Origin: Acidobacteriota bacterium
GTDB lineage: Bacteria > Acidobacteriota > Vicinamibacteria > Vicinamibacterales > SCN-69-37
Length of the DNA stretch: 64,000 bases
Assembly (NCBI GenBank): GCA_020853395.1
Contig: JADYYY010000011.1
Coordinates: 1 to 64,000 of the forward strand
Reading direction: 5' to 3'
The notes below the pieces were generated by a model. The model made no database searches. It had not been told where the DNA came from and saw only the letters and a program-made list of their open reading frames with translations. Below are positions 1 to 64,000 of the stretch, piece after piece. Every line of letters begins with the position of its first letter. The stretch's first letter is position 1. Made by a program: the position numbers and the translations under genes.

Positions 1-3000
1 AGCGTGTTGCCCAGCCGCAGCGTCAACGTCAGCCGCTGCCCGGCCGGCAGCATGCCGCCGGGCTGCAGCGCCGGATTGGTCTTCTGCAGCACGACGGGCG
101 GACGGAACACGGCCGTGCGATAGGCCTCGTAGACGCCGCCCACCATCGGATCGCGGCGGACGATCGCGCCGTCCTCGCCCCAGTTGGCCATCCCGGCCGA
201 GAAGTCGCCGTTGACGAGCAGGTTCGCGCTGTCGGCGCCGCCGGCCGCGGCGGGCGCGAGCGGGTCGACGCACTCGGTGCGTTCGATCGACTGGCCGGGC
301 GCCAGGGCCAGCGACACGTTGTCGACCTTGTAGTAGTAGTCGCCGCCGTTCGGATCGATCTGCCCGGCGTAGAAGTACACGGCGGCGTTCGGCCAGGCCG
401 TCGTCGCGTGGGCCTTCATCTGATAGGTGCGAAAGACGCCGTCGTTGGGCAGCGCGAACGTGCAGGCGGCGAAGTCGAGGCCGAAGTTGGCCGAGTTGCC
501 GACGAGCAGCACGCGCATGACCATGACCTTGCTGGCCGTGTTGGCCAGATCGAACTGCGCGACCACCGGCGTGTCGGTCGGGACGGCGATGCCGGTGTCC
601 TGGAACAGCAGCGCCTGGCTGACCGGCGTGCCGGCCGGCTGCGGCGTGCGGCGCAAGTTGAACGACCCGCCGGTCGTGTTCCACGTCATGTAGCTGTCGT
701 TCGGCGCGCCGTACAGCTTCCAGCCGGTTGTGCCGGCGCCGAACGAGCCGTTCTGCACGAGGTTCGGCGCGAGGCTGAAGTCGATGCCGGCCGTGGTGGC
801 GCCGGTGGTGACGTTCACGGGCGTGCCGGTCGTGACGTCGCACGCGGCGCACGCCAGGCCGTCGTACAGCTCGGGCACGTAGTTCAGCGATCCGATCGCG
901 CCGGCCCGGACGACGTACGAGCCGGTCGGCACGCCGAGGACTTCGTAGTTGCCGAAGTTGTCGGTATAGCCCGACGACACGAACCCGCCGTCCGTGCGAT
1001 ACACCTTGACCAGCACGGCCGAGATCGGTGAGCCGGTGCTCGCATCCGTGACGGTGCCGGTCACGCGGCCGCCGCGGCCGAGCGCGAAGTCGACGCCCGA
1101 GGTGATGGCGCCGGCGACCACGTTGACGGGATCGCCCGCGGTCACGTTGAGGAGCGGCGGAACCGCGTCGCCAACCGGCGGCGTTGGAAACTCGAGGGGT
1201 TCAGGGAAGCTCTTGTCAGCGTAGAGCTCGGGCACGTAGTAGACGGAGCTCGAGCAGCCGTCGCAGAACGCGCTGACGAAGTAGACGCCCGTCGCCAGGC
1301 CGCGGATCGTGAACGTCCCGTTGCTGCCGGTGTAGGTGTACTGATCCTCGAGAAACGTGCCATCCGCGCTGAACACGTCCACTTCAACGGATGAAAGCGG
1401 CGCGTGGCTGACCGCGTCCGTGACGACGCCCGAGATCTGACCGCCCTGGGCGAGCGAGAAGTCGATCCCGGAGGTCGTGCCCCCGGCCGTGACGCTCACG
1501 GGCGCGCCGCTCGTGACCGAGCACGGCACGCACGTGACGTTGTCGAAGACCTCGTCCACGAAGTTCTGGTAGGAGGCCGCGGTCCGGATGTAGAAGGACC
1601 CGGTCGGCAAACCGGACAGCACGTAGGCGCCCGTGCCGTCGGTCGAGGCCCATCGCACGTGTGTGCCGTCGGCGGCGTACGCCTGAACAGTCACACCGCT
1701 GATGCCGCTGCCGGTGCCCGTCGCCGTCACGGTGCCGGTGATCGTGCCGCCGGTGCCGAGCGCGAAGTTGACGCCCGACATCGTCACGCCCGGCCCGGCG
1801 ATCTGGATCGGCGTGCCGGTCTTCGGGTCGCAGGGGACGCACGGCTTGTCGTCGTACAGCTCGCCGATGTAGTTCATGCCCGGAGGCACTGACGCCGTCG
1901 CGAAGTACGTCCCCACCGGAAGCTGGATGACGCTCCAACTGCCGGCACCGTTCGTGATGGCGGAGTACGTGGCCTGTGTACTGGCGGAGATGACGGACAT
2001 CTCCACGCCGGCGAGCGGCGCGCCGCCGTTCGCGCTCGTCACCGTCCCCGCGATGGTGCCGCCAGCCGACAAGGCGAAGTCGATGCCGCTCGTGACGGCT
2101 CCAGCGGTCACCGGAATCGGCGTGAAGGTCGACAGGTCGCACACTTCGTGTGACGGGCACGAGATGCCGTCGTAAGCCTCGTCGATGTAGTTGAGCGACG
2201 CCGAAACATTGGTGCGCGCCACGTACGAGCCGCTGGCGAGGCCCAGCACCGTGAACACCCCGCCGCTGTTCGTCGTCGCGCTTCCCGCGGACTGGCCCGC
2301 CGTCGTGTAGACGCCGACGAACACGTTGGCCAGCGGCGCGTGGGTGACGCCGTCCGTCACCTGGCCGGTAATGCTCCCGCCGGGCGTCAACGTGAAGTTG
2401 ACCCCGGTGGTCGCCGCACCGGCCGTGACCGCGATCGGCGTCGCGCCCTGCAAAGAGCAGTTGGCCGGGCAGGGCAGCTCGTCGTAGAGCTCGCTGAGGT
2501 AGTTCAGCGAGCTGCCCGGTAGCGCCCGGGCGAAGTAGGTGCCCTCGGGTAAGCCCGACGCGGTGAACACGCCGGACGCATTGCTGGAGACGGCTGCAAC
2601 GAAGGCATTGTCGGAGGTGTAGATCTGAACGGGCACGCCGCTGATGGGCGTTGCGGTCACCGCGTCCGTGATGGTTCCCGTGATGCTGCCGGAGGACGAG
2701 AGCGTGAAGTCGACGTTGCTGGTGATCGCGCCCGTCGTGACCGCGATGGGCGTCCCCGTCGTCACCGTGCAGGACGGAAAGCAGGCGATCTCGTTGTACA
2801 GCTCGTTGACGTAGAGCTGGGCCGCCGTGACGACGGTCGCCGCGTAGTAGGTGCCCGACGGCAGGCCGAGCACCGTGAAGACGCCGGCGCCGTTGCTCGA
2901 CGCGGATTTCACTTGCGCGCCGGTGGCGTCGTAGATGCGGACGCTGATCCCCGAGATCGGCGAGCTCGTGGCCGCAGCCCGCACGGTTCCGCTCAACGTG

Positions 3001-3716
3001 CCGCCGCCGGCCAGGCTGAAATCGATCCCCGTGACGGCCGCGGCCGAGCCGACGGCGATGGCGGTGCCGCTCGCCAGCGAGCAGGTGAACGGGCAGTCGA
3101 CGTTGTTGTACAGCTCGTCCTGGTAGTTCTGAGACGACGTCACGGCGGTGCGGGCGTAGTACGAGCCGGCGCGGAGTCCGACGGCGGCGTATGCCCCGCT
3201 GCCGTTGGTGTTGACGGTCGTGACGGTCGTGCCGGCGGGCGTGACGATTCTGACGGGGACGGCACCGAGAGGGCTGCTGGTGGCGGCGTCGACCACCGTG
3301 CCCGAGATGCTGGCGCCGGCGTCCAGGGCGAAGTCGATGCCGCCGTGCGTGACCCCTGCCGTGACGCTCACCGGCGTGCCCGCCGTCACCGAGCAGGCGG
3401 GCCCGCAGGGGATGTTGTCGTAGACCTCATCGACGAGATTCAGCCCTATGCCGTACGCGGCCGTCCGAACGAAGTAGGAGCCCGCACCGAGTGAGACGCT
3501 GTAGGTGCCGTCCGCGCCCGCCTGTGTGTTTTGAACCAGGGCGCCCGACGAGCTGTACACCCGGACCGGCGCGAGCGCGACCGGCGAGCCATCGAGCGCA
3601 CGCGTGACCGTGCCGGCGATTGCGCCGTTCTGAGCCCAGGCCGGCGCCGCACACACGACCAGCGTCAAGAGCGCGTTGCGGATCGCTGACCAGGTCGTGC
3701 TAAGGGGCCCCGACAC
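1..3716 (-). CDS. Secreted protein with nine tandem carboxypeptidase-regulatory-like repeats (partial, C-terminus off the left edge)
   Basis: The frame is open from a GTG at 3716-3714 to the left edge, so at least 1238 residues are encoded. The start is supported by GAGGA six bases upstream and an in-frame TGA just before it. Residues 1-28 form a signal peptide (hydrophobic LLTLVVCAA core, AWA-Q cleavage site), so the product is exported. Nine repeats of about 105 residues follow. Each has a beta-rich GxISGTVxD segment, like carboxypeptidase-regulatory/Cna-B folds, and a signature resembling NYxxELYDxxxCxxC followed by GTPxxVTAG. After the repeats come two jelly-roll-like modules beginning NLVQNGSF and NLLVNGDF, reminiscent of CBM_4_9 domains. 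A surface or matrix adhesin role is inference. It is divergent from the kinase at 3892. Confidence 0.85.
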   Translation of the reverse strand, partial: MSGPLSTTWSAIRNALLTLVVCAAPAWAQNGAIAGTVTRALDGSPVALAPVRVYSSSGALVQNTQAGADGTYSVSLGAGSYFVRTAAYGIGLNLVDEVYDNIPCGPACSVTAGTPVSVTAGVTHGGIDFALDAGASISGTVVDAATSSPLGAVPVRIVTPAGTTVTTVNTNGSGAYAAVGLRAGSYYARTAVTSSQNYQDELYNNVDCPFTCSLASGTAIAVGSAAAVTGIDFSLAGGGTLSGTVRAAATSSPISGISVRIYDATGAQVKSASSNGAGVFTVLGLPSGTYYAATVVTAAQLYVNELYNEIACFPSCTVTTGTPIAVTTGAITSNVDFTLSSSGSITGTITDAVTATPISGVPVQIYTSDNAFVAAVSSNASGVFTASGLPEGTYFARALPGSSLNYLSELYDELPCPANCSLQGATPIAVTAGAATTGVNFTLTPGGSITGQVTDGVTHAPLANVFVGVYTTAGQSAGSATTNSGGVFTVLGLASGSYVARTNVSASLNYIDEAYDGISCPSHEVCDLSTFTPIPVTAGAVTSGIDFALSAGGTIAGTVTSANGGAPLAGVEMSVISASTQATYSAITNGAGSWSVIQLPVGTYFATASVPPGMNYIGELYDDKPCVPCDPKTGTPIQIAGPGVTMSGVNFALGTGGTITGTVTATGTGSGISGVTVQAYAADGTHVRWASTDGTGAYVLSGLPTGSFYIRTAASYQNFVDEVFDNVTCVPCSVTSGAPVSVTAGGTTSGIDFSLAQGGQISGVVTDAVSHAPLSSVEVDVFSADGTFLEDQYTYTGSNGTFTIRGLATGVYFVSAFCDGCSSSVYYVPELYADKSFPEPLEFPTPPVGDAVPPLLNVTAGDPVNVVAGAITSGVDFALGRGGRVTGTVTDASTGSPISAVLVKVYRTDGGFVSSGYTDNFGNYEVLGVPTGSYVVRAGAIGSLNYVPELYDGLACAACDVTTGTPVNVTTGATTAGIDFSLAPNLVQNGSFGAGTTGWKLYGAPNDSYMTWNTTGGSFNLRRTPQPAGTPVSQALLFQDTGIAVPTDTPVVAQFDLANTASKVMVMRVLLVGNSANFGLDFAACTFALPNDGVFRTYQMKAHATTAWPNAAVYFYAGQIDPNGGDYYYKVDNVSLALAPGQSIERTECVDPLAPAAAGGADSANLLVNGDFSAGMANWGEDGAIVRRDPMVGGVYEAYRTAVFRPPVVLQKTNPALQPGGMLPAGQRLTLTLRLGNT
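862..3444 (-). repeat. Nine coding tandem repeats of about 105 codons
   Basis: The codons for the ELYD-type motif recur at about 3418, 3105, 2793, 2473, 2170, 1851, 1542, 1219 and 862. The spacing is 303-323 bp, and 357 bp for the last interval. Most copies carry two cysteines shortly after the motif. The copy at 1219 lacks them and has a longer proline-rich insert. The copies differ throughout at DNA level, so this is an old protein repeat rather than recent DNA amplification. Confidence 0.85.
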
Positions 3717-3891
3717 GGCTCATCCTCGATTTCCCACGTAGCGGACGCGACGTCCGGGGAGGCGCGGGCCGGCGGAGCGTAGTTCGCGCCATGCGTCCCC
3801 GTCCTTCGCGTGCGGTCAAAGACCTATCAATGACGGTTGATGTTCGGGGCCGTCTGGTCCGGCCTCAGGGTGTATCCTCGCTGCCTCGGAA

Positions 3892-6519
3892 ATGGACATC
3901 GAGACCGGGACTCGCCTGGGCCCGTACGAGATCCTGTCACCGCTCGGTGCCGGCGGCATGGGCGTGGTCTGCCGCGCGCGCGACACCCGGCTCGATCGGG
4001 AGGTCGCGATCAAACTGGCCGCGCCGGGTCGGCTCGCCGATCCGGCCGCGCGGTCGAGATTCCAGCGCGAGATGGCGATCGCGGCCCGGCTGAGCCATCC
4101 CCGGGTCTGCACGCTCCTCGACGCGGGGGTCGAGGACGACCGGCCCTACTTCGTGATGGAGCTGGTGCACGGCCAGACGCTGGCGACGCGCCTCGACCGG
4201 TCGGCCGGCCAGGGCATTCCGCTCCACGAAGCGCTCGAGATCGCGGCGGGCCTCTGCGACGCGCTCGCCTTCGCCCACCGGCACGGCGTGGTCCACCGGG
4301 ACGTCAAGCCGTCCAACGTGATGCTGACCCCCGACGGCGTGAAGCTGCTGGACTTCGGCGTCGCCCAACTCCTCGCGGCCGACGTGGTCCCCGATTCGCA
4401 GGCCGCGACCGTGCCTCAGGCGTTCATGGGCACGCCTGCGTACATGGCGCCGGAACAGATCGACGGGCGTGCGGACCAGCGCTCGGATCTGTTCGCCGTT
4501 GGTGCCGTGCTCTACGAAATGCTGACCGCCCGGCGCGCCTTCCCCGGCGCGTCTTCGTCCGAGATCCTGGGCGGCGTCGTTCGATGCTCGCCGCAGCCGC
4601 TGGCGGAGATTCGGCCGGCGCTGCCGCCGTGGGTGATCAGGATCGTCGAGCGATGCCTCCGGAAGGATCCCGACGAACGCTGGCAGGCCGCGGCCGATCT
4701 CGCCGAGGCGCTGCGGTGGGCACGCGATCCGGTCATGCTCACGGCCCTTCCGCAGGCGCAGCGACGCCAAGGGATCACCGGTCGAGCGTCCGTTGGCGTA
4801 GCCATGGCGGCCTTCGCGATCGCGGCGGCAGCCTGGTGGGTTCGAGCCCCTGGGCCGGCGCCGCGCGTGGAGTTCTACATGGACGACGTGGCGCTGCCGG
4901 ACGGCGAGCGATTCCTTCCAGGCCAGAGCTCGTGGTCCAGGGACGGCCGCCGGGTGGCCGTGGTGACGCAGCCGCTCGCGGGCAGCGCGGTCGAGACGAA
5001 GATCTGGATCCGCGAGATCGGCGGGGCCCGCCCGTGGCAGTTGATCGACGGCGCCGGACCCGAGTTCGTCACCTATCCGTCCTGGTCGCCTGACGGTCGA
5101 TCGCTCGCCTACTTCCGCGATCACGAGCTCGTGCGGTCTTCGCTCGCCTCGCCGGTGCCCGTCACGCTGGCCGACGCGCCCGACGGGCGAGGCACGACGT
5201 GGCTCGACAACGAGACGATCCTCTTCGCGCCCGAGGCCCAAGGCGATATCTGGCAGATCGCGGCGAAGGGCGGCACACCGTCCGTGGTGCTCCGGCGTCA
5301 GCCGGACGACCTCGGCGTGAAGTATCCGATGGCGCTGGAGGGAAGGCGATTCCTCTACTGGGCCCAGCGCTCGCGGCTGGCGGCGAGCGAGATCCGGGTG
5401 ACCTCGCCGAGCCTGTCGGGTGCGAGCGTCACGATCGTGCAATCCGCCAAAGCGGGCGCATACGCCGACGGACATCTCTTCTACGTCCAAGACAACAGGA
5501 TCGTCGCGCAGCCGATCGACGCCGAGACGTGGACCCTGCGCGGGGACGCGGAGCTCGTGCCGGTGGAGACCGGCCTGGGAGGCAACCTCGGTGCGCCCTT
5601 TCTCACGGCCGGCGGTGAGGTCGCCGGCGCCGAGTCCGTGCGGCGCGAGGCGCGCGAGCTGACGTGGGTGAACCGATCGGGCCAGGCACTCGCGACCGTC
5701 GGTGAGGTAGCGCCGTACCGCACGATGGCGCTGTCGCCCGACGGGCGGCGGCTCCTCGTCGAGCGCGCCGCGCCGGGGATCGATACGGCGGCCATCTGGC
5801 TCCTGGACTTGCAGAGCGGCGCGTCGCGCCGCGTGGCCACCGAGGTCGGCGCGTCGCTGCCGGTGTGGCATCCCGGGCAGGACCGCGTGGCGTTTCGAGC
5901 ATCCCTCGGGCCCGGCGGCAGCGGCGCCGTCCAGGAGCAGAGCCTCGACGGGCGCACCCGCGTCCCGCTCGTCGAGGTCCTTGCCTCCGCGCGCCCCGCG
6001 GGATGGAGCGTGCACGGCGAGCTCGTGTGGTGGGCCGGCGATCCGACAGGGAAGCTCAACGGCATCTTCGTGCGCCAGGGCGACGTCGACAGACCGTACC
6101 GGCTGATTCGCATGGGCGCGGACGTGCGCAGCGTCGTGCTCCGCCCGGGCGGGAGCGCGCTGGCCTTCACCTCGAACGAGTCCGGCACGTTCGAGGTCTA
6201 CGTGGACACGTTTCCTCACCCGCGCCCCGCGCCGTGGCAGATCTCGACGGGTGGGGGCAGCCTCCCGAGGTGGTCGCAGGACGGACGCGAGCTCTTCTTC
6301 GAGGCTGGCGGCGTGCTGTCCGTCATCGCGATGACCGGCCGGGACGGCGGCCCGGACGGCGCGCCGCGCCGGTTGTTCCCCCTCGAGGATGCCGATTACG
6401 ACGTCCATCCCGACGGCCGGCTGCTCGTGGAGCGGCGCCGGCGGCCCGACGCGCACTACCTTCGCGTGTTCCAGCACTGGTCGAACAGGCCGGCCAGCGA
6501 ACACACGGACAACCGGTGA
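3892..6519 (+). CDS. PknB-type membrane serine/threonine kinase with WD40-like (PD40/TolB) C-terminal propeller
   Basis: An 875-residue Hanks-type kinase. Residues 12-275 carry the kinase domain: glycine loop GAGGMG (19-24), catalytic Lys41, HRD at 135-137, DFG from Asp154 and an APEQ motif. A hydrophobic segment near residues 302-320 anchors it in the inner membrane. The remaining 550 residues contain repeated SPDGR/WSxDGR motifs typical of TolB/PD40 beta-propeller blades and should lie outside the cytoplasm as a sensor. Only a weak purine-rich run precedes the ATG. Its stop overlaps the GTG of a winged-helix/FHA regulator by four bases, so the two are probably co-translated and the regulator is a likely substrate. 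This kinase-propeller arrangement is common in Acidobacteriota. The ligand is unknown. Confidence 0.93.
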   Translation: MDIETGTRLGPYEILSPLGAGGMGVVCRARDTRLDREVAIKLAAPGRLADPAARSRFQREMAIAARLSHPRVCTLLDAGVEDDRPYFVMELVHGQTLATRLDRSAGQGIPLHEALEIAAGLCDALAFAHRHGVVHRDVKPSNVMLTPDGVKLLDFGVAQLLAADVVPDSQAATVPQAFMGTPAYMAPEQIDGRADQRSDLFAVGAVLYEMLTARRAFPGASSSEILGGVVRCSPQPLAEIRPALPPWVIRIVERCLRKDPDERWQAAADLAEALRWARDPVMLTALPQAQRRQGITGRASVGVAMAAFAIAAAAWWVRAPGPAPRVEFYMDDVALPDGERFLPGQSSWSRDGRRVAVVTQPLAGSAVETKIWIREIGGARPWQLIDGAGPEFVTYPSWSPDGRSLAYFRDHELVRSSLASPVPVTLADAPDGRGTTWLDNETILFAPEAQGDIWQIAAKGGTPSVVLRRQPDDLGVKYPMALEGRRFLYWAQRSRLAASEIRVTSPSLSGASVTIVQSAKAGAYADGHLFYVQDNRIVAQPIDAETWTLRGDAELVPVETGLGGNLGAPFLTAGGEVAGAESVRREARELTWVNRSGQALATVGEVAPYRTMALSPDGRRLLVERAAPGIDTAAIWLLDLQSGASRRVATEVGASLPVWHPGQDRVAFRASLGPGGSGAVQEQSLDGRTRVPLVEVLASARPAGWSVHGELVWWAGDPTGKLNGIFVRQGDVDRPYRLIRMGADVRSVVLRPGGSALAFTSNESGTFEVYVDTFPHPRPAPWQISTGGGSLPRWSQDGRELFFEAGGVLSVIAMTGRDGGPDGAPRRLFPLEDADYDVHPDGRLLVERRRRPDAHYLRVFQHWSNRPASEHTDNR

Positions 6520-7145
6520 CGAGCTACCGGTTCGGACAGTTTCGTCTGGTCCCCGACCAGCGCCTCCTCGAGCGTGCCGGGATGCCGATTGCGCTCACGC
6601 CGCGGGCCCTCGACCTGCTCGTGATGCTCGTGCGGCATCGCGCACGCGTCATCACGAAGGACGAGATGCTCGCCGTGGTCTGGCCGGGGCGCGAGGTCGA
6701 GGAGGGCAACATCGCTCAGCAGATCCATCTGCTGCGACGCGCCCTCGCCGATGCCGGCGAATGCGTCGTCACCGTTCCGAAGCACGGCTACCGGTTCGCG
6801 GCCGAGGTCACGGAGTGCTCGGAGAGCCCACGACACGCGGGCATCACCCAGCACGCGCTCCTGTGGGACGGCCGCGCGTTCCTGCTGCCGGAGGGATCGA
6901 CGGTCGTCGGTCGGGCAGACGACGTGGACGTGCAGTTGCTGTTGCCGTCCGTGTCGCGCCGGCACGCGCAGATCGACGTGCGGGGGCTCGACGCCACGGT
7001 GCGAGACCTCGAGAGCACGCACGGCACCTGGCGCGGCGTGACGCGGGTGCAGGGCGCCGTGCCGCTCGTCAGCGGCGACGAGGTCCGGCTCGGATCGGCC
7101 CTGCTGGTCTATCGCTTCACTCGGCCCGACGACACGACGGTGTGA
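6516..7145 (+). CDS. Winged-helix DNA-binding regulator fused to an FHA domain
   Basis: The 209-residue product starts at a GTG inside the kinase stop (GTGA overlap at 6516-6519). The same frame stays open far upstream, but that part is only a shadow of the kinase gene. Residues 1-100 are an OmpR/CadC-type winged helix (Trans_reg_C), ending in the typical VPKHGYRF hairpin. Residues 115-205 form an FHA phosphothreonine-binding domain with the GR, SRRH and STHGT landmarks; His replaces the usual Asn of the NGT turn. No receiver domain or Asp phosphorylation site is seen. The inferred mechanism is that the kinase phosphorylates a threonine that the FHA domain binds, changing DNA binding or oligomerisation. 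Confidence 0.88.
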   Translation: MTSYRFGQFRLVPDQRLLERAGMPIALTPRALDLLVMLVRHRARVITKDEMLAVVWPGREVEEGNIAQQIHLLRRALADAGECVVTVPKHGYRFAAEVTECSESPRHAGITQHALLWDGRAFLLPEGSTVVGRADDVDVQLLLPSVSRRHAQIDVRGLDATVRDLESTHGTWRGVTRVQGAVPLVSGDEVRLGSALLVYRFTRPDDTTV

Positions 7146-7193
7146 CGGCGCGACCGCGGCTGTCGCGAGACCCTCCCGGTGCGTTTCGAGCGC

Positions 7194-7223
7194 CGGCGAG
7201 CGCGGGCCCTGTCGCCGGACAGC
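7194..7223. repeat. Intergenic 30-bp repeat, copy A, with hairpin
   Basis: Thirty bases match 9024-9053 with one mismatch (7207 versus 9037). The repeat contains the inverted repeat CTGTC-GCCG-GACAG at 7209-7222. Both copies lie just after a gene end. There is no U-tract, so a simple intrinsic terminator is unlikely; a REP-like element is possible. Confidence 0.6.
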
Positions 7224-7250
7224 CCGGCGGCAGATGCTTGCCGGCCGATG

Positions 7251-7272
7251 ACTGGTCACCTAGACTGGTCAC
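7251..7272 (+). promoter_or_regulatory. Direct-repeat operator candidate of the Phd/PIN toxin-antitoxin pair
   Basis: Two perfect copies of ACTGGTCAC (7251-7259 and 7264-7272) sit four bases apart, a 13-bp pitch, and end directly at the antitoxin ATG. The TAGACT between and overlapping them could be a -10 hexamer, which would make the transcript leaderless. Autoregulation through such sites is usual for type II antitoxins; this particular site is inferred. Confidence 0.55.
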
Positions 7273-7503
7273 ATGTCGGTCCCTGCCGCCGAGTTCAAGG
7301 CCCGCTGTCTCGCGCTCATCGATCAGGTACACGAACGGGGCGAGCCGATCACCATCACCAAACGCGGGCGCGTCGTCGCCGCCCTCGTGCCCGCCGGGGC
7401 CGTCGAGGAGCGGCCGTGGGAGCGTCTGCGCGGCAAAGCGCGGTGGCACGGCGACCCGTTCGCGCCGGTCGTCCCGGACGATGAGATCGATGCCATCCGA
7501 TGA
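7273..7503 (+). CDS. Phd/YefM-family antitoxin
   Basis: A 76-residue protein with the Phd/YefM N-terminal DNA-binding fold. The sequence begins MSVPAAEFKARCLALIDQV, followed by the usual ITKRGRVVAALVP strand segment. The C-terminal tail (residues 45-76) is the likely toxin-binding part. It overlaps the downstream PIN toxin by four bases (ATGA at 7500-7503), the standard antitoxin-first arrangement. A 9-bp direct repeat immediately upstream is a candidate autoregulatory site. No Shine-Dalgarno sequence is visible, consistent with a leaderless message. Confidence 0.9.
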   Translation: MSVPAAEFKARCLALIDQVHERGEPITITKRGRVVAALVPAGAVEERPWERLRGKARWHGDPFAPVVPDDEIDAIR

Positions 7504-7916
7504 GCGTGCTGCTCGACACGCACGCGTGGATTTGGTGGGTGGATCAGGACAGACGACTGGGCACTGCGGCCATCGCCGCGCTGGACGGGCTCCCGCGAAC
7601 CGAGCGCCCCTGCCTGTGCGACATCAGCCTGTGGGAAGTCGGCATGCTCGTCGCCGCCGGGCGCCTCGGCCTCGATGTGCCGCTCGCGGACTGGCTGGCC
7701 GCTGCGGCGCATCCGCGCTCGGTGCGCCTGATGCCGATCACGCCCGCCATCGCGGCTGGTGTCGCGGCGCTGCCCGCCCCGTTCCAGCGGGATCCGGCCG
7801 ACCGGCTGATCGTCGCGACGGCCCGCGCGCACGCGCTCCCCGTGCTCACGCACGATCGGCGCATTCTCGCGTCCCGGCTCGTGAAGCGCTGGCGCCCTGC
7901 TCGCTCACGACGATGA
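7500..7916 (+). CDS. PIN-domain toxin (VapC-like ribonuclease)
   Basis: The 138-residue product has the PIN active-site pattern: Asp6 in LLDTHAWIW, a Glu in SLWEVGML, and the Asp pair region RDPADRLIVATA before the LTHDRRI segment. These residues coordinate Mg2+ in PIN ribonucleases, which cleave tRNA, rRNA or mRNA. The LDTHAWIWW start is typical of the PIN subgroup paired with Phd-type antitoxins, as here. It is of full length for the family with no visible lesion, so the module is probably active. The target RNA cannot be told from sequence. Confidence 0.9.
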   Translation: MSVLLDTHAWIWWVDQDRRLGTAAIAALDGLPRTERPCLCDISLWEVGMLVAAGRLGLDVPLADWLAAAAHPRSVRLMPITPAIAAGVAALPAPFQRDPADRLIVATARAHALPVLTHDRRILASRLVKRWRPARSRR

Positions 7917-7945
7917 GCGCGGCGGCCTGAGACTGGCGCGCGCGG

Positions 7946-7966
7946 AGGGCGTGCGGCTTGCGGCTT
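7946..7966. repeat. Dispersed intergenic repeat (AGGGCGTRCGGCTTGCGGCTT), copy 1
   Basis: Twenty-one bases match 16355-16375 with one mismatch. Related shorter pieces (GGCTTACG, CACGGCTCACGGCGTACGG, TAAGCCGCAAGCC) occur near 8322-8345, 21308-21325 and 41580-41595, always between genes. It looks like a degenerate short intergenic repeat family. Function unknown. Confidence 0.5.
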
Positions 7967-8015
7967 ATGGCTTGACGCATACGGCGCCATCGAGGATGCG
8001 GGGCGGCGTGGGCGA

Positions 8016-8060
8016 TCAGCGAACCTTGAGCCATTCGGGCTCGCGGCCGTGTTTCGCCAT
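8016..8060 (-). pseudogene. Doc/Fic toxin N-terminal stub
   Basis: An ATG three bases beyond the second stop of the antitoxin frame opens a 14-codon frame, MAKHGREPEWLKVR, then TGA. PEWL near the N-terminus resembles the start of death-on-curing (Doc) toxins, the usual partner of this AbrB antitoxin type. No Fic motif (HxFxxGN) follows in the 100 bases before the next gene. The toxin body is therefore missing. The Doc identity is inferred from position and a few residues only. Confidence 0.35.
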
Positions 8061-8093
8061 CCGCTATCTGGCCAGCTCGCGCAGCGCGTTGCG

Positions 8094-8291
8094 CTACGTC
8101 TTCGCGGCGCTGGCCGCGATGCGCATGGCGCGTTCAGCGTCCGGGTCGTACGGGGTGAGCAGAATGCCTCGGTTGGTCTCGACGGCCAGCACCCGGTCCC
8201 CGGCCTCGAGCCGCAACCGGTCGGCCATGTCCTTGGGCAGCGTCGCGCTCACCGAACCGCCGGCCTGACGCAGCGTGACTTCCTTGGCCAT
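8094..8291 (-). CDS. AbrB/MazE-type antitoxin, C-terminally truncated by a nonsense codon
   Basis: A 65-residue SpoVT/AbrB swapped-hairpin protein (MAKEVTLRQAGGSVSATLPK, then LEAGDRVLAVE). Past the TAG at 8096-8094 the same frame continues RNALRELAR to a second TAG at 8066-8064. In this family the tail normally reads (K/R)YRNALRELA(K/R), so the TAG looks like a TAC (Tyr) mutated to stop. The lost tail is the usual toxin-contact region, while the DNA-binding fold is intact. A perfect palindrome lies just upstream (8302-8319). The partner toxin is reduced to a stub, so this is probably an orphan DNA-binding remnant of a dying module. Confidence 0.8.
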   Translation of the reverse strand: MAKEVTLRQAGGSVSATLPKDMADRLRLEAGDRVLAVETNRGILLTPYDPDAERAMRIAASAAKT

Positions 8292-8301
8292 GGAGCGTGC
8301 G

Positions 8302-8319
8302 GTAGCACGATTGTGCTAC
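8302..8319 (-). promoter_or_regulatory. Palindromic operator candidate of the AbrB antitoxin
   Basis: GTAGCAC-GATT-GTGCTAC is a perfect 7-bp inverted repeat with a four-base centre, 11 bases upstream of the antitoxin ATG. AbrB-type antitoxins bind such short palindromes to repress their own operon. The assignment rests on position and symmetry. Confidence 0.55.
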
Positions 8320-8407
8320 GGCGCTCACGGCTCACGGCGTACGGCGTCGTCGAGGATTCTTGCGCTGCGCGCGGTGTTCGCATTACCGTTCGCCACACGG
8401 AGGACCC

Positions 8408-9019
8408 GTGTCCACATTTCCCATGTTCGCTCGCCGCTCCCATCGTCACGCCCTCGTTCTGGCCGGGCTGTTCGCGATCGCCAGCGTCGGCTCGCTGGCC
8501 GCGCAGCGTTCGGAAGGGATCGACTACCGCGTGCTCTCCACGTCGAAGACGTCCACGCTGGAGAAGGAGATGAACGACGCGGCGCAGGCGGGCTTCCGCT
8601 TCGAAGCCGTGATGGGCGGCGAGACCGGGATCGGCGGCAAGGAAGTCGTCGCGATCATGAGCCGCGCCGCCGCGCCGCACGATCGCTACGAGTACCGGCT
8701 GCTCGCGACGAACAAGACGTCCACGATGCAGAAGGAGCTGCAGCAGGCGGCCGAGCTCGGGTTCGAGTATCGCGGCCAGACGGTCTTCGAGTCGATGTTC
8801 GGCGGCAAGGAAGTCACGTGCATCCTCGAGCGCAACGTCGATCGTCGGGGCATGCCCGCGTACCAGTACAAGCTGCTGGCCACGACCAAGACGTCGACCA
8901 TGCAGAAGGAGCTGCAGGCGGCCGGCGCCGACGGGTTCGAAATCGTCGGCATGACGATCGGCAAGACCGCCATGAGCGGCAACGAGCTGGTCACGATCGT
9001 GCGACGCCGCGCGCGCTGA
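8408..9019 (+). CDS. Secreted protein of three tandem approximately 58-residue repeats
   Basis: A GTG at 8408 preceded by GGAGG with five-base spacing gives 203 residues; this fits better than the earlier in-frame start at 8360. The N-terminus is a signal peptide (HRHALVLAGLFAIASVGSLAAQ). Three homologous units follow, each containing Y(R/K)(V/L)L(A/S)TxKTST(M/L)xKE(L/M) and then AAxxGFxxxxxxxxxxxGG(K/N)E(V/L)VxI. The spacing suggests an alpha/beta fold resembling DUF4177-type domains, but no enzyme motif is seen. Residues 1-30 are the signal and the rest should be periplasmic or secreted. It stands alone between the decayed toxin-antitoxin locus and the cytochrome operon. Function unknown. 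Confidence 0.75.
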   Translation: MSTFPMFARRSHRHALVLAGLFAIASVGSLAAQRSEGIDYRVLSTSKTSTLEKEMNDAAQAGFRFEAVMGGETGIGGKEVVAIMSRAAAPHDRYEYRLLATNKTSTMQKELQQAAELGFEYRGQTVFESMFGGKEVTCILERNVDRRGMPAYQYKLLATTKTSTMQKELQAAGADGFEIVGMTIGKTAMSGNELVTIVRRRAR

Positions 9020-9023
9020 CGGT

Positions 9024-9053
9024 CGGCGAGCGCGGGGCCTGTCGCCGGACAGC
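9024..9053. repeat. Intergenic 30-bp repeat, copy B, with hairpin
   Basis: This is the second copy of the element at 7194-7223 (29 of 30 identical), with the CTGTC-GCCG-GACAG hairpin at 9039-9052. It begins four bases after the stop codon of the triple-repeat protein gene. Confidence 0.6.
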
Positions 9054-9211
9054 TCCACGTGGTGCTCGGCACGATGCGCGTGATCGCGGGCGTCGCCTGC
9101 GCGCCACGAGGGGCGGCCCCGTCCGGCGCCACCCGCGCCGCACCCGTAAGCTCTGAGCCGCAAGCCCGCATGAGCCCGCCCCGTCGGCGGACGACGATGT
9201 AAAGTGACGGC

Positions 9212-10021
9212 ATGACAAGACATGGGCTGCCGGGCCTCGCGGCCCTGCTGGTCGGCCTCGCGGCGGTCACCGGCCGCGGCACCGGCGCCGCGCCGCAAAC
9301 GGTGGATCCCGCCAAGCTCGACACCGGGGCGCGGATCTACGGATCGTTGTGTACCACCTGTCACGGGCCCGACGGCGATGCCATCCCTGCCGTCAACCTG
9401 AAGACCGGCCAGTACAAGCGCGAGCTCACCGACCTCGACTTGATGACCGTCATCTCGAAGGGCGTGCCCGGCACGGCGATGCCGGCCAACAACCTCAGCA
9501 ACAACGAGCTCTTCGCGCTGATCGCGTACCTGCACGTCATGAAGGACTACGGCGCGCGGCGCGTCGTGCTCGGCGATGCGGGACGCGGCCGCGCGATCTT
9601 CGAGGGCAAGGCCCAGTGCCTGTCGTGCCATCGGGTGAACCAGCAGGGGGCGTATCTCGGCCCGGACCTGACCACCGCCGGCGCCTCGTTCTCGGCCGCG
9701 ATGTTCCAGGACACGCTCCTGGATCCGAGCTCGACCGCGAAGCCGGGCAACCGGACGATCCGCGCGGTGACGAAGACCGGCGAGGTCGTCACCGGCCGCC
9801 GGCTGAACGAGGACACCTGGAGCGTGCAGATCATGGACAGCCGCGAACGGCTCGTGTCGCTCTGGAAGCCGGACCTGAAGGAGTACGCGATCCTCGGCTC
9901 GCCGATGCCGTCCTACAAGGACTCGCTGTCGGCCGAGGAGCGGTCGGATCTGATTGCGTATCTGGTGACCCTGACGCCGCCGCCGGCCGCGCAGGGACGC
10001 GGACGAGGAGCGGCGCGATGA
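9212..10021 (+). CDS. Periplasmic dihaem cytochrome c
   Basis: A 269-residue protein with an N-terminal export signal and two c-type haem sites: CTTCH (Cys47, Cys50, His51) and CLSCH (Cys136, Cys139, His140). Candidate distal Met ligands lie in GTAMPANN and SPMPSY. The first half resembles cytochrome c class I subunits that take electrons from quinoprotein dehydrogenases. The second half resembles the haem-binding domain of putative membrane dehydrogenases. Its ATGA overlaps the start of the PQQ dehydrogenase by four bases, so it is the likely electron acceptor of that enzyme, passing electrons towards a terminal oxidase. Confidence 0.9.
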   Translation: MTRHGLPGLAALLVGLAAVTGRGTGAAPQTVDPAKLDTGARIYGSLCTTCHGPDGDAIPAVNLKTGQYKRELTDLDLMTVISKGVPGTAMPANNLSNNELFALIAYLHVMKDYGARRVVLGDAGRGRAIFEGKAQCLSCHRVNQQGAYLGPDLTTAGASFSAAMFQDTLLDPSSTAKPGNRTIRAVTKTGEVVTGRRLNEDTWSVQIMDSRERLVSLWKPDLKEYAILGSPMPSYKDSLSAEERSDLIAYLVTLTPPPAAQGRGRGAAR

Positions 10022-11652
10022 GGCGACGGACACTGGTGATCCTGCTCGGCGTGCTGGCCCTGGCCGGCGCGGCCCTCGACGCGCAAGTGGGCTGGGATCG
10101 GCTGAGGAACGCGCGGCGCGAGCCGCAGAACTGGATGACCTACTCGGGCACCCTCGACGGCTGGCGGCACAGCTCGCTCACGCAGATCACGCCGGCCAAC
10201 GCCAAGGACCTCGAGATGAAGTGGGTCTTCCAGGCCGACTCCACCGAGAAGCTCGAGTCCTCGCCGCTCGTCGTCGACGGCGTGATGTACGTGACGCAGC
10301 CGCCGAACGACATCATCGCGCTCGACGCCAAGACCGGGCGCGTGTTCTGGATCTACCAGTACCAGGTCGCGCCCGACGCGCGCGTGTGCTGCGGCCGCAT
10401 CAACCGCGGCCTGGCGATCCTCGGCAACACGCTGTTCATGGGCACGATCGATGCGCATCTCGTGGCGGTCGACGCGAAGAACGGCCGCCTCCTCTGGAAC
10501 ACGAAGATCGCGACCGCCGCGGACGGCTACGCCATCGCCATGGCGCCGCTCGTCGTCAAGGACAAGGTCATCGTCGGGACGGCCGGCGGCGAGCAGGGCA
10601 TCATCGGCTTCGTCGCGGCGTTCGACGCGAAGACCGGCAAGGAAGCCTGGCGCTTCAACACGATCCCGGGTCCGGGTGAGCCGGGGCACGAGACGTGGCC
10701 GGGCGACACCTGGGAGCACGGCGCGGGCTCGCTCTGGGTGACCGGCACGTACGATCCCGATCTCAACCTCACGTACTGGGGCGTGGGCAATCCCGGACCC
10801 GACTGGAATCCCGACGTCCGCAAAGGCGACAACCTCTACACCTGCTCGGCGCTCGCGCTCGATCCCGACACCGGCGAGCTGAAGTGGCATTTCCAGTTCA
10901 CGCCGAACGACGGCATGGACTGGGACTCGGCGCAGGTGCCCGTGCTCGTGGACATGACGTGGGACGGCGCGCCGCGCAAGCTGATGCTCTGGGCCAACCG
11001 CAACGGCTTCTTCTACGTGCTCGATCGCGTCACCGGCCGCTTCGTGCGCGGGGCGCCGTTCGTGCGGCAGAACTGGGCCGCGGGGCTCGACGAGAACGGC
11101 CGGCCCATCCGTCTCATCAACACCAGGGTCTCGGCCGAAGGCGTCCTGACGTACCCGAACGCGCAGGGCGGCACCAACTGGTTCTCGCCGTCGTGGAGCC
11201 CGCGCACCGGGCTCTTCTACGTCGGCGCGTGGAAGGAGGCGTCGGCGCTCGCCTCGTCGGTGCCGGTGGAGTTCGTCCCGGGCCGCGGGTACACCGGCGG
11301 ATCGCCGTCGACGAAGATGCCCAACATCCGGCGGCCGACGATCAACACCTGGACCGAGCAGGCCGGCCACGGCGAGATCCTCGCGCTCGATCCTCGCACC
11401 GGGAAAGAGAAGTGGGCGTTCGTGATGCACGACGTCACCGACGCCGGCATCCTGACGACGGCGAGCGACGTGCTGTTCTCGGGCAGCCGCGAAGGCTACT
11501 TCATGGCGCTCGACGCGCGCACCGGCGCCGTGCTCTGGAAGGCGCTGACGAGCGGCCAGATCTCGTCCGGCCCGATCAGCTACGAGGTCGACGGCAAGCA
11601 GTACGTCGCGATCTCCGCCTACCACGCGGTCTTCGCCTTCGGCCTGCGGTGA
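10018..11652 (+). CDS. PQQ-dependent alcohol dehydrogenase (quinoprotein, lanthanide-type active-site signature)
   Basis: The ATG at 10018 overlaps the cytochrome stop, giving 544 residues with a cleavable signal (LVILLGVLALAGAALDAQ). The protein is an eight-bladed beta-propeller of the methanol/ethanol dehydrogenase family, with repeated W-docking motifs such as (L/V)DAKTGxxxW. Cys124-Cys125 form the vicinal pair that covers PQQ. In TPNDGMDWDS the catalytic base is Asp301, and Asp303 occupies the additional acidic position found in lanthanide-dependent XoxF/ExaF enzymes; calcium-dependent MxaF has Ala there. It would oxidise a primary alcohol or similar substrate in the periplasm and reduce the upstream cytochrome. 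No xoxG- or xoxJ-like gene is adjacent, and the substrate is unknown. Confidence 0.9.
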   Translation: MRRRTLVILLGVLALAGAALDAQVGWDRLRNARREPQNWMTYSGTLDGWRHSSLTQITPANAKDLEMKWVFQADSTEKLESSPLVVDGVMYVTQPPNDIIALDAKTGRVFWIYQYQVAPDARVCCGRINRGLAILGNTLFMGTIDAHLVAVDAKNGRLLWNTKIATAADGYAIAMAPLVVKDKVIVGTAGGEQGIIGFVAAFDAKTGKEAWRFNTIPGPGEPGHETWPGDTWEHGAGSLWVTGTYDPDLNLTYWGVGNPGPDWNPDVRKGDNLYTCSALALDPDTGELKWHFQFTPNDGMDWDSAQVPVLVDMTWDGAPRKLMLWANRNGFFYVLDRVTGRFVRGAPFVRQNWAAGLDENGRPIRLINTRVSAEGVLTYPNAQGGTNWFSPSWSPRTGLFYVGAWKEASALASSVPVEFVPGRGYTGGSPSTKMPNIRRPTINTWTEQAGHGEILALDPRTGKEKWAFVMHDVTDAGILTTASDVLFSGSREGYFMALDARTGAVLWKALTSGQISSGPISYEVDGKQYVAISAYHAVFAFGLR

Positions 11653-11773
11653 CGGGCCCTGATCGTCAGGACGCGGCCCGCCGCGCGAGCCAGGGCGTGC
11701 GCTGAACCCCGGCCGGCGGCGTCTTCGAACGTCCGTCACGCTGATCTGAGAACGACCGCGCGTCCGAAGCGGC

Positions 11774-13479
11774 TCACCGGTCCGTGAGCACGACGAGCAC
11801 GGGGCTCGGAGACGAGGGCAGCCGCAGCGGCGTCGAGTCGCCGGCGCCCACGTCGAACGTCTGCAGCGCGTGTCCGTCCTCGGGATCGACGACGAACCCG
11901 GTCACGCGGCGGTTCGGCGGAAAGGTGACGCGCGAGGAGGCGTCGATCCCGTCGACGTACAGCAGCGCGATGCCGCGCGACTGCAGGAGGAACGCGCGCG
12001 CGATGCCGCCGGCGGCCGCCACGGCCGCGCCGGGCGTGCCGACCTCCGTGGGCGAGAGGCCGGTCGCGCCCAGCCGCTCCACGAGCGACCGCACGTGCGG
12101 CAACGCGCGCGGCTGCCAGACGAGCTCGCGGCGCAGGCGGAAGACCTCGCCTCCGGCGCTTCGCCACACGACGAAGTCGTAGCCTCCGTCCGCGCGCCGA
12201 TTGGCGTAGCACAGCCGGCCGACATCGACGCACGCAGCCGGCGGCTCGGCCGGCGCGCACCACACGGGCCAGAGACCGAGACGGGGGCCGCGGCCGACGA
12301 TGAGGATCTTCTCGCAGCCCGGCGTCGAAATCGGCAGCCAGTCGTCCTCCGCGCCGAGCAGCCGCTCGGTGAACACTTCGGGCAGCGGCGTCGTCAACGC
12401 GGGATGTCGCGTCCACAGCCACATCGCGAGCCGCGTCGGCGTGGCGCCGGCTTCCGGAAGGGCGGGCCGATAGACCACCGCGCACCAGCAGGCGGAGGCG
12501 ATCGCGATCGGCGCGATCCACCGCGGGCTCCTGGGCGAGGCCCGCTCGAGCGCGGCGAGGAGCGGGATCGCCAGCGGGACGAACCAGATCCCGTACCGGC
12601 TCATGCCGGGCGTCCCGCCGTGGTTCACGTTGGCGACCTGCGTGAGGCTCCAGGAGAACACGACGAAGGCGCCGCACGCCACGAGCACGTCCGGTGCCCA
12701 CAGCTTGGCGGGATGGCGCAGGAGGAGGACGACGAGCGCCGCGGCCGCGACGAGCGCGAGCGCCGGAAACGCCGGCGCCAGCCCGAGGTTGGGATCGAAG
12801 AGGACGGTCGAGAACTCCCGAGGCATCGGCCAGTGCCACCCGACGTTGCCCGACAGGTTCGTCAGCCGCCCGAGGCGAACCAGGTAGTACGCCGGATGGA
12901 GCGCGGCCAGCGCGAACGCGAAGGGCAGGGCGGCGACGAGACGCGCGTCGCGTGACAACGACGGCCGCCATGCGAGCGCCGCCGCGGCCACGATCGGGAC
13001 CACGAGCGCGAGCGGCGGGTTCTGCGTGGCGGCGAGCGCCGCGGCCACGAGCGCCCACCATGGCCGGTCCACCGCAGGAGACAGGTGATCGCGAGCAGCG
13101 CGAACGTGAACGGCTCGGTGTGCGCCTTGTCGATCCACCAGAGGATCGGGCTGACGAAGAGCAGCAGCACGCTCGCCCAGTGCAGCCGGCGCGCGGCGAT
13201 CCAGGCCGCCAGCCCCACGAGCGCCACGTTCAGCGACGCGAACGCGTAGAGCGCGTTGACGCCGAGCGCCTGCGCGATCCACAGGCCCGGCACGGCGAGG
13301 GCCGAGTACATCCAGAAGTGCGACGTCGCGCCGGCCCGCGGCATCGATCCCGCCGCGAGCTCCGCGGCCATGCCCAGATACTCGCCGCCGTCGCCGACCA
13401 GCCGCGGCGGCGTCGCGGCGACGACCACGACGAGGCCAAGAACGTAGAGCGCCGGAACGAGCCGGCTGGCGCGAGGCAT
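11774..13479 (-). CDS. GT-C-like polytopic membrane protein, split by a one-base frameshift near 13069
   Basis: The N-terminal part (ATG at 13479) reads MPRASRLVPALYVLGLVVV, then GDGGEYL in the first loop and several hydrophobic helices up to TCLLRW. Near 13069-13070 the reading must shift one base into the frame that continues RPWWALVAAALAATQNPPLAL to the stop at 11774. Restoring one G (GG to GGG) would join them as one protein of about 568 residues. Roughly ten membrane helices precede a soluble C-terminal domain of about 200 residues. The acidic first loop and topology resemble GT-C/ArnT-type glycosyltransferases that use lipid-linked sugars, but no decisive motif is present. The break may be a sequencing or assembly error, or a real mutation. 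Confidence 0.7.
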
Positions 13480-13756
13480 GTGAGCGTTCCCGGTCGCATC
13501 GGACACCGCCGGCGTGCAGCGGCGGCGCGTCGAGCCGCCCAATTGTTCGGTGGCGGCCCGAGCGACGTCAACCGGCGCGACCCCGCGTGCGGGCGGTTCC
13601 CTTCTGAAACTCTTCGTCGCAATCGGTGTTCGTCAGGACGACGCGGCCCGCGCGTTCACTTGCGCGTGGCCCATGCGTCCTCACCGAGCGTCGTCGATCG
13701 GCATCCCGCGGGGCGGGAGAGCCGATGGCCGCCCTGCGTTGCGATGCGGAGGATTT

Positions 13757-16354
13757 GTGCATTTTCCCGGCGTGAGCCTTGTTCGGATCTTCGTACTCCT
13801 CCTGTGTCTCTCGCCGGCGTTCGCCGGCGCACAGGCCCCGGCTCCACGCGGCCGGCTGACGCTGACGGTCGCCGATCCCACCGGCGGCGTCATTCCGGGC
13901 GCTTCGGTCACGCTCGCCGGTCTCGACGAGGCCACGAAGGCGGCGCGCATCGCGCCCGTGACCACGACCGACCGCGGCACGGCCGTCTTCGAGAACCTCG
14001 CCCCCGGCCGCTATGCCGCGCGTGCCGAGTTCCCCGGCTTCGAGATCGGGCTGCTCCGAGACTTCAAGGTCAATCGCGGCGACAACAAGCAGGTCGTCGT
14101 GCTCGCGCTGAAGAACATGTCGGAGTCCGTCACGGTCGGCATGGACGGCCAGTCGCAGGGCGCGGACCGTGCCTCGCGGGCGTTCGGGCTGACCGTCACC
14201 GACGAGCAGATCCAGGCGCTGTCGGACGACCCGGCCGAGATGGCGAGGCAGATCGCCGAGCTCGCCGGAACGGACGCGATCATCCGGGTGGACAGCTTCG
14301 AGGGGCAGCAGTTGCCGCCGAAGGCGCAGATCAAGTCGATCCACGTGACGCGCGATCAGTTCGCGGCCGAGACCGAGCAGCCCGGCTCGACGTTCGTGGA
14401 CGTCATCACCCAGCCTGGCGTCGGCCCGATCCGCGGCCAGGTGAACGTCTCGTTCCGCGACGACTCGATGAGCGCGAAGAGCCCGTTCACGGCGAGCAAG
14501 GGGCCGGAGCAGATGCGCGGCTTCGGCATCAACCTCGCCGGCACGATCGTGGACCAGAAGGCCGGCTTCTCGCTGAACATCGGCGGCCAGAGCAACTACT
14601 CGACGCCGAACCTCAACGTCGCCCTGCCGACGGGCAAGAGCTTCGACGTGCTGAAGACGCGCCAGCCGTTCGAGGCGCTCACCATCAGCGCGACGGTGGA
14701 CTACGCGCTCACGCGCGACCAGACGCTGAAGTTCGCCTACTCGCAGAACCAGAACGAGCAGCGCAACCAGGGCATCGGCGCCTACGACCTGCCGGAGCGG
14801 GCCTTCTCCAGGTACAACCACAGCTACACGTTCCGCGCCCTGCAGGCCGGGCCGATCGGCCGCCGGACGTTCCTCAACTCGCGGCTGTCGTTCTCGTGGC
14901 CGAGCTTCGGCATCGACTCCAGCCTCGAGGCGCCGACCATCGTCGTCCAGGACGCGTTCACGAGCGGCGGCGCACAGCGCGCGGGCCGCGTGGACGGCAG
15001 GAACCTGAACGTCGCGTCCGACGTGGACTACGTCAGAGGCATCCACTCGTGGCGCACGGGCGTGCAGATCTACGGCGACTGGTATCGCGCGACGCTGAAC
15101 AACAACTACCTCGGCACGTACTACTTCGACAGCCTGGAGGCGTACGCGGCCGGCACGCCGTTCCTCTACACGCGGAGCATCGGCGACCCGCTGCTCAGCT
15201 TCTTCCACGCGCGGATCGGCGTCTACGTGCAGGACGACATCCGCGTGCGCAAGGGGCTGACGCTCAGCCCAGGCGTCCGCTACAGCTACCAGACGCGCGT
15301 CGGCGATCGGGCCGCGTTCGAGCCGCGCGTCGGCGTGACGTGGGCGCCGTTCGCGAAGGGGGCGACCACGATCCGCGCGAGCGCGGGGATCTTCCACGGC
15401 TGGCTCGATCCGGAGATCTGGTGGCAGACCGTGCGATCCGATCCTCAGCACCAGCGCGACGTGATCATCCGCGATCCCGCCTACCCGGATCCCGGGCCTG
15501 CCGACGCGTCGCCCGTTTCGACCACGTACCGGCTCGGCGACTACAAGCTGAACAGGAACTATCGCTACAGCGTCGGCGTGGATCAGCGGTTCTCGCCGAG
15601 GTTCGGCGTCAACGTCCTCTACAACTACTACAACCAGGGCCAGTTCCCGCGCGGGCTGAATCTCAATCCCGTCGTCGGCGGCGCGCGCGTGGACCCTTCG
15701 GCGGGGAACATCATCCTGACGGTCACGGATGCCGAGCTCCGGCGTCACGAGGTGTACGTGAACGCCAACTACAGCCTGGCCACGCCGTCGCCGGCGACGA
15801 ACCGGGCCGGCTTCAACTGGCGGCGCGTCGCGATGAACGGCAGCTACGCCTTCATCCGGGCGCGCCGCAACGCGATAGGGCCGTTCGACGTGCCGGCCAG
15901 CGGGACGCTCGACACCGAGTGGGGGCCTGGACCTGGCGACACGCCGTATCGCGTGAGCGTCGGCATCACGAGCACCCAGGTGAAGAACTTGTCCGTCAAT
16001 CTGTTGATCAACGCGGTGGACGGGTACCCCTACACGCTGAGGACGGGATCCGACGACAACGGCGACGGTCTGCTGAACGATCGGCCGGACGGCGTCGGCC
16101 TCTGGTCGCTGCGCACGGCGAAGCAGTGGACGGTGAACGGCCGGTTCACCTACACGCTGCCGGTGCGCGCCGCCGCGGGCGAGGGCGGCGCGCCGCCGCG
16201 ATACCGCACGAGCGTGTACGTCGCGGTCAACAACCTCACGAACCACGCGAACCTGATCGGGCACAGCGGCATCATGACGTCGCCGTTCTTCATGCAGCCG
16301 ACGAGCGTCGCGAATCCTCGCAAGGTGGACGTCGGGCTGAACATGGCGTTCTGA
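13757..16354 (+). CDS. Oar-like TonB-dependent outer-membrane receptor with carboxypeptidase-regulatory domain
   Basis: Chosen start is the GTG at 13757, which has GGAGGA four bases upstream; the alternative GTG at 13772 lacks one. The product is 865 residues. After a signal peptide (ending AFAGAQ) comes a carboxypeptidase-regulatory-like domain (about 30-115: LTVADPTGGVIPGASVTL, with GRYAARAEF), then a plug-like region (about 120-230), then a long beta-barrel rich in aromatic strands. It ends in Phe, the usual outer-membrane barrel sorting residue. Oar-like receptors are abundant in Acidobacteriota and are thought to import or export large substrates with TonB energy. No TonB or substrate-degrading genes are adjacent. 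Divergent from the GT-C-like gene. Confidence 0.88.
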   Translation: MHFPGVSLVRIFVLLLCLSPAFAGAQAPAPRGRLTLTVADPTGGVIPGASVTLAGLDEATKAARIAPVTTTDRGTAVFENLAPGRYAARAEFPGFEIGLLRDFKVNRGDNKQVVVLALKNMSESVTVGMDGQSQGADRASRAFGLTVTDEQIQALSDDPAEMARQIAELAGTDAIIRVDSFEGQQLPPKAQIKSIHVTRDQFAAETEQPGSTFVDVITQPGVGPIRGQVNVSFRDDSMSAKSPFTASKGPEQMRGFGINLAGTIVDQKAGFSLNIGGQSNYSTPNLNVALPTGKSFDVLKTRQPFEALTISATVDYALTRDQTLKFAYSQNQNEQRNQGIGAYDLPERAFSRYNHSYTFRALQAGPIGRRTFLNSRLSFSWPSFGIDSSLEAPTIVVQDAFTSGGAQRAGRVDGRNLNVASDVDYVRGIHSWRTGVQIYGDWYRATLNNNYLGTYYFDSLEAYAAGTPFLYTRSIGDPLLSFFHARIGVYVQDDIRVRKGLTLSPGVRYSYQTRVGDRAAFEPRVGVTWAPFAKGATTIRASAGIFHGWLDPEIWWQTVRSDPQHQRDVIIRDPAYPDPGPADASPVSTTYRLGDYKLNRNYRYSVGVDQRFSPRFGVNVLYNYYNQGQFPRGLNLNPVVGGARVDPSAGNIILTVTDAELRRHEVYVNANYSLATPSPATNRAGFNWRRVAMNGSYAFIRARRNAIGPFDVPASGTLDTEWGPGPGDTPYRVSVGITSTQVKNLSVNLLINAVDGYPYTLRTGSDDNGDGLLNDRPDGVGLWSLRTAKQWTVNGRFTYTLPVRAAAGEGGAPPRYRTSVYVAVNNLTNHANLIGHSGIMTSPFFMQPTSVANPRKVDVGLNMAF

Positions 16355-16375
16355 AGGGCGTACGGCTTGCGGCTT
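16355..16375. repeat. Dispersed intergenic repeat (AGGGCGTRCGGCTTGCGGCTT), copy 2
   Basis: Twenty of 21 bases match the copy at 7946-7966. It starts at the base after the stop codon of the TonB-dependent receptor gene, and it continues into GCGCCGCAAG, a partial inverted copy of CTTGCGGC that could form a hairpin between convergent genes. Confidence 0.5.
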
Positions 16376-16395
16376 GCGCCGCAAGACCCAACGGG

Positions 16396-19035
16396 TTACT
16401 CACCCCGGAGCAAGCGCGCGGGCTGGACTCGAATCGCGCGGGCGATGGGCGTGGCCGACGCCACCAGACAGGCGATGGCCACGATGAGGCTCACGAGCAC
16501 GAATGTGGCCACGTCGAACGCCTCGATGCCGAAGAGCTGTCCTCGAAGCAACCGAGCGGCACCGTACCCCAAAGCACATCCGATCGAAATCGCGAGAAGA
16601 GCATTCACGGCAGCCTCCCGACTGAGCATCCTGAGAATCGCCGTTGTGGAGGCACCGAGCGCCATGCGGACGGCAAGCTCGCGCGCTCGCAGCGAGACGG
16701 CGTACGCGAGCGCGCCGTAGAGGCCAATCGCAGCCACGACAACGGCCACCATCGCGAATACCGTCACCACCCAGGAGTAGAGCCGAGGGCGTGCCACCGA
16801 CTCCTGGAGCTGCTCGGCCATCGTCGTGACCTGATAGATCGCCAGTTCGGGATCCACCTCCCGGACGAGTGCTCGGAGTGCCGGAGCAAACGCTGCCGGG
16901 ATCACGTCCGCCCGAATCACGACATCGAAGCGATTGAAGAAGGCGACCTGATCCCGCTGCCACATCGAGGCGTACAAGGTAGGTCGAGCGGCCTGATCGA
17001 GCCCGGTGTAGTGGACGTCCTGGACGACGCCGACGACGGTCCATGAGGGCCGGTCAGGGCCGGGCACGATCGCGGCGCCAATCCACTTCGTGTCCGGCAA
17101 GAACCGGCGTGCGAAGCTTTCGTTCACCACAGCAGCCAGCGGGCGGTTCAGGTCGTCGGCATCGCTGAAGAACCGCCCTTGGAGCAGACGCATTCCGACG
17201 GCGCCGAAGTACCCTGGCGTGACCACCCGGAAGTCGGGCTGAAGCCGTCCACTCACGGCCATTGGCGATTCCGCGGGCGGATCGAGCACGAAGACCGTTC
17301 GCACCTTTTCGAGCGGCAGCGCATTGGTCAGCCCAACGCCGTGCGCCGCTGGCACTTGGGAGAGGCGCTGGACGAGCTCCTGCGCGAGCGCCCTCTGGCG
17401 AGCACTCGGCGTCCCTGGTGGAAAGCTGACCTGCGCGGTCAGGACGCCAGCGGGACGGTATCCCGGATCCACCGCCGTGAGCTCGAGGAAGCTCCGTACG
17501 ACCAGTCCTGACACGATCAGCAATGCGCAGGACAATGCGATCTGTCCGGTCACCAGCGCACGCGTCGTGCCGCGGACACCGGACGAGCTCGATCCCATCG
17601 AGACCGGAGATTCTCGGAGCGGCAATATCAACTCCGTCTCGAGGGGGCGCCACAACGTCACCATCCCGCTGAGCACCGCCAGCACGAGCGTGCTGACGCC
17701 AACGAATGCCAGCACCGCCGGCGTGATGGAGACGTTCTCGACGCGCGGAAAGCCGCTGGGAGCGAGCCAGACCAACAGCCGCAGGATCGCCAGTGCGAGC
17801 GCCAGCCCCAAGGCTCCGCCTGCCGCGCCGATGAGCAGACTGTGGGCGAGCAGGCCGGCCGCAATCCGTGATTTCGCGGCGCCCAGCGCGACGCGCATTG
17901 CCAGTTCACGCCGGCGCCCGAGTCCGCGCACCACGAACAGGTTCAAGATGTTCGCACCGGCCACGATCAGGACGGCGACGCCCGCGACCACGAGCAGGAT
18001 TACACCCTGCCGGACCGGTGCCGTGAGGCTGTCCAACAGCGGAACGAGCTGAACACGGTGAGCGTCTGCCGGCCGCGCACCTGGGCCCGATGGCGCCTGT
18101 CGCTGGTGAAGAAGGTCGGTAACCCGGGCGGATATGGTCGCGGGCGCGATCCCGGGTCCTAAGCGCACCAGCACGGAGTCGTTCCACCGTTTCAACTGGC
18201 TGATATGCCTTGCATGCGACGTCCAGAGCGCCACCTCCGGATCGGGGAAGGTGAACGTTGCCGGCGCGATCCCGACGATGGTGAACGCCACACCGTCGAG
18301 CAGCAGCGATCGGCCGATGGCTCCGTCCTCCGCCGAGAGACGGTCTCGCCAGAGAGCCTCGCTGATGACGACCACGGGGGCGGCGCCGGGCGTGTCCTCC
18401 TCGTTCGAGAAGAATCGGCCTCTGAGTGGCCGAACGCCGAGCATCGGAAACACGCTCGACGACACGGTCGCAGTTCGCAGCCGCACGACATCGCGATTCA
18501 GCCGCAGCGTGCGGAGCGGCGTGCCATACGCGACGACGCCGTCGACCGCGTCCTGGTCCTGCTGTAGCAGCTCATAGGTATCGACGCTCGCAAATCCCGA
18601 CGACGCCGGGGGATCGTTGGCGGCGCGCTCGATCACGGCGAACAGGCGCTCGGACGTGGGGTACGGCAGTGGCCGCAGCAGAACGGCGTGAACGACGCTG
18701 ACGGTCGCCGTCGACGCGCCGATGCCCAGGGCGACGGTCAGGACAACCGTGGTCGTGAATCCACGTTCGCGGCGGACGCAGCGACACGCGTAGCGGACAT
18801 CGCGGATGAGTGCGTCGAACGGCGTGGTCCTGACGTGCTGGACCGCGTCCGCGGTGGAGCTCAGCCCTCCAAGATCCCGGCGCGCTCGACGTTCCGCCTC
18901 TGCCCGAGCGATTCCTAGCGCGAGGTTCGCCTCAACCTGTGCCGCGAGATGGAACTCCAGCTCCTCTCGCGCCTCGGCGTCGATCGTCCGTCGATGCCGG
19001 ACGCCACGCACGTACGCGAGGAGCCGGTTCAGCAT
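16396..19035 (-). CDS. ADOP-family ABC transporter permease (MacB/FtsX type)
   Basis: An 879-residue permease of the acidobacterial duplicated orphan permease family. Residues 1-70 form the charged helical cytoplasmic extension typical of this family (VRHRRTIDAEAREELEFHL). It is followed by a transmembrane helix, a MacB-like periplasmic core domain, three helices of a first FtsX domain (near 330-440), then a second half with another periplasmic domain and a C-terminal FtsX domain (near 760-870). No ATPase is encoded nearby, as is normal for ADOPs. The start lies three bases beyond the stop of a PadR regulator, so the pair is an operon. Export of a peptide or lipid, or signalling, is presumed. 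Base composition is a little less GC-rich than its neighbours. Confidence 0.92.
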   Translation of the reverse strand: MLNRLLAYVRGVRHRRTIDAEAREELEFHLAAQVEANLALGIARAEAERRARRDLGGLSSTADAVQHVRTTPFDALIRDVRYACRCVRRERGFTTTVVLTVALGIGASTATVSVVHAVLLRPLPYPTSERLFAVIERAANDPPASSGFASVDTYELLQQDQDAVDGVVAYGTPLRTLRLNRDVVRLRTATVSSSVFPMLGVRPLRGRFFSNEEDTPGAAPVVVISEALWRDRLSAEDGAIGRSLLLDGVAFTIVGIAPATFTFPDPEVALWTSHARHISQLKRWNDSVLVRLGPGIAPATISARVTDLLHQRQAPSGPGARPADAHRVQLVPLLDSLTAPVRQGVILLVVAGVAVLIVAGANILNLFVVRGLGRRRELAMRVALGAAKSRIAAGLLAHSLLIGAAGGALGLALALAILRLLVWLAPSGFPRVENVSITPAVLAFVGVSTLVLAVLSGMVTLWRPLETELILPLRESPVSMGSSSSGVRGTTRALVTGQIALSCALLIVSGLVVRSFLELTAVDPGYRPAGVLTAQVSFPPGTPSARQRALAQELVQRLSQVPAAHGVGLTNALPLEKVRTVFVLDPPAESPMAVSGRLQPDFRVVTPGYFGAVGMRLLQGRFFSDADDLNRPLAAVVNESFARRFLPDTKWIGAAIVPGPDRPSWTVVGVVQDVHYTGLDQAARPTLYASMWQRDQVAFFNRFDVVIRADVIPAAFAPALRALVREVDPELAIYQVTTMAEQLQESVARPRLYSWVVTVFAMVAVVVAAIGLYGALAYAVSLRARELAVRMALGASTTAILRMLSREAAVNALLAISIGCALGYGAARLLRGQLFGIEAFDVATFVLVSLIVAIACLVASATPIARAIRVQPARLLRGE

Positions 19036-19038
19036 TGG

Positions 19039-19380
19039 CTACTCAGCGGCGAGGATTCGCCGAATGGACAGCGCGAACTGTTCCCAGCTCGTCTTTTCCT
19101 GCTCGAGCCGGCGCCGTCCGGCCGGCGTGAGCCGATAGACTCTCGCGCGGCGGTTGTTCTCCGAGGGCACCATCTCGGACCTCACATCGCCCCGCAGTTC
19201 GAGGCGGTGGAGCGCGGGATAGAGCGAGCCATCGCTCGCCTGGAGGCTCTCCAGCGAGATCTGCTTGATGCGATTCGCGATGCCCCAGCCATGATTCGGG
19301 CCGAGCGCGAGGATCTTCAGGATCAGGAGATCGAGCGTCCCCTGCAACAGGTCGGTCTTGGGCCGCTTCCTCTCAACCAT
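19039..19380 (-). CDS. PadR-family transcriptional regulator
   Basis: The 113-residue protein matches PadR throughout: KTDLLQGTLDLLILKIL at the N-terminus, then the winged helix with GSLYPALHRLE and a C-terminal helix (RRRLEQEKTSWEQF) for dimerisation. It lies immediately upstream of, and co-directional with, the ADOP permease, the standard pairing in Acidobacteriota. It probably represses the two-gene operon in response to a small effector. Length is usual for the short PadR class. Confidence 0.93.
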   Translation of the reverse strand: MVERKRPKTDLLQGTLDLLILKILALGPNHGWGIANRIKQISLESLQASDGSLYPALHRLELRGDVRSEMVPSENNRRARVYRLTPAGRRRLEQEKTSWEQFALSIRRILAAE

Positions 19381-19468
19381 CGAGAGAAGTGTGCGGCCAT
19401 CACCCCTCGGAGGTCAAGGGGGAAGGCGACTCGGCCCATGACCTCACGCCGTGCGCCTCGAGCTCCGC

Positions 19469-19855
19469 CTACCTGACGCTCCGCCGCTCGACCTCGAGGA
19501 ACAGCGGCGCCGCGCCCAGCACGCCGGCGACGCCCCACGTCCACCAGCGCGCGGTGTTGGCGACGATGAACTCGAGGTGCTCGCCAGGTTCGACGGTGAA
19601 GCGGATGTTCTTCCAGAACAGGGTGTTGTGCACGCGAAGGTGGTGCGCGCCCGGCGCGATCTCCGCGGTGATGCCGTCGCCGAAGAGCAGGATCGACACG
19701 TGGCCGTCCAGCCGCGCGTACACCTGCCGCTCCCGCACGTCGTCGGGGTGATTGCGGCTGATCGTGACGAACGACCGGAGGTCGTCCATCGCGTCGGCGT
19801 GCTCGGCCTCGGCGGTTCCGACGGGGCGATGCGCCGTGAGGGATCGCGTGCTCAC
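19469..19855 (-). CDS. Hypothetical protein with C-terminal membrane segment
   Basis: A 128-residue protein of unknown function. Residues 30-100 look beta-rich (VTISRNHPDD, RQVYARLDGHVSILLFGDG, HHLRVHNTLFWKNIRFTVEPGEHLEF), a pattern resembling PEGA-like or small jelly-roll sheets. A hydrophobic stretch near 103-118 (WWTWGVAGVLGAAPLFL) may be a membrane anchor close to the C-terminus. No catalytic motif is visible. It lies between the PadR gene and a divergent methyltransferase-like gene. Internal starts such as the Met at residue 23 are possible. Confidence 0.65.
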   Translation of the reverse strand: MSTRSLTAHRPVGTAEAEHADAMDDLRSFVTISRNHPDDVRERQVYARLDGHVSILLFGDGITAEIAPGAHHLRVHNTLFWKNIRFTVEPGEHLEFIVANTARWWTWGVAGVLGAAPLFLEVERRSVR

Positions 19856-19915
19856 GTCTTCAGTCTATGAAACAGTTCCAGCCGGAACGGCGGTCCTGGT
19901 TCACAATACGCAAAC

Positions 19916-20392
19916 ATGCCGCCACGGCTCCAGGGGCCGCGCATCGCCGTGCCGCCGCCATTCGTGTTCCTGGCGGGCTGGGTCGCCGCGTGGATACTGG
20001 CGCAGCGGTTGCCGTTCGCGATCGACGGTGGTGGGGCGTCGGGCGTCCAGGAGGGGCTCGGCGTGGCGATCGCCGCGGCCGGGCTGGCGCTCGCCGGCTG
20101 GGCGATGGGGACGTTCCTGAGCGCCCGAACGGCCATCGTGCCGATCAAGCCGGCCCGGACGCTCGTCACGCACGGCCCCTTCCGGTTCTCCCGCAATCCG
20201 ATGTACGTTGGCCTGACAGGCGCCTATGTCGGCCTCGCCGTGCTGTTGAACCAGGCGTGGCCGCTCGTCGTGCTCCCCGCGGTCGTCGCGGTGCTCGTCG
20301 TCTTCGTGATCCGCCGTGAGGAGCGCTATCTCGGCTCGGTGTTCGGATTGCAATACGAGGCGTACTGCCGGCGCGTCCGGCGCTGGGTGTGA
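19916..20392 (+). CDS. Isoprenylcysteine carboxyl methyltransferase-like (ICMT/PEMT) membrane protein
   Basis: The 158-residue product has four hydrophobic helices and the ICMT/phospholipid methyltransferase signature near 87-105 (LVTHGPFRFSRNPMYVG), followed by RREERYLGSVFGLQYEAYCRRVRRWV. The (G/R)PxxxxRNPxY and EExxLxxxFGxxYxxY motifs form the S-adenosylmethionine pocket in this superfamily. It probably methylates a small lipophilic substrate at the inner membrane; bacterial substrates are mostly unknown. It is a single gene whose stop lies 41 bases before the SYLF gene start. Confidence 0.87.
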   Translation: MPPRLQGPRIAVPPPFVFLAGWVAAWILAQRLPFAIDGGGASGVQEGLGVAIAAAGLALAGWAMGTFLSARTAIVPIKPARTLVTHGPFRFSRNPMYVGLTGAYVGLAVLLNQAWPLVVLPAVVAVLVVFVIRREERYLGSVFGLQYEAYCRRVRRWV

Positions 20393-20433
20393 ATCGGGGC
20401 GGCCCCAGTCTGGCCGCTGGGAAGGGCAGAGAC

Positions 20434-21102
20434 ATGACCGCACTACGAAGGATCGCGTCAGCCGTCGTGATGGCCGCAGCGGTGGCTGCGCCGGCGTGGG
20501 CGAACGACGAGCGGCTGAAAGACGCCGCGGCCGTCCTCACCGAGATGACGGCGACGAGCGACAAGGGCATTCCGGCCGCGCTGCTCTCGAAAGCGCAGTG
20601 TCTGGTGATCATCCCGAGCGTGAAGAAGGCGGCCCTGGGCTTCGGCGGCCAGTACGGCCGGGGCTACATCGCCTGCCGCAAGGGCGGAGGGTGGAGCGCG
20701 CCGGCGGCCGTTCGCGTCGAGGGCGGCAGCATCGGACTGCAGATCGGCGTCTCTGGCACGGACGTCATCATGGCGGTGATGCGCGATCGCGGGATCGATC
20801 GCCTGCTCTCGAACCAGTTCACCGTCGGCGTGGACTCGGCCGTCGCCGCCGGGCCCGTGGGCCGTCAGGCATCCGCGCAGACCGATGCCACGATCACGGC
20901 GGAGATCCTCGCCTGGTCGCGCGCAAAGGGCGCGTATGCCGGCATCTCGCTGCAGGGCTCCACGCTGCGCGACGACGACGGCGAGAACCGCGAGCTGTAC
21001 GGGAGGGACATCTCCAACAAGGAGATCGTGCAGAGCGACATCGCCGCTCCGCCCGCCGCCGCGCCGCTGATGAAGGCGCTCGGCGCGATCAAGGAGCCGT
21101 AG
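20434..21102 (+). CDS. Exported lipid-binding SYLF (Ysc84-type) domain protein
   Basis: The ATG at 20434 follows GAAGGG and starts a clear signal peptide (RRIASAVVMAAAVAAPAWA-ND), so 222 residues are preferred over the longer frame from 20389. The body shows the SYLF pattern: SKAQCLVIIPSVKKAALGFGG, GRGYIACRKGGGWSAPAA, GLQIGVSGTDVIMAVM and the glycine-rich AGPVGR segment. SYLF domains bind phosphoinositides or other lipids in eukaryotes; bacterial members are exported and of unclear role. It appears monocistronic. A GGGGGC-TTT-GCCCCC hairpin at 21123-21137 lies just downstream and may end the transcript. Confidence 0.88.
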   Translation: MTALRRIASAVVMAAAVAAPAWANDERLKDAAAVLTEMTATSDKGIPAALLSKAQCLVIIPSVKKAALGFGGQYGRGYIACRKGGGWSAPAAVRVEGGSIGLQIGVSGTDVIMAVMRDRGIDRLLSNQFTVGVDSAVAAGPVGRQASAQTDATITAEILAWSRAKGAYAGISLQGSTLRDDDGENRELYGRDISNKEIVQSDIAAPPAAAPLMKALGAIKEP

Positions 21103-21323
21103 GCGAGACTTACGTCGATCCGGGGGGCTTTGCCCCCGCGGATCCCCCTACGCGCTCACTCGCGGGGGCCCATGATCCCCGCGCCGTTCGCGCGGGCTCG
21201 CTTCGCTCGCTCCTTGATCCGATCCCGGGGGCTCCGCTGCCGCGGACGCGCTCACTGCGTCTGCGTTCGCGTGGCGTCAGGAGATGACGCCGCCTTTGTC
21301 ATCGACCTTGTAAGCCGCAAGCC
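21103..21323. other. Non-coding GC-rich, palindrome-rich spacer
   Basis: No gene is seen between the convergent SYLF and FKBP genes. The stretch has a strong hairpin (GGGGGC-TTT-GCCCCC, 21123-21137), repeated runs such as CGCGGG, TTCGCTCGCT and GCGCTCACT, and near its right end a TAAGCCGCAAGCC piece of the dispersed repeat family. No U-tract follows the hairpin. Confidence 0.5.
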
Positions 21324-21782
21324 CTACCTGACCGCAATCAGCTCGACGTCGAAGACGAGCATGCCCTTTGGCGCGTCGGGCGGGGCGGCGGGCGTGTCGT
21401 AGGCGAGCGCGCCGGGAATCCAGAAGCGCCGCTTCTCGCCGACCACCATCAACTGGAGGCCTTCGGTCCAGCCCGGGATGACGCCGGTGACGGGAAACTC
21501 GATCGGCTCGCCGCGCGCGACCGAGCTGTCGAACATCCGGCCGTCGGTCGTCCAGCCGGTGTAGTGCACGCGCACCGTCGAGCGCAGCGACGGGCGGACG
21601 TTGCTCATCCCGACCTGCAGCACCTTCGATGCGAGCCCCGACGGCGTACGGATCGCGTCGGCCGGCGGCGCCGACACGTCCGGCGGGGCCGGGAGCGCGG
21701 CGTCCTCTTCCTTCAGGCGGCATCCGGCGAGCACGGCGACGAGCAGGAGCAGCAGCGGAACGGCACGGCGCATGGTCGTCAT
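21324..21782 (-). CDS. FKBP-type peptidyl-prolyl cis-trans isomerase, lipoprotein
   Basis: A 152-residue protein. It begins with a lipoprotein signal (PLLLLLVAVLAGC, lipobox LAGC, Cys21). From residue 50 it carries an FKBP domain: VRVHYTGWTTDGRMFDSS, then VIPGWTEGLQLM and the conserved GEKRRFWIPGALAY. It should assist proline isomerisation of envelope proteins from a lipid anchor in the periplasm. Adjacent genes are unrelated. Its 5' end is only 17 bases from the divergent hydrolase start, so the promoters overlap. Confidence 0.9.
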   Translation of the reverse strand: MTTMRRAVPLLLLLVAVLAGCRLKEEDAALPAPPDVSAPPADAIRTPSGLASKVLQVGMSNVRPSLRSTVRVHYTGWTTDGRMFDSSVARGEPIEFPVTGVIPGWTEGLQLMVVGEKRRFWIPGALAYDTPAAPPDAPKGMLVFDVELIAVR

Positions 21783-21799
21783 CTCACTACAATGGTGGC

Positions 21800-22627
21800 G
21801 TGCACATCAAGGTCGCGAACCTGCTGGCCCGGTCCGTGCGGTACGTCGAGGCCGGCAGCGGCGCGCCCATCATCCTGCTCCACGCGTTCCCGCTCAACGC
21901 CGAGCAGTGGCTGCCGCAGTTGAGCCGGCTGCCGCCGCGCGTTCGGGCGATCGCGCCGGACCTGCGCGGCTTCCGAGGCACCGAGCCGTTCGTCGGCGGC
22001 GAGAGTCCCGACATCACGATGGACACGTACGCCCGCGACGTGCTCGAGCTGATGAGCCATCTCGACGTGCCGCGGGCGGTCATCGCCGGCTCGTCGATGG
22101 GGGGGTACGTCGCGCTGGCGCTCTGGCGGCGGGCGCCGAACCGGGTCGCCGGCCTCGTGCTCGCGAACACGCGGGCGTCGGCCGACACCGCAGAGGCCCG
22201 CGCCGGCCGCGATCGGCTGATCCAGCTCGTCGAGACCGAGGGCGCGCCCGGTCTCGCCGTCGCGCTCCTGCCGCGGCTGCTCGGCGAGACGACGCGGCGC
22301 GAGCAGCCGGATCTCGGCGACGCCGTCGAGCAGATGATTCGCGCGAACGAGGGGCGCGGCCTGCAGGCCGCGATGCGCGCGATGCGCGATCGGCCGGACT
22401 CCACCGAGCTGCTCGCGTCGATCAGTTGCCCGACGACCATCGTCGCGGGCGCGGAGGACGCGGTCGTGCCGCCGGCAGAGGCCGACGCGATGCGCGGCGC
22501 GATTCAGGGCGCGCGCCTCGTCGTGCTCCCGGCCGCCGGCCATCTGTCGAATCTCGAGGCGCCGGTCGCCTTCAACGACGTGTTGTACTCCTCGATCCGC
22601 AGGCGGGCCACATGGACCTCGAACTGA
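21800..22627 (+). CDS. Alpha/beta-fold hydrolase
   Basis: Chosen start is the GTG at 21800 (VHIKVANLLARSVRYVEAG); the earlier in-frame codons lie inside the FKBP gene. The 275-residue product has the oxyanion-region motif ILLHAFPLNAEQW, the nucleophile elbow AGSSMGGY with Ser99, an acidic residue in AGAEDAVVPP and the histidine in AAGHLSNLEAP. Together these give a complete Ser-Asp-His triad of the esterase/lactonase/3-oxoadipate enol-lactonase-like group. Substrate unknown. It overlaps the next gene (SDR) by 16 bases, so both are likely co-translated and may act on one metabolite. Confidence 0.88.
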   Translation: MHIKVANLLARSVRYVEAGSGAPIILLHAFPLNAEQWLPQLSRLPPRVRAIAPDLRGFRGTEPFVGGESPDITMDTYARDVLELMSHLDVPRAVIAGSSMGGYVALALWRRAPNRVAGLVLANTRASADTAEARAGRDRLIQLVETEGAPGLAVALLPRLLGETTRREQPDLGDAVEQMIRANEGRGLQAAMRAMRDRPDSTELLASISCPTTIVAGAEDAVVPPAEADAMRGAIQGARLVVLPAAGHLSNLEAPVAFNDVLYSSIRRRATWTSN

Positions 22628-23397
22628 CCGACAAAGTCGCCATCGTCACCGGCTCGAGCCGGGGCCTCGGGCTCGCGGCGGCGCGGGCGCTGGCGGCCGA
22701 AGGCGCGCGCGTGACGCTGTGCGCGCGGGGCGCCGCGACGCTCGAGGCGGCCGTTCGCACCGTCCGCTATTCCGGTGGCCCCGGCGCGGGCGACCGGCTG
22801 CTCGGCGTGCCGGCCGACGTGTCGACGGCGGCGGGTGCCGAGCTGGTCGTGTCGCAGACGCTCGAGCGCTTCGGCCGGATCGACATCCTCGTCAACAACG
22901 TCGGCAAGGCTGGCGGCGCCGACATCGTGGCGACGACCGACGAGGAATGGACGGCGGCGTTCGATCAGACGCTGTACCCGGCGATCCGGATGTCGCGGCT
23001 GGTCGTGCCGCACATGCACGCGGCCGGCGGCGGCGCGATCGTCATGATCGCGTCGATCTGGGGACGCGAGTCGGGCGGCCGCCTCACGTACAACGTCGTG
23101 AAGGCCGCCGAGATCAGCCTGGCCAAAGCCATGGCGCTGCAGCTCGCGCCCGACCAGATCCGCGTCAACAGCGTGGCGCCGGGATCGATCGCGTTCGAGG
23201 GCGGCACGTGGTGGAAGCGCCAGCAGGAGGATCCCGCCGGCATGGCCGAGTTCGTCCGGCGCGAGATTCCGTCCGGGCGATTCGGACGCGCCGAGGAGAT
23301 CGGCGATGTCGTCGCGTTCCTCTCGTCGCCGCGGGCGAGCTGGATCACCGGCGCGTGCCTCAACGTCGACGGCGGCCAGAGCCGGTCCAACATCTGA
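22612..23397 (+). CDS. Short-chain dehydrogenase/reductase (SDR)
   Basis: The 261-residue enzyme (MDLELTDKVAIVTG start at 22612) has the classical SDR layout: TGSSRGLG for NAD(P) binding, LVNNVGKAGG, catalytic Tyr160 and Lys164 in YNVVK, and a C-terminal GACLNVDGGQS. Arg and Ala occupy the positions after the third beta-strand (LCARG), which favours NADP. In typical SDRs of this type the substrate is a 3-oxoacyl or hydroxy compound. The upstream hydrolase overlaps it by 16 bases. The gene ends at the edge of an unusual repeat array. Confidence 0.9.
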   Translation: MDLELTDKVAIVTGSSRGLGLAAARALAAEGARVTLCARGAATLEAAVRTVRYSGGPGAGDRLLGVPADVSTAAGAELVVSQTLERFGRIDILVNNVGKAGGADIVATTDEEWTAAFDQTLYPAIRMSRLVVPHMHAAGGGAIVMIASIWGRESGGRLTYNVVKAAEISLAKAMALQLAPDQIRVNSVAPGSIAFEGGTWWKRQQEDPAGMAEFVRREIPSGRFGRAEEIGDVVAFLSSPRASWITGACLNVDGGQSRSNI

Positions 23398-23618
23398 ACA
23401 TCTGAACATCGGGGCATCGCATCGGGATATCGGACATCGGGACAGCGCTACATCGGAACATCGGGCTATCGGGATATCGCATCGGGACATCCGGTCATCG
23501 ACCATCGACCTCGAGTCCTCTCGTTCCGGTGCCACGGTGGTCGTCCGATGGTTCGACATCGCGATCTTTCGGCGTCTCGATGTCGACGCGGGCCGATGTC
23601 CCAATGTCCCGATGTCTT
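23391..23618. repeat. Non-coding array of CATCGGGA-type short repeats with partial inverted symmetry
   Basis: From the SDR stop to about 23513 the sequence is built from variants of an 8-11-mer (ACATCGGG, ATATCGGG, CATCGCATCGGG, AACATCTG), at least twelve copies of CATC within 110 bases. After about 30 ordinary bases the complementary form appears at 23545-23618 (CGACATC, TCGATGTC, CCGATGTCCC, AATGTCCCGATGTC). The two arms could pair into an imperfect long hairpin. The array also runs through the region where an upstream start of the helicase might be assumed. Function unknown. Confidence 0.75.
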
Positions 23619-23663
23619 CGCCTCTTGATCGCCCGCGACCGGCGCTGGTACGATGCGGCCGCC

Positions 23664-26150
23664 TTGTCGAGTCTTCCCGCGCTGACCGGCGACAAAGACC
23701 ATTCGCTCGCGGCGGCGCTGTCGCAGTGGCTGGCCGAGTACGAGGCCGCGGGGCGGCCCGGCGACCTCGCCCGTCCCGATCGGCCCGCGGCCGTTCGCGG
23801 TTCCGGCGGCGACGATCCGCACGTGACCGTCGTGCGGCGGCTGCCGGCGGCGCCTGCGGAGTACGCGCCGTTTCCCGAGCGGATCGACGAGCGGCTGCAG
23901 CGCGCGCTGGCGGCGCGCGGCATCGACCAGCTCTACACGCACCAGGCGGCCGCCCTCGACCACGCCCTCGCCGGCCGCGACGTCGTCATCGTCACGCCGA
24001 CCGCCTCGGGCAAGACGCTCTGCTACAACGCGCCCGTGCTCAACGCCGTGCTGACCGACCCGGCGTCGCGCGCGCTGTACCTGTTTCCGACGAAAGCGCT
24101 CGCGCAGGACCAGCTCGCCGAGCTGCACCAGATGGCCGAGCTCGTCGGGCAGGACGAGGGCGCCGAGATCGGCGTGTTCACGTACGACGGCGACACGCCG
24201 CAGGACGCGCGCCGGGCGATCCGCACGAGCGCGCACGTCGTGCTGAGCAATCCGGACATGCTGCACTCGGGGATCCTGCCGCATCACCCGCGGTGGGCGA
24301 AGCTCTTCGAGAACCTGAGGTTCGTCGTCATCGACGAGCTGCACGCGTACCGCGGCGTGTTCGGCAGCCACCTGGCGAACGTCGTGCGCCGCCTGCTGCG
24401 GGTCGCGGCGCACTACGGGTCGCGGCCGGTGTTCATCTGCTCGTCGGCGACGATCGCCAACCCGCGCGAGCTGGCCGAGCGGTTGATCGGCCGCGAGTTC
24501 GCCCTGGTCGATCGCAGCGGCGCGCCCCGCGGCGAGAAGTTCTTCCTCTTCGTCAACCCGCCGGTCGTCAACCGCCAGCTCGGCATCCGGCGGTCGTACC
24601 TGGCGGAAACGCGGCGGGCCGCGATCGAGTTCCTGAAGCGCGGCCTGCAGGTGATCGTCTTCGCGCAGAGCCGGCTGTCGACCGAGATCCTCACGACGTA
24701 CCTGAAGGACGCGTTCCAGGGGCCGCCGGGCAGCGCCGACGTCATCCGCGGGTACCGGGGCGGCTACCTGCCGTTGCGGCGCCGGGAGATCGAGCGCGGG
24801 CTGCGCAGCGGCGACGTGCGGTGCGTCGTGTCGACCAACGCGCTCGAGCTGGGCATCGACATCGGCGCGCTCGACGTCGCGATCATGGCGGGCTATCCCG
24901 GCACGATCGCGGCGACCTGGCAGCGCGCGGGCCGCGCCGGCCGGCGCAGCGGCCGATCGGCGGCCGTGCTCGTCGCGTCGAGCGCGCCGCTCGATCAGTT
25001 CATCGCCAGGAACCCGGAGTTCTTCTTCGGCGCGTCGCCCGAGCACGCGCTGATCGACCCCGACAACCTTCACATCCTGCTCGACCACGTGAAGTGCGCC
25101 GCCTTCGAGCTGCCGTTCCGGACCGGCGACGCGTTCGGCGCGCTGAACGTGCAGGAGATCCTGTCGGTGCTCGGCGAGGAAGGGTTCGTGCACGAGGCCG
25201 GCGGTGAATGGCAGTGGACGCAGGACTCCTATCCCGCCGACGCCGTGAGCCTGCGGTCGGTGACCTCCGACAACTTCGTGGTCGTCGACGTCACGGGCGA
25301 CGAGCGCGTGATCGGCGAGACGGACTTCACGAGCGGGCCGTCCACGCTGCACGAGAAGGCCATCTACCTCGTGGAAGGGCGGCAGTACCAGGTCGAGCGG
25401 CTCGACGTCGAAGGGCGCAAGGCCTTCGTGCGGCAGGTGGAGTGCGACTACTACACCGACGCGATCACGTACACGAAGGTCACGGTCCTCGATACGTTCG
25501 TCGCATCGGGCGGTGCCGAGGCCTCGCCCTCCGCGGAGGCGCTGGAGGCGCCCGGCCCGGCGGCGGTCCATGCGCACGGCGAGGTGCACGTCGCCTCCCG
25601 CGTGGTGGGATTCAAGAAGATCAAGTTCTACACGAACGAGAACGTCGGCTCGGGCGAGCTCGATCTGCCGGAACAGCAGATGCACACGACGTCGTACTGG
25701 CTGACGGTGCCGCAGCGCGTGATGGCGACGCTGCCGTTCAGCGCGGCGGATCGGCGCGACGGCGTGCTCGGCCTGGCCTACGCCATGCACAACGTCGCGC
25801 CGCTGCTCCTCATGTGCGACGTGCACGATCTCGGCGTGTCGATCGACGGCGTCAGCGTGGCCGGCGCGTCGCGGGTCGGCGGCGCCTCGCGCGCGGGCGA
25901 GACGCCGGAGCTGTCGCCGAACCCGACGATATTCCTGTACGACAACTACCCCGGCGGCATCGGCTTCAGCGCGTCGCTGTTCGGGATGCACGCGGCGCTC
26001 ATCGCGAGAACCCGCGAGCTGATCGAGGGCTGCCCGTGCGAGTCGGGGTGCCCGTCCTGCGTCGGTCCCGAAGGCGCGACCGGTCCGCTCGCCAAGGTGG
26101 TCGCCACGCACCTGCTGCAGATGCTGGCGGAGGCCCGGCGCGCCGCCTGA
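23664..26150 (+). CDS. mrfA: MrfA-like DEAD/DEAH-box helicase with DUF1998 domain
   Basis: A superfamily 2 helicase of about 828 residues: Walker A TPTASGKT, DExH box IDELHAYRG, motif III SSATI, and the C-terminal RecA motifs STNALELGIDIG and QRAGRAGRR. The last third is a DUF1998 region ending in the four-Cys zinc site CPCESGCPSC. This is the architecture of YprA/MrfA, a 3'-5' DNA helicase that works with the MrfB exonuclease to excise mitomycin C damage in Bacillus subtilis. The MrfB homologue follows five bases later. The N-terminus is uncertain: a TTG at 23664 gives the expected length, while in-frame ATGs at 23604 and 23529 lie in the repeat array. Confidence 0.9.
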   Translation: MSSLPALTGDKDHSLAAALSQWLAEYEAAGRPGDLARPDRPAAVRGSGGDDPHVTVVRRLPAAPAEYAPFPERIDERLQRALAARGIDQLYTHQAAALDHALAGRDVVIVTPTASGKTLCYNAPVLNAVLTDPASRALYLFPTKALAQDQLAELHQMAELVGQDEGAEIGVFTYDGDTPQDARRAIRTSAHVVLSNPDMLHSGILPHHPRWAKLFENLRFVVIDELHAYRGVFGSHLANVVRRLLRVAAHYGSRPVFICSSATIANPRELAERLIGREFALVDRSGAPRGEKFFLFVNPPVVNRQLGIRRSYLAETRRAAIEFLKRGLQVIVFAQSRLSTEILTTYLKDAFQGPPGSADVIRGYRGGYLPLRRREIERGLRSGDVRCVVSTNALELGIDIGALDVAIMAGYPGTIAATWQRAGRAGRRSGRSAAVLVASSAPLDQFIARNPEFFFGASPEHALIDPDNLHILLDHVKCAAFELPFRTGDAFGALNVQEILSVLGEEGFVHEAGGEWQWTQDSYPADAVSLRSVTSDNFVVVDVTGDERVIGETDFTSGPSTLHEKAIYLVEGRQYQVERLDVEGRKAFVRQVECDYYTDAITYTKVTVLDTFVASGGAEASPSAEALEAPGPAAVHAHGEVHVASRVVGFKKIKFYTNENVGSGELDLPEQQMHTTSYWLTVPQRVMATLPFSAADRRDGVLGLAYAMHNVAPLLLMCDVHDLGVSIDGVSVAGASRVGGASRAGETPELSPNPTIFLYDNYPGGIGFSASLFGMHAALIARTRELIEGCPCESGCPSCVGPEGATGPLAKVVATHLLQMLAEARRAA

Positions 26151-26155
26151 CTGCG

Positions 26156-27442
26156 ATGCGCCCCGACCTGATTCATCGGCTGCGCGACATCGTCAAGCAG
26201 CAGATCGCGCCCGCCCGGCCGGCATCCACGCCGCGCGAGCTGACGTACGTGCCGGAGCCGGACGGCTCGTCGCCGATGGCCGGGCTCGAGTCGGCGCTCG
26301 GCGGGGCGGCGCTCGACGATCGGGGCGCGTGCGTCGTGATGGACCGGCTGATCGAGGCGGATCGCTCGCACGGGCGCCGGCGTCTCGAGGCCTGCGTGCC
26401 GCTGCCCGCATGGCCGCTGCACCTGCTGGATCGACGCATGGCCGAGGCCGGCGGCTGGTGGCGCAAGGTGGTCTTCTTCGACATCGAGACCACGGGGCTC
26501 AGCGGGGGCGCCGGCACGCTCGCGTTCCTCGTGGGATGCGCCTGGTTCGAGGACGAGGGGTTCCGCGTCCGCCAGTTCCTGCTCGCGGCGCCGGCGGGGG
26601 AGCCGGCCATGCTCGCCGCGCTCGCCGCCCTCGTCGGCGATGCGTCGCTGCTCGTGACGTACAACGGGCGCACGTTCGACGTCCCGTTCATGGAAACCCG
26701 GTGGGCGTTCCATCGGCAGTCGAGCCCGCTCGACGACCTGGCGCACTTCGACATGCTGCCGGCGGCGCGGCGCCTGTGGAGCCGCCGCGAGTCGCAGGTG
26801 GGCGACGGCGGGTGCAGCCTGTCGGCGCTCGAGCGGGCGGTGCTCGGCGTGCACCGCGCCGGCGACGTGCCGGGCTTCGAGATCCCGGCGCGCTACTTCC
26901 ACTTCCTGCGCACCGGCGAGGCCGCCGCGATCGCGGGCGTCCTCGATCACAACCGCGACGACCTCGTGTCGCTCGCCGTCATGCTCTCTCACGCGCTGTG
27001 GCTCGCGCACGAGGGGCCGGACGCATGCCGTGAGCCAGGTGAACAGCTCGCGCTCGGGCGAATCTACGAACGCGCGGGCGAGGATGCGCGCGCGCGCACG
27101 GCCTATGAGCGCGCCGCCGAGGCGATGGACGATGAGGTGAGGCGCGCGGCGTTGGCGGCGCTGGCGGAGATGTTCAGGCGCGAGGCGCGCTTCGAGGAAT
27201 CCGCCGAGGCGTGGCAGCAGGTGCTCGACATGTCGCCGCGGTACGGACACGCGGTGTCGCCGCTCGATCGCCGCGCGGCCGAGGCCCTGGCGATCCATCA
27301 CGAGCATCGCCGGAAGGATCCCGAGGCCGCCCGCCGCTACGCCGAGACGCTCCGGCAGCGCGCGTCAGGTACGCTCCGGCGCGAGACCGAGCACCGGCTC
27401 AGGCGGCTGGAACGCAAGCTCGGAGGTCGACTGCAGATCTGA
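26156..27442 (+). CDS. mrfB: MrfB-like DEDDh exonuclease with TPR tail
   Basis: The 428-residue product starts five bases after the helicase stop. Residues 100-275 are an RNase H-like exonuclease: Asp109 and Glu111 in FFDIETTGL, the second Asp in YNGRTFDVPF, and His265 with Asp268/269 in DHNRDDLVSL complete the metal site. From about 290 on the sequence is helical with TPR-like units (LALGRIYERAGEDARARTAYERA). This matches YprB/MrfB, which pairs with MrfA in UvrABC-independent repair of DNA crosslinks. The immediate operon with the helicase supports that role. Bacillus is where it is known; function here is inferred. Confidence 0.88.
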   Translation: MRPDLIHRLRDIVKQQIAPARPASTPRELTYVPEPDGSSPMAGLESALGGAALDDRGACVVMDRLIEADRSHGRRRLEACVPLPAWPLHLLDRRMAEAGGWWRKVVFFDIETTGLSGGAGTLAFLVGCAWFEDEGFRVRQFLLAAPAGEPAMLAALAALVGDASLLVTYNGRTFDVPFMETRWAFHRQSSPLDDLAHFDMLPAARRLWSRRESQVGDGGCSLSALERAVLGVHRAGDVPGFEIPARYFHFLRTGEAAAIAGVLDHNRDDLVSLAVMLSHALWLAHEGPDACREPGEQLALGRIYERAGEDARARTAYERAAEAMDDEVRRAALAALAEMFRREARFEESAEAWQQVLDMSPRYGHAVSPLDRRAAEALAIHHEHRRKDPEAARRYAETLRQRASGTLRRETEHRLRRLERKLGGRLQI

Positions 27443-27496
27443 GCGGACGAGCGGGCCGAGCGGCCGGGTGTCGAGCGCGACACCCGGTGAGCCGGC

Positions 27497-27784
27497 TCAC
27501 GCGTTGGCTTGGGTCTTCTTCGCTCCGGCCTTGGTGGCCTTCGCGGCCTTGGCCGCCTTGTCGGCGGTCCGGCGCGTCTCGGCCGACTGCGTGCCGAACC
27601 GCTTCGTGAAGCGCTCGACCCGGCCCTCGGTGTCGATCAGCTTCTGCCGGCCCGTGAAGAAGGGGTGGCACATGTTGCAGATTTCCAGGTGCAGCTCGCC
27701 CTTCGTCGAACGCGTCCTGAAGGTGTTCCCGCAGGCGCACCGCGCCTCGACTTCGTCGTACTTCGGATGAATGCCGGTCTTCAC
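27497..27784 (-). CDS. rpmE: 50S ribosomal protein L31 (zinc-type) with Lys/Ala-rich extension
   Basis: A GTG at 27784 preceded by AGGAG with six-base spacing gives 95 residues. Residues 1-70 are L31, starting [19 protein letters not shown]; Cys16, Cys18, Cys36 and Cys39 make the zinc-binding C+ form. The conserved [17 protein letters not shown] follows. Residues 72-95 form a basic [14 protein letters not shown] tail that is longer than in most L31 proteins (about 70 residues) and probably contacts rRNA. It is placed alone, downstream of the aldo/keto reductase gene on the same strand. Confidence 0.95.
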
Positions 27785-27837
27785 AGCGAACTCCTGAGTG
27801 GCGAACCCAAACCCCAAGTATAGCCGAGGCCGGACCG

Positions 27838-28803
27838 CTACGGGATGACGTGCGTCCTGACCCAGCGATGCCGGCGCAGCCTGGACATGACCGCCGCCGG
27901 CAGCGGCCGGCCGTCCGACACGGCCATGTTGGCCTCCACGTGGCGCGGCCGGCGCATGCCGGGGATGACGGTGCCGACGTCGGGGTTGGCCAGGATGAAC
28001 CGCAGCGCCAGCTCCGGCAACGACATTCCGGCCGGCACGTCCGGCGCGAGCGCGTCGACCCGGTCGAGCGTCTCGGCCAGGTTCGCCGGCGTGAAGTACA
28101 GGTTCCGCCAGTCGCCCGCCGGCCACCGGCTCTCGCGCGTGAGCGTGCCGGTCAGGCTGCCCTCGTCGAACGGCACGCGCGCGACGATCGCGACGCCGCG
28201 CTCGCGGCACAGCGGGAACAGCTCGTCCTCGGGATTCTGGTCGAACACGTTGTAGACGACCTGCACCGCGTCGACGAGGCCCGTCTCGATCGCCCGGAGG
28301 CCGTTCGCCGGCTGCCACCGGTTGAGGCTGATCCCGAACGCGCGGATCAGCCCTTCGCGCTTGAGGTCGTCGACCGCGCGCTGCCAGCCCTCGTCGGCGG
28401 CCCAACTGTCGTCCCAGACGTGCAGTTGCTGCACGTCGATCGTCGAGAGGCCGAGGTTCTCGAGGCTGGTCTCGGTCGATCGGCGGATGTGATCGGGCGG
28501 GAACACGGCGCCCACGGGATCGCTCGCCTCGCCGGGCCACTTGCGGTTCATCGGCGGCACCTTCGTCGCCACGACGAGTGGTGCGCCGCGGTGGCCGCGC
28601 AGGACCTGGCCCAGCAGGCGCTCGCTGCGGCCGTCGCCGTAGGCGAGCGCGGTGTCGAAGAACGTGCACCCGAGGGCGATCGCTCCCTCGAGCGCCGCCA
28701 CCGACGCGGCATCGTCCGATCCCGACCAGCCGCCCATGCCCCAGAGCCCGTAGCCGACTTCGGAGACGGGCCAGCCGAGCCGCCCGAACGGTCGCGTCTG
28801 CAT
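27838..28803 (-). CDS. Aldo/keto reductase
   Basis: A 321-residue (beta/alpha)8 oxidoreductase. It shows the family signatures around the tetrad: Asp and Tyr in [18 protein letters not shown], Lys in [10 protein letters not shown], and His in [10 protein letters not shown]. The NADPH-binding end reads [21 protein letters not shown]. This is the bacterial group often annotated as general stress protein or sugar aldehyde reductase; the substrate cannot be told. It is divergent from the M28 peptidase gene, with a small palindrome between them. Confidence 0.92.
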
Positions 28804-28812
28804 GGCGGTATT

Positions 28813-28828
28813 CTACCGGCGACGGTAG
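28813..28828. promoter_or_regulatory. Palindrome between divergent genes
   Basis: CTACCG-GCGA-CGGTAG is a perfect 6-bp inverted repeat in the 55-bp gap between the aldo/keto reductase and the M28 peptidase. Its location suits a shared operator, but no regulator is adjacent and chance occurrence in GC-rich DNA is possible. Confidence 0.3.
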
Positions 28829-28858
28829 GCGCCGCTCGCGGCCGGCTGCCGTCTGCTC

Positions 28859-30463
28859 ATGAGTGGATGTGCCATGCGCCGGATGTTCGTCTTCCTGTTC
28901 GTCGCCGGGGTCGTCGCCGGATCCGCCGCGCGTCCCGAATCGCGCCAGGCCGCCGAGCCCGTCGACGTCCCCGCGATCGCACGCATCAGGGCCGAGGGGC
29001 TCGAGCGATCGCAGGTGATGGACACGGCGTTCTGGCTGACGGATCGGTACGGTCCACGGCTCGACGGATCGCCCGAGTTCGAGGAGGCGGCCGACTGGGT
29101 GATGGATCGCCTGCGCTCCTGGGGCGTGGCAGCGGTCGCGAAGGAGCGCTTCCCGTCGCCGCCGGGATGGTCGCTCCTCGGCTTCCACGCGACGATGACC
29201 GCGCCGCGCGTGATGCCGATCGTCGGCATGCCCAAGGCGTGGTCGCCGGCCACGCGCGGCACCGTCACCGCCGACGTCGTCCGTCCCATCATCGAGAGCG
29301 ATGCCGACCTGGCGAAGTATCGCGGCGCGCTGCGCGGCAAGATCGTGCTGCTGCAGCCCGCGCGGCCGGTGCGGATGCTCGAACACGGCGACGGCACCGT
29401 GCTGCGCTACGCCGACCATGACGGCAAGTGGGAGCAGGAAGCGATGTCGCCGCCCGTGCCTCGCGGCTACCGGCCTGGCGGATCGAGCGGGCCCGTGAGG
29501 CTCGACCTGGTGCAGTTCTACCGAGACGAGGGCGCGATCGCGCTGTTCGATCGAGGGCCCACGAGCGACCTGTCGGCCGGCGGCAGCGACCTGTCCTGGC
29601 TGCAGCAGCGTCCCGACGGCGGCACCGTCTTGCTGCAGGACGAGGCCGTGGGTCTCGTGAACGGCAGGGTCGGCCTGCCGCAGGTCACGCTCGCGGTCGA
29701 GCACTACAACCGCATGGTGCGGCTGCTCGAGCACGGCGTGCCGGTCCGCGTCGAGCTGAACGTGAGCGCGCGGTTCGACGAGGCCACCCGTCCCTCCAGC
29801 TTCAACATCGTCGGCGAGATCCCCGGCAGCGACCGCGCGAGCGAGGTCGTGCTGCTCGGCGCGCACTTCGACTCGTGGCACGGCGCCACGGGCGCCACCG
29901 ACAACGCGGCCGGCGTCGCCGCGATGATGGAAGTGCTGCGGATCCTGAAGGCCACCGGGCTCGTGCCGCGCCGCACCGTGCGCATCGGTCTCTGGGGCGG
30001 CGAGGAGCTGGGCCTCGTGGGATCGCGGGCGTACGCCGCGGCGCACTTCGGCACGGCGGATCGTCCGGCGCCCGACGCCGCGCGGCTCGCCGCGTACTTC
30101 AACCTCGACAACGGCACGGGGCCGATCCGCGGCGTGTGGACACAGGGCAACGCGGCCGTGCAGCCGATCTTCCAGGCCTGGGCGGCGCCGCTGATGGATC
30201 TCGGCGTGACGATGATCAGCCCGCGCGGGGTCAGCCAGACCGACCACGTGTCGTTCGACGTGCTCGGGCTGCCGGCGTTCCAGTTCGTCCAGGAGCGCTA
30301 CGAGTACAACTCGCGCACGCACCACTCCAGCATGGACGTCTACGATCGCCTGCAGCCCGACGATCTGAAGCAGGTCGCGACCGTCGCGGCCGTGTTCGCC
30401 TGGCACGCAGCCACGCGCGATGACGTGTTGCCGCGCCGCGCGGCGGCGGGAGCGGCACGCTAG
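28859..30463 (+). CDS. Exported M28-family zinc aminopeptidase with PA domain
   Basis: A 534-residue protein with a signal peptide near the start ([18 protein letters not shown]). The start may be the ATG at 28859 or the one at 28874. Residues 130-280 fit a protease-associated insert. The M28 catalytic part follows: His and Asp in [18 protein letters not shown], the Glu-Glu pair in WGGEELGL, an Asp in FNLDNGTG and the last zinc His in RTHHSSMD. It should remove N-terminal residues from peptides in the periplasm or outside. Its stop codon overlaps the GTG of a small membrane protein by one base. Confidence 0.92.
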
Positions 30464-30894
30464 TGCCGCCGCGCCAGCTCTTCCTCTTCAAGTTCGCCTG
30501 CTGGGCCGCGATCGTGTCGGCGGTCGCGCACCTCGCCGGCCACGTCGCGGGCCCCGCCGCGCCGGCCAACGACACCGAACGGCAGATCCTGGACCTGGCC
30601 ACCAACTACCGCTACGCGCTGCCGGGCGGATCGATGCGCTCGCTGATGGACTTCATGAACGGCTTCGGCCTGATGTTCGCGCTGCAGCTCGCGACGATGG
30701 GCGCCGCGGGCCTCGTCGTCGCGAAGCGGGCCGGCGACGACGGGCCGCTGATGCGCGCGCTCGCGCGCACGTTCGCGATCGGCGGCGCGATGCTGCTCGT
30801 GCTCTCGCTGATCTACTTCTCGCTGATTCCGTCGATGTTCCTCTCGACCGTCGCGCTCTGCTACGGCATGGCCGCCGTCTCGCCGCCTGAATGA
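30463..30894 (+). CDS. Four-helix membrane protein of unknown function
   Basis: The 143-residue product begins at a GTG that shares one base with the stop of the M28 peptidase gene (TAGTG), suggesting translational coupling. Four hydrophobic segments are visible (about 7-28, 64-86, 100-120 and 122-138). A conserved-looking loop, [19 protein letters not shown], lies after a polar N-terminal loop. This resembles small membrane proteins seen beside acidobacterial and proteobacterial enzymes (LIC_13387-like), without known activity. Confidence 0.75.
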
Positions 30895-30927
30895 TGCGGC
30901 GAGGGCCGCGCCGAGCCGGTTCCCGTC

Positions 30928-32505
30928 CTAGCCTCGCGCCATCGCGAGCTGTTTGATCCGCCGGAGGTCGGCCTTGCCGGTGCCCAGCGTGGGGATCGCG
31001 TCGATCGGGACCAGGTTCTCCCGTTTGGGAACCCAGAGCTTCGGCAGGTCCGTCTCGGCGAGCCGATGCCACAGCACGTCGGGCGGGACGTCCGGCTTGG
31101 CGTAGAACGCCACGAGCCGTTCGCCACGCGTCGCGTCCGGAACGGCGGTGACGACCGCCGATGCGTCGCCGAGGATGCGGTTGATCGCATCCTCGACGCT
31201 CACGTGCGGCACCATCTCGCCGCCGATCTTGCTGAACCGCGAGACGCGATCGGTGATGAAGAGGAAGCCGTCCTCGTCGAGCCGGCCGATGTCTCCCGTG
31301 GCGTACCACCCGTCGCGAAGCACCTCGGCAGTGCGATCGGGCTCGCCGAGATACCCCATCATCAGGCTGGCGCCGCGCACGAGCAGGAGGCCTTCGCGGC
31401 CGACGGGCAGATCCTCGCCGGTCTCGCGGTCGACGACCTTCGCGTCCACGCCTGGAATCGGCCTGCCGACCGAACCCGGCCGGGTCCGCACGCGGCGGCC
31501 GGCCGGCGTGTCTTCGTCGGGCAGGTTGACGGCCACGACCGGCGACATCTCCGTCATGCCGTAGCCTTCGAGCAGGCCGATGCCGAACTTCTCGCGGAAC
31601 TCCGTCGCGAGCGGCTCCCGCAGCTTCTCGGCGCCGACGATGGCGTGCCGGAGCGTCGCGAACTGCTCCGGCGTACACCGGCGCAGGTACGTGCCGCAGA
31701 ACGTCGGCGTGCTGATCAGCATCGTCGCCTTGTACGTCTCGGCGAGCTCGCCGATCGTCTTCGCGTCCACGGGGTTCGGGTGGTAGACGACACCGGCGCC
31801 CTGGAGGAGCGGGAACCAGAACGTGCCGGTGAAGCCGAACGAGTGGAAGAGCGGCAGGATGCCGACGAAGACGTCGCGCGTCGTCATCGGGAAGATCGTC
31901 GAGAGCGAGTCGACGTTCGCGAGGACGTTGGCGTGGCTCAGCATCACGCCCTTCGGCACGCCGGTGCTGCCGCTGGAGAACATGATCGTGAAGAGCGGCG
32001 ACGAGGCCGAGGGCGGACCCGACAGGCGGCGCCGCAGCCAGCCGAGCGGCGCCAGGCGGGCTTGCGCGAGCGCCGCGAGCTTGTCGGACAGCCCGATCCT
32101 TTCGCGCACGTCCTCGAGGTAGACCATCGACGGATGCGCGGGCAGCCCGGCCTTCTCGAGGAAGCGCCGCGAGGTGAGGATCGTGCGGATGTCCGCTTGT
32201 CGGATGCACGTCTCCAGCGCGTCCGGCCCGGCCGTGAAGTTCAAGTTCACTGGCACCTTGCCGGCCAAGAGCAAGGCGAGGTTGGCGACCGCCGCGCCGA
32301 CCGAGGCTGGCAGCAGCGTGGCCACGTTGGTCTGTCCCGCGGTGAGACGTGCCAGCGCACGGGCCAGCGCGAAGCCGACGACGAGCATGCGGCCGTAGGT
32401 CAGCCGCTGGCCGGTCGAGTCCGCCACGGCAAGGCTGGACCAGTGCCGGCGTGCACTCGCGATGAGCTCCAGGTGGACGCGATCGGACGGACCGCGGGCG
32501 GGCAT
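30928..32505 (-). CDS. AMP-dependent acyl-ACP/acyl-CoA synthetase (Aas-like)
   Basis: An adenylate-forming enzyme. The ATG at 32505 has a GGGGG run five bases upstream and gives 525 residues; in-frame ATGs at 32520 and 32544 are alternatives. It shows the P-loop FSSGSTGVPKGVMLSH, the GYGMTEMSP motif, GDIG for ATP ribose binding, and near the end GTGKADLRRIKQLA with the catalytic Lys. The C-terminal wording and lack of a long linker resemble the synthetase half of Aas, which recycles fatty acids onto acyl carrier protein or lysophospholipids. It is divergent from the MFS gene. A separate fused synthetase occurs at 46981-49659. Confidence 0.88.
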   Translation of the reverse strand: MPARGPSDRVHLELIASARRHWSSLAVADSTGQRLTYGRMLVVGFALARALARLTAGQTNVATLLPASVGAAVANLALLLAGKVPVNLNFTAGPDALETCIRQADIRTILTSRRFLEKAGLPAHPSMVYLEDVRERIGLSDKLAALAQARLAPLGWLRRRLSGPPSASSPLFTIMFSSGSTGVPKGVMLSHANVLANVDSLSTIFPMTTRDVFVGILPLFHSFGFTGTFWFPLLQGAGVVYHPNPVDAKTIGELAETYKATMLISTPTFCGTYLRRCTPEQFATLRHAIVGAEKLREPLATEFREKFGIGLLEGYGMTEMSPVVAVNLPDEDTPAGRRVRTRPGSVGRPIPGVDAKVVDRETGEDLPVGREGLLLVRGASLMMGYLGEPDRTAEVLRDGWYATGDIGRLDEDGFLFITDRVSRFSKIGGEMVPHVSVEDAINRILGDASAVVTAVPDATRGERLVAFYAKPDVPPDVLWHRLAETDLPKLWVPKRENLVPIDAIPTLGTGKADLRRIKQLAMARG

Positions 32506-32632
32506 CGATCCCCCTGTCATGGGGCGGGATCTTACGCCATTCACTCCGGAATGCCCGGCGCTCGTGACGTCGAGCCATCACCGAGGCGCGGCCGCCGGAC
32601 CGCCGCGCGAGCGCCCGCGGAGGCGGCCGGAT

Positions 32633-32663
32633 TTGACAACGACCTGGACGCCCGCCGTATGAT
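32633..32663 (+). promoter_or_regulatory. Sigma-70-like promoter of the MFS transcript
   Basis: TTGACA (32633-32638) is a perfect -35, followed after a longish 19-bp spacer by TATGAT (32658-32663), one mismatch from the -10 consensus. A start near 32670 would place the leader ORF ATG (32674) almost at the 5' end. It stands out against the GC-rich background. Confidence 0.6.
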
Positions 32664-32673
32664 TGCCGACTCG

Positions 32674-32808
32674 ATGTCCGTCCTCTCGATCACTTCGCGC
32701 GTGTCCTTCTGGCGTGCCTCCCGGCGTCTCGCAGGCGCCGGTACGCCGCAGGCCGTGCATTCGTGCGCGCTGACTCGCCGCGACGATCCGACCGCGAGCA
32801 CTGGATGA
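32674..32808 (+). CDS. Leader peptide ORF of the MFS attenuator
   Basis: A 44-codon frame starting four or so bases after the predicted transcript start (MSVLSITSRVSFWRASRR at its beginning, a TRRDDP stretch near the end) and stopping at TGA 32806-32808. The stop lies inside the left arm of the predicted antiterminator (32803-32817). It has no resemblance to a known protein. Its value is as a ribosome sensor: where the ribosome pauses would decide which hairpin forms. Coding status is inferred from this placement, not from homology. Confidence 0.45.
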   Translation: MSVLSITSRVSFWRASRRLAGAGTPQAVHSCALTRRDDPTASTG

Positions 32809-32877
32809 TCTGAGCCCAACATCACGGACCTGATTTCGAGGGCCATCATCCAGTTCGGATGATGGCCCTTTTCTTTT
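32803..32877 (+). terminator. Transcription attenuator: intrinsic terminator with competing antiterminator
   Basis: The terminator is GGGCCATCATCC (32840-32851), loop AGTTC, GGATGATGGCCC (32857-32868), then TTTTCTTTT: a perfect 12-bp stem with a U-tract, 21 bases before the MFS ATG. Upstream, GGATGAT and GCCC (32803-32809 and 32814-32817) can pair with the terminator's left arm (32840-32851), making a mutually exclusive antiterminator. A leader ORF ends at 32808 within that arm. Confidence 0.8.
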
Positions 32878-32897
32878 GCGGAAGGAGAGGGATCGTC

Positions 32898-34106
32898 ATG
32901 CGTCGCGCCGTCACCTTCGTGTCCCTGCACTGTCGCTGGCCGCCGGTGGTGTGGGTCGTCATCGGCGGCATGTTCGTCATGCGGACGGCGTTCTTCATGG
33001 CCTGGCCCTTTCTCGCGATCATCCTGAGCCGCGACTTCGGGATGAGCCCGTCCGGGATCGGCGCGCTGCTCGGCGGCGCCTTCCTCGTCAGCGCGCTCGC
33101 GGGGCTCTGGGCCGGCAACCTCGGCGACCAGTTCGGACCGGTGCGCTTGATGCTCGCCGGCTGCGGCCTGGCCGCTGCCGGATACGGGTTGCTCGCGACC
33201 GGCGCAGACGTCGCGGCGATCGCCGCGGGCGCGTTGCTGGTCGGCCTCTCCCGCGCGGCGCTCGAAGCGCCGGGCAAGGCGATCATCGCCGACTGCCTCG
33301 CGGATCGCGCGCAGCGTGATCTCGCGTTCCACCTGCGCTACTTCGCCATCAACCTCGGCGGCGCCATCGGTCCGCTGCTGGGCATCGTCTTCGGGCTCAC
33401 GGCCAGGCAGACGACGTTCTGGGTGACCGCGGCGACGCACGCCACGTTCGCTGCCGTCGTCGCGGCCGTCGCCGTGCCGGCTCACGCGGCCGCCGCGCCT
33501 GGAGCACGCGAGAGCCGGACGTTCCGCGCGGCCGCGCGCGTGCTGCGCGGCGACCGGCCGTTCCAGCTCCTCGTGCTCGCGATGTTCCTGACGATGGCCG
33601 CGTACGCGCAGCTCGAGTCGACGCTGATTCAGTACGTCAGCGGGCACGACGGCGCGGTCGGCGCGCGGCTCGTGACGGCGCTGCTCATGACGAACACCAT
33701 CACGATCGTCCTGTTCCAGTTTCCGCTGCTTCGGCTGCTCAGCCCGTATCGCGTCGAGGCGCGGATCCACGTCGGCCTCGCGCTCTTCGTGGCAGGGTTC
33801 ATCGCGTATGCGCTCCTGCCCGTGCGCGGCGTCGTGCCCTGGATCGTGGCCACGTGGGTGCTCAGCGTCGGCGAGGCCATCCTGTTCCCGACGCTGCAAC
33901 TGCACGTGGATCGGATCGCGCCCTCGCACCTCAAGGGCAGCTACTACGGCGCCGCGGGACTGAGCGCGATGGGGTTCGGCCTCGGGCCGCTCGTCGGCGG
34001 CGTGCTGCTCGAGCACGCCGGCGGTTCCGTGACGTTCTCCGTCACGGCGGCGGCGACCGCCGTCTGCGGCGTGTGCTATCGGCTGGCCGATCGCCTTCGC
34101 CGCTGA
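32898..34106 (+). CDS. MFS transporter (drug/metabolite exporter type)
   Basis: The ATG at 32898 has GGAGAGG seven bases upstream, giving 402 residues; the ATG at 32859 lies inside the terminator hairpin and is rejected. About twelve hydrophobic helices are visible. Motif A appears in loop 2-3 as GNLGDQFGPVRLM, and GxxxGPLLG/GLGPLVGG-type motif C-like segments occur. The family exports drugs or small metabolites using the proton gradient. Expression is probably controlled by the attenuator immediately upstream, a layout known for antibiotic-induced exporters. The substrate is unknown. Confidence 0.88.
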   Translation: MRRAVTFVSLHCRWPPVVWVVIGGMFVMRTAFFMAWPFLAIILSRDFGMSPSGIGALLGGAFLVSALAGLWAGNLGDQFGPVRLMLAGCGLAAAGYGLLATGADVAAIAAGALLVGLSRAALEAPGKAIIADCLADRAQRDLAFHLRYFAINLGGAIGPLLGIVFGLTARQTTFWVTAATHATFAAVVAAVAVPAHAAAAPGARESRTFRAAARVLRGDRPFQLLVLAMFLTMAAYAQLESTLIQYVSGHDGAVGARLVTALLMTNTITIVLFQFPLLRLLSPYRVEARIHVGLALFVAGFIAYALLPVRGVVPWIVATWVLSVGEAILFPTLQLHVDRIAPSHLKGSYYGAAGLSAMGFGLGPLVGGVLLEHAGGSVTFSVTAAATAVCGVCYRLADRLRR

Positions 34107-34115
34107 CGCCGCGCC

Positions 34116-34835
34116 TCAGTCGAGTAGTCCGACGATGGCTCGCTCGTATAGGGATCTCTCGGGGACCCCGACGCCATACATGGCGATCCGGCCATCGCGA
34201 CCAATCAGGACGGTCGTTGGCAGGACCTGCACGCCATAGGACGACACGGTGCTCTGGTCGGCGACGCCGAGCCGATAGTCAATCCGGTGTGTTTCGGCGA
34301 ACGGTCGCACGGCGGCCCAGCCATCCTCGTCGAGCGAGAGGCCCACAACGGTGAAGCCTCGGGCGCTGTAGCGCTGCTGAAACTCTGCGAACCAGGGAAT
34401 CTCCTGGCGGCACGGCACGCACCACGTTGCCCAGAAGTTGAGCAGGACCACCTGCCCTCGAAGACTGCCCAACTGCAGGACACGCCCCGCCTGATCCAAC
34501 GCGGTGAAATCGGGTGCGACGCTGCCCGTAGCGATACCTTGGGCGGGCTGTGTGAGGGCCCCGGTCAGGCGCGTCGCCGCACTGACACAGGCCTCCACGC
34601 AGCGAGTGGCGAACACACGCGCGGTGCCGGTTGAGAGGACCGACAACGCGACCAAAGCCAGCGCCGTGCCGAGTACAGCGCGCCGACCTCGGCGTCGTCG
34701 CCAGTCAGCCAGCTTCGACCGGAGTCGTGTCAGGTGCTCCGGCGCCGTGCTGTGCACGTGAGCCCATGCCTCCGCATCCAATACACCGAGCTTCACGTCG
34801 ATCCAACGGTTCAGTGGATTCTCATCTGTCGCCAT
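34116..34835 (-). CDS. Membrane-anchored TlpA-like thioredoxin with cytoplasmic N-terminal domain (putative sigma-factor partner)
   Basis: The 239-residue protein has an unusual order. Residues 1-52 are a charged cytoplasmic region (LNRWIDVKLGVLDAEAWAHV, then a basic RLRSKLADWRRRRGRR), a single membrane helix follows near 53-72, a C-x3-C pair sits just outside (Cys79, Cys83), and residues 103-239 form a TlpA/AhpC-type thioredoxin with WCVPC (Cys139, Cys142) and the cis-Pro in VLPTT. The gene overlaps the ECF sigma factor by 14 bases. The position is that of an anti-sigma factor, and a cytoplasmic domain plus a periplasmic redox domain could transmit thiol status. No zinc-finger anti-sigma motif is visible, so this role is inference; a plain cytochrome c-maturation or thiol reductase remains possible. 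Confidence 0.85.
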   Translation of the reverse strand: MATDENPLNRWIDVKLGVLDAEAWAHVHSTAPEHLTRLRSKLADWRRRRGRRAVLGTALALVALSVLSTGTARVFATRCVEACVSAATRLTGALTQPAQGIATGSVAPDFTALDQAGRVLQLGSLRGQVVLLNFWATWCVPCRQEIPWFAEFQQRYSARGFTVVGLSLDEDGWAAVRPFAETHRIDYRLGVADQSTVSSYGVQVLPTTVLIGRDGRIAMYGVGVPERSLYERAIVGLLD

Positions 34836-35361
34836 ATCGCCTCACGCACTCCGCGCGAAAGGCCCGCTGAGCTCGCCCGAGCAGCGTGCCGATCGACGCG
34901 GGATTGATGTTCAGCGCCAACGCCATTTCGCCGTAAGCCAACCCATGGCTCCGCAAGACGAGCATCTCCGCATCTCGACGCCGGAGCGCTGCGAGCACTG
35001 TCCTCACCGCCTGCTGAGCTTCGGCCGTGGTGTGAACTTCCTCTGGCGTCCGAGGACGGCGGGACAGCGCCGCGATCATGCGGTCGTACCGTGACCCGCG
35101 CATAGAGCGGCGCAACTCGTCGATCGCGAGCCGCGCGGCCACCCGATACAGCCAGCCTGGCCCGATCTCAGAGCCTGGGGATCGGCGGTGGGCCCACTTG
35201 AGGAACACATCCACGGCAAGCTCTTCCGCCCGGGCGCGGTCCCGAATGACGCGCGCGACCAGACGTAGGACCGACTCGTAATGCGCTAGAAACAGCGACT
35301 CGAGATCGGCCGGCGTACTGCCGGTAACCGACGCCGGCAGCACATCATCGTGGGCTTTCAC
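34822..35361 (-). CDS. ECF-type RNA polymerase sigma factor
   Basis: A 179-residue sigma factor starting at GTG 35361. Region 2 spans about 20-90 (LESLFLAHYESVLRLVARVI, then RARAEELAVDVFLKW and WLYRVAARLAIDELRR). Region 4 spans about 115-175 (AVRTVLAALRRRDAEMLVLRSHGLAYGEMALALNI is the helix-turn-helix area, ending in LLGRAQRAFRAEC). It belongs to the two-domain ECF group and probably directs a small regulon. The following gene, overlapping by 14 bases, encodes a membrane-anchored thioredoxin that may control it. Base composition is somewhat lower in GC than the neighbours. Confidence 0.9.
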   Translation of the reverse strand: MKAHDDVLPASVTGSTPADLESLFLAHYESVLRLVARVIRDRARAEELAVDVFLKWAHRRSPGSEIGPGWLYRVAARLAIDELRRSMRGSRYDRMIAALSRRPRTPEEVHTTAEAQQAVRTVLAALRRRDAEMLVLRSHGLAYGEMALALNINPASIGTLLGRAQRAFRAECVRRYGDR

Positions 35362-35476
35362 ATGCTCATAGACGTCCGGGGAAGCCGATTTGTGACATGC
35401 GCCAGGGTGTGAACGGGCCGCCCGGCCCTGTGGCTCTGTGTGGATGCTGAGGAGGACCGCGGCGACGACAAACGAA

Positions 35477-35504
35477 AACGCCGAGCTCGCAGGAGCTCGG
35501 CGTT
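35477..35504 (-). terminator. Intrinsic terminator of lon
   Basis: AACGCCGAGCTC-GCAG-GAGCTCGGCGTT is a perfect 12-bp stem with a four-base loop. Read on the minus strand it is followed by TTTTCGTTTG, an acceptable U-tract, 38 bases beyond the lon stop. It most likely ends the lon transcript. Confidence 0.85.
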
Positions 35505-35541
35505 CACTTTCCCGTGAGCCGTCAGTCCTAAACCGTAAGGA

Positions 35542-37920
<2,379 letters not shown>

Positions 37921-38018
37921 GGACGAGCTATCGGGCTGATGCGGCCGGTGCGGCCGGCGCGGCGCCGGCAGACGCGATCGGATCAGCGGCACGCAGGCAC
38001 GCCGACGGGCGCGCTGGC

Positions 38019-39263
<1,245 letters not shown>

Positions 39264-39325
39264 CGCCCTGCCCGCGCCTCTGGTTATCGGTATCGTCCGC
39301 AGCCGCCTGTAGCCGGACGGCCGCG

Positions 39326-39928
39326 CTATGCGCGACGACTCAAGATATCGTCAATGATACCGTATTCCTTCGCCTGACCCGCCCCCATGATGTAGTCGCG
39401 ATCGGTGTCCTCCTGGATGCGGGAGAGCGGCTGGCCGGTGTGGTGCGACAGGATTTCGTTGAGGCGCTCGCGCATGCGCAGGATTTCCTTCGCATGGATG
39501 TCGATGTCGGTCGCCTGGCCCGCCAGGCCCGACAGCCACGGCTGATGAATCAGGATCCGGGAGTTCGGCAGCGCGTACCGCTTGCCCTTGGCGCCGGCCG
39601 TGAGCAGCACCGCGGCCATCGACGCCGCCTGGCCGATGCAGTACGTCGCGACGTCCGGCTTGATGAACTGCATGGTGTCGTAGATCGCCAGCCCCGCCGT
39701 GATCGATCCGCCCGGTGAGTTGACGTAGAGCGTGATGTCGCGCTCGGGGTCCTCCGCCTCGAGGAAGAGCATCTGCGCGATCACCAGATTGGCCACCGCG
39801 TCGTCGATCGGCGTGCCGATGAAGATGATGCTGTCCTTGAGCAGCCGCGAGAAGATGTCGTACGCGCGCTCGCCCCGGTTCGTCTGCTCGACGACCATGG
39901 GGATGAGTTGCGATCGGTAGTCCGTCAT
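39326..39928 (-). CDS. clpP: ClpP protease subunit
   Basis: Chosen start ATG at 39928 has GGAAGGA just upstream and yields 200 residues starting [20 protein letters not shown]; a longer frame from 39988 would overlap tig. The catalytic triad is Ser103 (GQAASMAA), His128 (ILIHQP) and Asp178 (in DTDRDY). The [19 protein letters not shown] stretch is diagnostic. It forms the tetradecameric peptidase of ClpXP. The ClpX gene follows on the same strand, as in most bacteria. Confidence 0.96.
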
Positions 39929-39984
39929 AGTCCTTCCGTATATCGGCACGATGGGGCCAGGGGTGACCCTGCCCGCGGCGGCCG

Positions 39985-41307
39985 TCACCCGGTGACGACC
40001 TGCGCCCGCTCGATCAGCCAGGTCATGGTCTTCTCGCGCTGGATGCCGGCCCGGATCCGATCCAGCGCGCCGTCCTTCTCGAGCCGCGCCCGCACGGCCG
40101 TCGGCGTGTGCCCCGCGCGCTCGGCGTAGCGCTCGATCTCCGCCGCGACGTCCTCGCCGGTCGCCTCGATGCCTTCGCGGCGCGCGATCTCGTCCAGCAC
40201 GAGCGTGCTGCGCACCGTGGCCGACGCGGTCTCCCGCTGCCGGTCCCGGAAGTCGCGCCAGTCGACGTTCGCCGACATCGGATCGATGCCCTGTTCCATC
40301 AGCCGCCGCACGAAGTCCTCGAGCCGGCGATCGATCTCCTGCTCGACGAGCACGTCCGGCACGATCGTCAGGCGGCTCCCCAGCTCCTGCAGGAGCTGGT
40401 GGCGCATGGTGTGCTCGGCCTCCTGCTCGGCGCCGCGCTGCAGGTCCTCGCGCACGCGCGTGCGCAGCTCCTCGAGCGTCGCGAGGTCGCTCACTTCCTT
40501 CGCGAAGCCGTCGTCGAGCGGCAGCACGTGCTTCCGCCGGATCCCTTTGACCGTCACGTGGTAGTCGACGGTCGCGCCCGCGAGGTCGGCCGGGTCGTGG
40601 TCGGCGGGGTAGGTGACGGTGAACTCGCGCGTATCGCCCGCCACGACGCCGAGGAGCGGCTCGTCGAAGCCGGGCGGGTTGGCGGTGTGGCCCAGCTCGA
40701 CCGTGACGTTCGTCATCGGCTCCGGCTCGCCGTCCTGCTCGCCGGGCGCCGGCGCCGCTTCGCCGGCGAGCGCGATGCGCCGCGCGCGCCGCGTCCGCGT
40801 GAGGTCCACGAGCAGCGTGTCGCCGGCGGCGGCCGCGCGATCCTCGACCGGCTCCCAGCGCGCGTGCCGCTCCTGCAGGTGCTCGAGCGCGTGATCGACG
40901 GCGCCGACTTCCAGCACCGCCGGCGGCTTGCTGAGCGAGATCCCGGCGTACTCGCCCGGATCGATCGGCGGCAGCGTCTCGAAGTCCGCGACGAAGGTGA
41001 GCGGCTGGCCCTCCTCGAGCACCACGTCCTTGATGTCCGGCGAGGCGACGGGTGAGAGGCCGCGCTCCCGCAGCGCCTCGCCCAGCACGCGCGGAATCAG
41101 ATCGTGGGCGACGTCGTGGAGAATCTGGTCCTTGTACCGCTGTTTGACGACGCCGGCCGGCACCTTGCCGGGCCGGAACCCCGGCACCCGCGCCGATCGG
41201 CTGTACGCGCGCGCCACGCGATCGATCTCCGCGCTCACGACGCCGGGTTCGATCTCGAACGAAAGATGCTTGCGGGTTTCGGAGACCTCGGTGAACTCTG
41301 TCTTCAT
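39985..41307 (-). CDS. tig: Trigger factor
   Basis: The 440-residue ribosome-associated chaperone has all three regions. The N-terminal ribosome-binding domain shows the signature [16 protein letters not shown] (near residues 43-58), an FKBP-type PPIase domain lies near 155-245 (with a short acidic insert, EQDGEPEPM), and a helical C-terminal chaperone arm follows. It binds nascent chains at the ribosome exit. It is the first gene of the tig-clpP-clpX-lon cluster and its ATG at 41307 begins [13 protein letters not shown]. Confidence 0.95.
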
Positions 41308-41402
41308 CAGTCGCTCAGCTCGGCAATGCCCGAATCCATCAAATCACGAAACAGGCGCTCGAATTCCGACAGGCCAGACGCGCAATCTCCAGGGGCAAGG
41401 AA

Positions 41403-41486
41403 TGCGAAAGGGGGGAGTCGAACCCCCACGGCCTTCCGGCCACCGGATCCTAAGTCCGGCGCGTCTGCCAGTTCCGCCACTTTCGC
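41403..41486 (-). tRNA. tRNA-Leu(UAG)
   Basis: A complete cloverleaf reads on the minus strand. The acceptor stem GCGAAAG pairs with CTTTCGC, the anticodon stem CCGGA/TCCGG encloses loop CTTAGGA with anticodon TAG, and there is a long variable arm of the leucine type (TGGCCGGAAGGCCGT) and a GGGGG-TTCGACT-CCCCC T-arm. The discriminator is A. CCA is not encoded. Confidence 0.95.
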
Positions 41487-41620
41487 GTGGAGGGCCGCTC
41501 ACACGATAGCAGGTTCGAGGCCGGCCGGGCACGCGTGAGCGAACACCCGGCGGCGCTGGACGGCCGGCGATGCGGGCCCGGCGGCTTACGCCGCGGAGAG
41601 GTTCCCGACCCTCGCCCGCG

Positions 41621-44209
41621 TCAGAAATTGATCCACCGGCTGAGCTTGATCAGGAAGACGTTCGTGGAGGGCGCGTCGAATGTCTCGCCGAAGTTCCGGC
41701 CGAACCGGAACGCCCCATCGTCGAGGACCGTCTCGCGCCCCTGCTGCCACACGACGAACAGCGTGGAGCCCGGGCGGTATTCCCAGCGCAGCACGTTGGT
41801 CGTCCGGAACGAGAGGTAGTTGAAGTCCGGCGAGCCCGAGTAGGCGAAGGGCGCGTATCGCTCCGCTTCGGTCGGTGCCCGCCCGTCGACGAGCTCCCGG
41901 AACGACGAGTAGGCGCCGCTCGACACGAACGGCCGCGCGTAGACCTGCAACGTGAGCGTCGGGCGGATCGTGTAGCTCGCGCGCACGCTCACGCCCACGC
42001 TCGTCTGGTCGATCTGGCCGAAGACGTAGCGCGTCGCGCCGCCATCGTCGGTGATCGCTTCGACCCACTGCGCGTTGGCCTGGTTCCGGCTCCACTCGAC
42101 CCGCGGGTTGACCGACAGCGCGGCGCTCGGCCGGAGCGTCACGCCGAACGTGACCTCGCGCTGCTTCGACGACTGGCGGTTGTAGCCCCAGAAGAGGAAG
42201 AGGTTGCCGGTGGCGAGCCGGCGGTTGTCGGTGTCGAGATAGCCCCACTGGCTCATGCCGCCCGGGATGTAGCCGCCGGGCCCGCCGCGCGTCAGCCGGT
42301 CCTCGAAGCGCTCGGCGAAGACGTTGACGCCGGTGCCCCAGGCCCAGCCGCTGTTGTACGCCCAGTGCGAGTTGACGTTGACGCCGAGGTCGCGGCGGTC
42401 GCCGTCGTGGTTGAAGGCCCACCAGTTGTTGAAGTTGATGTTCTTGTTGCGGACGTGCTTGCCCTGCTTGTCGCTGCGGATCTGGAACCAGGCATTGCTC
42501 CAGATCTCGTCGGCGCGACGCTGGAAGCCGAGATCGTTGACGTCGTAGCCGGGCGACCGGAACCCGGCGTTGACGTTGCCCCGCGTGCGCTGGCCGCTGA
42601 TCTTGCTGAACGAGACGCCGGCGCTCTGTCCGTCGAGCTGCGTGCGGAGCGGGTCGTAGGACAGCGTGCGGGCATCGGGGCGCTGAAAGCTGTGGACGTT
42701 GCTGATCTGCAGCCGATCGATCGCCTCGGCCGAGCCGCGCACGGTGCTGCCGGACCAGTAGCCTTGGAGGCTGTACCGGCCGTCGGCGAGCCGCCAGTCG
42801 CCGTCGACCACGCCGACGACGGCCGAGTCGGGCAGGAAGCTCAGGTCCTGGTCGAGCTGGCGGAGCGTGCTCGTCGCCATCACGCTCACGCGCGAGTTGT
42901 CGTCGAACTCCCGGCTCACGCGCGCGACGGTGTACTGGCTGAGCGGCTCGACCGCGGAGGTCGAGCGCACGGACGGCGTGCCGGACACGATCTCGGCCCG
43001 CTCGGCCGCGGTCACCGCGTGCATCGCCCCGACGGCGAACTTGCCGACGCGGCCGGTGACCTTGGCGGCGCCGAGCACCGTCGAGTTGGCCGGCTGCGCT
43101 GCGAAGCCGCCGTCCGGCGCGCTCACGGACCGCTGGGGCGCCCGGCCGATCCGGCGCGAATAGAACACGTTGTTGAACGAGAAATTGCCCGAGCCTTCGA
43201 CGAAGAACGGGCGCCGTTCCTCGAAGTAGGTCTCGAACGCGCCCAGGTTGACCACGGCCGGGTCTGCTTCGACCTGGCCGAAATCCGGGTTCACGGCCGC
43301 CGTCAGCGTGAGGCCGCTGGTGATGCGGTACTTGAGGTCCACGCCGAGCGCGCCCGTGCTGGCCGGCGAGCGGGTGAGCGGGTTGTCGGCTGCCACCGGG
43401 GCCGTCGTCGTCTCCGCGAGGACGTAGGGCATCAGTTCCAGCCGCTTCGGCTCGTCGGAGATCGCGACGCCGCGCAGCTCGCCGAACGACGAGACGTACC
43501 CGCTCGCGCTCTTCGCGAGCAGCGGCCAGGTGACCGTCTCGTTCGTCTTCGGCATGCGGCGCACGACCGCGAACCCGAGGCCGCGCGCCGGATCGCCGTT
43601 GAAGCGCAACTGGGAGAACGGGATCCGGAACTCCGCGCGCCAGCCGTCGGCCTCGCGGCTGACCGCGACGTCCCAGACGGCGTCCCATCCGCGGTCGCTG
43701 TTCGTATCGTTGAACCAGTAGGCGTCGAACTTCACGCCGGTCGGGTTGACGCCGAACTCGTAGGCGGTGCGCCGATCGTGGTACGAGTCGACCAGCACCG
43801 ACACCCAGTCGGACGGGGACGCCTCGTCGCGCCGCGTGAGGATGCCGACGAGGCGCTGCGGATCGGGGTCTTGCGCGTGGACGCCGACGTAGAGCGATGT
43901 GCGGTCGAAGAGCACCTTCACGTCGGTGACGTAGGTCGGCGCGGCGCCTTCGCTCGGCTCGCGCTGGACGAAGTCGCTCACCGGCACGGCCGCGTTCCAC
44001 CCGCGTTCCGACAGGACGCCGTCGATGTGGATCGTGTCGGCCGGCAGGGCCACCGGCATGGCCTCGATGACCCCCGGGATCCTCGCGCGGGCGCCCTCGG
44101 ACGGCACGCGCGCGGTCACGGGCACGGCGGCTGCGCCGGCGAGCACGGCCGAGACGACGGATCGAAGGATGGGCGAACGGCGGCGGGCCATCATGGCGTT
44201 GGACGACAA
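41621..44209 (-). CDS. Outer-membrane protein with CBM9-like N-terminus and DUF5916 barrel
   Basis: An 862-residue exported protein. After a signal peptide (VVSAVLAGAAAVPVTA), residues 55-240 resemble a carbohydrate-binding family 9 domain (IHIDGVLSERGWNAAVPV, then LYVGVHAQDPDP and WRAEFRIPFSQLRF). The rest, from about 250, is a long beta-strand-rich DUF5916 region ending in Phe (WINF), consistent with an outer-membrane barrel. A YFEERRPFFVEGSGNF segment is a hallmark of this family. DUF5916 proteins are frequent in Acidobacteriota and Bacteroidota; their substrate is unknown. It ends near tRNA-Leu and lies directly downstream of the WYL regulator on the same strand (31-bp gap). Confidence 0.9.
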   Translation of the reverse strand: MSSNAMMARRRSPILRSVVSAVLAGAAAVPVTARVPSEGARARIPGVIEAMPVALPADTIHIDGVLSERGWNAAVPVSDFVQREPSEGAAPTYVTDVKVLFDRTSLYVGVHAQDPDPQRLVGILTRRDEASPSDWVSVLVDSYHDRRTAYEFGVNPTGVKFDAYWFNDTNSDRGWDAVWDVAVSREADGWRAEFRIPFSQLRFNGDPARGLGFAVVRRMPKTNETVTWPLLAKSASGYVSSFGELRGVAISDEPKRLELMPYVLAETTTAPVAADNPLTRSPASTGALGVDLKYRITSGLTLTAAVNPDFGQVEADPAVVNLGAFETYFEERRPFFVEGSGNFSFNNVFYSRRIGRAPQRSVSAPDGGFAAQPANSTVLGAAKVTGRVGKFAVGAMHAVTAAERAEIVSGTPSVRSTSAVEPLSQYTVARVSREFDDNSRVSVMATSTLRQLDQDLSFLPDSAVVGVVDGDWRLADGRYSLQGYWSGSTVRGSAEAIDRLQISNVHSFQRPDARTLSYDPLRTQLDGQSAGVSFSKISGQRTRGNVNAGFRSPGYDVNDLGFQRRADEIWSNAWFQIRSDKQGKHVRNKNINFNNWWAFNHDGDRRDLGVNVNSHWAYNSGWAWGTGVNVFAERFEDRLTRGGPGGYIPGGMSQWGYLDTDNRRLATGNLFLFWGYNRQSSKQREVTFGVTLRPSAALSVNPRVEWSRNQANAQWVEAITDDGGATRYVFGQIDQTSVGVSVRASYTIRPTLTLQVYARPFVSSGAYSSFRELVDGRAPTEAERYAPFAYSGSPDFNYLSFRTTNVLRWEYRPGSTLFVVWQQGRETVLDDGAFRFGRNFGETFDAPSTNVFLIKLSRWINF

Positions 44210-44240
44210 CGGCGCGCCCGAGGTTGGCGGCGCCGATCGA

Positions 44241-45224
44241 TCACCCCGGATAATTCGCCGCCGCGCGTCGCAGTTCGCCCGCGATGGCCGAGGCCAGCGC
44301 CTGCGGCTGGCGCACGCGCACGCCGGCGCCGAATCCGAGAATCCAGCTCCGCAGCGCCCAGTCGTCCGACACCGCGAGCCTCATGCGCAGCGCGCCGTCC
44401 GGCAGATCCTCGAGCTGCTGCGACTCGTGCCAGACGCGCCCGCGAACGAACGCGGCCAACCGGGGCTCGAACTCGATCTCCACGGACACCGGTTCGGCCC
44501 AGAACACGCCCATCGACGCGCCGAAGAGGTCGGCCGGCAGCTCGCGCGTCCGCTTGAACGTGTCCTCGGTGACGCTCAGCCGCTCGATGCGCTCGCTGGC
44601 GAACGTACGGAACGCGTCGTACTGCGGGACCCATGCGACCAGATACAAGCCGCCCTGGGCCAGCGCCAGCCTGTAGGGCTCGACGCGATACGACTTGGCG
44701 CGGTTGCTCGTGGCGGAAAAATACCGCATCTCGACAATCCGGCGGTCGCGCGTGGCGTCGAACAGCCGCCGCGCGACGTCGATGGTCTGGTCCGAAGCCC
44801 GGCCGGCGCGTGGTCCGGCTTTTGCTGACAGGACCTGTGGCAGTGTCGAGAGAAACTCGCGCATCCTCGGATTCAACGCGCGTTCGACTTTCGAGAACGC
44901 CTGGCGCAGTTCGTCGGCGAGCGGCCAGCCCGGCAGGCTCTCGACGACGGCGCGGCTCAGGTACAGCGCGGCGACGTCGGCCACCGACAGGCCTTCCTGC
45001 ACCGCGTGGAACGGCGACGCGCCGAGCTTCCACCGCTTCGTCTCGTTCTCCTCGCCCTCGTCGTAGATCGAGAACCCCGCTTCCTGCAGCGCCTGCAGGT
45101 CGCGCCGGATGGTGCGGGTGGACACGCGAACGAGCGCGGCCAGCTCGTGGATGGTGACGCCGGTGCGGCGCGTTTCGATCTCGCGGAGCACCTGCCACTG
45201 CCGAATGACCTCGGCGTTACGCAT
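44241..45224 (-). CDS. WYL-domain transcriptional regulator
   Basis: From the ATG at 45224 (MRNAEVIRQWQVLREIETRR) 327 residues are read. Residues 1-60 form an HTH_11-type winged helix (VTIHELAALVRVSTRTIRRDLQALQEAG). Residues 140-220 carry the WYL ligand-sensing domain, with the family triad partly changed (YLVAWVPQYDAFRTFASERIE), and a WCX-like C-terminal part follows. Such proteins respond to nucleic acid or small ligands and often regulate stress or defence genes. The DUF5916 gene 31 bp downstream could be co-transcribed. Confidence 0.9.
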   Translation of the reverse strand: MRNAEVIRQWQVLREIETRRTGVTIHELAALVRVSTRTIRRDLQALQEAGFSIYDEGEENETKRWKLGASPFHAVQEGLSVADVAALYLSRAVVESLPGWPLADELRQAFSKVERALNPRMREFLSTLPQVLSAKAGPRAGRASDQTIDVARRLFDATRDRRIVEMRYFSATSNRAKSYRVEPYRLALAQGGLYLVAWVPQYDAFRTFASERIERLSVTEDTFKRTRELPADLFGASMGVFWAEPVSVEIEFEPRLAAFVRGRVWHESQQLEDLPDGALRMRLAVSDDWALRSWILGFGAGVRVRQPQALASAIAGELRRAAANYPG

Positions 45225-45299
45225 AGCGCGGCAAGAGTGTACCCGTATGACCTCCGCTGTCACACGGGGTCGGTATCGTGAATCCAGCAGGAGGCCCTC

Positions 45300-45500
45300 A
45301 TGACCCGCGTGGATGGCACGTCAGCCCGGCAGCTCGACCTCATCGATGATCGCGGCACGCCGCTCGTTCCCCGGCAGCGGGGCGTCCGGCCGGCGCGCAT
45401 GCGCCTCGTCCCGCGTGACATCTACGCGGAGCTCGAACGCCGCCGGCGCCGCGCCCAGCGGGCCGCCCGGCATCTCGTGGATCGCGACGACGAGCGCTGA
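45300..45500 (+). CDS. Small basic protein of unknown function
   Basis: A 66-residue frame with a near-perfect ribosome binding site, AGGAGG at 45289-45294, five bases before the ATG. The peptide is Arg-rich: an N-terminal RQLDLIDDRGTPLVPRQRG segment and a likely basic helix (DIYAELERRRRRAQRAARHL) near 40-58. It is divergent from the WYL regulator and convergent with glutamate dehydrogenase. No homologue is recognised. The ribosome site is the main reason to believe it. Confidence 0.5.
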   Translation: MTRVDGTSARQLDLIDDRGTPLVPRQRGVRPARMRLVPRDIYAELERRRRRAQRAARHLVDRDDER

Positions 45501-45538
45501 CCGCTGGCTCGAGCGCGGCCGGCGTCAGCGCCGGCGTC

Positions 45539-46951
45539 CTACGGGAAGACGCCCAGATCCATGTAGGACCGCGCGATCTTGTCGATCGCGGTCCTGAACG
45601 CCGCGGCCCGCAGGTCGCCGAGCCGCGGGTCCTGCTTCCACGCATCGCGGATGGCGTGATACGCCACGATCATCGTCTCCTCCAGGCCGGAGTTGACGAT
45701 GTCGGCTTCGTCGGCGCCATGGATCAAGAGGCGCCGGTCGTCGTCCGACAGCGTCTTGCCGGTCAACTGCTCGACGGCGCGCACGAACCGGGCTTCGTCG
45801 TTTTCCTCGAGCCGCTTGTGCAGCCGTCCGAACCGGACGTGCGAGAGGTTCTTCAGCCACTCGAAGTACGACACCGTCACCCCGCCGGCGTTCGCGTACA
45901 CATCGGGCACGACGAGCAGGCCGCGCTCACGGAAGATCGCTTCCGCTTCGGGCGTCGTCGGGCCGTTGGCGCCTTCGAGGACGATGCGCGCCTTGATGCG
46001 GGGCGCGTTGTCTTTCGTGAGCACGTTCTCGAGCGCGGCCGGCAGCAGCACGTCGCAGTCGAGCTCGAGCGCGGCGGCCGACGGCGTGACGTTCGTGGCG
46101 CCGGGGTAGCCGAGCACGGACGTCGTCTCGCGGCGGTGCGCGGCCACGGCATCGGGATCGAGCCCGGCGGCGTTGACGATCGCGCCCTCGTACTCGGCGA
46201 TGGCGACGATGACGGCGCCGGCCTCGCGGCAGAACCGCGCCGCGTGCAGGCCGACGTTGCCGAGCCCCTGGACGATGACGCGCTTGCCCTCGATGCCGGG
46301 CGTGAGGCCGAGCGCGCGCATGTCTTCGGCGACCGAGCACGCTTCGCGGAGCGCGAAGAAGAGCCCGCGGCCGGTCGCCTCGCGGCGTCCGCGCACGCCG
46401 CCTTCCGCGATCGGCTTGCCCGTCACGCACGCGAGGCCGTCGAGCGCGCCGGGGTTGAGCGCCTGATAGGTGTCGACGATCCAGGCCATCTCGCGCTCGC
46501 CCGTGCCGTAGTCGGGCGCGGGCACGTCCGTCCCCGGCCCGATGAAGTTCTTCTTGATCAGCTCGTGCGTGTAGCGCCGCGTGATGCGCTCCAGTTCCTC
46601 GGCCGTGAAGCGTTTGGGATCGATCTGCACGGCGCCCTTGGCGCCGCCGTACGGGAGATCGACGATCGCGCACTTGTAGGTCATCAACGCCGCGAGCGCC
46701 TTCACTTCTTCCTCGTCGACGAACGGGGCGTACCGGATGCCGCCCTTCGTCGGCGTCTTGTGATGGCTGTGCTCGACGCGCCAGGCGTTGATCGTCTCGA
46801 GCCCGCCGTCGGCGCGGCGGAACGGGAAGCTGATGCGGTAGACGCTCTTGCAGGCCTTGATGTTGTCGAGCAGGCCCGGCGGGTACGCGGTCGTGGCGGC
46901 GGCGCGATCGAAGTACTGGTTGACGAAGTCGAACATGCTGCCAGTCGGCAT
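45539..46951 (-). CDS. gdhA: Glutamate dehydrogenase (Glu/Leu/Phe/Val dehydrogenase family)
   Basis: The ATG at 46951 is preceded by GGAGG and gives 470 residues. The substrate domain has [12 protein letters not shown] and the catalytic Lys region [17 protein letters not shown]; the Rossmann domain has [15 protein letters not shown] 30-residue insert near residues 165-195 is not unusual in the larger bacterial members. It interconverts glutamate and 2-oxoglutarate with NAD(P). It lies 29 bp after the fused synthetase gene on the same strand, probably without functional tie. Confidence 0.93.
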
Positions 46952-46980
46952 GCGAGTCCTCCGGTTCGAGCGTCCGCCGG

Positions 46981-49659
46981 TCATTCTCTCCCAGAAGGCG
47001 CAGGCGGCCGGCGCACGTCCGGCCGCAGGGCCGCCACACGCTGCTGGAGCTCTTCGGTGCCGGCGGCGTGCTCACCGGGCCGAACGGCCATCGGCTCGCC
47101 GAAGCGCACCGAGATCCGCGGGCGCCGGAGCAGCGCGCGCCACTGGAACCGGCGGCCGCGCGGCCACAGATCGAAGAAGCCGTCGACCGCCACCGGCACG
47201 ATCGGCACGTCGAGGTGCGCCGCGAGAATCGCCGCGCCCTTCCTGAACGGCTTCAGCGCGCCGTCGATGCTGCGTTCGCCTTCGGGAAACAGCATCAGCA
47301 CCTTGCCGAGCGCGAGCCCGGCCGCGGCGGCGCGCATCGCGTTCACGAGCTGCGCATCCGGATCGACCGGCACGATGTTGATGGCGCGCGCGCCCCAGGC
47401 GGCGAGCGGCGTCTCGAAGTACTCGGTGGCGCCGACGAAGAAGATCTGCCGGAACGATCGGAACGGCACGATCGCGGCGATGAAGAAGCCATCCAGGTAC
47501 GACTGGTGGTTGGGACAGAGGATGTAGGCGCCGCGCCGCGGCAGATTCGACTGGCCGCGCACGTCGAGGCGCACCACGAGCCGCGCGACCGCCAGCGCCA
47601 CGCGCAGCAGCCCGGCGATCGCGAGCGCGCGGATCGCTTTCGGCCGCCGCAGCTCCGCGACGACGGCCGGGTCCGGCGCCTCGCGCAGCACGGCGTCCCA
47701 CGGACGCGCGGCGCCCGTGGCATCGGAGGCAGCCGCTGGCGGGGCGGACTCGCCGCCGGCGAGCACCGCCTCGACGAGCTGCCGGACCGTGAAGATCTGC
47801 GCCCGGATCTCCGGCGAGACCCGGCGGCCCACGCGCGTCTCCAGGCTCGTCAGCAGCTCGACACGTTCCATCGAATCGAGCCCGAGGTCGAGCTCGAGGT
47901 TCGCTTCCGGCAGCACGTCGTGCCGGCCGAGCGTCGACGCCACCGCGCCGGCGAGCGTCCGGCGCGTCTCGTCGGTCAGCCAGGCGTGTTCCTCGCCCGT
48001 CGCGGCCCGCTCCGTCGAAGCCGCGGCGGCGTGCTCACGCAGTTGCCGCTCGATCTCGTTCCGGCGGAGCTTGCCGGTGCTGGTGCGCGGCAGCGGTTGC
48101 AGCACCACGTCGTAGCTCAGGATGCGCTTGTGCGCCGGCAGCGCCGCCGAGAGTCCCTCGAGCTCGAACCGGATCAGCTCGCGGACGTTCACGACGCCCC
48201 GCTCGTGCATCGCCGGCTCGTCCGGGACCACCACCGCGTGAAGCCGCTCGGAGGCCGGCTCGCCGGGACGCGATCGTCCGAGCACGCACAGCTCCCTGAC
48301 GAACTTCGACTGCCGATAGTGCGCCTCGATCTCCTCGGGATAGATGTTCTTGCCGGAGCTCAGGACGATGACGTCCTTCTTGCGTCCCGTGATGGAGACG
48401 CGGCCGGCCTCGTCGATGGTGCCGAGATCGCCGGTGAGGAGCCAGCCGTCCTGCAGCACCTCGGCGGTGGCGTCGGGCCGCTGCCAGTACTCGCGCATCA
48501 CGATCGGTCCTCGAATCATCACCTCGCCGTCGCCGGCGTCCCCGTGCGCGCCGATGCGCACCTCGACGCCAGGCAGCGGCGGTCCGACCGACGTCGTGAA
48601 GCGGTCGCCCACGCGCACGATGGTGGCGGCGCCCGACGTTTCCGTGAGGCCGTACCCGTTGTAGACGGTCACGCCCAGCCCGTAGAGGCCGCGCGCGACC
48701 GCCGGATCGAACCGTGACCCTCCGGTGATCAGCAGGCGCATCGACGGGCCCAGCGCCTCGTGCACGCGCGCGAACAGGACGGGCCCGAGATTCCATCCAA
48801 GCCGATCGCGAGCCGTCGTGTTCAGCCGGATCAGCAGCCGCAGCAGCCGCCGCGCGACGACGCCGTGTGCGTCGAACGTCGAGAGGACGCGCTGGTAGAT
48901 GAGGTAGTAGAACTGCGGCACGCACGCGAGGATCGTGATCCCGCGCGCCTGGAGCGCCTCGAGGAGCGTGGCGGAGCCGACCTGTTCGAGGAACACGACG
49001 CGCGCGCCGATCGTGAGCGGCAGGAGCAGGTTCGCCATCTGCGCCAGCGCGTGGAACAGCGGCAGCACGCCGAGCACGACGTCGCGCTCGTCGGCCGGCA
49101 CGACGGCGAGCACGCCGGCGCGCTCGCCGTCGAGGTTTCCGTGCGTGAGCACGACGCCCTTCGGATCGGCCGTCGTCCCGGACGTGTAGAGGATGGCGGC
49201 GGCTTCGTCGGCGCTGACCTCGACGGGATCGCCCGCCGGCGGCGCGGCGGCGATCTCGTCGTCGCGTACGAGATCCACGAGGCCTGCGGATTCCGGCGCG
49301 TCGCTGGCCTGGACGCCCGACGCGACGAGCCGCGGCGCGCCGGCGCCCATGGACGCGACCGCCGCGCGCGCGGTGTCGAGCCGGCGCGCCGACGTGAAGA
49401 GGACCCGTGCGCCGCAGTCGGCGAGGATCGTGCGGACCTGCTCCGCGCTGTAGGCCGTGTCGAGCGGCACGACGACCGCCGCCCGCCGCAGCACGCCCAG
49501 GTAGATCTCGATCCAGCGGGCGTCGTTGTCGGCGAAGATGGCGACGCGATCGCCCGGCGCGATACCGGCGTGCTGCAGCCAGCCGGCGATGCGCGCCGAT
49601 GCGCCGACGAGCGCGCCGTACGTCGTCGTGTCGGTGCGCGCGGCGCCCGCCCACTCCAC
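46981..49659 (-). CDS. Fused adenylate-forming synthetase, acyl carrier and 1-acylglycerophosphate acyltransferase
   Basis: The 892 residues from the GTG at 49659 hold three modules. Residues 1-540 are an AMP-binding fatty-acyl synthetase ([18 protein letters not shown], then [15 protein letters not shown]). Residues 565-640 are an acyl carrier with phosphopantetheine Ser596 in [12 protein letters not shown]. Residues 690-890 are a PlsC-type acyltransferase with the NHQSYLD (HX4D) and FPEGERS motifs. One chain could thus activate a fatty acid, load it on its own carrier and transfer it to a lysolipid. The frame continues 20 codons upstream to an ATT at 49719 with a TATAAT box nearby, and the extra residues (TNFYARFAETAARFPSRVA) look like the normal start of this family. 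Confidence 0.88.
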
Positions 49660-49733
49660 GGCGACGCGCGACGGGAACCGCGCCGCGGTCTCGGCGAAGC
49701 GCGCATAGAAGTTGGTAATGCCGGCGCGGCCGG

Positions 49734-49739
49734 ATTATA
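49734..49739 (-). promoter_or_regulatory. Perfect TATAAT -10 box of the fused synthetase gene
   Basis: TATAAT on the minus strand (49739-49734) lies 14 bases before an in-frame ATT codon at 49719-49717. Initiation about seven bases downstream would leave a leader of roughly eight bases. No clear -35 is visible. AT-rich hexamers are rare in this GC-rich window, which strengthens the call. Confidence 0.5.
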
Positions 49740-49792
49740 GGGCTCGGCCGGCGCGCTAGAATAGGCGGGTCCTGCGCGCGCGCGCACCTTCG

Positions 49793-50374
49793 ATGTCCGT
49801 GACGGATCCGATCGCCCAGTACCAGCATTGGTTCGCCGAAGCCGCCGCCTCGTCCACGCTGGATGCGAAGGCGGCGACGCTCTCGACGGTCGGCCGCGAC
49901 GGGCGGCCGTCGAGCCGCGTGGTGCTGATCCAGTACGTCGACGTGCGCGGCTTCGTCTTCTTCACCAACCTCGACAGCCGGAAAGCCGCCGACATGCACC
50001 AGGCGCCGGCCGTCGCGCTCTGTGTGCACTGGCCGCTGACCGAGCGGCAGGTGCGCATCGAGGGCGCCGCGATGCCGGTGCCGGCCGAGGAATCGGATCG
50101 GTACTTCGCAACGCGGCCGCGCGACAGCCAGCTCGGCGCGTGGGCGTCGCTGCAGAGCCAGCCGCTCGCCGCCCGGCACGAGCTCGACGCGCGCGTGGCG
50201 GAGGTGGCGGCACGGTTCGACGGCCTGCCCGTGCCGCGTCCGCCGAACTGGTCGGGATTCGTCGTCGTGCCCGAGCGGATGGAATTCTGGTCCGCGCGCC
50301 CGGCGCGGCTCCATCATCGCGAGCTGTTCGAGCGCGAGGGCGACGGCTGGCGGCGCCAGTTCCTGTATCCATGA
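49793..50374 (+). CDS. pdxH: Pyridoxamine/pyridoxine 5'-phosphate oxidase
   Basis: The 193-residue flavoprotein has the PdxH signatures: [23 protein letters not shown] and [13 protein letters not shown] for FMN binding, and the C-terminal PdxH dimerisation motif [16 protein letters not shown], ending RRQFLYP. It oxidises PNP or PMP to pyridoxal phosphate, the last step of vitamin B6 synthesis and salvage. It is slightly shorter than the E. coli enzyme (218). Its TGA overlaps the ATG of the LOG protein by four bases (ATGA), so both are co-translated. Confidence 0.95.
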
Positions 50375-51273
50375 GCCCGCTCGATCCCCAGCGGCCGGCG
50401 GTCGTGCCGGCTGAGGAGCCGGTCGATCACACCGACCGGCCGGCGCCCGAGGCCCTGCCGAATCCCGCCGGCAAGGCCGGCAAGGAGCTGGGCGGGCCCG
50501 GAAGCACGCCGACGGCCGCGGCCGTGCCGCCGAGCAACGCGGATCGGGTCCTGCTGGCCGGTCCGAACCCGCGCTTCACCGAGGCACTGCTCGTGCTCCG
50601 GTCCGTCCGCGACTTCATCCGCGGCTTCCGCGTGCTGCACTTCGTCGGGCCGTGCGTCGTGATCTTCGGATCGGCCCGGTTCGGCGAGGCGCATCCCTAC
50701 TACGCCATCGGCCGCGAGATGGGACGCCGCGTGAGCCTGCTGGGCTTCACCGTGCTGACGGGCGGCGGCCCCGGCCTGATGGAAGCCGCCAACCGCGGCG
50801 CGCGCGACGTCGGCGGCCGATCGATCGGCTGCAACATCGAGCTGCCGATGGAGCAGGTGCCGAACGCGTACCTCGATCGCTGGATCAGTTGTCACTACTT
50901 CTTCGTCAGGAAGGTCCTGCTCTTCAAGTACTCGTACGCGTTCATCGCGCTGCCCGGCGGCCTCGGCACGCTCGACGAGCTGTGCGAGGCGCTGACGCTC
51001 ATCCAGACCGGCAAGATCCGCGAGTACCCCGTGGTGCTGATCGGCGCCGCGTACTGGCAGCCGTTTCTCGCCCTGCTGCGCGAGATGAGCGAGGAGGGGG
51101 CGATCAGCTCCGACGATCTGAACCTGCTGAAGATCACCGACGACCTCGACGATGCGATCGCGCACATCGAGCAGCACGCGGTGGCGGCGTTCGGCCTGAG
51201 ACGACGGCCGCTGGAACGGCCGCGGTGGTGGCTGGGCGAGTTCGGGATCGCGCGCGCGGCGCGCGGCAAGTAG
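50371..51273 (+). CDS. LOG-family protein (TIGR00730 type, putative nucleotide phosphoribohydrolase)
   Basis: From the ATG at 50371 the product is 300 residues. The first 75 residues form a Pro/Ala-rich extension of low complexity, which is unusual for the family. The core follows: [27 protein letters not shown] and [12 protein letters not shown], the two hallmark motifs of LONELY GUY/YgdH-like enzymes that cleave the N-glycosidic bond of AMP or cytokinin nucleotides. Overlap with pdxH implies a link to nucleotide or cofactor housekeeping. It is convergent with the small minus-strand gene that begins right at its end. Confidence 0.9.
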
Positions 51274-51456
51274 TCAGGACGCCTTGTCGCGCGTCAGGCG
51301 TTCCAGCCGTTCCTGCTCGATCTCCTTCCAGACCGGGCAGTCGCCGCATTCAGCCGACGGGCCGTGCAGGCGCATCGTCGGGTACGGGTACTCGCAAATC
51401 CAGACCGGCGTCCACGGCCGGCCCGGCCGGCCCGAGTAACCGCCGATCTGCGACAT
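51274..51456 (-). CDS. Small hypothetical protein with CGDC motif
   Basis: A 60-residue frame from ATG 51456 ends exactly at the base beyond the LOG gene stop. It is rich in Gly/Pro/Tyr/Trp (MSQIGGYSGRPGRPWTPVWI), and has Cys in WICEY, then ECGDCPVW before a charged helix. The composition, aromatic-rich with three Cys, is not that of a random frame in this GC-rich DNA, but there is no obvious ribosome site and no recognised family. Confidence 0.4.
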   Translation of the reverse strand: MSQIGGYSGRPGRPWTPVWICEYPYPTMRLHGPSAECGDCPVWKEIEQERLERLTRDKAS

Positions 51457-51662
51457 GCGACAACGGAGACGTGGGGAGCGAGCCGGAGCTGGGGGCACGG
51501 CAACGCAAGTGGCAAGGGGCGTGCCCGAGCTGGTGACGCCTGTTTTCGGCGGCAGCGTTCGTGTGCTGGTGCTGGGCCCCAGCATTCCTGGCATCCGCCG
51601 GCGGGTTTCGTAATCGCGGTGCGCGGGATGCGGGATGGCAACGGCCGCGGGCTGGCGGCGCG

Positions 51663-52487
51663 TCACGCCGGCCCGCTGGAGACCCGAAGCACGGGGGAGA
51701 CGAGCGGCCAGTCGGCTGGCGGCGGCTCGTAGAACACGCGCTCGAGGAAGAGGCCCGACGCGGGCGCGGTCAACCGCGCGACGATGTCGGATTCGGTGGT
51801 GAGGAGCCGCGGGACGTCGTCGGCGGCGAGCCCTCCGCGGCCGACCTCGGCCAGCAGCCCCGTGAGCCGGCGCACCATGCGCCAGAGAAAGTGCGAGCCG
51901 ACCACGCGGATCAGCAGGAGCGCGCCGTCGGTGCCGATCGTGATCTGCTCGAGCAGCACCCGCGTCGACTTCTCTTCCGGATCGTCGTCGGTGAAGTGCC
52001 GGAAGTCCACGAGGCCGAGGAAGCTCGACGCGGCGGTGCGCATCGCCGCGACATCGAGATCGTCCTTCACCCACCAGACATAGGGTTTGGCGAACGCCGA
52101 GCGGCGGCGCGCGATCTGGTACACGTAGCTGCGCGCCACCGCGCTGTGGCGCGCGTGGAATCGCGCCGGCACGCGTTCGGCGGCGAGCACGTGGACGTCG
52201 TGCGGCAGCCGCTCGTTGACGCGCGATGCGAGCGTCGTGGCCGGCAGATCGACGGGCAGATCGACGTGCGCGACCTGGCCCGATGCGTGGACTCCAGCGT
52301 CGGTACGGCCCGCGCCGTACGTTTCCACGCGCCGGCCGCGGACGACGTCGGCGAGCGCCGCGTGCAGTTCGCCCTGGACGGTGCGGGCGTTGCGCTGGAT
52401 TTGCCAGCCGCTGTAGCGAGTGCCGGCGTACTCGAGCGTGAGCTTGTAACGGGCCACGGCGCGTCGAAGGGTAGAATCGACAGACAT
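51663..52487 (-). CDS. truA: tRNA pseudouridine synthase A
   Basis: The 274-residue product matches Tru[21 protein letters not shown] opens the fold, catalytic Asp63 is in [23 protein letters not shown] follows, and [19 protein letters not shown] is the conserved late helix. It makes pseudouridine at positions 38-40 of tRNA anticodon arms. A later in-frame start near residue 11 is possible. It is divergent from the ferredoxin/radical SAM pair, separated by only 16 bases. Confidence 0.94.
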
Positions 52488-52503
52488 TGTCCCTCATGTC
52501 TCC

Positions 52504-52896
52504 ATGCCCAAAGAACGCACGACTCCAGAAGCCGCGGCCGCCAGTTTCGGCGTCGGCCGCCTGACCCGTCATCTCTTCGTCTGCGCCGGACCCGACTGCT
52601 GCGATCCGGCGGCGGGCGAGGCGACGTGGGAGTACGTCAAGCGCCGCATGAAGGAGCTCGACATCGCGGGCTCCCGCGGCCCGGCGTACCGCACGAAGGT
52701 GCACTGCCTGCGCATCTGCACGCAGGGGCCAATCGCCGTCGTGTACCCCGAAGGCGCGTGGTATCGTGACGTTACCCCCCAGCACGCCGAGCAGATCATC
52801 CAGGAACACGTCATCGGTGGCCGGATCGTGCGGTCGCTGTGCTTCGCGGTGAACCCGCTCGGATCGCCGGCGGAGCCGGGGAGGAGCGAAGCATGA
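52504..52896 (+). CDS. Thioredoxin-like [2Fe-2S] ferredoxin
   Basis: A 130-residue protein of the (2Fe-2S) thioredoxin-fold ferredoxin type. Cluster ligands are probably Cys27 and Cys32 (FVCAGPDCC) with Cys68 and Cys72 ([10 protein letters not shown]), followed by the [21 protein letters not shown] segment typical of this group. The ATGA overlap with the downstream radical SAM gene (52893-52896) suggests it supplies electrons to that enzyme. Its C-terminal 30 residues are an extension without obvious motif. Confidence 0.87.
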
Positions 52897-53918
52897 ATGC
52901 GCGACACGTGATCACGGCCTGGGGCCTGATCGTGCGCGGGTACCGGCCGAACCTGTCGATCGAGATCACGCGAGAGTGTCCGCTGCGGTGTCCCGGCTGC
53001 TATGCCTACGGCGACCAGCACCTCGGCGGCGACGTCCTCCTGCGGCAGTTGTCGGACTTCAAGGGACAGGAGCTCGTCGATCGCACGCTGCGGCTCGTGC
53101 GCGAGCATCGTCCGCTCCATCTCTCCATCGTCGGCGGCGAGCCGCTCGTGCGGTTCCGCGAGCTCGACGTGCTGCTGCCGCAGATCGCCGCGCTCGGCAT
53201 CCACACGCAGATCGTGACGAGCGCGGTGCGGCCGATCCCGGAGGCCTGGGCGTCGATCCCTCGGCTGCAGATCTGCGTGTCGGTCGACGGGCTGCAGCCG
53301 GAGCACGACGCGCGGCGCGCGCCGGCGACCTACGATCGCATCCTCAAGCACATTCGCGGACAGCAGGTGACGGTCCACTGCACGGTCACCCGGCAGCAGA
53401 GCCGGCCCGGGTATCTCGCGGAGTTCACGAAGTTCTGGGCTGCGCTGCCGGACGTGCGGCGGATCTGGTTCAGCCTCTACACGCCGCAGCGCGGCGAGCA
53501 GTCGGCTGAGCGGCTCACCGCCGAGGATCGCCGGCGCGTCGTGGCCGACATCGCCGCGCTGGCGGGCGCCGAGCCGAAGCTCAGCGACATGGGGGCCAAG
53601 GTGCTGCGCGGGCTGCTCAACCCGCCGGCGGCACCGGGCGAGTGCATCTTCGCGAAGACGACGACCTGCGTGTCGGCTGACATGCAGAAGATGATCACGC
53701 CGTGCCAGTTCGGTGGCGATCCCGAGTGCAGCGAGTGCGGGTGTCTGGCCTCGGCGGGGTTCGTGGCCGTGGGCGAGCATCGGCTGGCCGGCCTGTTGCC
53801 CGTGAAGACCGTGTTCGACGCCTCGGTCGCGGTGGGCGCGGCGGTGCGGAAGGCGCGGCGAGGGCCGCGCGACCGCGAGACCGCGCTTCCGGCCGTGGGC
53901 GACGTGGTGCGGAGCTGA
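52893..53918 (+). CDS. Radical SAM protein with C-terminal Cys-rich (SPASM-like) region
   Basis: The 341-residue product begins at an ATG within the ferredoxin stop. Cys29, Cys33 and Cys36 (CPLRCPGC) bind the radical SAM [4Fe-4S] cluster. GGEPLVR follows for SAM binding, and the remaining barrel strands are visible ([15 protein letters not shown]). Near the C-terminus further Cys residues (TTTCVSAD, then [16 protein letters not shown]) may hold a second cluster. The HpnH/SPASM-like shape is suggestive, but the substrate is unknown. The ferredoxin next door is the likely electron donor. Confidence 0.88.
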
Positions 53919-53989
53919 GGGACGGCGCTCTGCTTCTCGGAACTCGGCGCTGACGTGATTCAATCCCGTGTGATAGATTCGTTGGCTGT

Positions 53990-54066
53990 GCGCCCGTAGC
54001 TCAGCTGGATAGAGCGCCGGGCTTCGAACCCGTAGGTCGGGGGTTCAAATCCCTCCGGGCGCGCCA
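53990..54066 (+). tRNA. tRNA-Arg(UCG)
   Basis: A 77-base cloverleaf. Acceptor GCGCCCG pairs with CGGGCGC, the D arm is GCTC/GAGC, the anticodon loop CTTCGAA gives anticodon TCG, and the T arm is GGGGG-TTCAAAT-CCCTC. CCA is encoded. The first pair of the anticodon stem is C-T mismatched. Confidence 0.95.
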
Positions 54067-54162
54067 GTTTTCGCTCTCCGGTGCGACTGGCGCGGCGGCC
54101 GTCGACGGCCGGCCGGAGGCGCCATGCGTCGTGAAGATCGCGGTGGCGACGACCCCACCCGT

Positions 54163-54239
<77 letters not shown>

Positions 54240-54319
54240 TCCGCCGCTGTGCATGTGGTTCGGCGCGATGTCGCGTCATGCGTGCGACGCGCGGCGGTCG
54301 GTCAGCCAGATCCCTTCGT

Positions 54320-54395
54320 GGGCCCGTAGCTCAATTGGCAGAGCAGCAGACTCTTAATCTGTTGGTTGAAGGTTCGATTCCTTCCGGGCTCACCA
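54320..54395 (+). tRNA. tRNA-Lys(CUU)
   Basis: A 76-base cloverleaf. Acceptor GGGCCCG pairs with CGGGCTC (one G-T), anticodon stem GCAGA/TCTGT encloses CTCTTAA (anticodon CTT), and the T arm is GAAGG-TTCGATT-CCTTC with encoded CCA. Its 3' 46 bases (54350-54395) are repeated exactly at 57400-57445, so it is the integration site of the islet that follows. The gene itself remains intact. Confidence 0.96.
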
Positions 54396-54493
54396 ACTCA
54401 CTTCGTTCGCTGGTTTCGCTCCGGAAGGCCTCAGGCACGCGGCTCCACCCTTCGGGCTCGCCAACGTGCACGATTCCTTCCGGGCTCACCAAC
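54350..54493 (+). repeat. Left direct repeat (attL-like)
   Basis: 144 bases, identical to 57400-57542 apart from one substitution with a one-base indel after the CCA (54396-54398 area) and one mismatch (A in GGCTCCACCC). It contains the tRNA-Lys 3' end and a second 21-base copy of it (CGATTCCTTCCGGGCTCACC plus A) at 54471-54491. Confidence 0.9.
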
Positions 54494-55544
54494 TCACTTC
54501 ATCCACGGCCTCGCCAGGCTCCAAGTAGCTGAAAAGTGGTGCGGTTACGGCGGGTTCGATTGAATCGAATCCCGTCGTACGCGATGCCTTCAGGGAAGAA
54601 CAGCAGTTGCAGCCGCTCCTGTAGTCGAGCGACGCCTGGACCCAGAGGTCGGAGGCGCGCGGCAGAATGCGTTCTGCGAACGCCAGGATGCCCTGTACGT
54701 CAAGTTCGTCCACGGCCTCGGCGTGGTGGTCGATCTGGGCGAGCGTCAGCTCCTCGCGCAGCTTGTCGCGCTGGCGGCCGTAGCTGGTGACGTCGATCGA
54801 CTCCGCGTAGAGGAACGCCTCGTCCAGGCGATCGAGCTTCTGCTGGATGGCCTTCACCCGACGCTCCTGCTCCCCCGTCCGTTCGTGCGCCTCGGCTCGT
54901 TGCTGTTCCCACACGTAGAGGATGCGGTCCTTGACCATCCGCATGTAGCCGGCCGTCGGCTGCAGGAGCGCCAGTTCGTCGGCGAACGCGCCTTCGAGCA
55001 CGGCCTTGCTGACGTTCACGGCGCGACACTGCTTCTGGCAGTGGTAGTACGCGTAGTGGCCGTTGCGCCCTCTCGACCAACTGCCGGTGAGCGGCCGACC
55101 GCACGCCTCGCACCGCACGAAACCGCGCAGCGGGAAGTCCGGATGGTTCCGTTGACGCGGACCGGCGACGACGATCCGACCGTCGAGGACGGCCTGGGCG
55201 CGGTAGAACGTGGCCTCGTCCACGAGCGGATCGAAGTTGCCCTTGGTCGACACGCCGTAGTCCGGGCTCTCGACTTTGCCGGCGTAGATCGGGTTCCGCA
55301 TCATCTGGCCGAAGCTCTGTGGTGACAGCTTCAGTCCCTTCCGGCTGCGCAGGCCGGCTTCGGTCGCACGGGCAATCACTTCCTGCTTGGTGTAATGGCC
55401 CGTCGCGAGATCCTCGAAGGCCTGCCGCACGAGTGCGCCCCGCTCAGGGTCGTGCACGAGGCTCGTGTTCGACCACTTCGGCGCGTTCAAGTAGCCGAGC
55501 GGTGCCGGGAATGTCCAGCGTCCGAGTTCAAGCGCGGCCTTCAT
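54486..55544 (-). CDS. Serine recombinase lacking its catalytic domain
   Basis: The 352-residue frame begins exactly at the 'Recombinase' domain of large serine recombinases (MKAALELGRWTFPAPLGYLN). It continues through it, the zinc ribbon (FVRCEACGRPLTG ... CQKQC) and a coiled-coil region (about 220-290, QQRAEAHERTGEQERR). The N-terminal resolvase domain with the nucleophilic Ser (about 140 residues) is missing. The ATG overlaps the stop of a 36-codon frame resembling a tyrosine-integrase arm domain. Its 3' end reaches into the left repeat. Without catalytic residues it cannot cut DNA; it could be a relic or a DNA-binding accessory protein. Confidence 0.8.
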   Translation of the reverse strand: MKAALELGRWTFPAPLGYLNAPKWSNTSLVHDPERGALVRQAFEDLATGHYTKQEVIARATEAGLRSRKGLKLSPQSFGQMMRNPIYAGKVESPDYGVSTKGNFDPLVDEATFYRAQAVLDGRIVVAGPRQRNHPDFPLRGFVRCEACGRPLTGSWSRGRNGHYAYYHCQKQCRAVNVSKAVLEGAFADELALLQPTAGYMRMVKDRILYVWEQQRAEAHERTGEQERRVKAIQQKLDRLDEAFLYAESIDVTSYGRQRDKLREELTLAQIDHHAEAVDELDVQGILAFAERILPRASDLWVQASLDYRSGCNCCSSLKASRTTGFDSIEPAVTAPLFSYLEPGEAVDEVSW

Positions 55545-55651
55545 GCCTGGCTAGCCTCGTCCTTCGTGCGCAGTTTCTTCTTGCTGGTCTGCCGCTCGCC
55601 CTGGAACCAGAAGTCGAAGTGCCAGCCGCCGTTCTTGAAGTAGACACTCAT
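55541..55651 (-). CDS. 36-residue arm-domain-like fragment of an integrase
   Basis: The frame reads MSVYFKNGGWHFDFWFQGER, then QTSKKKLRTKDEA, ending TGA at 55543-55541 within the ATG of the recombinase fragment (ATGA overlap). The pattern resembles the N-terminal arm-type DNA-binding three-stranded sheet of tyrosine recombinases, which begins SVYKRxxxWWxDFxxxGxR. A tyrosine integrase would fit a tRNA-3'-end site. No catalytic part follows. Too short for certainty. Confidence 0.45.
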   Translation of the reverse strand: MSVYFKNGGWHFDFWFQGERQTSKKKLRTKDEASQA

Positions 55652-55686
55652 TACGCGCAGGTCGCCGGGTGCGCCGGCTCACCGAG

Positions 55687-56460
55687 TCAGTTGGGCCTTG
55701 TCGTGATGAGCCTGAAGGTCGTCACGCGCGAGCTGCTGATTACCGTGACGCGGAACTGGTACCGTCCAGGCGTCGCCAGGTTCGTGCTCATCTCGCGGTA
55801 CTCGCCGTTGCCAGGGTACGGATCGAACACAAGGTCGCCGCGCGAGACCTGATCGCCTGTGGATGGGTTGTAGATTTCCAGGCTGAGCAACGCGTCGTCC
55901 CCGTTGTAAATCAGCAGCGCGTCGACGCGACCTGGTTGAGTGGTGGTGAACTCGAAGACCTTGCATGGGCCGACGTCGAACGAGAAGCTCAGTCCTGAGG
56001 TGCAACGAGTATCGCCACCACTGATCTCTCCAGTGAACGTCTCTGCGCGAACATTCGACCCCACGATCCCGGTGCCCAATACCGGAACCGATGTTTCTCC
56101 GCTGGTCTGATTACCAATGATGCGGAGCGAGCCCGAGTAGGTCGTGGCAGCCTCTGGCGCGAAGACCAGGTGCACGGTCTGTGTCTCGCCGGGAACCAGC
56201 GTCGCTGTTCTCAGCGTCGAGTAGAACCCACTCGGCGCGATGACGTTGGAGATCGTGAGCGTCGCGTTCCCTGAGTTCGTGACGCGATACTCTCGCTGCA
56301 CCTTCGTGCCCACGGTTGTGGCGCTGAAGGTGAGACTGCCGGCGACGCCAAGGACGCGCGTCGTCGAAGGTGTTGGCGTCGGGCTGGGGCCAGTCGGAGA
56401 ACTCTTGCTGCAACCGCTCAACGCGAGCGAGACGGCGAGCAGTGCGGGAAGTAGTTTCAT
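55687..56460 (-). CDS. Lipoprotein with choice-of-anchor/HYDIN-like beta domain
   Basis: A 257-residue protein with lipoprotein signal ending ALSGC (Cys17) and a Ser/Pro/Thr-rich linker (STRVLG starts the domain). Residues 40-130 are an ASPM/HYDIN-like immunoglobulin fold (GSLTFSATTVGTKVQREYRVTNSGNATL). Residues 145-257 are a second beta domain with CTSGLSFSFDVGPCKVFEF (two Cys, probably disulfide), resembling pre-peptidase C-terminal/adhesion modules. It should sit on an outer-membrane or surface face. Part of the tRNA-Lys islet. Confidence 0.82.
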   Translation of the reverse strand: MKLLPALLAVSLALSGCSKSSPTGPSPTPTPSTTRVLGVAGSLTFSATTVGTKVQREYRVTNSGNATLTISNVIAPSGFYSTLRTATLVPGETQTVHLVFAPEAATTYSGSLRIIGNQTSGETSVPVLGTGIVGSNVRAETFTGEISGGDTRCTSGLSFSFDVGPCKVFEFTTTQPGRVDALLIYNGDDALLSLEIYNPSTGDQVSRGDLVFDPYPGNGEYREMSTNLATPGRYQFRVTVISSSRVTTFRLITTRPN

Positions 56461-56478
56461 GGCGTAAGGGGCCCCGTG

Positions 56479-57156
56479 CTACTTCAGGCGCGCCGCGTTG
56501 CGTACAGACCGAATGGAGATGGCATCACACTGCCGCTCGCCATCTGCCGTGACGACGACGAGATTGATGCCGCTGTCGTCGTAGAGATCGCCGGCACGGG
56601 CCCCGTCGAATGTCACCGTTGCCCGGCTGTAATTGACCTCGGCTCCGGCGGCATTCTTCCACTGCCTTGCTTCGAGGCTCGGTTCGCCGCGCTGCTCGAG
56701 CAGCACCTTCTTGCCGATGATCGAGCGAAACATCACCTTCGACACATCGGACGGGAGATTTGGCGCGAGGTCGGAGTCCTCATCCGGCAGGCGAGGTGTT
56801 ACAACCACCGATAGGTCCGGCGTTAGCCATGCTGAATCGACGTCGGTGGCGGTGAACGGTTTGCCGGAGCGTGCGGCATCCCACGCTGCCAGGGCTATCC
56901 GGCCACGCGCCCCGAGAAACAGGATATCGTAGCTGGCCCTGCCAGCGTTCATGGCGCCTTGCACAGCATAGCCAGCGAGACCCAACGCGCCGAGGCCGGA
57001 GGTGCGTTTCGCGGTGCACAGGTAACCCGCCTTTCGCACTTGTCCGGCGCGCCCAAGCGCGATCGCTTTATCGATCTCAGCCTGGGGAAGCGTCTGAGCG
57101 TAAAGGTGGGGTGCGAGCGACAGGCCGATCAGAACGATGGCGACGCGATTCATCAT
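56479..57156 (-). CDS. Exported hypothetical protein of the islet
   Basis: The start at 57156 follows an AGGAG seven or so bases upstream (the next Met codon is 57153) and gives 225 residues. A signal peptide (VAIVLIGLSLAPHLYAQ) precedes an unrecognised domain with a helix (QAEIDKAIALGRAG), GGGL-poor loops and several beta strands (DLSVVVTPRLPDE). One Cys pair is present (YLCTAK and ERQCDAI). Together with the lipoprotein it is cargo of the islet; no function can be offered. Confidence 0.7.
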   Translation of the reverse strand: MMNRVAIVLIGLSLAPHLYAQTLPQAEIDKAIALGRAGQVRKAGYLCTAKRTSGLGALGLAGYAVQGAMNAGRASYDILFLGARGRIALAAWDAARSGKPFTATDVDSAWLTPDLSVVVTPRLPDEDSDLAPNLPSDVSKVMFRSIIGKKVLLEQRGEPSLEARQWKNAAGAEVNYSRATVTFDGARAGDLYDDSGINLVVVTADGERQCDAISIRSVRNAARLK

Positions 57157-57399
57157 GGGAGGGCTCCTGTGTCTAGCCGACCTGACGATGTCGGCCGGTC
57201 TGGTCGTCCACAATCCGTAGGCAGCATGGTGGCGGAAGTGTAACCGGCTCGGACCAGCCGGCGGGACTTTGGCGGGACTGATGTTCCGACAGGCAGGGAA
57301 TGATCAGCAAAACCGCGGTTCAGGCACTCCACTGCCCCGCCCTGCCGTCCGAACAGCAACTGATAGACTTCGCGATACTTAAGCCTGATTCATAGGCGC
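57157..57399. other. Islet-internal spacer
   Basis: No gene is seen between the secreted-protein gene and the right repeat. The sequence is of lower GC than the host and shows no obvious homology or strong hairpin. It presumably holds the promoter of the minus-strand islet genes. Confidence 0.4.
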
Positions 57400-57542
57400 A
57401 CTCTTAATCTGTTGGTTGAAGGTTCGATTCCTTCCGGGCTCACCATTCACTTCGTTCGCTGGTTTCGCTCCGGAAGGCCTCAGGCACGCGGCTCCGCCCT
57501 TCGGGCTCGCCAACGTGCACGATTCCTTCCGGGCTCACCAAC
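57400..57542 (+). repeat. Right direct repeat (attR-like)
   Basis: 143 bases matching 54350-54493. It carries the tRNA-Lys 3' half from the anticodon loop through CCA (57400-57445), then the downstream 95-base segment with the second 21-base tRNA end (57520-57540). The 5' half of the tRNA is absent, so only a partial tRNA sequence is present here. Confidence 0.9.
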
Positions 57543-57639
57543 CTTCTGGAATCAATTGGTTGCCGAGAGGCCCCCAGCCGTCTCCACGATGTCTCCACGC
57601 GGTGAAGCCACCGCGGGCGTCTCGAGCAGCCGAACGGCG

Positions 57640-57753
57640 TCGACCGTCGCCCAACTCTGGTACTTCATGGCCAGCCGCGCCAACCACGAGAAGACGATCG
57701 CGCAGCTGAAGACCGGCCTCGCGTTCCACACCGGACTTGCTCGGGCGGCCTGA
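57640..57753 (+). pseudogene. Transposase C-terminal remnant (IS1380-like)
   Basis: The frame STVAQLWYFMASRANHEKTI, then AQLKTGLAFHTGLARAA, with stop at 57753, resembles the conserved YxxRxxxENxIxELKxGLA segment near the end of IS1380/IS4-type DDE transposases. The frame is continuous leftwards only into the repeat and has no DDE residues. It is a decayed insertion-sequence scrap beside the islet. Confidence 0.5.
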
Positions 57754-57807
57754 GTTCTTGTCCATCAGGGTTGACTTTGGCGGTGACTCTGTCACGTGGG
57801 TTGGACA

Positions 57808-58197
57808 ATGATGAGCCGTATGGCCGCGGGGCTCTTTCCTCGAGCGGGGCGTGTCGCGGTCTTGGCGCTCGCGTTCTCGCCAACCCTTTGGTTCGTGGCG
57901 TTCTGGTTGTTCGTGCTGCGCGCGAGGCTGACACTCGGCCGCTGGCCATTCCCCTACGATCCCGATCCCGAGGATCTTGGCTTCTCCATCCACTACTACT
58001 TCCTCGTGCTGGGGTTCGCGTGGGTGCCGGCCTCGATCATCACGCTCCTGGTCGTTGCTGGCTCGTCCTGGCGAGCGATGAGGGCGGCCGGCGCCCGACC
58101 CTTGTTCGCGACCAGCGTTGCTGTCGCCACGTACGCCGCCACCATTGCGTTTGCCCGGTACGATCCCGGCTGGTTCTTCGCGTGGTTCGGTGACTAG
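57808..58197 (+). CDS. Three-helix membrane protein of unknown function
   Basis: From ATG 57808 (MMSRMAAGLFPRAGRVAVLAL), 129 residues with three hydrophobic helices (about 13-40, 67-88 and 102-122) separated by a polar loop (RARLTLGRWPFPYDPDPEDLG). The lipophilic character and codon use fit a real gene. It lies between the transposase remnant and the kinase gene. No family recognised. Confidence 0.65.
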   Translation: MMSRMAAGLFPRAGRVAVLALAFSPTLWFVAFWLFVLRARLTLGRWPFPYDPDPEDLGFSIHYYFLVLGFAWVPASIITLLVVAGSSWRAMRAAGARPLFATSVAVATYAATIAFARYDPGWFFAWFGD

Positions 58198-58344
58198 CTC
58201 AGCGCGGTTTCGGAAGGCGTCCGGCGGTACGGTCCAGGGCGTAGCGATTCGCCAGAGCGTGTTCTTGGTGTCATCAACGCTGGACCTGCGCAGCCGCTGA
58301 AGGCAGTCTTTCACCCTCCGAGGTGTCGCGAAGTGGCGATGAGC

Positions 58345-60489
58345 TCAGTCCCTCACCGCCGGCTGCAGGCCGAGCTCGGTGAGCAGCGCCGGCCACGCGT
58401 GCGACTTCGAGAGAAACCTTTCGTACGGACGGACGAGAAAGCTCGCGGTTGGCGCGAAGTTCGTCTCGGCAGCCCTGGCGATCCAACTGACGGCCTCGTC
58501 GAATCTCCCGCTCGTCAGGTGATAACAAACTTGGGTGACGGCTGTTCGAGAGGCCGCCGGCGGTTGAGAGGCGAGCAGCTCGCGGGCTCGCGCCTTTTCG
58601 CCCGTCGCGTCGAGCGTGCCGGCCAGAGTCCCGGTCACGTATGGCGAGATGGGGAACAACGCGTAGGCTTTCTCAGCGCTTTCGCAGGCTTCGGCGTGTT
58701 TGCCGTAAGCCGATTGATGCATGGCCAGATGCATCCAGCCGATCGCGAACTGCGGATCCAGTTCGACCGAGCGTTTCCACGCGGCCTCCGCCTCCGCCTC
58801 GAGGCCCAAGCCGTCCAAGGCCACGCCAAGCGCGTGGTAGCTAATCTGGCAAAGCGGATCGTCCTGCAAGACGCGCTGCATCTGCCGCCGTGCTTCTCCG
58901 AGCAGACCCAAAGGCTGCAGATGGAAGCAGGCGTACAAAGACCGGACGTGCCAGTGGACAGCGTCGGTGGACATCGCACTGCGAAACCTGCGCCTGGCCT
59001 CCTCCCAATTGCGTTCATGCAAGCCCGCGACGATTCCCATGACCGCGTGTGCGTGGGCCGACTCAGGGTCGAGTTCCAGCGCACGCACCGCGAAATCGTG
59101 TGCGCGTGCAAAACCGTCATCCGATGGCTCGCCGGACCAGAACTGGGACAGATGATGATCCGCCAGCCCCACGTACGCCAGCGCGTACCGGGGATCCAGC
59201 GCGATGGCTTGCTCCAGACATTCCCGGCTCCTTCGCAGAGACTCCGGCGTGAATCCCCAGAGGAACTGGCGGTGGCGCAGATAGGCTTCGTGCGCTTTCA
59301 GGTTGAGTTGGGGACGCGGCCGGTCGCCAGGCGCGAACCGCAGCTTCAGCTCCCCAACGATGGCCGCCGCGATCTCGTCCTGGATGGCAAAGAGATCCTC
59401 CATGTGGCGGTCATAGCGTTCCGACCACAGATGCATGCCGTCGGCGGCGTGAATCAACTGGGCGGTGACGCGCAGCCGATTGCCCGACCGTCGCACGCTC
59501 CCTTCCAGGATGTTGGTGACGCCCAGAACGTCGGCGATCCTGCGAACGTCCGCATTCTGCCCCTTGAACGCGAACGCGGACGTGCGGGCCGTCACTTTCA
59601 ATCCCGGCACCTTCACGAGACTGTTCATGACGTCTTCCGCGAGACCGTCGCTGAAGTACTCCTGCTCGGGATCGTCGCTCATGTTGACGAACGGCAGCAC
59701 CGCGATGGACGCGGGCGGACGCTCGCGCATCGCCGGGGGCGTCAGGAGCGCCGCCTTCAACTCCGCGGCACTCTGATAGCGCTCGCCGGGGTCCTTCGCC
59801 AGACACTTGCAGACGACGGGATACAGCGTCGAGTCGATCGGCGGCGGATCACTGCTGACGACGGCGTTCAGGGTGTCCAGCAGGGTGGCGCCGGCGAACG
59901 CACGGCGCCCACTCAGCACCTCATAGAGCAGTGCTCCGAAGCTGAAGAAGTCCGAGCGCGCGTCGACCGGTCGGCCGCGGGCCTGCTCGGGTGACATGTA
60001 CGCCGCCGTGCCGACCACCATGCCTGTCGCGGTCTGCGTCGCGTCGAGATCGGACTCCCCGGTCATCTTCGCCAGGCCGAAATCGAGCAGCTTCGCGCCG
60101 CTGTTGGTGACCAGCACGTTGGCCGGCTTCAAATCGCGGTGCAGGATGCCGCGTTTGTGCGCGGCCTCGAGCGCGCCGGCAATCTGCAGGGCCAGGGGCC
60201 GGGCCGCCTCCGCCGAGAGCGGCCCCTGGAGCGGCGCGCCGTCGACGAACTCGAGTACCAGGTAGTCTGGACCGACGTCGAAGATCTGGCAGATGTGGGG
60301 GTGGCCGAGCGCGGCAATCGCGCGCGCTTCGTTCTGGAACCGGTCGGCGCTTTCCGGTTTCAGGCACTTGATCGCGACACTGCGATTCAGCCGGCTGTCG
60401 CGTGCCTTCCACACCTCTCCCATGCCGCCGGCACCGATGGGCGCGAGGATTTCATAGGGGCCGAGCCGCGTTCCTGGAACGATGGACAT
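58345..60489 (-). CDS. Serine/threonine protein kinase with FlgO/TolB-like middle and TPR tail
   Basis: The 714-residue protein begins MSIVPGTRLGPYEILAPIGA, like the kinase at 3892. Residues 12-255 form the kinase: GAGGMG (19-24), Lys41, HRD (Asp119), DFG, and SPEQ. Residues 262-400 resemble the FlgO/adenylate-cyclase-associated module (SIAVLPFVNMSDDPEQEYFS, then LVKVPGLKVTARTSAF), and residues 400-700 carry TPR units. No membrane helix is apparent, so it is cytosolic or membrane-associated through partners. Such kinases control transcription or metabolism by phosphorylating Ser/Thr; substrates are unknown here. Confidence 0.92.
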   Translation of the reverse strand: MSIVPGTRLGPYEILAPIGAGGMGEVWKARDSRLNRSVAIKCLKPESADRFQNEARAIAALGHPHICQIFDVGPDYLVLEFVDGAPLQGPLSAEAARPLALQIAGALEAAHKRGILHRDLKPANVLVTNSGAKLLDFGLAKMTGESDLDATQTATGMVVGTAAYMSPEQARGRPVDARSDFFSFGALLYEVLSGRRAFAGATLLDTLNAVVSSDPPPIDSTLYPVVCKCLAKDPGERYQSAAELKAALLTPPAMRERPPASIAVLPFVNMSDDPEQEYFSDGLAEDVMNSLVKVPGLKVTARTSAFAFKGQNADVRRIADVLGVTNILEGSVRRSGNRLRVTAQLIHAADGMHLWSERYDRHMEDLFAIQDEIAAAIVGELKLRFAPGDRPRPQLNLKAHEAYLRHRQFLWGFTPESLRRSRECLEQAIALDPRYALAYVGLADHHLSQFWSGEPSDDGFARAHDFAVRALELDPESAHAHAVMGIVAGLHERNWEEARRRFRSAMSTDAVHWHVRSLYACFHLQPLGLLGEARRQMQRVLQDDPLCQISYHALGVALDGLGLEAEAEAAWKRSVELDPQFAIGWMHLAMHQSAYGKHAEACESAEKAYALFPISPYVTGTLAGTLDATGEKARARELLASQPPAASRTAVTQVCYHLTSGRFDEAVSWIARAAETNFAPTASFLVRPYERFLSKSHAWPALLTELGLQPAVRD

Positions 60490-60684
60490 CAGGCTTTCTC
60501 GATTCTAGCGTTCCTGCCGTCCATCCGCGCCTAGCGTTCGACTCGGTCACACAAGCTTCGATCGAGGACTGCGCTCGAAGGCAAAGATGGCGATTTCGTT
60601 GAGCGGATAGACGTCCGAAATCAAGATCACGGCCACGTCGGCCATGGCGTTGACGAAACCTAGCGGTAGGTTCACGATCGTCAG

Positions 60685-60870
60685 GTGACCTGGGCCGAGG
60701 TAATCCGAAAGCTGAAGGCCGCGGGTTTCGTGGAGGTCCGGTCAGGGAAAGGCAGCCATCTGCTGATGAAGCACCCCACGAGCGGCAAGGAAGTGTGGGT
60801 CACTGTGCACACCGAGAAAGATGCAGGGCGGCTCGGGAATCGCATCCTGCGTGAGGCAGGTGTCGAATGA
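60685..60870 (+). CDS. hicA: HicA-type mRNA interferase toxin
   Basis: A 61-residue dsRBD-fold protein starting at GTG 60685: TWAEVIRKLKAAGFVEVR, then SGKGSHLLMKHP with the catalytic His in the GSH motif, and the EKDAGRLGNRILREAG helix. HicA cleaves mRNA and tmRNA. The antitoxin HicB gene overlaps by four bases (60867-60870). The toxin-first order is normal for HicAB. No strong ribosome site precedes it. Confidence 0.92.
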   Translation: MTWAEVIRKLKAAGFVEVRSGKGSHLLMKHPTSGKEVWVTVHTEKDAGRLGNRILREAGVE

Positions 60871-61217
60871 CGATGCTCTATCCGATTGTCCTGGAAACCG
60901 AAGAGAGCGGAGCGGTCAGCGCCTACGTGCCAGGACTGCCTGTGTATGCGGCGGCCGATACCGATGCGAAAGCAGAGCGCGCCATTCGCTCCCTGCTGAC
61001 GGCGTACCTGCACGCCCATCCGGCCAGTCGACCAGACGCGCGGGTGCGGGTGGCACGCGTCACCAACCGCGGAAAGAAGACGGTCGACATCGTTGGCGTT
61101 GCCGCCCTGGTGGGCGGAAAGCGCACCGCGGCGAAAGCGCGCGCGTCGAGGGCCAACGGCCGGTTCGGAGGTCGTCCTGCGAAGAACGCGGCCACGCGGA
61201 CGAAAGCCTCGCGCTGA
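60867..61217 (+). CDS. hicB: HicB-type antitoxin
   Basis: The 116-residue partner starts within the HicA stop. Residues 1-50 show the degraded RNase H-like HicB fold (LYPIVLETEESGAVSAYVPGLPV). The usual C-terminal DNA-binding ribbon or HTH is not evident; instead the C-terminal 40 residues are Ala/Lys/Arg-rich (GKRTAAKARASRANGRFGGR), a low-complexity basic tail that may bind DNA. It should neutralise HicA and repress the operon. Confidence 0.88.
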   Translation: MTMLYPIVLETEESGAVSAYVPGLPVYAAADTDAKAERAIRSLLTAYLHAHPASRPDARVRVARVTNRGKKTVDIVGVAALVGGKRTAAKARASRANGRFGGRPAKNAATRTKASR

Positions 61218-61224
61218 GGCAGCC

Positions 61225-61250
61225 ACGCGAGATTGGCTGCTCACGCCGCG
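61225..61250. repeat. 26-bp direct repeat flanking the VapBC locus, left copy
   Basis: ACGCGAGATTGG, then CTGCTCACGCCGCG, matches 62225-62250 in 23 of 26 positions. The copies are exactly 1000 bp apart and bracket vapC and vapB. Confidence 0.5.
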
Positions 61251-61386
61251 CGCTCTGCCCTTCGACCTGCCGTAACCAGCTCCGGCGCCGATCCCAGCCC
61301 GCGAAACTTCAGCGTCTGCCAGAGTGTCATGAGCTCCCTTGCCGTCGGCGTCGTCGCGCTACCCACGGTGGAGATCATCGATCTCG

Positions 61387-61818
61387 TCACGGATTGTTCC
61401 TGCGCTGCCGCCGATCCGCCGCTGGTCCCTTCCAGTCCTCGACTTTCAAACCAGGCACTCGCTGGAATTCGCTGGTGTTGTGGGTGACGAGCGTCAGCTC
61501 GCGAGCCTTGGCCTGGCCTGCAATCAAGACGTCGTACGGACCAATCGGCGTTCCCTTCGACGCGAGCTGTGCTCGGACTTGCCCGGCCTGCCGGGCATCC
61601 TCCTCATCGAACTCCAACACCGGGAACTGCAGCGCGTCCACACGGGCGACATTCTGTTCTACCCGTTGACTCTTGAACGCTCCGTAGTACAGCTCGTGCA
61701 TGACGACCGCCGGCACACCGAAATCGCGGGGCGCGTGGCGACGAACGCGTCTGGCGATCGGCGACGTCGTGTCGTTCAGTAGGGCAATGATGGCGTTCGC
61801 GTCCAGGAGATACCTCAT
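61387..61818 (-). CDS. vapC: VapC-type PIN ribonuclease toxin
   Basis: From the ATG at 61818 the product is 143 residues, starting MRYLLDANAIIALLND with the first acidic residue at Asp6. Further PIN residues follow: Glu in VVMHELYYGAF, Asp in IGPYDVLIAG, and the late polar Asn in LVTHNTSEFQR. These match the VapC subgroup that cleaves initiator tRNA or rRNA. The ATG overlaps the vapB stop (TAATG). C-terminal residues beyond 135 are Arg/Asn-rich. The toxin looks intact. Confidence 0.9.
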   Translation of the reverse strand: MRYLLDANAIIALLNDTTSPIARRVRRHAPRDFGVPAVVMHELYYGAFKSQRVEQNVARVDALQFPVLEFDEEDARQAGQVRAQLASKGTPIGPYDVLIAGQAKARELTLVTHNTSEFQRVPGLKVEDWKGPAADRRQRRNNP

Positions 61819-62063
61819 TAGCGGAACACCGTGCCGAGCCCGGGCCGCTCCGTCCCCTCGGGCTGTTCGCGGACAGCCGACGCGAAGTCTTCGTCGACGT
61901 CGCCTGCGAGGGCATCGAGCCACTCCCATGATTCGGGAATCGGTTCGAGCACGATCGCCCGGCCACGTCGTCGGATCCGGACTTCGCCGGCTTCGACGCG
62001 GAAGGCACGCGGCAGCCTCACGGCCTGCGATCGTCCCGACCAGAAGACCTTGGCCGTTTCCAT
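61818..62063 (-). CDS. vapB: VapB-type AbrB-fold antitoxin
   Basis: The ATG at 62063 (METAKVFWSGRSQAVRLPRA) is preceded by GGAG with seven-base spacing, giving 81 residues. It has the SpoVT/AbrB fold in residues 1-45 (RVEAGEVRIRRRGRAIVLEP) and an acidic tail (LAGDVDEDFASAVREQP) for toxin neutralisation. A longer frame upstream has no support. Operator-like repeats ATATACCAC lie 18 bases upstream. The order VapB-VapC with TAATG overlap is classical. Confidence 0.9.
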   Translation of the reverse strand: METAKVFWSGRSQAVRLPRAFRVEAGEVRIRRRGRAIVLEPIPESWEWLDALAGDVDEDFASAVREQPEGTERPGLGTVFR

Positions 62064-62080
62064 TGTCAGCTCCGTTTGAG

Positions 62081-62102
62081 ATATACCACACGAATATACC
62101 AC
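62081..62102 (-). promoter_or_regulatory. Direct-repeat operator candidate of VapBC
   Basis: ATATACCAC occurs at 62081-62089 and 62094-62102, nine bases each, four apart (13-bp pitch), read as GTGGTATAT on the vapB strand. The TATAT cores may double as -10 elements. The 9+4 geometry equals that of the unrelated Phd/PIN pair at 7251-7272. Confidence 0.55.
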
Positions 62103-62224
62103 GGACGTCTCGAGCTTCTCGGGGCGGACACGCGTCGGGACGCGTGTCGGAACGTTGAGCCCGGACGAACTGAAGGCGCTCATCGCTCGGTGTTCGTCTT
62201 CTCGGGCTGGCGGAGACAGAAGCG

Positions 62225-62250
62225 ACGCAAGATTGGTCGCTCACGCCGCG
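62225..62250. repeat. 26-bp direct repeat flanking the VapBC locus, right copy
   Basis: ACGCAAGATTGG, then TCGCTCACGCCGCG, differs from the left copy (61225-61250) at three positions. It ends 15 bases before the stop codon of the XRE-family gene. Confidence 0.5.
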
Positions 62251-62265
62251 AACGCGTACAGGGAA

Positions 62266-62553
62266 TCATCCAACGGGCTGCGGCTCGAACACGATCCGCA
62301 GCCGCGTGTGCGTCGCATGCGCGAAGCGCTCCAGTGCGTCCGTTGACGGACGCACCCGTCCTCCTTCGATGCGCGCGATGTAGGACTGCGAGGTCTTCAT
62401 GCGCTTGGCCAACTGCGCCTGCGACAGACCGGCCGCAGTGCGGGCCTCGATCAACGCACGGGCGAGGTCGAACTTCTCCCCTAGCGCATCATAGGCGTCC
62501 TCGTAGTCGGCGTCCTTGCTCCATCGGCGATGGAGGTCGCTGATCTTCGTCAC
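62266..62553 (-). CDS. XRE-family HTH antitoxin-like protein
   Basis: The likely start is GTG 62553 (TKISDLHRRWSKDADYEDAY), giving 95 residues. The HTH is clear: ARTAAGLSQAQLAKRMKTSQ, then SYIARIEGGRVRPSTDALERFA. This is the HigA-like antitoxin group that usually follows a RelE/HigB toxin. The four bases before it (GTGA) belong to a possible upstream frame ending FVAFFDKDVKR, but no toxin body precedes; the DNA upstream is the TrkA-like gene. It is probably an orphan antitoxin or stand-alone repressor. Confidence 0.82.
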   Translation of the reverse strand: MTKISDLHRRWSKDADYEDAYDALGEKFDLARALIEARTAAGLSQAQLAKRMKTSQSYIARIEGGRVRPSTDALERFAHATHTRLRIVFEPQPVG

Positions 62554-62578
62554 CGCTTCACGTCCTTGTCGAAGAACG

Positions 62579-63280
62579 CTACGAACGCCGAGAGGTCGCC
62601 TCCGCCGCGGCCGGAGCCGTGAGGGCGGTGATCGCATGGCTCACTTCATCGCGTTGTGCGACGAGCAACACGGTCGTGCCGGCGTCGATGACCGACGATC
62701 CGCGCGGCGCTTCGACGCCGCCACCCTCACGATAGAGCGCGGCGAAGACGCCGGACTTCGGGAAGTCCGGCCGAGCCGCCAGCTCCATCACGCTGCGGCC
62801 AGCCGCGACGCTGCCGGCGGGAATCGTCAGCTCGAACGCGATGGCCGTGCCGTCGCCGATGAGCATCGCGTGACGGATGGCATCGTGCTCGACGGCCATC
62901 GCGATCGCGCCGGTGATGAGATCGGTCTCCGACAGCACGCGATCGATCCCGGCCTTCGCGTAGATCGACCGGTAGGCGTTGTCCCGCATCCGCACCATCA
63001 CCCGTTCGACGCCGGCGGAGCGGGCGAGGAGCGCGACCGCGAGGTTGTCGGCGTCGCGCCGCAGCATCGCGACGACGATGTCCATCTGCCCGATCGCGGC
63101 ATCGTCGAGCACCTCGGCCGTCGTGGCATCCCCGGCGATGGCCACGAGCCCGAACTGCTCGGAGGCGCGGCGGGCGACCATCGCGTCGGTGTCCACGATG
63201 GTGACCGCGTGTCCCATGCGCGACAACTGGACCGCGACCTCGAGGCCGGCCCGGCCCGCGCCGACCATGAGAATCTTCAT
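62579..63280 (-). CDS. TrkA-like NAD-binding K+/cation transport regulator
   Basis: A 233-residue RCK protein. The TrkA-N Rossmann domain (MKILMVGAGRAGLEVAVQL, and DTDAMVARRASEQFG) contains GxGxxG. A shorter TrkA-C region follows from about 150 (AIAFELTIPAGSVAAGRSVM). It binds NAD(H) or nucleotides and gates a cation channel or antiporter. It shares four bases (63277-63280) with the stop of the CPA1 antiporter, so the pair is co-translated and the protein probably regulates that antiporter. No integral channel is fused. Confidence 0.9.
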   Translation of the reverse strand: MKILMVGAGRAGLEVAVQLSRMGHAVTIVDTDAMVARRASEQFGLVAIAGDATTAEVLDDAAIGQMDIVVAMLRRDADNLAVALLARSAGVERVMVRMRDNAYRSIYAKAGIDRVLSETDLITGAIAMAVEHDAIRHAMLIGDGTAIAFELTIPAGSVAAGRSVMELAARPDFPKSGVFAALYREGGGVEAPRGSSVIDAGTTVLLVAQRDEVSHAITALTAPAAAEATSRRS

Positions 63281-64000
63281 CGTTCGCCCTCCGTCGAGTG
63301 TTCACCCGTGGTCACGTCGAGAAACCGCTCGTCGAGCGAGGCGACGTGCTCGCTCGCGGTGCGTTCCGTGATCAAACCCCGCCGAGCGGCGTCGAGGATG
63401 GCGGCCTTCTGCGCGATCACCACCGCGGGCAACACGACGTCACGATGCGGGTGCAGGCGTGCGGTACGCAGCGTGCGCTCGGCCTCGATGATGTCGCGCT
63501 GGAACGCCGCGCGACGTTCGGCATGGTCGCGCCGGGAGATCAGCCCGGAGGCGAGCAGTTGGTCGAGCTCGAGCTGCGCGCGCCGGGCGCTGATCAGCAC
63601 CGCCCGCGCGTCGTCGACCTGACGCGACTCGACCTCTCCGGCGACGCCCAGCCACGTCAGGAACCGGCGGAACGGCAAGGCCTGCGTCAAGAGCGTCACC
63701 AGCGTGACGCCGAACACGATCGCGATGAGCCGATCGCGATAGACGATGTCCTGCGGCAACGCCAGCACCGCCGCCATCGAGAGCGCGCCCTTGACGTTGC
63801 CGAACACCATCACGTGTTGCCACCGCCACGGCACGCTCTGCCCGGACAGATGCAGCGTGCCGAAGCAGACGTAGACGGCGACGGCACGGCCCGCGTGCAG
63901 CGCCACCACGGCGAGCAGGATGGGCCAGGCTTCACGGACGAGCATGTCGCCGCTCAACTGAATACCGACGAGAAGGAACAGCCAGACGTTGATGACGAAG
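63277..64000 (-). CDS. CPA1-type cation/proton antiporter (partial, N-terminus beyond the right edge)
   Basis: The frame is open to the right edge, encoding at least 240 residues. The last membrane helices are visible: FVINVWLFLLVGIQLSGDM, then ILLAVVALHAGRAVAVYV, and the signature VFGNVKGALSMAAVLALP, matching the G(N/R)xKGALS motif of NhaP/CPA1 exchangers. The C-terminal soluble part of about 130 residues is helical and charged (EVESRQVDDARAVLISARRA). It exchanges Na+ or K+ for H+ across the inner membrane. The following TrkA-like gene overlaps by four bases. Confidence 0.9.
   Translation of the reverse strand, partial: FVINVWLFLLVGIQLSGDMLVREAWPILLAVVALHAGRAVAVYVCFGTLHLSGQSVPWRWQHVMVFGNVKGALSMAAVLALPQDIVYRDRLIAIVFGVTLVTLLTQALPFRRFLTWLGVAGEVESRQVDDARAVLISARRAQLELDQLLASGLISRRDHAERRAAFQRDIIEAERTLRTARLHPHRDVVLPAVVIAQKAAILDAARRGLITERTASEHVASLDERFLDVTTGEHSTEGER

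Follow-up and report, generated by a model that had tools for sequence, protein, structure and literature searches.

A conserved attenuator core of amino-acid operons in Acidobacteriota and its likely recruitment as a ribosome-controlled switch of an MFS exporter gene

In a 64,000-nucleotide stretch of DNA from an Acidobacteriota bacterium (the window), the gene of an MFS exporter is preceded by a promoter, a short open reading frame and a terminator-like hairpin, an arrangement which raises the question of whether transcription of the exporter is controlled by a ribosome translating a leader peptide and, if so, to which signal it would respond. A preliminary description of the locus had proposed such control. 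The elements that enter into the analysis are the following:

32633–32663, + strand: sigma-70-like promoter, TTGACA (32633–32638), spacer of 19, TATGAT (32658–32663); read directly from the sequence.
32674–32808, + strand: leader open reading frame of 44 codons, MSVLSITSRVSFWRASRRLAGAGTPQAVHSCALTRRDDPTASTG*, with start ATG at 32674–32676 and stop TGA at 32806–32808; sequence read directly, translation predicted.
32796–32883, + strand: whole switch core; covariance models R1 (74.8 bits) and R2 (62 bits), scores that are partly given by construction because the window is in both training sets.
32801–32817, + strand: 5' arm of the antiterminator, CTGGATGAT (32801–32809) and GCCC (32814–32817), containing the leader stop; folding and family alignment.
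32838–32877, + strand: intrinsic terminator with a stem of 12–14 bp, a 5-nt loop and a U-tract; sequence, scan, folding and family alignment.
32882–32889, + strand: Shine-Dalgarno sequence AAGGAGAG of the MFS gene, a good match; direct reading.
32898–34106, + strand: MFS exporter of 402 amino acids, start ATG at 32898; Pfam and NCBIfam.

The consensus-like promoter, the 44-codon leader frame and the exporter start of the preliminary description are all found in the sequence at the places given above. The promoter is missing from the list of our scanner, which accepted spacers of 16–18, because its spacer of 19 is one base over the limit, and this long distance between the −35 and −10 boxes counts against the explanation that we favor below. 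The leader ATG follows the −10 box after 10 nucleotides (TATGAT-N10-ATG), so that a transcript begun at the usual distance would be almost leaderless. By itself, a 44-codon open frame says little, because the DNA is rich in G+C and the same frame is already open from 31066 in the list of open reading frames. A second frame, suggested by sister sites ending in W/G-M-M-stop, terminates in TGG-ATG-ATC-TGA (stop at 32811–32813); its only start is a GTG about 30 nucleotides upstream of the core, and it was rejected. The exporter is assigned to Pfam MFS_1 (E=2.9e-37), and its nearest curated family in NCBIfam is YdeE (E=8.5e-31), where it stays below the cut-off with 107 bits vs 582. Its gene is located directly 3' of the switch, as in antibiotic-inducible efflux attenuators, and a role of the switch in drug efflux, as implied by the preliminary description, is plausible.

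The terminator hairpin GGGCCATCATCC-AGTTC-GGATGATGGCCC (32840–32868) contains the 12 perfect pairs previously described, or 14 with the flanking GA/TT, folds with an energy of −26.5 kcal/mol and is directly followed by the U-tract TTTTCTTTT (32869–32877). Within 2.3 kb, two terminator-like sites were found, of which it is one, against 0.7 in shuffled sequences. In an alternative pairing, the nine nucleotides of CTGGATGAT (32801–32809) combine with ATCATCCAG (32845–32853) of the terminator left arm, and GCCC (32814–32817) with GGGC (32840–32843). Taken alone, this antiterminator amounts to −20.0 kcal/mol, and an RNA truncated ahead of the terminator right arm folds into it. Any 9-mer complementary to the terminator left arm occurs in 106 of 20,000 dinucleotide shuffles of the leader (about 0.5%). 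Folding thus recovers the two exclusive structures that had been proposed for the segment 32803–32817, with the leader stop inside the competing arm. In the full fold, this arm is also able to pair with 32688–32692, a possible third element of the switch, which is a point against the explanation favored below.

From the window alone we derived a search pattern consisting of GGATGAT, a gap, ATCATCC, a loop and a second GGATGAT. Among 297 genomes of the phylum, it returned six matches including the window, all in forward and none in reverse orientation, and the reversed pattern used as control found none. It is this search that constitutes the independent test, because the window was part of the training sets of both covariance models. 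All six sites share GGATGAT, GGCCATCATCC, GGATGATGGCC and a U-rich tail, and the first residues encoded downstream of the five new ones point to three ilvD genes, one ilvB gene and one gene of a LysR-type regulator. A covariance model built from the six matches (R1) detected the core in 91 of 193 genomes of the class; a second model built from 90 members, the window included (R2), identified it in the same number of class genomes and in 58 of 396 genomes sampled from the phylum. Members carry a GGATGATG-type arm, GG(A/G)TGATG, which is complementary to the left arm of a terminator about 30 nucleotides away and is followed by the hairpin and U-tract. The arms of the window fit this family except for the last base, which makes the sequence GGATGATC instead of GGATGATG. 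They also share a layout with an ATG 8–12 nucleotides past the −10 box and an open frame that ends within the antiterminator arm; the window conforms to it, and its stop, at +10 of the core, is in the commonest position of the family. Many members display a TTGAC(A/T)-N17/18-TNTAAT promoter about 9–12 nucleotides before the leader ATG.

When the window and the family loci were compared with Rfam, no family matched the core: the loci gave only weak unrelated matches, and the matches of the window above the gathering score were confined to tRNAs (RF00005), of which three lie consecutively at 53990–54392 (+) and a separate one at 41403–41486 (−). The core thus defines a phylum-wide attenuator family with a nearly invariant center that is absent from Rfam 15. 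No report of it was found in a literature search, whose scope did not extend to Lopatovskaya and colleagues, 2010 (cited in PMC4833913). A survey from 2010 lists almost no predicted acidobacterial attenuator with an assigned function (PMC2965389).

The preliminary description had named covariation of both hairpins as a check and had made its proposal depend on whether relatives conserve the alternative pairing and the place of the leader stop. We addressed this for the attenuator family in an alignment of 90 members that was fitted to the terminator structure, in which the antiterminator is not contained. For the antiterminator, 88.6% of the cells are paired, compared to a mean of 85.0% in shuffles and at most 53.7% in slid controls, and its covariation score of 0.137 exceeds the 0.089 of the shuffles, none of 500 of which scores as high. 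Three of its pairs are changed on both sides, which is no excess over shuffles (3.6). For the terminator, 98.4% of the cells are paired and four pairs are changed on both sides, compared to 0.7 in shuffles, counts that lean in its favor because the alignment was fitted to its structure. In percentage paired and in covariation score, both structures surpass all shuffles and all slid controls. Covariation is clearest in the outer pair, which appears as C-G, U-A and G-C, and in the third pair of GGATGAT, which changes from A-U to G-C. Both hairpins are in this way conserved and covary across the 90 sites, and the alternative pairing and the location of the stop inside the antiterminator arm are likewise retained, the latter in nearly all members.

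To identify the genes controlled by the family, about 178 loci were fetched, of which 130 could be classified by tblastn against a reference set whose labels we had read from the protein sequences and not obtained from a family search. All 130 genes reside on the same strand as their switch (+). They comprise 37 hom, 36 ilvD (with one site counted twice), 20 ilvB, 19 pheA, seven aspartokinase, five LysR and three ilvA genes, two MFS genes (the window and locus L133) and one met8, and inspection of translations by eye added about eight cimA-like, two gltB, two ileS and two cysK-like genes and one ABC exporter. The family is consequently found mostly before genes of amino-acid biosynthesis. Leader starts were chosen by the best promoter match, and single peptides may be slightly too long or too short. 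Most of the peptides stop inside the antiterminator arm, and the majority are rich in residues that fit the pathway, with Val/Ile/Leu in ilv leaders, Thr and Met in those of aspartokinase and hom, and Cys before cysK-like genes. The median of the uncorrected best p is 6.8e-6 for aspartokinase (Thr/Met), 4.7e-4 for ilvB (Val/Ile/Leu) and 1e-4 for cysK-like genes (Cys). In ilvD leaders it reaches only 0.022 despite runs visible by eye, and the power of the enrichment test is for this reason limited. As judged from predicted peptides, an exchanged sensor attached to a retained switch is what ribosome-controlled attenuation would lead one to expect. Together with the covariation of both pairings and the position of the stop, these pathway-fitting leaders lend support to the mechanism put forward in the preliminary description.

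Several groups of loci merit separate mention. Leaders of the pheA type (L289, L290, L278, L286, L167 and others) are rich in Val, as in VGFVVVVVTVVRPTG, and not in Phe, which offers no simple fit to the downstream enzyme. Cysteine-rich leaders precede the cysK-like genes of L242 and L272 (MLVRACACPCCCPACC...) and the met8 gene of L151, which contains the run CPICSCCC, despite which its best-scoring residue group is Met/Thr; their composition suggests that the three loci may be cysteine-sensing attenuators of sulfur assimilation. In L105, L130, L141, L144 and L163, the core is placed directly before genes of LysR-type regulators, and the leaders are mostly rich in Val/Ile/Leu.

The sequence elements of the window, their exclusive pairings, the conservation and covariation in the family and its common layout are directly supported, and from them we infer a mechanism, which concerns the transcription start, the translation of the leader, the masking by the ribosome and, above all, the signal. 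The transcript would begin a few bases upstream of the leader ATG, whose frame would be translated without a normal 5' leader. A ribosome arriving at the stop (32806–32808) would cover CTGGATGAT, and probably also GCCC, upon which the terminator would form and the exporter remain off. With no ribosome present, or with one held up or slowed some seven or more codons before the stop, CTGGATGAT would be free to pair with the terminator left arm, no terminator would form and the exporter would be transcribed. Ribosome-targeting antibiotics might act as trigger, or slow rare codons such as the ACT at 32773. That the window element is an attenuator of the ribosome type appears very probable to us. 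Since its leader lacks a codon run for a single amino acid, slowed translation in general is a likelier signal than one amino acid, a proposal for which we see the chances as nearly balanced with a slight inclination in its favor. As a whole, we regard it as likely that the window contains a ribosome-controlled transcription attenuator which, built on a conserved core otherwise used for amino-acid biosynthesis operons, may respond to general translation slowing. In our best reading, the core of an amino-acid attenuator was taken over to switch efflux in response to translation stress in general.

This reading draws on features by which the window differs from its sister loci. In a test of limited power on a single 44-residue peptide, none of 17 residue groups is enriched in its leader (best p 0.11), and no run of control codons is found in it upstream of the stop, whereas many sister leaders are enriched. 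It contains very rare codons at places suited to the proposed mechanism, including the ACT at 32773; as proof of a sensor these were set aside, since the off-frame background has very rare codons too. An MFS orthologue with a leader was found in none of 14 genomes of the taxonomic family, 193 of the class or 297 of the phylum. The MFS protein of L133 (28% identical), which carries the core, was rejected as orthologue, as it obtains its highest scores with Bcr/CflA and Tet models, both below cut-off. The nearest homologues are gammaproteobacterial, with up to 44% identity, and are not accompanied by the core, their best upstream match being a terminator-like site of 20.6 bits. Since the closest relatives of the protein lack the core, the switch was probably joined to the MFS gene in the lineage of the window. 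A DNA similarity search with the leader in the taxonomic family of the window gave only short matches, and no second clear copy of the core turned up in its genome. Within this taxonomic family there is a single weak core match, L192 (G005:C125), a variant GGCCGACATCC...GGATGTCGGCC that precedes the gene of a protein resembling radical-SAM proteins and perhaps represents a diverged core.

Besides the window, the core precedes the exporters of L133 (G105:C6), which belongs to the MFS, and L186 (G127:C66), which is an ABC exporter according to Pfam. Neither leader shows a clear control run, and that of L133 is mildly rich in Thr/Met (p 0.025, stronger with a longer start). The leader ATG of both loci follows TTGACA-N18-TCTCCT, whose unusual −10 element they have in common. 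Small as their number is, three exporters with unspecific leaders would fit a core that was taken over to sense translation in general.

Leader-peptide attenuators are familiar from the amino-acid operons of proteobacteria, such as trp, his, thr, ilv, leu and phe. With these, the family shares a leader frame, the alternation of antiterminator and terminator and, as predicted for the window, a decision by ribosome position, and its sister sites are found before ilvD, ilvB, hom, pheA and ilvA. Unlike in classical attenuators, one nearly invariant core is common to operons of different amino-acid specificity, and in the window the leader lacks a run of control codons and precedes an exporter, its ATG is only about 10 nucleotides past the −10 box, and no separate 1:2 protector hairpin is established. 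A leader-peptide attenuator is also described for ilvBNC of Corynebacterium (PMC11857589), and drug-responsive leaders precede the efflux genes of bmrB-bmrCD (PMC4191407) and mef(E)L-mef(E)/mel (PMC4335068). In Bacillus subtilis, a leader frame of 53 codons, bmrB, and an attenuator control a multidrug exporter that is induced by ribosome-targeting antibiotics (PMC4191407). Leader length and the location of the attenuator before an exporter are similar in the window, but bmrCD encodes an ABC and not an MFS exporter and the terminator is inside the leader frame. Loss of leader translation lowered expression in this system (PMC4191407), whereas the two-state design of the window predicts higher expression without it. 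Rare codons matter in bmrB as well (PMC4191407). In Streptococcus, the eight-residue leader MTASMRLR is required for macrolide induction of mef(E)/mel, within a 5' region of 327 nucleotides containing four pairs of inverted repeats (PMC4335068). As in the window, an MFS-type efflux gene here follows a leader peptide, an anti-attenuator and a Rho-independent terminator, although the leader is much shorter than the 44 codons of the window.

A first alternative to general translation slowing holds that the window contains a true amino-acid attenuator, whose leader responds to a single amino acid, for which Thr with its rare codon ACT is a candidate, and whose MFS protein moves this or a related compound. 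The predominance of amino-acid genes behind the core speaks for it, as do the mildly Thr/Met-rich character of the L133 leader and the codon usage of the window leader, where ACT makes up three of five Thr codons compared to one of 138 in five neighboring genes. Off-frame, however, ACT accounts for about 14% of Thr codons, which renders three of five only mildly unusual, the leader shows no enriched amino acid, and switching on an exporter under starvation would be illogical unless the MFS protein imports; we thus consider this explanation unlikely. Still less probable is a relic, in which the core was copied before the MFS gene and its sensor lost, leaving a fixed low readthrough devoid of regulation. 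Such an origin would account for a leader without control codons and for a genome without another clear core copy, where the parent system may have been lost, but the terminator, the antiterminator arm and the layout of promoter, ATG and stop are all perfect where decay would be expected in one of them, and the core has been retained, with unspecific leaders, before two other exporters. Finally, control by a ligand, an RNA-binding protein or Rho/NusG-dependent pausing with an incidental leader frame, as might be suspected of a core without counterpart among described riboswitches and other Rfam families, is very improbable in view of a 5' part that changes completely in the family and yet encodes peptides rich in fitting amino acids, of the stop codon in the switch arm, and of the fact that no conserved aptamer-like domain is seen upstream of the core.

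Returning to an attenuator core recruited for a response to translation slowing, the family appears to us of larger consequence than the finding in the window itself. Whether a single phylum has employed a modular attenuator, with one nearly invariant core placed before many amino-acid operons and its leader exchanged, and with at least three recruitments, that of the window among them, to exporters whose leaders would sense no single amino acid and act as general translation-stress sensor, is a proposition that we hold to be evenly poised. With a shared core before operons of several specificities, nature provides a series whose switches and sensors vary independently of each other, and R1 and R2 offer a searchable model for the annotation of operons in a poorly studied phylum. 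The exporter cases suggest a route that may lead from a nutrient attenuator to a drug or stress switch.

Follow-up and report, generated by a model that had tools for sequence, protein, structure and literature searches.

The 3-kb islet at the tRNA-Lys(CTT) gene of this window (the whole 64,000-nucleotide stretch analysed) is, with a probability of about 85%, a dead mosaic that contains the relic of a serine integrase. We infer that this relic was stacked with a second, tyrosine-type element and that a deletion fused the two. The features that bear on it are as follows.

54320..54395, plus strand: intact tRNA-Lys(CTT), the attachment target (ARAGORN; Rfam tRNA model).
54350..54493, plus strand: left copy of the direct repeat, consisting of the tRNA 3' half from the anticodon loop, a ~76-bp spacer and a second copy of the tRNA's last ~22 nt.
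54396..54493, plus strand: tRNA-flank repeat unit (spacer and second tRNA 3'-end copy).
54471..55547, minus strand: homologous region, corresponding to the 3'-terminal two thirds of the gene for a full-length serine integrase with tRNA-Lys as its target (89% to the nearest relative).
54486..55544, minus strand: 352-aa open frame with Recombinase and zinc ribbon domains, lacking the catalytic domain.
55541..55651, minus strand: 36-codon frame that may be the beginning of a tyrosine-integrase gene (weak).
55547..55548, no strand: junction, the end of serine-integrase homology in 5/5 relatives compared.
55687..56460, minus strand: cargo, lipoprotein-like protein of 257 aa with an ASH/Ig-like domain.
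56479..57156, minus strand: cargo, 225-aa frame (counted from ATG) with a signal-peptide-like N-terminus by eye.
57400..57542, plus strand: right copy of the direct repeat, consisting of the tRNA 3' half (57400-57445) and the flank unit.

The duplication of the 3' half of tRNA-Lys by direct repeats of 143-144 bp, noticed in the sequence-only reading, was borne out: 54350-54493 and 57400-57542 (144 and 143 bp) were 97.9% identical over 144 alignment columns, and a search of the 4.28-Mb genome detected the repeat in these two copies only. The repeat started at the anticodon-loop edge (tRNA-Lys position 31) and extended 98 bp beyond the tRNA. Each copy contained, 96 bp downstream, a nested repetition of the tRNA's last ~22 nt (54472-54493 and 57521-57542). 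In the left repeat, this extra tRNA 3'-end copy directly adjoins the serine-integrase homology. Both cargo frames of the same reading were present, while their labels, "lipoprotein-like" and "secreted", were assigned by eye, and the 225-aa frame had no Pfam match.

The 352-aa frame matched PF07508 (Recombinase; 37.1 bits) and PF13408 (Zn_ribbon_recom; 37.6 bits), both above the cut-off. PF00239 (Resolvase, the N-terminal catalytic-serine domain) was not found in this frame, and the homology to relatives begins after that domain; the description of a 352-residue serine recombinase without a catalytic domain, overlapping the 36-codon frame by ATGA, was thus accurate in both parts. DNA homology broke off abruptly at 55547 against all of L080, L079, L053, L083 and L104. 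Compared with its nearest relative, the islet gene showed four 1-bp, frameshifting indels (4 gap openings) together with a scrambled stretch, and it had lost the end encoded by the tRNA. Since the N-terminal catalytic part is lost and the four indels shift the frame, the islet gene cannot recombine DNA by itself. A serine-type right end, AGTTGGAACC, was not found anywhere in the window when one mismatch was allowed on both strands. In the tree, the window copy grouped with L080 as its sister (88%), inside the clade of tRNA-Lys elements. By homology and phylogeny, the fragment is classified as a relic of a tRNA-targeting serine integrase. Neither an intact copy of the same islet nor a syntenic empty site was found; in 8 family loci, the right-flank sequence and both flanking proteins of the islet were without a counterpart. 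An uninterrupted frame of 352 codons persists in the fragment, which is not necessary in a fast-decaying pseudogene and speaks against the dead-mosaic reading.

Relatives with at least 46% identity were found at 26 loci in named genomes, and 23 remained after 3 that lack the 3' end of the gene were set aside. At 13 of these 23, the integrase gene ended inside a full tRNA gene, antisense and at a fixed offset, and at 8 further loci it ended at a tRNA 3' fragment. The nearest relatives of the window copy sit at tRNA-Lys(CTT), and sub-clades of the family use different tRNAs: the target-tRNA labels required 5 changes on the tree, versus a shuffled mean of 17.7. The intact relatives (about 505-513 aa) contained Resolvase, Recombinase and zinc ribbon domains, in that order; in a domain check on two proteins, all three were above the cut-off in L004, and the zinc ribbon was below its cut-off in the viral protein L199. 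Family relatives in the phage and plasmid collections were all below 60% identity. These results indicated, at the level of sequence, that the intact family members are serine integrases directed at tRNA genes. The premise of tRNA 3' ends as typical sites of tyrosine integrases, for which tRNA overlap is reported in PMC10654092, therefore fails for this serine family (13/23 and 8/23, as above). Because the family itself targets tRNA 3' ends, including that of tRNA-Lys(CTT), the serine fragment is at home in the islet.

The outer repeat, begun in the anticodon loop, looks tyrosine-type. A repeat starting at the anticodon-loop edge was also present at islets in seven other genomes (G002, G009, G037, G049, G125, G191 and G192), and a tyrosine integrase was present in two (G191 and G192) of the other tRNA-Lys islets whose anticodon-loop repeat measures at least about 46 nt. 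In these two, the integrase differs from the arrangement proposed here in its place within the islet or in its orientation, which counts against the two-element order of the dead-mosaic reading. The absence of a database match for the 36-aa frame likewise counts against that reading. No tyrosine integrase was detected in the window islet with PF00589 (in a search over 9 genomes) or with a home-made profile; PF00589 was relied on because the home-made profile missed the L184 integrase.

The assignment of the 36 codons to a tyrosine-integrase arm domain is only suggestive. There were two weak in-register matches to the N-termini of tyrosine integrases, both surfaced by the search itself; against 19 integrases not chosen by the query, 43 of 2000 shuffles scored as well. 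An earlier test gave 1 in 1000 shuffles, a biased value because it included L026 and L030, which had been picked with the same query. No Pfam or PHROG match was obtained for the frame, even at E<=10, and searches of first 149 and later 193 genomes of the class gave nothing below E 0.039 except the window itself. The arm-domain claim has a weak pairwise similarity behind it and no profile match. Three tblastn matches on plasmids were judged to be due to chance.

A different history, which we consider unlikely, is the decay of one serine element in the absence of a tyrosine-type one, with the long outer repeat as the product of a tRNA-flank duplication or of homologous recombination, and the 36 codons as a chance frame. 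The lack of a PF00589 match in the islet and of any database match for the 36 codons fits this history, as do tandem flank units at other tRNAs, which had no integrases nearby in the stretches read; the start of the repeat at the anticodon-loop edge, shared with seven other genomes' islets, two of them with a tyrosine integrase, argues against it. Considerably less probable is a working operon, in which an arm-type DNA-binding peptide and the catalytic-domain-less recombinase bind the repeats and a recombinase is supplied in trans. Both frames are open and overlap by ATGA, and contig C2 of the same genome bears a full-length relative that sits at tRNA-Glu, has its right end and branches within the Lys clade, and that could be such a supplier; however, the 36-codon frame is absent from 193 genomes, against a conserved two-frame operon, the gene is damaged as described above (four 1-bp indels, scrambled stretch, lost tRNA-coded end), and no serine-type right end remains for a trans-acting integrase, leaving the operon unsupported. 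Least probable of all is an assembly artefact joining two different loci: the genome is a draft of 21 contigs, but the islet is embedded 54 kb deep in a contig of 440 kb, the homology on the left side of the junction runs on to the local tRNA copy, and the repeat copies differ and were therefore resolved in the assembly.

In the preferred, dead-mosaic reading, the relic alternative of the sequence-only reading, a deletion fusing two genes, is supported by the homology stop at 55547, the four 1-bp indels and the unconserved 36-codon frame. The second, tyrosine-type element would have produced the outer repeat from the anticodon loop, with the serine element sitting inside its left end. A deletion would then have fused an upstream gene, perhaps the integrase gene of the tyrosine-type element, at its codon ~36 with the serine integrase gene at about its codon 142, the putative fusion point being GGC-ATG of ...RAGMKAAL. 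The deletion would have taken out the two catalytic regions together with the serine element's right end, and the two cargo genes would have remained. With such a deletion junction, the ATGA overlap would be a by-product.

In the wider family, the far end of the element encoded, in frame, a conserved ~19-aa tail, SWNx..WLxxLxxLRxxA* (17/17 distinct right ends), and the integrated gene instead ended in codons from the antisense strand of the tRNA. The viral contig L199 carried an unsplit integrase gene with such a conserved tail. The core common to the tRNA end and the right end was 9-15 bp, 21 of 25 tails ended in Ala, and the first tail residue was T in L065 and L198 and N in L099. The frame test comprised 26 rows, of which 20 were in frame and 6 were not; three of the 20 were duplicate contigs from a second collection (L086, L089 and L091), leaving 17. 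The six out-of-frame rows (L062, distance 13639; L063; L070; L091, 5237; L100; L102) were dropped because the motif had matched within the integrase sequence, or by chance where the tRNA lacked a core. Six loci (L104, L084, L066, L052, L097 and L101) with a tail, but with no core of at least 7 bp or no complete integrase, stood outside the test. Pairwise difference among 23 tails was 0.453, 0.335 and 0.635 at codon positions 1, 2 and 3, with a permutation p of 0.0016 that is too good because the rows are related. A motif-free repeat search at 12 loci (L108-L112, L098, L094, L100, L092, L079, L082 and L087), each with less than 9 kb of upstream sequence and three with none, gave no convincing tail. 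These data place attP within the integrase gene and predict that integration swaps the conserved tail for a tRNA-antisense tail, an exchange by serine integrases of which no published description was found in our literature search. We propose tentatively, at slightly less than even odds, that the islet is a fossil of a bacterial, tRNA-dedicated serine-integrase family in which recombination acts as a state switch, from the conserved tail of the free form to a tRNA-antisense peptide on integration. The conserved, mostly Ala-ending tail is possibly a degron or a part of directionality control; the tail is regained at the inner junction of tandem arrays, whose copy number could reset the switch.

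Large serine recombinases of the phiC31/Bxb1 type combine PF00239, PF07508 and PF13408. The intact relatives have the same three domains in the same order; the family differs in its target, the tRNA 3' end, and the window copy also in the missing catalytic domain. According to PMC4701971, streptococcal rumA-type ICEs have a direct repeat of which one copy is located in the target gene and the other, at the opposite end, in the gene of the serine integrase; integration exchanges the 3' parts and alters the integrase C-terminus, changing both reading frames. The relatives studied here behave in a rumA-like way, with attP inside the integrase gene and an alternative in-frame tail at the other end. 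The target of the rumA-type elements is a protein gene (rumA); here, a tRNA is read antisense, the far-end tail is conserved, and sub-clades occupy different tRNAs. The position of attP is also common to the suicidal integrases of archaea (SSV1, pTN3 and pT26-2), in which attP within the integrase gene is altered by integration; in PMC8371274, these are tyrosine recombinases, stated to be archaea-only, that are cut in two, whereas the present family has a Resolvase-type catalytic domain and swaps only a short tail. In the integration-dependent immunity of mycobacteriophages, as described in PMC9262239, attP is located within the repressor gene and recombination is by a tyrosine-type integrase; the likeness lies in the mostly Ala-ending tails of the family (21/25), whose degron role is putative.

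The window islet is a dead member only, which pointed to the wider family. From the sequences compared, tRNA-targeting, tail-exchanging serine integrases are an unusual family. Genome engineering relies heavily on serine integrases, and a central question about these enzymes is how the choice between insertion and excision is controlled. A family whose members exchange their C-terminal tail as they enter tRNA genes would offer a natural test of directionality control, and the targeting of tRNA genes by serine integrases would mean a new class of landing sites.

The draft genome is 4.28 Mb in size, and the window corresponds to its C11:1-64000 (contig C11). The islet lies at tRNA-Lys(CTT) in a run of consecutive tRNA genes, tRNA-Arg(TCG), tRNA-Arg(CCG), and tRNA-Lys(CTT), an order also found in family relatives. 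The direct repeat consists of the tRNA 3' half, a spacer of ~76 bp, and a second copy of the last ~22 nt of the tRNA. The features are as follows:

54350-54493: direct repeat, first copy, 144 bp from tRNA-Lys position 31
57400-57542: direct repeat, second copy, 3 kb downstream, 143 bp, 97.9% identity
54486-55544, minus strand, between the repeat copies: 352-aa recombinase frame
Minus strand, between the repeat copies: 36-codon frame
Minus strand, between the repeat copies: 257-aa lipoprotein-like frame with an ASH/Ig-like domain
Minus strand, between the repeat copies: 225-aa frame

Distant homologs of both cargo proteins were found in other genomes at G191:C43:15308-17556 (L357) and G002:C3:28383-30991 (L358), ~0.8-1.2 kb from tyrosine integrases, which showed no resemblance to the 36 codons.

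The 352-aa recombinase frame is, on sequence comparison, a fragment. Relatives were present in 24 of the 60 genomes searched, and the best (71-81% identity) lie within open frames of 528-756 codons that start well upstream of the start codon of the window frame; the Resolvase domain was found in the one relative tested for domains. DNA homology spans 54471-55547 and stops abruptly at 55547 in all five relatives compared. Against the nearest relative (L080; 89% DNA identity over 1078 columns), there were four one-base gaps: two shift the window frame for about 30 codons, and the other two put the end of the gene in a different frame from the tRNA-coded tail. The longer frames, the shared end of homology, and these gaps bear out one of the two sequence-only readings, that the catalytic-domain-less frame is a relic, and we call the window a probable dead member of a tRNA-targeting serine integrase family.

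The sequence-only note had also regarded tRNA 3' sites as typical of tyrosine integrases, which does not hold for this serine family. A scan of named genomes gave 38 loci, 26 with at least 46% identity; L101, L106, and L116 lacked the gene 3' end, leaving 23 counted. A full tRNA was detected (ARAGORN) antisense over the integrase 3' end in 13 of these 23: Lys(CTT) in 4, Ala(GGC) in 5, and Glu(TTC) in 4. A tRNA 3' fragment stands at the integrase end in 8 further loci, with BLAST matches of 47 nt (L080), 48 (L089), 45 (L081), 35 (L084), 35 (L104), 25 (L086), 17 (L096), and just 10 nt in L085, where the remainder was assigned by eye. By eye only, 8 nt of tRNA are left in L088, and L095 has a tRNA-like end. 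Among more distant loci, a tRNA was found at the gene end in 6/12 (Ala(CGC), Glu(CTC), and four Met(CAT)); the bins of these loci carry the names Adlerbacteria, Saccharibacteria, and Bacteroidales. In two of the six, the tRNA lies 46 bp and 126 bp past the aligned end. The genomes are mostly metagenome bins, and several elements are cut by contig ends. In a tree of 34 proteins, target labels needed 5 changes versus 17.7 in shuffles, and the window fell inside the Lys clade as the sister of L080. Nested among the Lys-type integrases was the tRNA-Glu integrase from contig C2 of the window's own genome, suggesting a change of target. The window's genome carries a complete-looking serine element with its tail at tRNA-Glu(TTC) (G000:C2:241540-249641; L051); another serine element, at tRNA-Ala(GGC) (G000:C8:18930-23556; L052), is broken.

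The predicted attP of the family is inside the integrase gene. The far end of the elements, opposite the integrase-tRNA junction, has a conserved half-site, AGTTGGAACC (integrase strand), adjoining 9-15 bp of the tRNA end; in the integrase frame, it reads as the tail SWN[QRHP][ILV]xxWLxxLxxLRxxA, usually followed by a stop. Wherever a script could join a right end to its own integrase (17 distinct cases), the two were in frame. Variation at codon positions 1, 2, and 3 across 23 tails was 0.453, 0.335, and 0.635, respectively (permutation p 0.0016, a value too good because the 23 rows are related sequences), and the highest variation at the third position fits a protein, beyond a mere binding site. 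Ala was the last residue in 21 of 25 tails. The integrated gene ends in residues from the tRNA antisense strand (...REGIEPSTRRLRVCCSAN for Lys and ...TGIEPVTS for Ala); integration would swap the conserved tail for this one. On a viral contig (L199), a full-length integrase is continuous into an SWN-type tail, with tRNA absent from the 9.9 kb covered; in L198, the integrase is also continuous into the tail, but the gene is broken mid-way. Array inner junctions in L062 and L070 are likewise uninterrupted (integrase-core-tail). With these unsplit genes, the predicted free form is more than a construct. A putative degron role of the tail is an idea drawn from the Ala ends and from a likeness to mycobacteriophage systems (PMC9262239).

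The spacer and second tRNA end in the window's repeat (54396-54493 and 57446-57542) form a flank unit of ~95 bp, also seen at L328-L347, L066, L067, L178, and L186. Its spacer contains ..TCAGGC..CGGCTCCGCCTTCGGCTCGCC.., after which the final ~20 nt of the adjacent tRNA are repeated, and the unit lies directly behind many different tRNAs (Met, Pro, Leu, Arg, Asp, Lys, and Ala). At E<=0.01, a model of the unit had matches in 32 of the 162 genomes searched; weak ones, for example L334 and L335, lie away from tRNAs, and L328 holds an array of 5.2 copies. In 14 of 17 cases, the downstream copy resembled its own tRNA more closely than it did any unlike tRNA. An Rfam search of six flank-unit loci gave nothing above cut-off except tRNA. 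Units also stand behind tRNA-Lys 3' fragments (L336, L337, and L342), in L342 behind an apparent right end of a serine element, suggesting that units and elements use common sites.

The shared cores of the family measure 9-15 bp versus 144 bp in the window, where the repeat begins in the anticodon loop. The tRNA-Lys 3' half was matched in 64 of 193 genomes, several with two or three matches within 1-12 kb. PF00589 was found within the tRNA-Lys islet in 2 of the 8 genomes read (G191 and G192), while the search inside the islets of the other six (G002, G009, G037, G049, G125, and the window genome) gave no match; G047 had a partial match only. From the contrast in core size, the start in the anticodon loop, and PF00589 in the G191 and G192 islets, the outer repeat most likely stems from a tyrosine element or its remains. 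The 36 codons could, on weak sequence evidence, be the start of its integrase. The islets lacking PF00589 outside the window measure ~1.2-11 kb (G009:C211, G002:C1, G037:C25, two in G049:C299, and G125:C12; L178-L182) and have tRNA 3' halves of at least about 46 nt at their ends; they are possibly cassettes with no integrase of their own, mobilised in trans, or islands that have decayed. A three-step order may accommodate all parts of the window's islet: a tyrosine-type element would have brought in the attachment region of 144 bp, a serine element would then have entered the inner tRNA end of the left repeat copy, and a deletion would have fused one gene, at codon 36, with the other, at about codon 142.

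A serine integrase that exchanges its C-terminus has been published for streptococcal rumA elements (PMC4701971); such an exchange is also predicted for the present family, with a tRNA-coded tail. PMC8371274 presents attP within the integrase's own gene as peculiar to archaeal tyrosine integrases; the present family shares this location, but its enzymes are serine integrases. The literature searched contained no description of a serine integrase whose tail is tRNA-coded. C-terminal exchange is already known, and the tRNA-coded tail of a serine integrase appears to be the new aspect.
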